From a virus, in IMG/VR virus record IMGVR_UViG_3300025164_000228, positions 1-22,079 of that record: 22,079 nt of DNA, one strand, 5' to 3'. The notes under the pieces are model-generated. The model worked only from the letters and a program-made list of their open reading frames with translations, was not told the origin of the DNA and made no database searches. Of this stretch, positions 1 through 22,079 are shown one piece after another. A program made the position numbers and the translations under genes. The first letter of the stretch is position 1. Each line of letters begins with the position of its first letter.

Positions 1-849
1 AGTCAGTACATTGATACGTGGGAGAAATCGCAGGCTGCTGTAGCAAAGGCTGCTGATAAGTCTACAACGGGTCTAGCAGATTTGCAAGAACGTATGGCTG
101 AACGTATGGCGGACGCACAAGAACGTATGGCGGAAGCGCAGAGTCGTATCGTAGAGATTACTGCCGAAACAGCCCAACGGATGTTTGATGCGCAAGTACA
201 CATAAATGAGCTTCTACAACAAATCCAAGATGCTACAGAGAAGCTCGCAGCTTTGAATAGACCACATGCTCTTACACCCGAGGACATTATTAAGGACTTG
301 CAAGCACAACAGGATGCCTTCGGTATTTGGCAGACTACAATACAGAAGCTACGAGATTTGAAGCTGCCTGCTGATATAGTTCAGCAGCTTGCGAACATGG
401 GGCCAGAGGCGGTACCCTATCTACAAGCACTTGTAGCAATGACCGCGCCACAGCTTGCCAGCTTTGTAGCTCTATGGACTACAACACAAAATCAAATCGC
501 GCTGGCTACTGAGGCAATGATGGAAGATCAGCTTGCAGCGTGGCGGCAACACGGTATTAATATAGCACAAGCTCTTGTGGAAGGGGTTGAATCACAATAC
601 GGTATTCTCACAGATTTCTTTCGCAATATGATGTTAGAGCTATTGGGTCAAGAAGGTGGTTTTACTGGCGGTGGTGGTGTAGCTATTGGAGGCAGAGAAG
701 AGCGAGAAGGTGGAGGCGGTACTAAGAGTTCGTATAAGCCGCAACCAACTACACCACCCGTAACAATGAATATAACAGCAGTAAGCGACGAGACACTACA
801 GTCTACACTTTCGCGGGCTTCCTTCCAACTTAGGACACTATACGAATGA
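1..849 (+). CDS. Tail tape measure protein, C-terminal part (5' end outside window)
   Basis: The frame is open from base 1 and ends at TGA 847-849, so this is the C-terminal ~282 residues of a larger protein. The first part is Ala/Gln/Glu-rich and predicted alpha-helical or coiled-coil, with a near-repeat of E-R-M-A heptad-like units; the 11-base unit GAACGTATGGC occurs at 88, 100 and 121. Later come a hydrophobic helical stretch (about 340-640), a glycine-rich linker (about 650-720) and a short beta-like tail. Tape measure proteins set siphovirus tail length and end next to the distal tail gene, which is what follows here, overlapping by ATGA. The helical composition and position support the call; no enzymatic domain is visible in this part. 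A different long helical tail protein cannot be excluded. Confidence 0.75.
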   Translation, partial: SQYIDTWEKSQAAVAKAADKSTTGLADLQERMAERMADAQERMAEAQSRIVEITAETAQRMFDAQVHINELLQQIQDATEKLAALNRPHALTPEDIIKDLQAQQDAFGIWQTTIQKLRDLKLPADIVQQLANMGPEAVPYLQALVAMTAPQLASFVALWTTTQNQIALATEAMMEDQLAAWRQHGINIAQALVEGVESQYGILTDFFRNMMLELLGQEGGFTGGGGVAIGGREEREGGGGTKSSYKPQPTTPPVTMNITAVSDETLQSTLSRASFQLRTLYE

Positions 850-1718
850 TAGACTCAGCAGAATTTGTAAATGTGAACGGCGATACTATTGATCTAAACG
901 ACAACGAAATTCCCTTTCGCGTCTTTGATACTTACGTGGATTACCGTAGTGAAGATGTAGAGAGACAACGGGATCACGGTCTTTTCCCTGTAGAGACTTT
1001 TCTAGGGAAGCGCATGTTTGAGATCGAAGGCGATATTTTGCAGGCAACAGCAGGAACTTACATAACGAAGCGTCGTGCTTTGCAGCGCGCGTTGATGCCT
1101 TATCCTGCTCTTGGTGAGCGCAAGATTGGCAACTTATATTTGCAGCTTACTGATGTGACTGAAAGAATGTTTGCTGAAGTAACTATTGAAGGTAGGCCAA
1201 GTATTCCGATGGAAGCACTTGCGCCAGCTAGAGGTAGTTACCAAATTCTTTTCAAAGCACATGATCCCAGGCTCTACGGTGAAACGCTGCGCACGCAAGA
1301 CGTGGAATATACAACCGCCGACCTCGGTTTCACGTTTCCGCTCACATTCCCACTTGTATTCAATGAAGGTGGTCTGACAGGTTCCGAGGATTTGATCAAT
1401 GGTGGCGACTTTGAAACGTTCCCTACTACTACAGTTTCAGGGCCGCTTACCTCACCCTGGGAGCTACAGTTGCTCGATTCTAATGGAGTCAAGGTCTTGA
1501 GATTTAATGGTCTGAGCTTAACAAGCGACCAAGAGGTAGAAATAGATCATCGAGCACGTACAGCGGTACTCAACGGTACCACTAACGTGTATAGTTATGC
1601 AGTAGGCTCAGATTGGTGGGCACTACCAGCAGGTACAACTCCGGTGCGTCTGTGGGCTTTTGCAGGAGCTAGTCCTGCTAAAGCAACTTTTACATGGCGC
1701 TACGCATACATGATCTAG
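846..1718 (+). CDS. Distal tail protein (Dit-like, Sipho_tail family)
   Basis: This 290-residue protein begins with an ATG overlapping the tape measure stop (ATGA). The N-terminal ~140 residues carry the usual Dit pattern: an early strand with V-N-G, then R-D-H-G-L-F-P, a G-K-R-x-F-E-I-E-G-D strand, a helix with R-R-A-L-Q-R-A-L followed by P, and later F-K-A-H-D-P-R-L-Y-G. In siphoviruses Dit forms the hexameric ring joining tail tube and baseplate. The C-terminal half is beta-rich and could be a carbohydrate-binding or galectin-like extension, which is inference. The gene order tape measure-Dit-baseplate is canonical for phages of Gram-positive hosts. Confidence 0.8.
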   Translation: MIDSAEFVNVNGDTIDLNDNEIPFRVFDTYVDYRSEDVERQRDHGLFPVETFLGKRMFEIEGDILQATAGTYITKRRALQRALMPYPALGERKIGNLYLQLTDVTERMFAEVTIEGRPSIPMEALAPARGSYQILFKAHDPRLYGETLRTQDVEYTTADLGFTFPLTFPLVFNEGGLTGSEDLINGGDFETFPTTTVSGPLTSPWELQLLDSNGVKVLRFNGLSLTSDQEVEIDHRARTAVLNGTTNVYSYAVGSDWWALPAGTTPVRLWAFAGASPAKATFTWRYAYMI

Positions 1719-1727
1719 GAGGGGTTT

Positions 1728-2333
1728 ATGGCATACACCAAGCAAGTTCTATCTATTAAGCCCCTCTACGTTAGAGGGCCGATATCGAGCGAGGTTGAAT
1801 ACACAGCTCGCCAAGTTAGGTTGCTCAATGAAATGCTGTTTAGTGAAGGTGTAGTTGGAGATAATGATTATTTGGTTAGCGTTTCGGCAGGTCTAACTTT
1901 GTCGGTTGCGGCAGGTATGGCTTTCGTAGCAGGTAGCATGATCGCAGATCAAGGTCTGTATATGCAAGAGAGCGATGCTGCTGTGCTAATTGCTGTAGGA
2001 GCACATCATGCTACGCTACCGCGCATTGATCGTGTTATTCTGCGTGTTCTGGACGCACAGCATGATACGTCAGGTTTGTACGAAGGTCGTATCGAAATTG
2101 TACCAGGCACAGCTACAGCAGGAGCTACACTTGTAAACTTGGATGGTGCAAACGACCTTACGGTGCTTGACGAAGATTCACTTAACCTTCATCTGTTGGC
2201 GAATGCTCTCATACCGGCGACGGCAGGCGCAGTTACGCTCGGTGACGTGAGAGCGCAAGCGACAATAGGTTCGGGTACTGCCGCGAGTAGTGGTGGAGGC
2301 GGCGGTAGCTTGCTAACGAGTTTATTCTTCTAA
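1728..2333 (+). CDS. Baseplate / minor tail protein with beta-rich fold
   Basis: The 201-residue product is preceded by AGGAGGGGTTT just before ATG. The middle has the pattern L-x-V-S-V-A-A-G-M-A-F-V-A-G and then P-R-I-D-R-V-I-L-R-V-x-D, a signature I associate with phage baseplate or minor tail proteins encoded next to Dit. An A-G-A-T-L-V-N-L stretch follows, and the protein ends in a Ser/Gly-rich linker and a hydrophobic tip, which may be an assembly anchor. It sits in the tail operon between Dit and the receptor-binding-like genes, so it is probably a virion protein of the tail tip. The exact role is not known from sequence. Confidence 0.6.
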   Translation: MAYTKQVLSIKPLYVRGPISSEVEYTARQVRLLNEMLFSEGVVGDNDYLVSVSAGLTLSVAAGMAFVAGSMIADQGLYMQESDAAVLIAVGAHHATLPRIDRVILRVLDAQHDTSGLYEGRIEIVPGTATAGATLVNLDGANDLTVLDEDSLNLHLLANALIPATAGAVTLGDVRAQATIGSGTAASSGGGGGSLLTSLFF

Positions 2334-2347
2334 TATAAGGAGGAGGT

Positions 2348-2671
2348 ATGGCCGAGAGTATTGTTACCGTTACTACTGCTGCTCTAGCAAGTGGCGACAA
2401 TACTGTGTTTAATGCTGGTGTAGCAGCTCACGTGTATCTATGGAAATTGCGTTTTGTGAATAGATCGGGAGCAGCTCGCACAATTAAAGTTGGCGCAGGT
2501 ACTTCCGGTGATGGTGATTTGGCAGACTACGGAACAATTCCTATAGATGGAATGGGTGTAACAGGTGAAGAGATTGCAGTAGTTACTCAAGGTACTGAAG
2601 CATTAGTAGTGAATGCATCCGGTACGGCGGTTACTATTAATGGTTTCGCTCTCGATTGGGTGGCTGGTTAA
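2348..2671 (+). CDS. Small beta-rich tail-tip protein of unknown function
   Basis: This 107-residue protein has a very strong ribosome-binding site (AAGGAGGAGGT directly before ATG). It is rich in Val, Thr, Ala and Gly with no Cys or membrane segment, and alternating hydrophobic residues suggest a single beta-sandwich. The stretch F-V-N-R-S-G-A-A-R-T-I-K-V and the closing N-G-F-A-L-D-W resemble small phage virion or head-decoration-like beta-sandwich proteins. Placed between a baseplate protein and two receptor-binding-like proteins, it is probably another tail-tip component. I do not recognise a named family. Confidence 0.6.
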   Translation: MAESIVTVTTAALASGDNTVFNAGVAAHVYLWKLRFVNRSGAARTIKVGAGTSGDGDLADYGTIPIDGMGVTGEEIAVVTQGTEALVVNASGTAVTINGFALDWVAG

Positions 2672-2672
2672 T

Positions 2673-3248
2673 ATGCAAGTAATGGATGCATCAGGACGCA
2701 TTTTACAAGCAGAAGGTAGTGGTGCGGGTGTATTGCTTGCTCTAATTGCTGATAGTACATTAGGCGCACCTGCCGCCAGCTTCGACGTGCAAAACATCCC
2801 CGCGACTTACGCGCATTTGAAAATGGTTGGCAGTGTGCGACCCGTAAATGCAGGGTTGATGTTCCCAACGCTTAGAGCCAACAACGATAGCGGTGCGAAC
2901 TATCTGGAAATGGCTATCGAGTTCAACGCTGGCGCTACGCACAATGGCTATCTCGTAAACAGCATGACCTCATTTTGGGGAAATGGCACGCTTCGTCATT
3001 ACGGGGGCGGCACGGCTTTGTACTTCTCTCCTATCGAGATTGATCTTTTCAACTACGCCAACACCACCAACTACAAGAACGCCAAGATCATGACCACGTA
3101 CCTCGATTACGCGATCGCCAACTACCACGACTTGGGCTGGTCGGTGTGGAAGAATGCTGCTGCTATCAATCGCGTGACATATTTTTACCTGACAGGTAAC
3201 ATTTTAGCGGCAAGTCGCCTAACGATGTACGGATTGGGTGTGGGTTAA
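2673..3248 (+). CDS. Receptor-binding-like tail protein, first tandem paralogue
   Basis: I start this at ATG 2673, one base after the preceding TAA, because the longer upstream frame overlaps the previous gene and has no ribosome-binding site. The 191-residue product shares with the next gene a start-proximal D-S-T-L-G-A block, the motif V-Q-N-I-P-A-T-Y-A-H-L, N-N-D-S-G-A-N-Y, and a C-terminal A-A-S-R-x-T-x-Y-G-L-G-V-G. This pattern is familiar from beta-sandwich phage tail or receptor-binding proteins, where it typically reads I-P-x-T-Y-x-H-L and S-R-x-x-L-Y-G. The interior (about 2770-3170) is clearly richer in G+C than both ends, which suggests a swapped central segment. Likely role: host-surface recognition. 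Function is inferred from motif and position. Confidence 0.6.
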   Translation: MQVMDASGRILQAEGSGAGVLLALIADSTLGAPAASFDVQNIPATYAHLKMVGSVRPVNAGLMFPTLRANNDSGANYLEMAIEFNAGATHNGYLVNSMTSFWGNGTLRHYGGGTALYFSPIEIDLFNYANTTNYKNAKIMTTYLDYAIANYHDLGWSVWKNAAAINRVTYFYLTGNILAASRLTMYGLGVG

Positions 3249-3785
3249 ATGCAAAGTTATAGTGTAGAAGGTGAACTTCTAAGAAGCGATGAAGCATTTA
3301 GTAATTTACTTTCGATAATCGCTGATAGTACATTAGGTGCTGACGCTGCTTCGGTAGACGTGCAGAACATCCCGGCGACCTACGCGCATCTCAACATCTG
3401 GGCACTACTGCGCAGCACTCAGGCTGCCTACCAGTCGGACGGCCTACTTCGGTTCAACAACGATAGCGGAGCTAACTACAACACGTCCGGAGGAGGCAAC
3501 AACCGTACCTCTCTTGAGTGGTACAGCGTCGCTGGCGCGAGCAACGTCGCGGACAGGTTTGGGACTTTCTTCTGTCCCATTCCTCACTACAGCTCGGCGC
3601 TGAACAAGACGTGTGAGCTGAGATCCTCCCACCCCTACGATGCTGCCGGAACGATGTCGCGTGGTGATTTCGCCGGGATTTGGCGCAGCACGGCTGTTAT
3701 CGACCGCATCACGGCGTTGCTCGGTTCCGGGAACTACCTTGCGGCTAGCCGCTTCACTCTCTACGGGTTGGGAGTAGGTTCTTAA
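3249..3785 (+). CDS. Receptor-binding-like tail protein, second tandem paralogue
   Basis: The ATG abuts the stop of the first paralogue. The 178-residue product shares its N-terminal I-A-D-S-T-L-G-A block, V-Q-N-I-P-A-T-Y-A-H-L, N-N-D-S-G-A-N-Y and C-terminal A-A-S-R-F-T-L-Y-G-L-G-V-G, but the middle differs almost completely. Middle bases (about 3360-3770) are again G+C-rich compared with the first 100 bases and with flanking genes. A 17-base direct repeat, at 2748-2764 and 3321-3337, marks the equivalent place in both copies. Tandem copies with conserved ends and variable middles fit a duplicated and diversified receptor-binding protein. Confidence 0.6.
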   Translation: MQSYSVEGELLRSDEAFSNLLSIIADSTLGADAASVDVQNIPATYAHLNIWALLRSTQAAYQSDGLLRFNNDSGANYNTSGGGNNRTSLEWYSVAGASNVADRFGTFFCPIPHYSSALNKTCELRSSHPYDAAGTMSRGDFAGIWRSTAVIDRITALLGSGNYLAASRFTLYGLGVGS

Positions 3786-3805
3786 TCTAAAGGAGGTAAT
3801 AGTAC

Positions 3806-4246
3806 ATGGAACATGAACTTGTAACAACAAACGATTCAGCACTACCTATCGAAATTCCTAAAGGTAGTAGTGTTAGTAACGATCCAATTGAAGGTGGTAG
3901 TTGCGTAATCAACGCAGCAGTTCCGCCCCGCGAAGATGGTCACGTTGTTTACAGAACACTTACTACCGAAGAACATACTAAGCGTGGTGAAGAGGCGAAA
4001 GCATCAATAGCATTCAGTAAGAATGCCGCTAGAGGTATTACACGAATGCAACTTGGTGGTACGTTGCAGCATTTGCAAGCTCGCGTACTTACAGAACTTG
4101 CAACACTCGAGGAAAAAGAATTTTTCAAGCAGCTTACACAGATTACTACTGATACGTACCAGGAAGGTTTTGATGTTGATACAATTAAGTGGCCGAAAGC
4201 ACCCAAAGATTTTCCCGATGAGGAACTGAATTACCCGCCTAAATAG
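3806..4246 (+). CDS. Hypothetical tail-region protein
   Basis: This 146-residue protein has a near-perfect ribosome-binding site (AAAGGAGGTAATAGTAC before ATG). The N-terminal third is polar and probably extended; residues about 55-125 look alpha-helical (E-E-H-T-K-R-G-E-E, L-Q-H-L-Q-A-R-V-L-T-E-L), and the end is Pro/Asp/Glu-rich. There is no signal peptide, membrane helix or Cys cluster. It lies between the receptor-binding-like proteins and the hub-like tail gene, so it may be a structural protein or chaperone for tail fibres. I do not recognise the family. Confidence 0.55.
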   Translation: MEHELVTTNDSALPIEIPKGSSVSNDPIEGGSCVINAAVPPREDGHVVYRTLTTEEHTKRGEEAKASIAFSKNAARGITRMQLGGTLQHLQARVLTELATLEEKEFFKQLTQITTDTYQEGFDVDTIKWPKAPKDFPDEELNYPPK

Positions 4247-4249
4247 TTA

Positions 4250-5281
4250 ATGGCGTTCTTAGTAAAACACCTTACGCACGCTTTTGTGCCTCTTGGGGAG
4301 GCAATCCCTGCTGATTTCTCCTACTCGCTTTTACTAACTGAGCCAAGCACAGTGCAATATCAACTTGAAGCAGCAAATACATTGGCTCTATATCCTAACG
4401 TGTGTGCTTACGAAACCGATTTTGTTGTTTTGCGTAATGGTGTCGAATTTCTAAACGGAATGCATATAGGTGTAAGCGTTGATGAATCTGAGGAATTTCT
4501 TAGTGTAACAGGTAAAGACTACAAGCATTATCTTGAGCGCAGACAGTTCCCGTTTGATCCTGCAAGTCCAGCAGCATATCTTTTTGAGAAACCAGCAACC
4601 GATGTATTCACTATCGTAGAAGATATGCTAAATGTGGTACTAGCGGAAACAGACAGTTTGCCCCTAAGTTACGCAAACGGTTTGTTGGGCGCAGCTATCG
4701 ATTACCGCATAGATCAAGCTGACACAGAAAATATCTATGAAAAAATTACACAGCTTGGAGAAGCTCACTTTGATTGGCTCATTGACATAAACCGTTGGGT
4801 ACGGCTTTATGCGCCAAGCGCAGGTAGTGTGAATAGCTATATTTTCGAGAAGGGCCGTAATTTAATCAATTTGCCCTACGAAGATACTGGCCCTGACGGA
4901 AACCACATTTTCGGTTTAGGCTCAGGTACAGCTAGCCGACTTGGTGCGGTATATAACAATGCTGCTTCCACAGCTATACATAGACGTTTGGATCATTCGG
5001 TGGATTTTGGGAGCGATTCGATAGATCAAACGCATCTCGATGAACTTGTAGCAGCAGAGGGTGCGCGCGCGATTAAGCACAAGTTGCAAATTACAACGCC
5101 CGTAATGCTTGACTACATTGACGAAGTGTTGGACACAGTAAGCCTCGGTGATACGTGCCGAGTTATAGGCAGTAACTTTCATAAAACAATAGACCAAAAT
5201 TTTCGTATTATTGGGTTTGAAGGTAGCGAAAGTAATGACGGTGTTGAAACTCTATCTCTCATAATGGAAGATGCTTCCTGA
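4250..5281 (+). CDS. Tail hub / minor tail protein (Tal-like)
   Basis: The 343-residue protein shows the layout of phage hub or Tal-like proteins: an N-terminal beta domain with Y-E-T-D-F-V-V-L-R-N-G-V, then F-L-N-G-M-H-I-G-V, a strand L-S-V-T-G-K-D-Y-K-H-Y-L-E-R-R, a helical insertion (about residues 120-150), a beta domain containing D-W-L-I-D-I, and a C-terminal domain with L-G-D-T-C-R-V. These hubs close the tail tube and hold fibres; some carry lytic domains, but none is visible here. The ATG follows the preceding stop after three bases without a good ribosome-binding site, so coupled translation is likely. Related actinophage genes are simply called minor tail proteins. Confidence 0.65.
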   Translation: MAFLVKHLTHAFVPLGEAIPADFSYSLLLTEPSTVQYQLEAANTLALYPNVCAYETDFVVLRNGVEFLNGMHIGVSVDESEEFLSVTGKDYKHYLERRQFPFDPASPAAYLFEKPATDVFTIVEDMLNVVLAETDSLPLSYANGLLGAAIDYRIDQADTENIYEKITQLGEAHFDWLIDINRWVRLYAPSAGSVNSYIFEKGRNLINLPYEDTGPDGNHIFGLGSGTASRLGAVYNNAASTAIHRRLDHSVDFGSDSIDQTHLDELVAAEGARAIKHKLQITTPVMLDYIDEVLDTVSLGDTCRVIGSNFHKTIDQNFRIIGFEGSESNDGVETLSLIMEDAS

Positions 5282-5505
5282 TGCGTTATAATCCACATGA
5301 TCGAGATATTCTGGAAACTCTGTTTCGTAAGATAAGCGCACTCGAAAGAGATATTCAGCACCTAAGAAACCAGAACGCCCCGACCGCTCCTGTGTATGAC
5401 CTCGCAGCATTGCCGCCAGGGTTGCAGGATGGTCAATACTTTATCACTACCACAAACAAGTGGTATTTCAGGAACGGAGGAGTGAACTATGATGCGGGGC
5501 CTTAA
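5281..5505 (+). CDS. Small coiled-coil tail-region protein
   Basis: This 74-residue protein starts at an ATG sharing one base with the hub stop (TGATG). Residues about 7-32 form a charged heptad-like helix (L-E-T-L-F-R-K-I-S-A-L-E-R-D-I-Q-H-L), followed by a Pro-rich hinge and a short C-terminal segment with the pattern L-P-P-G-L-Q-D-G-Q-Y-F and W-Y-F-R-N-G. This tip pattern is often found at the end of phage fibre or baseplate proteins. It is likely a small oligomeric virion or fibre-attachment protein; the function is not established. Confidence 0.55.
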   Translation: MRYNPHDRDILETLFRKISALERDIQHLRNQNAPTAPVYDLAALPPGLQDGQYFITTTNKWYFRNGGVNYDAGP

Positions 5506-5508
5506 GTA

Positions 5509-5682
5509 ATGGCTGTTGAGGCAAGACTTGCTGCTTTGGAGGAGCAAATGGCTGATTACGATGTACGCTTAGTCGATGTTGAAAATCGCGTGCTCACTTT
5601 CGACACTGTGGTTGCTATAGGCAGGTGGCTTATACCAATTCTTACGGGTACTGCGGGTGTATTGATTGGAAAGTTCGGATGA
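5509..5682 (+). CDS. XhlA-like small membrane protein (lysis accessory)
   Basis: The 57-residue product has an N-terminal coiled coil (L-A-A-L-E-E-Q-M-A-D-Y-D-V-R-L-V-D-V-E-N) followed by one membrane helix near the C-terminus (W-L-I-P-I-L-T-G-T-A-G-V-L-I-G). This two-part design matches the XhlA/holin-like group that works with phage lysis proteins, and the gene sits just before the endolysin. The ATG lies four bases after the previous stop and the TGA overlaps the next ATG (ATGA). The family call rests on architecture, not on residue identity. Confidence 0.6.
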   Translation: MAVEARLAALEEQMADYDVRLVDVENRVLTFDTVVAIGRWLIPILTGTAGVLIGKFG

Positions 5683-5993
5683 ATCGGGCCGACCTTACTG
5701 CACTAGTTGGTTCGATCGCTATTTTCGGTCTGTCAGCTTTGTTTCTAATAATTGCGCTTCATGCACGCCGGTTTCAGCGTTATGGCCGTGAAGCACTTGG
5801 TTGCGCTGCCGCGTGGACTTTTATTGTTGCTCTTTTTAGATGCCTTAACGTTACCGACATAATTAGTACAGATACTTTTCGCTCTATAAATACGGTTTCT
5901 GCTATTGTATTTCTTGTAATTTTAGGCCAAATTGCGTGGCTCCGTCGCGTAGAGCATAATAATGGGAAAAGGAGAACAAATGCGAACGCTTAA
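5679..5993 (+). CDS. Small membrane protein with about three helices, possible holin
   Basis: I start at ATG 5679, which overlaps the previous stop as ATGA; the frame is open further upstream, but that part overlaps the XhlA-like gene. The 104-residue product has three hydrophobic stretches: about residues 7-28 (A-L-V-G-S-I-A-I-F-G-L), 40-60 (A-A-A-W-T-F-I-V-A-L-F), and 70-90 (A-I-V-F-L-V-I-L-G-Q-I-A-W-L). It ends in a basic, polar tail. Position just before the endolysin suggests a holin or antiholin role, but another holin candidate follows the endolysin, so the division of labour is unclear. Confidence 0.6.
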   Translation: MNRADLTALVGSIAIFGLSALFLIIALHARRFQRYGREALGCAAAWTFIVALFRCLNVTDIISTDTFRSINTVSAIVFLVILGQIAWLRRVEHNNGKRRTNANA

Positions 5994-6732
5994 ACTAACA
6001 AGTCCGCTCACTACCGGGCCTGACGTTACTAGGTTGCAGAAGGCGCTAGGCAGCTACTTGCAAGGTAGCGTAGACGGTGAGTTCGGGCCTGACACAAGTA
6101 GAGCAGTTTTTAGGGCTAAATACTGGCTAGGTTACGCTAACCCCGATCATGCTGCTGGTAACATGCTGCTTAACTTGCTTGAGGGTAAGCGCAAGCCTAA
6201 CGCTGCTATGAAAAAGCGCATTACTGCACGCAAGAAAGCTGCTGCCAAGAAACCTATCAGACTCAAAATGCTGGCAGAAGCTAAGAAGTGGGTAGGCACC
6301 AAGGAATCGCCTGCTGGTAGTAACCGCGTTAAGTTTAGCTTGTGGTATAAAATGATCGGCCCTTGGTGCGCCATGTTCGTTACATGGTGTGGTGTAGTTG
6401 CCGGTAGTAAAGCGTTTCGCCGTAGTGTGCGGTACGCCTACGTTCCTTACATGCTTGCTGACGCTAAGGCTGGTAACAACAACCTAACTGTTACCTATGA
6501 CCCACAACCAGGCGATCTTGTACTATTTGATTGGGACAATGACACCGTAGCTGACCATATTGGTCTATTTGAGAAGTGGCTCACCAAGAACCGTAGTAAG
6601 TTTGCTAGCTACGAAGGCAACACATCAGGTGATAACTCAGGCTCACAGAGTAACGGTGGCGCTGTAGTTCACCGCGAAAAGTACCCACGCTACAAGACCG
6701 ATGTTATTGCTTTTGTCCATGTGGGTGCGTAA
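5980..6732 (+). CDS. Endolysin: peptidoglycan-binding domain plus CHAP amidase/endopeptidase
   Basis: I choose ATG 5980 because AAAAGGAG sits just upstream; the earlier ATG at 5962 would place this site inside the gene. The ~250-residue protein starts with a PG_binding_1-like domain (T-G-P-D-V-T-R-L-Q-K-A-L, V-D-G-E-F-G-P-D-T), then a basic Ala/Lys linker, then a CHAP domain. In CHAP the catalytic Cys is probably in G-P-W-C-A-M-F-V-T-W-C, the His in A-D-H-I-G-L-F-E, and the acidic/Asn partner near E-G-N-T-S. It should cleave cell-wall amide bonds at the end of infection. There is no signal peptide, so a holin is needed for release. Confidence 0.88.
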   Translation: MRTLKLTSPLTTGPDVTRLQKALGSYLQGSVDGEFGPDTSRAVFRAKYWLGYANPDHAAGNMLLNLLEGKRKPNAAMKKRITARKKAAAKKPIRLKMLAEAKKWVGTKESPAGSNRVKFSLWYKMIGPWCAMFVTWCGVVAGSKAFRRSVRYAYVPYMLADAKAGNNNLTVTYDPQPGDLVLFDWDNDTVADHIGLFEKWLTKNRSKFASYEGNTSGDNSGSQSNGGAVVHREKYPRYKTDVIAFVHVGA

Positions 6733-6753
6733 TTAATGAAAGGGGGTGAAACC

Positions 6754-6975
6754 ATGAAAGCATTTACTGAGTGGCCTTGGTTTACATTGCTGTTTGTGTG
6801 GCTTATGTTTATTGCTACACTAGTCGGTGGTGCTGTAGTGATTTGGGGTGATCCAGGCGTATTGTCGTTTGATGCGTACCTTGACCATTTGCAGAAGTTC
6901 GCTCTTGCACTCGCCGCTGGTGGTGCAGGCAAGGGCTTGTTTGAGATTGGTAAGGCTCTTAAAAAGGGTAAGTAA
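6754..6975 (+). CDS. Holin
   Basis: The ATG at 6754 is preceded by AAAGGGGGTGAAACC, a strong ribosome-binding site, so I prefer it to the ATG at 6736. The ~73-residue product has one clear membrane helix (about residues 8-31, W-F-T-L-L-F-V-W-L-M-F-I-A) and a weaker second hydrophobic helix (F-A-L-A-L-A-A-G-G-A-G). It ends with a basic tail K-A-L-K-K-G-K, as in many holins. It directly follows the endolysin and is the last gene before the terminator. Holin is a strong inference from size, topology and position. Confidence 0.7.
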   Translation: MKAFTEWPWFTLLFVWLMFIATLVGGAVVIWGDPGVLSFDAYLDHLQKFALALAAGGAGKGLFEIGKALKKGK

Positions 6976-6984
6976 CCTACAAAC

Positions 6985-7056
6985 TTAGCCGCCCGCAGTT
7001 AGCTAGTTAATCCTTCCCCTAGCTAACATCAGACGGGCGGCTAACCTTTTTGTTTT
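6985..7056 (+). terminator. Strong intrinsic terminator with two stacked stems
   Basis: An 11-base outer stem (6985-6995 with 7034-7044, arms TTAGCCGCCCG / CGGGCGGCTAA) encloses a 9-base inner stem (6998-7006 with 7019-7027, GTTAGCTAG / CTAGCTAAC) and a 12-base loop. On the + strand it is followed by TTTTTGTTTT (7047-7056), as expected for Rho-independent termination after the holin. On the - strand it lies at the end of the early genes, and the last small gene stops inside the outer arm, but the T-tract there is weak. It likely insulates two convergent transcription units. Confidence 0.9.
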
Positions 7057-7145
7057 AAGGCTCTCTTGGCCCGCTTATAAGCGTCGGCTAATTCTTTGCG
7101 CACAAGTGCCACGAATACCTTATCTTCGGGTTTAGGAGCTTTCAC
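7041..7145 (-). CDS. Small basic protein, last gene of the minus-strand module
   Basis: A 34-residue frame starts at GTG 7145, overlapping the stop of the RuvC-like gene as GTGA, and ends at TAG 7043-7041 inside the terminator stem. The product is Lys/Arg/Ala-rich and predicted helical (E-L-A-D-A-Y-K-R-A-K-R-A-L-K). The GTGA overlap is the same coupling style seen throughout this strand, which supports it. There is no recognisable family; a nucleic-acid or partner-binding peptide is only a guess. Confidence 0.45.
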   Translation of the reverse strand: MKAPKPEDKVFVALVRKELADAYKRAKRALKQKG

Positions 7146-7576
7146 TTCATTAGTACGCTAAGTTTGCCGTACTTGCTACCGGCACCAAACTTGTAGTAAG
7201 CTAGCAAATGGCGCGTAGCATCGCGTGCATGTTCTTTACCCACAGTGTAGCAATTAAGTTGGCGCAAGCGCGCATCAGTGAAAAACTGCATGGCATACGC
7301 AGGCTGTTGTGGCGCTAGCTTAATTCCTACATGCTGCCCATACAAATTTATTACTCCAATAAGGTTACGTGAAAAAAGTTCCACACCTGCACGAGCACGT
7401 TGCCTGAATTCAAAGCGTTCGTAAATTATTAGCCCAGGGTGAACTTCGTGCAGAAAAGTCCACAAATCATCTTCTTGCCATTTAGCTTGCGCAGCTATGA
7501 ATTCGAGTGTATTGCCTTTAAGCTCGCTTCTTGTGTAACCGCTAGTTATTCCTGGGTCTAAGCTAACGACAATCAT
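7142..7576 (-). CDS. RuvC-like Holliday junction resolvase
   Basis: I start at ATG 7576, which overlaps the HNH gene stop as ATGA; the upstream extension lies inside that gene. The ~144-residue protein has the RNase H-fold pattern of phage RuvC-like resolvases: first acidic site in V-S-L-D-P-G-I-T-S-G-Y, second in L-I-I-Y-E-R-F-E-F, and a late H-A-R-D-A-T-R-H-L-L-A-Y where His and Asp complete the metal site. It should cut four-way or branched DNA during late replication and clear DNA for packaging. The length matches phage forms. The fold call is confident; exact substrate preference is unknown. Confidence 0.82.
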   Translation of the reverse strand: MIVVSLDPGITSGYTRSELKGNTLEFIAAQAKWQEDDLWTFLHEVHPGLIIYERFEFRQRARAGVELFSRNLIGVINLYGQHVGIKLAPQQPAYAMQFFTDARLRQLNCYTVGKEHARDATRHLLAYYKFGAGSKYGKLSVLMK

Positions 7577-8028
7577 AAGCGAGGCCACCTGAGCCTCATT
7601 TTGATAATTCTTTTAGCTTCTAAACCTGCAATTACTGCATCTTTAAGAAAGCCCTCAAATTCTTCTATTTCTCGTGAAGAGTAATCATAGTATTCCAAGA
7701 CCTTTTCGTACTTCTTTCGCAATCGCTGTTTAATAAACTTCCGCTTTTCACTCATAGTCGGAAATACTTTACTACCTGCTAGACTGTTACATTCGCGGCA
7801 GCATGGTACTACATCACTTTTTCGAGCACCTAAATCGGCCATCATGCGCGTAAAGCTCTGAGGAATAACATGATCGCGCGTATCTGCCGTCATTCCGCAA
7901 TAAAAGCACGGACGCATTTTAAAAGCTTCGCGTCTGCACTTGTCAGTACAGTAGAGCGCTTGCCCGCGTTTCTCTGGGGGTATCCACGCACCACACCATA
8001 CGCATCGGCGTTCTCTATGCTCAATCAT
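7573..8028 (-). CDS. HNH-type nuclease with N-terminal zinc ribbon
   Basis: The 151-residue protein has an N-terminal zinc module (C-V-W-C-G, then L-Y-C-T-D-K-C-R-R-E-A-F) followed directly by an HNH domain: C-F-Y-C-G with D-H-V-I-P-Q-S as the catalytic D-H, and C-C-R-E-C-N-S-L-A-G. The C-terminal half is charged and helical. HNH proteins of this size in phages may be free-standing homing nucleases or part of DNA processing. Here it sits between a zinc-finger gene and the resolvase with short overlaps (8 and 4 bases), so it is integrated into the operon. The zinc ribbon closely resembles that of its upstream neighbour. Confidence 0.72.
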   Translation of the reverse strand: MIEHRERRCVWCGAWIPPEKRGQALYCTDKCRREAFKMRPCFYCGMTADTRDHVIPQSFTRMMADLGARKSDVVPCCRECNSLAGSKVFPTMSEKRKFIKQRLRKKYEKVLEYYDYSSREIEEFEGFLKDAVIAGLEAKRIIKMRLRWPRL

Positions 8029-8335
8029 CGTTTCTACGTTCCTTGAAAGCTGCTAATCGGCAAGCATCTGAGCAGTAAATAGCTCCTACTCTTTTACTTG
8101 ACTCTAGTACCTCCCCACACTTAATACACACTCGCTCTCCTTTTTGCTTATCTGAAAGAGCTTTCTTACGCATTGCTTTTGTGCGTTCCAAACAGAGATT
8201 AGAGCAAAACTTCTGCCTTGAGTGCTTTACAAGAAACCTCGTACTGCAACGTGTGCACTTCTTAATACGTAACGGTCTTTTTCTCTCTATGTCAGTAGCT
8301 CGTACTACCTTGCGAATCTTTTTTATCTCGTTCAT
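8021..8335 (-). CDS. Double zinc-ribbon protein
   Basis: ATG 8335 has ATAGGAGAACG just upstream, so I use it rather than an upstream start. The 104-residue product contains two similar Cys4 modules: C-T-R-C followed by F-C-S-N-L-C, and C-I-K-C-G followed by Y-C-S-D-A-C-R-L-A-A-F-K. The second is close to the zinc module of the HNH protein next door (Y/C-x-D-x-C-R-x-x-A-F-K), which suggests duplication. The linker is basic. It is probably a DNA- or RNA-binding or assembly protein; no catalytic residues are visible. It overlaps the HNH gene by 8 bases. Confidence 0.65.
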   Translation of the reverse strand: MNEIKKIRKVVRATDIERKRPLRIKKCTRCSTRFLVKHSRQKFCSNLCLERTKAMRKKALSDKQKGERVCIKCGEVLESSKRVGAIYCSDACRLAAFKERRNDD

Positions 8336-8492
8336 CGTTCTCCTATGGTAGCACAAACGTTCTCAGGGCGCAAGAACGGCTCTCGCCCTTTGGCTGGCAC
8401 TAACGAGCGAATCCGGGGGGCACGATGGGTGGACAGCAATAGACCAGGCAAATCGGAGCAGCGCCGACCCCTCAGAGCGCGCGTGCGCACTT
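8336..8492 (-). other. G+C-rich gap between polymerase and zinc-ribbon gene
   Basis: No convincing gene lies in these ~157 bases. A frame is open across it and ends in ATGA with the next gene, but the product is Arg-rich with no ribosome-binding site and overlaps the polymerase end, so I do not annotate it. The stretch is visibly richer in G and C than its neighbours. It contains a small hairpin at 8366-8388 (GGGCG...CGCCC with an inner AGA/TCT pair) and an alternating GC-rich tract near 8477-8491. It could be an untranslated leader, a regulatory site or imported DNA. Confidence 0.35.
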
Positions 8493-10949
8493 TCAGGCGG
8501 TAGATAAGCTCAATACCTCCAGTTCGCCCCATGATCGGCCTACAGACACTTCCGCTACGAACGGAAGCTCCCAACCTAGCGTATCCTTGGGTATAGCTGC
8601 CATTACTTCTTGTATGATCCTACCAGCCTCATGCACGTAGTTTTCAATTACGTAAGCCAAAATCTCGTCATGTACTGTGAGCACTAGCTTGCAACGTTCT
8701 GCGTCCAGCTCCGTAAACAAGCGATTGAACGCATGAAGCGTAAGCGTTGAAGCTGTGTTTTGCGGAATAAAGTTGAAACCTTCCCTAAGTGTTTCTGCTT
8801 TGTTTTCATTGGTAATCAGGTAAAAACGGCGTTTATAGCCAAAGGGTGAAGTAACAACACCAGTACGCAAGATTTGTTGGTTTACTTCACTCTTCCAGTT
8901 GCGCACGCCACGGAAGGTTTGCCACCACCACTTGATAAATTCAGTAGCCTCACGTTCAGGAATATTGTGCTTTTCTTGGAACGTTTTGGCGGACTGTTCG
9001 TAAGCAACACCAAACTGCATGTTCTTAGTGTTAGAGCGTTGCTCCTTAGTGAAGTCCTCACCATAGAAGCGGGCAGCCGCGATGTTATGCAGGTCTAGCC
9101 CTTCTTTGTAAATACGCATAAGCTCGGGGTCTTGGCTCAGGTAAGCGATGCAACGTAGCTCAGCTTGGCTGTAATCGGCCTGTAACACTAATGTACCAGG
9201 AGGCGCAGTAAACAGCTTACGAATATTTGGTAGCCCTGGTTTAGTACGTGTGATATTCTGCAAATTAGGATTACGCGAGGATACACGGCCTGTTACAGCA
9301 CCATGTACAATAATTGACGTATTGATCCAACCGTCAAGCTTTTCAGCTATCGGGATCATACCTTGCAAGTATGTACTACGCTGTTTCTCTAGCTTCTTGT
9401 AGTCAAACAGAATCTCTGCCCAATCTTGTACACGCTGTCTGCGCTCGGTAAGTACAGGTTCGGTTAAAGCTTCTCTAAACGTGAAGCGACCTGTTTTAAG
9501 CTCAACGTACACAGACTCGTCTACGCTGCGTTGCTTGCCCGGACGACCTGCTATGTTACTATCGTAAGCTGTTTTCCAGTCGTCATATACAAGCTTGCTG
9601 TTTTGGGTGCTTGAATTAGGATTGTACTTGGCATCACCTACAAGGAACCGCAATTGCTCGCGCATTTCGTCAAGCTTGGGCAACACTTCAAACTCCAAAA
9701 GATCAGCAGCCGCAGAAACATCGTAGTACATACCGTTTAGCTCTGCTCGAATGAAACTTTCAGTTGTAGGTATTAGCGTTTCCAGATATGGGCGTTCGTA
9801 TACTTCGTCAGCAATAGCGCGTTCTTTCAGTATTGGGTACAACTGTGCTGTACCAGCAGCGTCCAAACCATTATATTCATAGAGCGCATCGGGCGTAGCT
9901 AGCGCATCTGCTTCCTCATACCTACCTGCTTTTTCTAGTGTACGAAGCTTGTTTTTCCAAGCTACAACTTCGGATGGTTCATAACGAGGCCAGCCTAGTA
10001 TGTCCTTAACTAGGTATTCCAAGTTATGCACGGCCTCGTCACTACGCTCGTCTAGTGCATAACTAAGTAATAGCGTATCTTGGTCTACTCGGGCGGGGAT
10101 TCCTCTATACCGAAGATTCCGCACGTCGAATTTGCCGTTATGATAGATGTAGCTAACGTTCCGTTGACTGAGGGCTGTCCGTAAGATACTACGCACAAAA
10201 CTTGAATCGGCGCAGGGAGTGGCTCCGAACACAACTGCTTTATCGCCGCTTCCAGCCAAGCCGATGCTAACAAGGCGAGCTTGTTTTCTGAGTCCGGTTG
10301 TTTCGATATCAACCGAAAGTGTGGCGTAATTACTTTCAATGATGTTTCGTAGCCACCGTTCGGCTTCTCCGATTGTATTAGTGATTTGAACACGCGGCAA
10401 ATCCTCCTTTCGTACTCTAGGTGTTGGGTTGAGAGCTAGCTTGAAGTCTTTTACTAGGTCGGGGAAACTTGTTGCGTCGCGCAACACAATTGCTGGATTG
10501 TTTGTTACAATGACTCTGACTGGTTCACTTCGGCTATCACTGTCCTGGTAGCTGTGTACGTATCCTCGATTACCAGAAATATGGGATACTCCTGCGATTT
10601 CGTGAGCAGCTTCGCTGCCGCCGGCGATAATTGTATCTGCGTTACTAAGGTCTGCCCTAAGACGTGGAGCACATGCCGCGATTGCTTCCAGTGGAACTTC
10701 TTGTGCATGGCATAGTACAACGTTCGTAAGTAGAACATCATTGCGATCTACTCCGTTCTGTTTTAGAAGAAACTCAAGTACCTTACCACTTGGCCCCGAA
10801 AATACCTTGCCTGTTCGCGCTTCGTGATAACCTGGACTTCGAGCTACAAACGCAACCTTCGCTCTCTGTGGGCCTTCTGTGGGAACGCAGGGTTGGTCTT
10901 TAAGTGGGCATTGCTCACACAATGCGTGTGGAGCTTTAGGCTTAATCAT
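8493..10949 (-). CDS. Family A DNA polymerase with N-terminal UDG-like domain and 3'-5' exonuclease
   Basis: The 818-residue protein has three parts. Residues ~1-175 are like family 4 uracil-DNA glycosylase: C-E-Q-C-P-L (C11, C14), L-T-N-V-V-L-C (~C80), A-A-C-A-P (~C93) give four probable Fe-S cysteines. The motif normally G-E-x-P-G reads A-R-S-P-G, and H-P reads N-N-P. Residues ~208-370 are the exonuclease: D-I-E-T, N-G-K-F-D, and Y-N-G-L-D. Residues ~520-818 are the polymerase: D-Y-S-Q-A-E-L-R (motif A), R-S-N-T-K-N-M-Q-F-G-V-A-Y (motif B), V-H-D-E (motif C). All exonuclease and polymerase key residues are present, so it should be the replicative polymerase. SPO1-like polymerases are known to carry a UDG-like domain. 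Confidence 0.9.
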   Translation of the reverse strand: MIKPKAPHALCEQCPLKDQPCVPTEGPQRAKVAFVARSPGYHEARTGKVFSGPSGKVLEFLLKQNGVDRNDVLLTNVVLCHAQEVPLEAIAACAPRLRADLSNADTIIAGGSEAAHEIAGVSHISGNRGYVHSYQDSDSRSEPVRVIVTNNPAIVLRDATSFPDLVKDFKLALNPTPRVRKEDLPRVQITNTIGEAERWLRNIIESNYATLSVDIETTGLRKQARLVSIGLAGSGDKAVVFGATPCADSSFVRSILRTALSQRNVSYIYHNGKFDVRNLRYRGIPARVDQDTLLLSYALDERSDEAVHNLEYLVKDILGWPRYEPSEVVAWKNKLRTLEKAGRYEEADALATPDALYEYNGLDAAGTAQLYPILKERAIADEVYERPYLETLIPTTESFIRAELNGMYYDVSAAADLLEFEVLPKLDEMREQLRFLVGDAKYNPNSSTQNSKLVYDDWKTAYDSNIAGRPGKQRSVDESVYVELKTGRFTFREALTEPVLTERRQRVQDWAEILFDYKKLEKQRSTYLQGMIPIAEKLDGWINTSIIVHGAVTGRVSSRNPNLQNITRTKPGLPNIRKLFTAPPGTLVLQADYSQAELRCIAYLSQDPELMRIYKEGLDLHNIAAARFYGEDFTKEQRSNTKNMQFGVAYEQSAKTFQEKHNIPEREATEFIKWWWQTFRGVRNWKSEVNQQILRTGVVTSPFGYKRRFYLITNENKAETLREGFNFIPQNTASTLTLHAFNRLFTELDAERCKLVLTVHDEILAYVIENYVHEAGRIIQEVMAAIPKDTLGWELPFVAEVSVGRSWGELEVLSLSTA

Positions 10950-11286
10950 GTTTAGAGCTTTTTACGAGTTTTTCACAAAATTCGTTAACTGCTTTAATCT
11001 CAGCTTCACGAATTCGTTGATCTATATTACATGTCAGACTCTCTATCTCACGCTTGCAACGCAATCGTTCTCGTTCAAATAGGGTTTTCCAGAAGAAGCA
11101 TGTAAAGTCTCTTAACCGTACAACACAACCTTCTTTTGCCCCAATAAACCCAGCATTAGCTAGACAACGCAAAGGTTTCCACCACAAATGCCGAGCGAAG
11201 TTTGTTTTAATTTGTTGTAATAAACTAAGATGCAAACCACGCTGATAATCTACAGTTTGCCAGTATATTTTCTTGCGCTTAATCAT
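10942..11286 (-). CDS. Hypothetical protein upstream of the polymerase
   Basis: This 114-residue frame starts at ATG 11286, overlapping the upstream small gene (ATGA), and its stop overlaps the polymerase start by 8 bases. The product is basic with several aromatic and Cys residues and a helical C-terminal half (E-R-L-R-C-K-R-E-I-E-S-L). No known domain is recognised. It begins with the same three residues (M-I-K) as the polymerase, probably by chance. The operon overlap supports real translation. Confidence 0.55.
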   Translation of the reverse strand: MIKRKKIYWQTVDYQRGLHLSLLQQIKTNFARHLWWKPLRCLANAGFIGAKEGCVVRLRDFTCFFWKTLFERERLRCKREIESLTCNIDQRIREAEIKAVNEFCEKLVKSSKHD

Positions 11287-11450
11287 TCGGAGTAAGGTGT
11301 ATCGTGTACCACAACGACATACGCTATACCTTTGTACAAGATAGTGATACCGTCCGAACGTTCATGCACTATACCTAACTCTGGGAACATCGCAGCTTTT
11401 CCACGAATTACATTTTGCAGCATAGCTACTAAATTAGTTTTGTCATTCAT
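11283..11450 (-). CDS. Small hypothetical protein (55 residues)
   Basis: ATG 11450 overlaps the upstream stop as ATGA, and the TGA at 11285-11283 overlaps the next ATG in the same way. The product starts with a helix (L-V-A-M-L-Q-N-V-I-R-G-K-A-A) and continues with beta-like hydrophobic stretches (D-G-I-T-I-L-Y-K-G-I-A-Y-V-V-V-V). There is no membrane segment, Cys or known motif. Perfect four-base overlaps on both sides are the main evidence that it is a gene. Confidence 0.55.
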   Translation of the reverse strand: MNDKTNLVAMLQNVIRGKAAMFPELGIVHERSDGITILYKGIAYVVVVHDTPYSE

Positions 11451-11767
11451 TGTAGTGGCTGCCCATTAGGGCCAAACAGTCTGCCTAAAGTTTGTGCTCT
11501 ACGTACAGCATCTTCATTCTGTGTTCTAATTTCTTGGAGTTGCTCTAGTAGGTGCTTGGCAAATTCCAAGTTTAGTTCTTTTTCGTCGAGAATGCCTTTA
11601 TCTATCAGAAGCTTCACAATCGTATCAAGGCGTTTAACATTCAGGAAGTGATCGATCTTAATACCTTCTGGACTCATACCTGCTTCTTGCCACTTACTGA
11701 GTTCATCTTGAATCTCACTATGCAGCACTTCTAATGGATCGCGCTTAGGCGCTTGGTTAGTGGTCAT
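11447..11767 (-). CDS. Hypothetical helical protein
   Basis: I use ATG 11767; a TTG at 11776 in the same frame is possible, and neither has a clear ribosome-binding site, so coupling to the overlapping upstream gene is likely. The ~106-residue product is acidic and almost entirely helical (L-H-S-E-I-Q-D-E-L-S-K-W, L-L-E-Q-L-Q-E-I-R-T-Q-N-E-D). It could be a dimeric regulator or accessory replication protein, but no family is recognised. It sits between the primase-helicase and polymerase genes. Confidence 0.6.
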   Translation of the reverse strand: MTTNQAPKRDPLEVLHSEIQDELSKWQEAGMSPEGIKIDHFLNVKRLDTIVKLLIDKGILDEKELNLEFAKHLLEQLQEIRTQNEDAVRRAQTLGRLFGPNGQPLQ

Positions 11768-11912
11768 TCCACTCAATGCCTAGTAGTATACAAATCTCTT
11801 TTCCTATTGCAGTAGCTAGCTCAACGTCCATGATTCTGTTAGAAGTTTCTGGATAGCACCACCCTCTAGCAATAGCTCCAAGTATAGCTTCCTGTGTTAC
11901 TACGTTGCCCAT
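11757..11912 (-). CDS. Small hypothetical protein (51 residues)
   Basis: The ATG at 11912 overlaps the end of the primase-helicase by 13 bases, and the TAA (11759-11757) overlaps the next gene. The product contains A-I-L-G-A-I-A-R-G-W-C-Y-P-E-T-S-N-R-x-M-D, typical of small phage proteins with a W-C-x-P-E-T-x-N-K/R-x-M-D pattern, and ends with I-C-I-L-L-G-I-E-W. It is probably a real gene in the overlap chain; the function is unknown. Confidence 0.6.
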   Translation of the reverse strand: MGNVVTQEAILGAIARGWCYPETSNRIMDVELATAIGKEICILLGIEWNDH

Positions 11913-14095
11913 AGTTTTTGTGCCCTTCCGTTGCGCTTAATGATAATTTGACCACGATCTTCTAGTGAGCCTAAAATCTCGTCTGCTTCGCGTTTAGTCA
12001 TGTGGTAGTACTGCATGAGCTTACCACGATTTATACCTTCATTGCGCCTGATGGTAGTAAGTACCTTGTCCATCACGCGCTGTGTAATACTAATACCCGC
12101 ATTCATTACGAGGTCTACTGTATGCACGCCCCAACTCTGAACAAAACGCGAAGCATCTGTTACGTCTTGTAGCTCAATCTGTATGGTATTAACTTTAGGT
12201 TCTTGACGTGCGGCTCCTAACAATACTGCGAGTTTGAGCATCGAACGTGATAACCGTTCAAAGGTAGGTAGAGCAAGTGCATTATACGGTGATTCACTAG
12301 CTGCTTTAACCATGCGCATCTCGATATCACCATATAGCTCCCAAGCTTCTGTAGTTAAAAATGCCTCAGTTTTTGCTGGTATATCAATCTCCTGGCCCGC
12401 GATGTTCATAGTTACAATACGTTGATAAGCTTCGCGCATATCAGCAAGACGAGTTATCATGCGAGCGCGCTCAAGATCGGTTGAGTGAGTAGCCGGCCCT
12501 GTTCGTCGGATTTGCTCAAGATCGGCGTCACCTGTTACTACCAAGAAACGCGGCAAGAACCCCGACAATATGTATTGCTCACCTACTTCCTGATATACTC
12601 TATCCTTAATACCGCCACCGAAGAAAATAAATACAGGGCTAGAAATACGTATAGTTTCTTTACGCAGCAAGCGTGTATATGTTTGAGGCACATCGTAGAG
12701 CTGAGTCAGTGTTTCAGGCATACCAGCAAGATAATCTTTTCTATTAATTGAGTGAAAGAACCCTGCTACTTCGTCTTTGTAGAAAATGCTCGCCCGATTA
12801 GGTCTAAGTGACAATCCTGTTAGCAAACCTTCTGCTGAACCATCAGTAGCAAGTATTGCTTCATCGTCTACTTCATGCAGCAAATCCATTGCCATACGCA
12901 TCGCAGTTGTCTTGCGCGTAAGTGTACTATCGCCTAAGATAAGGCCCCACAGGTTCGGAACCATATTACCGTAAGAAGTGTCGAGCTTAATATTAGCAGC
13001 CAGAATAGCTGAGAGTATAATAGCCGCAGCGATTTCGTGGTACTGAGCAAGCGCGTCTGTCGCTATTACGCCCCATTCGCGGTAGTCGTCGATGAACGTA
13101 GGTTCTCCCGGTTTACCTTCAAAGATCGTAGGCATGAATAATGGTGTTGCTGGTGTACCTAATACTAGACCTACTGTTATACCAGCTAGTCTATTCTGCG
13201 CTGCTTGTGCCTTCTTGATATCTCTCCACAGGTACTTAGGCGAACGACCATCGCGCATGTACTTATTGCACTTTGCTGGCAACAACACGGCGAAAGTTTC
13301 AATATCAGATAAGCCGCACTCTAAGCATATATTGATAACTTTCCAGAGTATCTTAGACCAGTCATCTTCAGGATCGAGATCAGCTTCGTAAGCTGAGAAG
13401 AAACCAGCTCTACCCAACAAAACCGAGTTACGTGTTAAAACACTGGTAATATCAGGTAACGTGTCTAATGCTGGTTCTTCAACCTGTTCGAGTTCTGCTT
13501 CGGTGGTTCCCGCCGCTGCTGGTAGTTGTTCAAACTCGGTTACGGGAAAAACATCATCTAAAGCGTTTCGTACAACAACTTCGGGTGCATCGGGGTACTT
13601 ATAGTTATACGTAAACGGGACGCGCAGAAGTTGTGTTAGATCCCATCCGGAAGGATCAGCACCCTCAGATTGGTACTTGTATGCGATACGCTTAGAGAAT
13701 TCCTCAGCGTTCTCGGGCGGTATTACTTCGTCTAGCCGCCATATTGCTTGAAAACGCTTGGGTGATGATTCTACGATAACTGAGGGGGGCGGCGCTACTT
13801 TGCTAGGATCACAAGTGTCAAGATCAGCCCACACAAGCTTCGTAGAAGCACAATAAGCTTTCTTACGTTCTGGCCGTGTAAGCAGATTAACACAGTACCA
13901 TACATTACGTTTGAGAGCCGAAGCTTCTACAAACTGTACCATATCTGCCATCTGCGCAGGCCATTTGAAGAATGCTTGTTTGAAGCTCTCTTTCGGAACT
14001 TTAGGATCGCTCGTAGCGATGCAGACGTAGCCTTCCTGCGTATCAAACAGGAAGTCAAAGAACTTCTCTATGAGTGTTGTCTGCGCTGTCGGCAT
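11900..14095 (-). CDS. Primase-helicase (AEP/RepB-like primase, PriCT-like region, SF3/DUF3987-like helicase)
   Basis: The 731-residue protein has an N-terminal archaeo-eukaryotic-type primase domain: V-W-A-D-L-D (~D91, D93) is the metal motif, followed by S-P-K-R-F-Q-A-I-W-R-L, where other members often have His in place of Q, and L-T-Q-L-L-R-V-P-F-T-Y-N-Y-K. A helical PriCT-like region lies around 240-300. The C-terminal ATPase has Walker A G-D-S-T-L-T-R-K-T-T (~388-397; R instead of G before K) and Walker B S-I-F-Y-K-D-E (~D441, E442), ending in a winged-helix-like part (R-G-K-L-M-Q-Y-Y-H-M-T). It should prime and unwind at the replication fork. Its ATG has no clear ribosome-binding site; a hairpin lies just upstream. 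Confidence 0.8.
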   Translation of the reverse strand: MPTAQTTLIEKFFDFLFDTQEGYVCIATSDPKVPKESFKQAFFKWPAQMADMVQFVEASALKRNVWYCVNLLTRPERKKAYCASTKLVWADLDTCDPSKVAPPPSVIVESSPKRFQAIWRLDEVIPPENAEEFSKRIAYKYQSEGADPSGWDLTQLLRVPFTYNYKYPDAPEVVVRNALDDVFPVTEFEQLPAAAGTTEAELEQVEEPALDTLPDITSVLTRNSVLLGRAGFFSAYEADLDPEDDWSKILWKVINICLECGLSDIETFAVLLPAKCNKYMRDGRSPKYLWRDIKKAQAAQNRLAGITVGLVLGTPATPLFMPTIFEGKPGEPTFIDDYREWGVIATDALAQYHEIAAAIILSAILAANIKLDTSYGNMVPNLWGLILGDSTLTRKTTAMRMAMDLLHEVDDEAILATDGSAEGLLTGLSLRPNRASIFYKDEVAGFFHSINRKDYLAGMPETLTQLYDVPQTYTRLLRKETIRISSPVFIFFGGGIKDRVYQEVGEQYILSGFLPRFLVVTGDADLEQIRRTGPATHSTDLERARMITRLADMREAYQRIVTMNIAGQEIDIPAKTEAFLTTEAWELYGDIEMRMVKAASESPYNALALPTFERLSRSMLKLAVLLGAARQEPKVNTIQIELQDVTDASRFVQSWGVHTVDLVMNAGISITQRVMDKVLTTIRRNEGINRGKLMQYYHMTKREADEILGSLEDRGQIIIKRNGRAQKLWAT

Positions 14096-14108
14096 AGCAG
14101 CTATAGAG

Positions 14109-14147
14109 TGCGGAAAGGGGCCACCTGTTCGTGACCCCCTTACCGCA
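14109..14147 (-). repeat. Inverted repeat (12-base stem) just upstream of the primase-helicase
   Basis: Arms 14109-14120 and 14136-14147 pair in 11 of 12 positions (TGCGGTAAGGGG / CCCCTTTCCGCA on the - strand), with an extra CAC/GTG pair in the loop. It fills the gap between the single-strand-binding gene and the primase-helicase. No T-tract follows on either side, so it is not a classical terminator. It may attenuate transcription, stabilise the upstream mRNA or control primase translation. Confidence 0.65.
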
Positions 14148-14155
14148 ATCTATGT

Positions 14156-14650
14156 TTACAGCAGCGTTGCCGTTGTAGCAGGAGTACCTGCGGGCTTTAC
14201 ACTTGATACATCGTTGTCGAAGATACCTGTACCAACACCGTCGATCTTGCGTTCACGGCGCGTTACAGTAATACGGCATTCACGACCGCACATATCCTCG
14301 AAGTCGGGAGAGAAACTCCCTCCCATAACTTCTGCTTCGTCGTAACCGATTGCCTTGAAGAAATTGACGAGCATACCATTCATCTTGTCGTATGCCTTGT
14401 AGGGTTCGCCGTTGATTTCCTTGGGTGTAACAAAGAACTTGCGGAAAACACGACGATTCTCATACTTCTCACCTTCAATGCGGAACTGCACATTGAAGTA
14501 CGGAGTACCCGCAGGCAACTTACCTTCGTTCTCTGTTTCCTTGAGAGTTACTTCGTACACAGTTGCATCGTATGTGGCAGGCGGTAGTGCATCAAAATCG
14601 GTCGCACTAGTATCCGCACCTGCCAAATTGAGAACCAAGCCCTCTTCCAT
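14156..14650 (-). CDS. Single-stranded-DNA-binding protein (DUF669-like)
   Basis: The 164-residue protein has a strong ribosome-binding site (AAAAGGAGATAAAG before ATG). It contains the DUF669-like pattern L-P-P-A-T-Y-D-A-T-V-Y-E-V, then G-T-P-Y-F-N-V-Q-F-R-I and N-R-R-V-F-R-K-F-F-V, a helix with F-F-K-A-I-G-Y, and G-R-E-C-R-I-T-V beta strand. These are OB-fold-like ssDNA-binding proteins common in phage replication modules. It lies next to the Sak4-like ATPase and the primase, as in many phages. The tail is Pro/Ala/Thr-rich rather than strongly acidic. Confidence 0.75.
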   Translation of the reverse strand: MEEGLVLNLAGADTSATDFDALPPATYDATVYEVTLKETENEGKLPAGTPYFNVQFRIEGEKYENRRVFRKFFVTPKEINGEPYKAYDKMNGMLVNFFKAIGYDEAEVMGGSFSPDFEDMCGRECRITVTRRERKIDGVGTGIFDNDVSSVKPAGTPATTATLL

Positions 14651-14671
14651 CTTTATCTCCTTTTAGTTGAA

Positions 14672-14914
14672 TTACGTTCGTTTCCAACCCTCACTCTGAG
14701 GGCCACCAACACTAGCTAAAGTTTCTACTGTTTCGTTCGTTTCACAGCAAACTAGACGTTGCTCGTCAAAAGCTAGTTCCTCCGGTTTACCATCTTTATC
14801 TGCTCGTTCCAAGCCAACTCGAATACACCCGTACAAATACTCATACCGACCAACAGCTACTCCCTCGAAGCCCGTAATTGTATCTCGATACTCCTTACCT
14901 AGTTCAACGTTCAA
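14672..14914 (-). CDS. Small conserved phage protein (80 residues)
   Basis: The frame starts at TTG 14914 with GGGGGTGA eight or so bases upstream; an ATG at the same site in another frame stops after five codons. The product has Y-R-D-T-I-T-G-F-E-G-V-A-V-G-R-Y-E-Y-L-Y-G-C, a pattern I know from small phage hypothetical proteins (D-x-I-T-G-F-x-G followed by Y-L-x-G-C), with a likely SH3-like beta fold. It sits between the ssDNA-binding protein and the Sak4-like ATPase. Function unknown. Confidence 0.65.
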   Translation of the reverse strand: MNVELGKEYRDTITGFEGVAVGRYEYLYGCIRVGLERADKDGKPEELAFDEQRLVCCETNETVETLASVGGPQSEGWKRT

Positions 14915-14929
14915 ATTTCATCACCCCCG

Positions 14930-15673
14930 TTAGTTGATTAGTGCCCATAACATAGGAATCGACGGATTCTCAACAACACCGCCAAGATTCCCTGTACGAT
15001 CTTTAGCTCTAATGGCTCGTGTAGGCGTTACCTGCAACCTCCGCTGTATCACCTCCCCATCTTGAACTACGTACATGTAGCCTACTATGTCCATAAAGCC
15101 CGGAATGTGCGCTCTTAGCTTACCGGGAAGGTCTGGATGGTAAGTGATTGCACCACTATCCGCTTGTACTGTTGCTGCTAGAGCGGTCATAATCGTATTG
15201 CACGGTAGATCACGGAACGCTCGCACAATACTGCGTATGTGTTCTCCGCTCTTACCCCACTCACGTTGATCGGGTACGTCAGGATCACGCTCTGGCTTAC
15301 GTGATACAAGCTCGCGCATAATGTCGCGCATATCGAGCTTCTGTAGCTCAGTTAGGGAATCAATTACAACGGTCTTGTAATACTGCTCTTTCGTAAGTTG
15401 ATCGTAGATTTCCTTGATCTGAGTAATAGCACGCACAGACACTACATCAATATCTGTACGGTGCCTAAGCGTGACAGTACCACCCTCAACGTCGATAATC
15501 AGAACGGGTCGCGTATCTTCGTGATCTTGTGCTGTACCAGCCAGGTATGTTTTGCCTACACCTGGATCGCCATACACAAGCAGGTTAAGCCACGGTATTG
15601 CTTCTACGGGTGATACGGCTCCGATCCTTTCTCTTACAGTGCTTGTAGTAGCTGCTACTGCTGCTATAGTAAT
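14930..15673 (-). CDS. RecA-fold ATPase of Sak4 type, probable non-standard start
   Basis: Walker A is Y-G-D-P-G-V-G-K-T-Y-L-A and Walker B is T-V-V-I-D-S-L-T-E-L; a late A-K-D-R matches Sak4-type phage ATPases that work with ssDNA-binding proteins in annealing and strand exchange. The first ordinary start, GTG 15577, lies only two codons before the P-loop glycine and would remove the first strand. Coding character continues upstream (I-P-W-L-N-L-L-V-Y-G-D-P), up to an in-frame TGA at 15676-15674, and a strong AAAGGGGGTGA site sits right there. I therefore place the start at ATT 15673 (ATA 15667 is also possible), giving ~247 residues. The start is an inference. Confidence 0.75.
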   Translation of the reverse strand: MTIAAVAATTSTVRERIGAVSPVEAIPWLNLLVYGDPGVGKTYLAGTAQDHEDTRPVLIIDVEGGTVTLRHRTDIDVVSVRAITQIKEIYDQLTKEQYYKTVVIDSLTELQKLDMRDIMRELVSRKPERDPDVPDQREWGKSGEHIRSIVRAFRDLPCNTIMTALAATVQADSGAITYHPDLPGKLRAHIPGFMDIVGYMYVVQDGEVIQRRLQVTPTRAIRAKDRTGNLGGVVENPSIPMLWALIN

Positions 15674-15682
15674 TCACCCCCT

Positions 15683-15862
15683 TTACTCGTTAGCAGGTTC
15701 TTGCTTTGGTATTTGTAGCATTGCTGTGTAATAGGCTGTAACTACCGTAAGTCCTTCTACAATGGAGCCACCATCTTCAATAACGCCACGTAATAGTGTC
15801 AAACCCATCTTACCAATATTGCGCAGAGCCTCCTGAGACTCCATATCGAAAAAGTCGGCCAT
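15683..15862 (-). CDS. Small hypothetical protein (59 residues)
   Basis: ATG 15862 lies one base after the previous small gene's stop. The product starts acidic (M-A-D-F-F-D-M-E-S-Q), is largely helical, and has a central hydrophobic run (G-S-I-V-E-G-L-T-V-V-T-A-Y-Y-T-A) that might be an amphipathic helix. It ends shortly before the AAAGGGGGTGA site of the Sak4-like gene. No family is recognised. Support comes from the tight packing and coding-like composition. Confidence 0.5.
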   Translation of the reverse strand: MADFFDMESQEALRNIGKMGLTLLRGVIEDGGSIVEGLTVVTAYYTAMLQIPKQEPANE

Positions 15863-15863
15863 T

Positions 15864-15974
15864 CTACTTGTGCGTAACTTTTTGGGTAAAGTGTTTAACT
15901 TTGTAACCTGAAACGCACTTACTTCCTGTACCAGGATGGCCGGTTTTAAGCAGCTTCTTGATGCTCTTTTTCAT
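15864..15974 (-). CDS. Small basic peptide (36 residues)
   Basis: ATG 15974 overlaps the upstream stop as ATGA and has AAAGGAGTGATAAC in front, a very good ribosome-binding site. The product is strongly basic (M-K-K-S-I-K-K-L-L-K-T-G-H-P-G-T-G) with a single Cys. This P-G-T-G pattern in a short Lys-rich peptide is seen in tiny phage proteins of unknown role. The strong site argues for real translation. Confidence 0.55.
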   Translation of the reverse strand: MKKSIKKLLKTGHPGTGSKCVSGYKVKHFTQKVTHK

Positions 15975-16195
15975 GTTATCACTCCTTTCTCGACAAGCAT
16001 ATCATTTAGCATTACTAATGCATGCATAGAGCACAACGGCATTCCTTTTATCTTGCAGTACGTTGGCGAGTTACACCGTCTACTTGTGCAACGTAGCTCA
16101 CGATCAAACCACCGCAACGGCCCAATTGCTACAATTTCGGGCCGCTCCTGTGGTCTGAGCAAGCCTTGTACTTGTTCAAGTGTTAGCTCTTGCAT
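15971..16195 (-). CDS. Small Cys/His protein, probable zinc binder (74 residues)
   Basis: The N-terminal half is helical and polar (L-T-L-E-Q-V-Q-G-L-L-R-P). The middle carries C-T-S-R-R-C, then Y-C, then P-L-C-S-M-H, which can supply four Cys plus His for a zinc site. It overlaps the downstream basic peptide (ATGA) and the upstream 52-residue gene (13 bases). Role unknown; possible nucleic-acid or partner binding. Confidence 0.55.
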   Translation of the reverse strand: MQELTLEQVQGLLRPQERPEIVAIGPLRWFDRELRCTSRRCNSPTYCKIKGMPLCSMHALVMLNDMLVEKGVIT

Positions 16196-16341
16196 GTGTG
16201 CTTTGCTTCTTTAGCTATAATTAGTGCTTCTTTTTTGGTGTAATCATACTTAGTAATCCATTGTTTACAGTCGGAGCACTTTACGCCCCAACTTTCGCCT
16301 ATACCGTTCCACGGTAACTTAACTGCTTTAAAGTTAGCCAT
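16183..16341 (-). CDS. Small zinc-ribbon-like protein (52 residues)
   Basis: ATG 16341 is preceded by AAGGGAGAAGTG and shares one base with the upstream stop (TGATG). The product contains V-K-C-S-D-C-K-Q-W and near its end A-K-H-T-C, a C-x2-C...H-x-C arrangement that could bind zinc, separated by a helix (K-K-E-A-L-I-I-A-K-E-A). There is no further recognisable domain. The start site and overlap are both convincing. Confidence 0.6.
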   Translation of the reverse strand: MANFKAVKLPWNGIGESWGVKCSDCKQWITKYDYTKKEALIIAKEAKHTCKS

Positions 16342-16676
16342 CACTTCTCCCTTATTGAACAAACCTTATTACCTGAACGGCTCCACTCGTAATACGTAAT
16401 AGCAGGGCCAAAGTTATCTTTGTACTTGAGTATCTGTGGATTTCTATTGTAACGCTTTGCAAATCCCGCGTGTTTAAGTATTGCAGGATCATCCTTAGCA
16501 GGCCACAGTATAATTAAATGCATAGCTGTTATGAATTTGCACACTTGACCACAAGTAACACACGGCCAATCGTCGGTCTTAACACAGTACCAATCTTCAC
16601 CCGTTTCGCTGTGGTCAGTGTCGTGGTCGGTAGTTAGTGTACCTGTTTCAACGGGCGTGATTGTAGTAACACTCAT
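16341..16676 (-). CDS. Hypothetical protein with Cys pairs
   Basis: I begin at ATG 16676, which shares a base with the upstream stop (TAATG); a TTG at 16688 inside the previous gene is less likely. The 111-residue product has an N-terminal Thr/Asp-rich stretch, then D-D-W-P-C-V-T-C-G-Q-V-C, then a basic C-terminal half ending G-N-K-V-C-S. The D-W-P-C-x-x-C pattern resembles the C-terminal Fe-S cysteine segment of the nearby Cas4-like nuclease (N-D-W-P-C-L-N-C), perhaps by convergence or shuffling. Function unknown. Confidence 0.55.
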   Translation of the reverse strand: MSVTTITPVETGTLTTDHDTDHSETGEDWYCVKTDDWPCVTCGQVCKFITAMHLIILWPAKDDPAILKHAGFAKRYNRNPQILKYKDNFGPAITYYEWSRSGNKVCSIREK

Positions 16677-16894
16677 TAACACACGCAACGATTAGTGAGT
16701 TCAAGATAGGCAGTAATGAAACGAATAGGTCGCCCATTACGCTCTATTGGTTCGCCTTGTCCTATAATGGGCGTTTCATTTAGTGCATAAACAGTAATCC
16801 AACCATCTACTATCATAGTAACGAGCTTACGATCCTTATTGCGTTCTTTTATACTACTGTAACTACAGTAGTTGCATCGCGTTAGTTCACTCAT
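16676..16894 (-). CDS. Small protein with N-terminal CxxC (72 residues)
   Basis: ATG 16894 lies just after the Cas4-like stop (TAG 16898-16896). The product starts M-S-E-L-T-R-C-N-Y-C and ends N-R-C-V-C, so two Cys pairs at opposite ends could form one zinc site. The middle alternates beta-like strands (K-L-V-T-M-I-V-D-G-W-I-T-V-Y-A). This suggests a small zinc-bound beta domain. No family is recognised. Confidence 0.55.
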   Translation of the reverse strand: MSELTRCNYCSYSSIKERNKDRKLVTMIVDGWITVYALNETPIIGQGEPIERNGRPIRFITAYLELTNRCVC

Positions 16895-16895
16895 G

Positions 16896-18110
16896 CTAGC
16901 GCCGTTCGTTCTTCACGTAATAGTCCTCTAGGTACAACTCTGCGTTACTGCCATCATCAGCCATAATACAAGGCGCTCGAAATTCGCAATTAAGACAGGG
17001 CCAATCGTTAGTTACGTTGGGGTAAATTCGCGGGTTATCTAGCATATCCATGGTTTCCATAAAGATACGCTCTCCAGCGGATTCAATTTCTGCTCTATTC
17101 CTGCGCACCTTGTTCCTCTGGATGAACTGACCGTCCCCAATCTCCCGCAAGTAATGAGCGTAGGCTTGGGCTTTCTCGTTATCCTGGAACCACACTTCAA
17201 GATTGTACTTCTTGACATATTCCAAGAAGAGGTCATATGTTGTACTTTCCTCTTGTCTATTGATACTAGGCAGACCACTCTTAAGCTGCGTCGGTGATCT
17301 TGGAAATGCTTTACGTAGTGCGTTGTAAAGCACGTAATCCATTTCTTTGTACTCAAGGCCATGCAATGCAGCTTCTTGCTCTGCGGCCCACAAGTATGAA
17401 GTAACCTGCTCATCCTTCTCTAGCTTCCGATGATACTCTTCATCAATTTTAACTGCTGTTTTCGTTTCCAGAATTCCATACCGTTCAGTCTCCTGGTCTA
17501 AAATAATACCGTCCTGCTTACCTCGATAGTGTACTTCTTTCCCTTGGTGCATAAGTACGTTACCGTTAGGATCGTAAATAGGTACACTAAACTCATGTTC
17601 TGGCGCAACTACAGTAAAGCGATCCTCGCGCTCAGCGTATTCTTTGTAAAACTGCATCATACCGATACCGAGTTGCTTGTGTGCTTCAAACTCTTCTACG
17701 TTAGGATCGGACAGAAGATCACACAAGCCGCGCGTTTGGTATGTATAAAAATTAGTACCCTCGTCAGAACTTGCTACTTTTTGCTGTGGCTTCGGATCGT
17801 ATGTCAAGCGTAGGTAACGATCGCTTACCTGACCACCCTCATAGGTAATCGCGTAATACGTTATCCACGATTCCACAGGATCATGCTGGAATCCGGGCGT
17901 ATAGAAACATTCCAACGCAAAGTGAATGCCCGTTCCGAACCACAATGCGAAGTTAATGTTAGCGTATTGAATATCAGGAGTGAGGTTTCTACGCGCAGGA
18001 CTAGCCCAATCCCACTTTCTGCGGCATCTTTTAAACAATGCACGATCAGAAGTATGAATACCAATGATACCTTCGGAAGAAGGTACTTTAACCGTTACTT
18101 GAGTGTCCAT
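16896..18110 (-). CDS. Cas4/RecB-type PD-(D/E)XK nuclease with Fe-S cluster cysteines
   Basis: The 404-residue protein has a good ribosome-binding site (AAGGGAGGTAGTGTCAG before ATG). Nuclease motifs appear in order: S-D-R-A-L-F-K-R-C-R-R-K-W (C29), G-T-G-I-H-F-A-L-E (H63), Y-R-G-K-Q-D-G (D200), I-L-E-T-K-T (E215, K217), and E-Q-V-T-S-Y (Q235, Y239). C372, C375 and C381 in P-C-L-N-C-E-F-R-A-P-C complete, with C29, the usual four Cys for a 4Fe-4S cluster. Such nucleases process DNA ends for recombination; here it sits with Sak4-like, ssDNA-binding and SNF2 genes. No cas1/cas2 or CRISPR is present, so a CRISPR role is unlikely. Confidence 0.82.
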   Translation of the reverse strand: MDTQVTVKVPSSEGIIGIHTSDRALFKRCRRKWDWASPARRNLTPDIQYANINFALWFGTGIHFALECFYTPGFQHDPVESWITYYAITYEGGQVSDRYLRLTYDPKPQQKVASSDEGTNFYTYQTRGLCDLLSDPNVEEFEAHKQLGIGMMQFYKEYAEREDRFTVVAPEHEFSVPIYDPNGNVLMHQGKEVHYRGKQDGIILDQETERYGILETKTAVKIDEEYHRKLEKDEQVTSYLWAAEQEAALHGLEYKEMDYVLYNALRKAFPRSPTQLKSGLPSINRQEESTTYDLFLEYVKKYNLEVWFQDNEKAQAYAHYLREIGDGQFIQRNKVRRNRAEIESAGERIFMETMDMLDNPRIYPNVTNDWPCLNCEFRAPCIMADDGSNAELYLEDYYVKNERR

Positions 18111-18150
18111 CTGACACTACCTCCCTTATGTTAGCGCGATCTGAGCTGGA

Positions 18151-18179
18151 AGCATAGCAAAATACTCAGGCCGCGTCAA
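18151..18179 (-). promoter_or_regulatory. Sigma70-type promoter upstream of the Cas4-like nuclease
   Basis: On the - strand, TTGACG (18179-18174) and TATGCT (18156-18151) are 17 bases apart, 5/6 and 4/6 matches to the consensus boxes. Transcription would begin about 18144, giving a ~34-base leader before the nuclease ATG at 18110. The -35 box overlaps the stop of the upstream small gene. It fits the one noticeable gap in this otherwise packed strand. Confidence 0.5.
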
Positions 18180-18316
18180 GGCTTTATCCGAGCAGCCTCG
18201 ATAAGCTGCGTTATCTTGATAAGGCGCTGGCTCTCCGGTACTGAAACTTTGTGCGTTATTGCGTGCTGCTGCCTAAGCTCCAAAAGCCGCAAACCGAGGT
18301 ATTCCTGCTCAGTCAT
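18176..18316 (-). CDS. Small helical protein (46 residues)
   Basis: ATG 18316 overlaps the upstream stop as ATGA. The product is helical, with two amphipathic stretches (L-G-L-R-L-L-E-L-R-Q-Q-H and R-L-I-K-I-T-Q-L-I-E-A-A). There are no Cys. It is the last gene before the promoter-like site. Its codon composition and coupling resemble its neighbours; the function is unknown. Confidence 0.5.
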   Translation of the reverse strand: MTEQEYLGLRLLELRQQHAITHKVSVPESQRLIKITQLIEAARIKP

Positions 18317-18534
18317 TTATTGGTGTCGAGCAGCGCGAGAGCAGCAGCCATTCGCTTAGCTTCGTTTGGCAGTAGTGCGACGGGTGTGATCCGCAGCGCC
18401 TCCCGCACCTGTTCGATTTCTTCAGCGGTATAAGCATATATGTGATCTGTAGTTACTAAGTCAAACACTAACTGACAGCAACCATCACTACATGGATCAC
18501 AACAAGACTCCCAATCTGTTTCAATTGTTCTCAC
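18313..18534 (-). CDS. Hypothetical protein with N-terminal Cys cluster (73 residues)
   Basis: The start is GTG 18534, with AAGGGAGGTAAAGC just in front, and it overlaps the upstream stop as GTGA. Residues 8-20 contain C-C-D-P-C-S-D-G-C-C, five Cys within about a dozen residues, followed by a helical acidic domain (A-E-E-I-E-Q-V-R-E-A-L). The cluster could bind a metal. No family is recognised. The ribosome-binding site is among the best on this strand. Confidence 0.6.
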   Translation of the reverse strand: MRTIETDWESCCDPCSDGCCQLVFDLVTTDHIYAYTAEEIEQVREALRITPVALLPNEAKRMAAALALLDTNK

Positions 18535-18608
18535 GCTTTACCTCCCTTACCGTGCAAAGGACACGCAGGGTCAATTGCTCCTTTACGGCAGTTACCATTA
18601 CACTTCAT
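18531..18608 (-). CDS. Tiny Cys-rich peptide (25 residues)
   Basis: ATG 18608 overlaps the membrane-peptide stop (ATGA), and the TGA overlaps the next GTG (GTGA). The product reads M-K-C-N-G-N-C-R-K-G, then D-P-A-C-P-L-H-G-K, a compact C-x3-C...C-x2-H arrangement. Coupling at both ends and the metal-like spacing argue for a real gene despite the length; similar K-C-N-G-x-C...C-P-x-H-G peptides are familiar as tiny phage proteins. Confidence 0.45.
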   Translation of the reverse strand: MKCNGNCRKGAIDPACPLHGKGGKA

Positions 18609-18718
18609 CGTCGGCTCACATAAACTCCGTGTGCCCAAATATCAAGGAGAAAGAAAATACCAAGAATTAAGAAACAATCTGCTAGTATCCGTGGTTCAAG
18701 TGGCATTAGCCACAACAT
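18605..18718 (-). CDS. Small single-span membrane peptide (37 residues)
   Basis: ATG 18718 follows AAGGAAGG closely; a second in-frame ATG at 18706 forms TAATG with the upstream stop and may be the real start (33 residues). The centre is a hydrophobic helix (C-F-L-I-L-G-I-F-F-L-L-D-I-W), ending with a basic S-R-R. It is probably a membrane-associated early peptide. Function unknown. Confidence 0.5.
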   Translation of the reverse strand: MLWLMPLEPRILADCFLILGIFFLLDIWAHGVYVSRR

Positions 18719-18855
18719 CCTTCCTTGTACTTACAGTTTGTACATTGCCAACTTGAGTGAAGCCAGACTAGCTTACTATTACAGCGTGGACACCCACCAT
18801 TGTCTGTCTCTTTCAGTTGCGGTTTCGAGCAGGTAGATACTCCGTGCTTCTCCAT
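18706..18855 (-). CDS. Zinc-ribbon protein overlapping the TIM-barrel gene end (49 residues)
   Basis: ATG 18855 has AAGGGGTGAAGAACT directly upstream. The frame differs from the larger gene, overlapping its last 77 bases. The product has G-G-C-P-R-C-N-S, then W-Q-C-T-N-C-K-Y-K-E-G-C-C-G: two C-x2-C knuckles 13 or so residues apart, a standard zinc ribbon. Chance creation of this pattern plus a strong ribosome-binding site is unlikely. Its stop overlaps the membrane peptide start. Confidence 0.7.
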   Translation of the reverse strand: MEKHGVSTCSKPQLKETDNGGCPRCNSKLVWLHSSWQCTNCKYKEGCCG

Positions 18856-19657
18856 AGTTCTTCACCCCTTGCAAGTGAGGATCATACTGCTCGGGTAGCT
18901 TCCAAGCGTGAGCCACATTCGCTTCTAGCACTACTGCTCTACCTTTGAGTTTACGCTTATCAGCTTCGTATTCTACACCTTCGGGTGTTGCACCTGTTTC
19001 GGCAACGTAGGCTTCGATAAGCATGGGCACTTCAAGCCATTCTCTTACGTAACGTTCCCAACCCACCTTATCAAGCGTAGGATCAGGAAAGCCTCCCAAA
19101 GTGGTTACAAGGCCCAACTTGGTATTTGGGGCAAGCTGCTTAAACTTAGCAGGGTAGTCAGGCTCAGTTTGTCCAACCTCTTCGTTCTGCGCAATAAAGA
19201 ATGCAGCGTTAGTAGCATTGCAAATGCGTGCAGCATCACTAGCTTTCGGCATGTAAGCCCACAAGCCTACTTTAATACCAAAATCGCTACATGCTTTTAC
19301 TGTAGCATCAAACAGGTGCAAGTTAGCAGTATTACCAGCATCGAGGGCTACCCAACGCAAGTGCCAGTTATTAGCTACTTGAGTTAAGCTGGCTGGCGTC
19401 CAGCCGCTTGATGAATACGCCCAACTTGAAAATGCTCCTGGTTCTGCAAAGATGCCCATATTGACAGTACGCGGTGCAGATTTTGGTCTTACGAACCTAC
19501 GCTTGTATTCTGCGTAGACCCAACGTGGTAGCGGTTTCGGCACGTTCTTTGGGATATGTGCTCTGTTAGCTTTACCGTACTGCTTCCACTTACCTGTACC
19601 TCTGCGCCAATTAGCATAGTCCCAAAACCACTGTGGTATGCGTTTAGGTACTGGCAC
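18779..19657 (-). CDS. TIM-barrel-like (glycoside-hydrolase-like) protein with Trp-rich N-terminus
   Basis: I start at GTG 19657, with AGAAAGGTGCAAC in front; upstream residues in this frame overlap another small gene. The ~292-residue product begins with two Trp/Pro motifs (P-K-R-I-P-Q-W-F-W-D-Y and P-K-P-L-P-R-W-V-Y-A-E-Y), a style seen in some phage cell-wall enzymes. The rest looks like alternating beta/alpha units (W-V-A-L-D-A-G, I-K-V-G-L-W-A-Y, A-A-F-F-I-A-Q-N-E, K-L-G-L-V-T-T-L-G-G, M-L-I-E-A-Y-V-A-E, R-A-V-V-L-E-A-N-V). Possible acidic sites are in A-L-D-A and A-Q-N-E-E. A wall hydrolase or virion protein is possible, but its place among early genes is odd. Fold is inferred by eye. 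Confidence 0.55.
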   Translation of the reverse strand: MPVPKRIPQWFWDYANWRRGTGKWKQYGKANRAHIPKNVPKPLPRWVYAEYKRRFVRPKSAPRTVNMGIFAEPGAFSSWAYSSSGWTPASLTQVANNWHLRWVALDAGNTANLHLFDATVKACSDFGIKVGLWAYMPKASDAARICNATNAAFFIAQNEEVGQTEPDYPAKFKQLAPNTKLGLVTTLGGFPDPTLDKVGWERYVREWLEVPMLIEAYVAETGATPEGVEYEADKRKLKGRAVVLEANVAHAWKLPEQYDPHLQGVKNYGEARSIYLLETATERDRQWWVSTL

Positions 19658-19763
19658 GTTGCACCTTTCTGGCTGCTCTAGCAGCTTTGTTAGCTTTACG
19701 GCGTTTAGCAATCTGTTTGCGCGACCATGCACTTTCACTGTGGGCAATACGTTTAGCTGTCAT
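19644..19763 (-). CDS. Small basic peptide (39 residues)
   Basis: ATG 19763 overlaps the stop region of the upstream zinc protein by 11 bases and the TAA (19646-19644) overlaps the start of the TIM-barrel gene. The product is Lys/Arg/Ala-rich (K-Q-I-A-K-R-R-K-A-N-K-A-A-R-A-A-R-K-V) and helical, like small phage DNA-binding or scaffold peptides. Codon composition favours this frame over the alternative one. Function unknown. Confidence 0.5.
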   Translation of the reverse strand: MTAKRIAHSESAWSRKQIAKRRKANKAARAARKVQRAST

Positions 19764-19935
19764 GTTCGCAGCCTATGATTACAGTACCTACTGAATCAAT
19801 AATACCCAATTTCTGTAGTGTTTCGCAAGTAACACAATAAGTAAGAATGTCACCACTACCTAGCGTGTACGTTACAAGAACCGTATCACGCTCCATATTA
19901 CGATGGCAAGCTGTGCAATATTTACCAGTATCCAC
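19753..19935 (-). CDS. Small zinc-ribbon protein (60 residues)
   Basis: The start is GTG 19935 with AAAAGGAGGTATA just upstream; it shares one base with the helicase stop (TAGTG). The product has Y-C-T-A-C-H-R-N-M near residue 7 and Y-C-V-T-C-E-T-L-Q-K-L-G near residue 33, two C-x2-C knuckles with beta strands between, a typical zinc ribbon. It is likely nucleic-acid binding or structural. No specific family is known to me. Confidence 0.68.
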   Translation of the reverse strand: MDTGKYCTACHRNMERDTVLVTYTLGSGDILTYCVTCETLQKLGIIDSVGTVIIGCEHDS

Positions 19936-21296
19936 TATACCTCCTTTTCTGGGCCAAACACCTCATCAAACCAACCTTGTTTTGTACGTGTTACTAGTTC
20001 AACTCGCTGATCTGTTGTTCTACGTGCGTTGATATGGATGATCTGTGGTACATCGGTTTGGCCTGGTCTGTCAATACGAGCTACACCTTGCTCGTTATCT
20101 TTGGGACTCCATGACCTGTCTAGGAATATTGCTGTACTAGCTGGCGTAAGGTTAATGGACTCGCTACCGAGCATAAGAGTAGCCATGAATACTTGGTGTT
20201 CTTTCTTGGGAAATAATGTTGCCCATTTTTCAAACCGTACTCTATCATTATCTTTCTGTTCCATATGAATGTACGGAATCTCTACCCTGTCAAGACGTAC
20301 TTTGAGTAACGCAAGTGGATCTTTGAAGTTAGAGAACACTACTACTTGCTGCCGAGAGTCCTCGTCCCACTCCATACCCTCTAGAATTTCCATTAGAGCA
20401 TCTAGCTTACTTGATGGTTCTTCTAGCGTAATTTCGAGCCGGGTACGTTGTTCTTTTTCGTCGAAATACTCACGTACAACCTTCGGAGTTGCCACTGTGA
20501 TTTGACGAAGGCGTTGTAGAGCGGCCAAGACGTTAGGTGCATAGATAGGGGTACCTTCCTTATCCAACGTTTCCAGATAGGCTTTGATTTCGTCATACAT
20601 TCGGCGTTGAATTGGGTTAAGGTCTACTTCTACAGGTGTGTAAATAGGCTCAGCAAGGTTAGTGAATACCTCACGCTTGCGCCGTCGGACACCCACTGTA
20701 TACAGTAGGTCTTTAAACTCTTGCTTCGTACTTGGGTTAATACCTGTAATTCTGCGGAAACCACCATTATCTACTGTTTCTGCACAAAAGTATTCACGAA
20801 AGCGCCAGTAGCTACTGAACGTAAAGCGATCGAGGAAGTTAAGCAAAGACCACACTTCCGCGGGATTGTTGATGAATCCCGTACCTGTCATAATGTGCTT
20901 ATATTCGGCGCGTAACTTCTTGATATTCCTAGTCCAACCTGTCGTGCGTTCCTTGATCCTGTGGGCTTCGTCAAGAACCACGAAGTCCCACTTTGTATTC
21001 AGTACCTTCTCAAGTAGTGGGTTCTTATGCTTCTTGGTGCTATCTTTCTTCTTGCGTTCAGTAAAGAACTGATAATGAGTAACTACGAACGTAGGTTTAT
21101 TATTGAGTGCTAGTGTATCATCGACGGGAAACTCGTGTCCATCGAAAACTAACGTAACTTTTCGTGTACTCAAGTTGAGCAAATTCCAATCAGGTAGTAC
21201 ACTAGGTACAGTTTGGAAATAAGTGCCCTTACCTGACTTTGTAGTTACTACAAGAACTTTCGGGTTCTCAACGCCTACAAGTAGTTTTTCAGCCAA
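19935..21296 (-). CDS. SNF2-family DNA helicase, main part downstream of an in-frame TGA
   Basis: The open part shows helicase motifs in order: K-V-L-V-V-T-T-K (Ia), W-D-F-V-V-L-D-E-A-H-R-I-K (II, DEAH), H-I-M-T-G-T-G (III), Q-V-V-V-F-S-N-F (IV), E-S-I-N-L-T-P-A (V) and Q-G-V-A-R-I-D-R-P-G-Q (VI). Motif I is missing from this frame alone. The first possible start, TTG 21296, has no ribosome-binding site and lies after the P-loop. In-frame sequence upstream supplies the missing N-terminus, including P-loop remnants, after skipping or reading a TGA at 21332-21330. So translation probably depends on recoding, or the gene is damaged. SNF2-type phage helicases remodel or unwind DNA during replication. 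Confidence 0.8.
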   Translation of the reverse strand: MAEKLLVGVENPKVLVVTTKSGKGTYFQTVPSVLPDWNLLNLSTRKVTLVFDGHEFPVDDTLALNNKPTFVVTHYQFFTERKKKDSTKKHKNPLLEKVLNTKWDFVVLDEAHRIKERTTGWTRNIKKLRAEYKHIMTGTGFINNPAEVWSLLNFLDRFTFSSYWRFREYFCAETVDNGGFRRITGINPSTKQEFKDLLYTVGVRRRKREVFTNLAEPIYTPVEVDLNPIQRRMYDEIKAYLETLDKEGTPIYAPNVLAALQRLRQITVATPKVVREYFDEKEQRTRLEITLEEPSSKLDALMEILEGMEWDEDSRQQVVVFSNFKDPLALLKVRLDRVEIPYIHMEQKDNDRVRFEKWATLFPKKEHQVFMATLMLGSESINLTPASTAIFLDRSWSPKDNEQGVARIDRPGQTDVPQIIHINARRTTDQRVELVTRTKQGWFDEVFGPEKEV

Positions 21297-21323
21297 CCAC
21301 TGTACTGTTGTAGTTTTATAACA

Positions 21324-21335
21324 ACCTAGTCAGCC
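21324..21335 (-). other. Candidate recoding site: GGC-TGA-CTA-GGT in the helicase P-loop
   Basis: On the - strand the codons are ATG GGC TGA CTA GGT TGT TAT AAA ACT. Gly codons GGC (21335-21333) and GGT (21326-21324) flank the stop, both readable by one tRNA-Gly. Skipping nine bases between them would give E-M-G-C-Y-K-T, with motif I spacing as in E-M-G-x-G-K-T. Readthrough would give E-M-G-x-L-G-C-Y-K-T. Neither is proven. Confidence 0.4.
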
Positions 21336-21470
21336 CATCTCACTCCAATTAGCTGACCAAATTCGACTAGCAAGATGTTCAATATCGTCTACTTGCCAAT
21401 TAGTTGGCTCATAGACAATGGAGTGAGACGGCTGCATCACCGCCTCAGCCTTAGAAGTCTGGTCTTGCAT
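21330..21470 (-). CDS. N-terminal 46 codons of the SNF2 helicase, ending at TGA in the P-loop
   Basis: The frame starts at ATG 21470 (or GTG 21476, forming GTGA with a mini-ORF) and ends at TGA 21332-21330. It encodes the Q-motif-like W-Q-V-D-D-I-E-H-L-A and ends A-N-W-S-E-M-G, where helicase motif I begins. The same reading frame continues after the TGA as L-G-C-Y-K-T-T-T-V-Q-W-L-A-E-K-L-L into the main helicase. As a free 46-residue product it would have no known function. It is best read as the front of one interrupted gene. Confidence 0.7.
   Translation of the reverse strand: MQDQTSKAEAVMQPSHSIVYEPTNWQVDDIEHLASRIWSANWSEMG
21331..21434 (-). repeat. Inverted repeat spanning the N-terminal helicase segment, one arm ending on the TGA
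   Basis: In mRNA sense the first arm (21434-21419) is CAGCCGTCTCACTCCA and the second (21347-21331) is TGGAGTGAGATGGGCTG. They pair as 10 contiguous plus 5 contiguous Watson-Crick pairs with a single G-U/bulge step between, around a 71-base loop. The last pair includes the G of the TGA. The paired segments encode Q-P-S-H-S and W-S-E-M-G, so the structure lies in coding sequence. Confidence 0.75.
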
Positions 21471-21472
21471 AC

Positions 21473-21511
21473 TCACCGAATAACTCCATCCCAATTCGTA
21501 ATTTTATCCAC
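21473..21511 (-). CDS. Possible 12-codon mini-ORF before the helicase
   Basis: GTG 21511 has AGAGGTAAATA in front and the frame (M-D-K-I-T-N-W-D-G-V-I-R) ends at a TGA overlapping GTG 21476, the alternative helicase start. It might act as a leader that couples translation to the helicase. It could also be spurious; its length gives little support. Confidence 0.25.
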   Translation of the reverse strand: MDKITNWDGVIR

Positions 21512-21514
21512 TAT

Positions 21515-21718
21515 TTACCTCTCGTATAGAGTGCTGCCATTCTCTTTCACCCACTTCTCTACAATAGTACGTATGTCTCGCTTTGCATTAGCAGCGCGGG
21601 TTTGGGCACTTTTATTAATTGCACTTGTATAAGTTAAATTGCCGCGTGCCATATTAAGAATATAAAATGGTTTTAAAAGTAACTGCTGTAAATTATCTAT
21701 TTCATCAAACTGATACAC
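21515..21718 (-). CDS. Hypothetical protein (67 residues)
   Basis: I prefer GTG 21718, with GAGGGAGTGAGTAAA placing GGGAG at proper spacing; GTG 21727 would sit right against that site. The product is helical and basic (D-N-L-Q-Q-L-L-L-K-P-F, Q-T-R-A-A-N-A-K-R-D-I-R). No family is recognised. A 14-codon frame (21764-21720) between it and the next gene is too short to call. Confidence 0.5.
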   Translation of the reverse strand: MYQFDEIDNLQQLLLKPFYILNMARGNLTYTSAINKSAQTRAANAKRDIRTIVEKWVKENGSTLYER

Positions 21719-21760
21719 TTTACTCACTCCCTCTATAAGCTATATTCATCATCTGCTTAC

Positions 21761-21913
21761 TCACCAATTTCTTTCGCATTCTCGTTCTAACTCAATCATT
21801 TGTCTATACGTTTCTTGTACTCGGGCTAGAATGTCCCCTAATTCCCACCCTTCCTCCACTAATTCCCCCACTATTATATCCAAATATTGAGCGGGAGTGC
21901 TATCAATATCCAC
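21761..21913 (-). CDS. Small acidic helical protein (50 residues)
   Basis: GTG 21913 has GGGAGGTGAGTA in front, a near-ideal ribosome-binding site. The product is acidic and helical (Q-Y-L-D-I-I-V-G-E-L-V-E-E-G-W and R-Q-M-I-E-L-E-R-E-C-E-R). It follows the zinc-finger gene at the edge by a few bases. Function unknown. Confidence 0.55.
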   Translation of the reverse strand: MDIDSTPAQYLDIIVGELVEEGWELGDILARVQETYRQMIELERECERNW

Positions 21914-21916
21914 TAC

Positions 21917-22079
21917 TCACCTCCCATGTTTTACTAAAGTACGTTCAAGTGCTGGTGCTCGTTTCACTTGCTTTTCGTACAGCAAATACCTAAAGTAACG
22001 TGCTGCTGTTTTACATTGTTGTTTATTAGTACAGAACAAAGCACCGTTCTTAGCACCCTTAATTGACTTGCCACATATA
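21917..22079 (-). CDS. Zinc-finger-like protein, C-terminal part (5' end outside window)
   Basis: The frame enters from the right edge and stops at TGA 21919-21917. About 53 residues are visible: C-G-K-S-I-K-G-A-K-N-G-A-L-F-C-T-N-K-Q-Q-C followed by a basic helix (A-A-R-Y-F-R-Y-L-L-Y-E-K). The F-C-T-x-x-x-x-C step resembles the zinc modules in the proteins at 7573-8335. The upstream Cys partner probably lies outside the window. Confidence 0.6.
   Translation of the reverse strand, partial: ICGKSIKGAKNGALFCTNKQQCKTAARYFRYLLYEKQVKRAPALERTLVKHGR

Follow-up and report, generated by a model that had tools for sequence, protein, structure and literature searches.

The minus strand of the window, as we call the whole 22,079-nucleotide stretch analysed here (a 22-kb phage contig), encodes an SNF2-family helicase whose motif I is interrupted by a TGA. 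Is this gene broken, or could the ribosome cross the interruption and still deliver a complete helicase? The gene, all of whose features given below lie on the minus strand, extends from ATG 21470 (optionally GTG 21476) to the stop at 19935. Its frame, read from ATG 21470, gives MQDQTSKAEAVMQPSHSIVYEPTNWQVDDIEHLASRIWSANWSEMG, TGA, then LGCYKTTTVQWLAEK..., and stays open up to the stop ending at 19935; its first 46 codons end in SANWSEMG and the same frame resumes past the TGA at CYKTTTVQWL. GTG 21476, with GGAG seven bases 5′ of it, may be the upstream start instead of ATG 21470, judging from this context. At motif I the DNA reads GAG ATG GGC TGA CTA GGT TGT TAT AAA ACT. The N-terminal coding piece (21336..21476), which aligns with the N-termini of intact relatives, ends in SANWSEM with the Met codon ATG (21338-21336), and is followed by GGC (21333..21335), Gly codon 46 from the ATG, the conserved MG glycine of the family and our proposed take-off codon. 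Then come nine extra bases, TGACTAGGT (21324..21332), comprising the in-frame TGA (21332-21330), CTA (21329-21327) and GGT (21324..21326), the proposed landing codon, which the same Gly tRNA can read as GGC. TGT (21323-21321), the first codon after GGT, opens a downstream frame of 462 codons (19935..21323) leading from the CYKT of motif I through the later SNF2 motifs to a TAG.

The protein is a genuine member of its class: it matches the Pfam domains SNF2-rel_dom (4.9e-22) and Helicase_C (3.1e-10) and the PHROG 62 DNA helicase (1.3e-78), and besides these two domains it carries the DEAH of motif II and motifs III-VI of SNF2-family SF2 helicases. On re-reading the window, the position and sequence that the initial annotation gave for an in-frame TGA within motif I proved correct, as did its statement that the main frame alone lacks both motif I and a good start, for once the N-terminal piece is taken away, the first start in the downstream frame is TTG 21296 and motif I is missing.

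What a normal motif I looks like was established from 56 distinct helicases besides that of the window, collected by an alignment-based scan, which gave four closer ones, and by two more scans. Exact-peptide scans with the window proteins alone did not find these relatives, the genome contigs searched held distant SNF2 proteins only, and the published-phage collection gave distant relatives only (best about 29% identity); no isolated phage carrying this helicase family was found. The family (L088-L144, L258-L301) consists of soil-phage-like SNF2 helicases. It is uncultured, and the nearest of its 55 distinct intact members is about 55% identical to the window helicase. In 55 of the 56 relatives motif I is continuous, reading MG-x-x-K-T with zero inserted bases; the first x is C, A, S, T, V or G and the second mostly Y, F or M. 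In a 34-row alignment G30, K33 and T34 are invariant and the residue before the Lys is not Gly. The Walker A pattern GxGK[ST] is thus absent from the 55 intact relatives and is retained, as GxGKT, in the outgroups L303 and L306, so that by these alignments the missing second glycine is a trait of the whole family and not damage. The earlier worry over a Tyr in the window P-loop dissolves in the same way: since the intact relatives all read MG-x-x-K-T, mostly with Tyr, Phe or Met at this place, it is a family trait. An AlphaFold model of an intact member (L089) resembles INO80, ISW1 and CHD4, and in it the motif I stretch follows strand 22-25 and precedes helix 30-47, the arrangement seen in P-loops.

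Compared with its relatives, the window is longer here by exactly nine bases, sited between GGC and TGT and missing from the 55; whether relatives would lack just these nine had been raised beforehand, and they do, reading EMG-C-F/Y-K-T without interruption. When other viral contigs were searched for the exact DNA of the site with its insert, no match was found. Pattern searches for inserts of 1-31 bases at motif I matched only L015 and the unrelated L248. L015 and L144 are one contig (IMGVR_UViG_3300047160_000907), and this is the only other relative with a disrupted motif I, at the identical point. It reads GAG ATG GGT TTATCGGT TGT TAC AAG ACT: the insert, TTATCGGT, is eight bases long, follows the same Gly codon as in the window and also ends in GGT. 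Because the sole other disrupted relative is broken at the same point, the disruption in the window is more than chance. The observation is confirmed, and strengthened by L015 as a second case.

The two carriers differ in instructive ways. The Gly codons are GGC and GGT in the window, GGT and GGT in L015, and the codon after the first of them is UGA in the window and UUA in L015, the rarest Leu codon of that contig yet still in use (8 of 117). In L015 the upstream and downstream frames differ, and the 495 downstream codons are open solely in the frame that a hop would give. The eight-base insert shifts the frame, and therefore readthrough cannot join the two halves of this gene. Minus-one frameshifting in L015 was rejected, as no good slippery site was seen there and the window would be left unexplained. 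A recoded TGA was also discarded (TGA terminates 3 of 13 window genes counted, and the standard code fits elsewhere), as was selenocysteine, for which the downstream hairpin is weak and L015 cannot fit.

We tentatively regard a short ribosome hop between Gly codons as the best explanation of both inserts, at a confidence that stops short of even. The ribosome would translate 46 codons, the last being GGC for the motif I glycine, and would pause at a slow A-site codon, UGA followed by C in the window and UUA in L015. The peptidyl-tRNA-Gly would then detach from GGC and re-pair with GGU nine bases downstream (eight in L015), a single Gly tRNA reading GGC and GGU serving both take-off and landing, and decoding would restart at UGU to give E-M-G-C-Y-K-T, the normal motif I of the family. 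By moving from GGY to GGT in this way, a Gly-tRNA would restore the family motif in the window and in L015 alike, and the hop would cover both cases in one step. Three features of bypassing of the T4 gene 60 type are found at the site: an insert absent in relatives, codons read by the same tRNA, and a stop or slow codon after take-off. The initial annotation had offered either a hop or readthrough; the layout of a hop fits both phages, and readthrough fails for L015. That a second phage has eight bases inserted at this very point, again between Gly codons, favours a hop, on sequence grounds, above readthrough or random error. The prior for a hop is nevertheless low, because, according to a review, no natural instance of in-frame stop-hopping is known (PMC5009743).

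Parallels are covered in PMC5009743, PMC3014915 and PMC11194080, and comprise T4 gene 60, synthetic stop-hops, Hau3 and yeast mitochondrial inserts. T4 gene 60 has a 50-nt gap, a Gly take-off, a stop and a landing on Gly, and its insert is linked to homing endonuclease invasion. Our site resembles it in being in a phage gene, in having a Gly take-off, an immediate stop (window), a matching Gly landing and, in the window only, a predicted hairpin that covers the take-off codon, and in that the insert is missing in relatives. Unlike T4 gene 60, with 47 bases between GGA and GGA, the gap here is 5-6 bases, the window codons are GGC and GGT, no KKYK-like nascent signal was recognised and the bypass is a proposed one. 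Synthetic E. coli stop-hops (PMC5009743) resemble the hop proposed here in crossing a stop over a short distance, with one tRNA reading both codons, but they skip codon-stop-codon, 9 nt per residue, whereas here 12 and 11 nt would yield one Gly, and in natural sequences rather than constructs. In the terminase of Streptomyces phage Hau3 and prophage StrepC.1 a bypass at UUA has been proposed (PMC5009743), and L015 likewise has Gly then UUA in a replication-type phage gene; unlike there, the gene is another one, UUA is used elsewhere in L015, and the window has UGA. The bypassing elements (‘byps’) of Magnusiomyces capitatus mitochondria, found at 81 sites and largely context-independent (PMC5009743), are also short frame-breaking inserts, skipped in translation of functional genes, but here there is one site in two phages.

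The window insert completes a predicted mRNA hairpin with upstream codons, AAUUUGGUCAGCU..GGCUGACUAGGUU (21323..21363), whose 5′ arm is 21363-21351 and whose 3′ arm, 21335-21323, consists of GGC, the insert and a U. Random 9-base inserts fold as stably in 0.2-0.5% of cases in two short contexts and in 3-13% in two others. The L015 site folds no better than random inserts, so a hairpin common to both carriers was rejected, and the window hairpin would at most be an aid in one phage. No KKYK-like nascent-peptide motif was seen by eye, nor any nascent-peptide signal common to both, and no Rfam family reached gathering strength at the insert site.

Ordinary readthrough of the UGA, by Trp or another residue, would give EMG-x-LG-CYKT with three added P-loop residues. 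In bacteria a UGA is leaky when C comes next, as it does in the window, where the frame is open even without a hop. The added residues would fall in a loop of constant length in all relatives, no suppressor tRNA gene was found within the window, and the frame change in L015 is beyond repair by this route, which leaves one case unexplained; we judge it very improbable. An artefact of sequencing or assembly, or a contig joined chimerically, in one of the metagenomes or in both has a somewhat better claim but is still unlikely. Related contigs do contain lesions of other kinds: a 7-base insertion in helicase motif V of L134 (6140-6260), the only other helicase affected in 58 loci, and a deletion with frame change in the exonuclease gene of L123 (3900-4040), the only one in 48. 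Both come from metagenome 3300020020, whose assembly may be less reliable. It also counts for an error that a RecA-like ATPase gene of the window (14930-15664, minus strand) seems to be without a standard start codon. Its alignment with relatives extends 5′ of the first ATG/GTG/TTG (15577), and a strong SD-like AAAGGGGGTG precedes the opening ATT ACT ATA GCA, which suggests that translation starts at ATA or ATT, or that the start codon has been lost. Against an error, two distinct inserts fall on the same base in contigs assembled separately, 8-9 novel bases are atypical for a read error, and in both contigs the remaining genes that were checked have open frames.

A more serious contender, possible though on balance doubtful, is a recurrent inactivating insertion at a vulnerable site in motif I. 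Both helicases would have been recently broken, motif I being a nuclease target (of a homing endonuclease or of the host) or a repair hotspot whose breaks are mended with filler bases, and the products would be a 46-residue fragment in the window and a slightly longer one in L015. The family does acquire short insertions, as in L134, where the 7 bases lie within a perfect 12-base inverted repeat with its partner about 40 bases upstream and no matched codons, by its sequence a templated frameshift of the template-switch type. Local template switching was rejected for the window and L015, neither insert copying nearby sequence. Matching Gly codons can stem from a short duplication during insertion, and microhomology repair could yield the flanking GGT repeat without any hop. 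L015 has two HNH-type endonuclease ORFs, one (5555-6034) overlapping the end of the insert-bearing helicase gene and another further on (7283-7726); in the neighbourhood of the window helicase none of this type was found, which speaks against the inactivating view. So does the coincidence of the same base being struck twice by events that are both compatible with a hop. Given 58 genes, each about 1,500 bases long, and three lesions by insertion among them, a hand estimate puts two on one base at about 0.2%, and the chance of each insert ending in GGY at about 1/32. Neither helicase shows further damage: otherwise invariant family positions are changed at 0 of 47 in both, root-to-tip lengths of both carriers (summed by hand) do not exceed those of intact neighbours, and the other window replication genes with relatives align free of frame breaks. 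Neither insert-bearing gene thus shows any decay; a recent insertion, too young for such signs, would look alike, and function is unproven.

In the tree the window and L015/L144, whose phages, both from soil, are only distant kin, belong to one 9-member clade without being sisters, and the intact L089 and L093 are closer kin to L144 than the window is, which requires two gains of the insert, or one gain and several losses. A hop at the same codon in two lineages, the inserts possibly shielding the gene from a nuclease that recognises motif I DNA, is conceivable, but we would not lean on it. The hop itself is probably no invented regulator but a tolerance of an insert acquired for another reason, such as a changed nuclease target, by analogy with what has been suggested for T4 gene 60; that hop yield controls helicase dose is speculation. 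The HNH gene after the L015 helicase offers a weak link, again by analogy, between a bypassed insert and homing endonuclease invasion, weak because no such gene was found beside the window helicase.

The only firm cases of natural bypassing are T4 gene 60 and those of some yeast mitochondria (PMC5009743). If the hop proposed here is true, two short and simple cases at one codon would provide a minimal natural system for the requirements of ribosome hopping, and some phage genes currently annotated as broken may be expressed.
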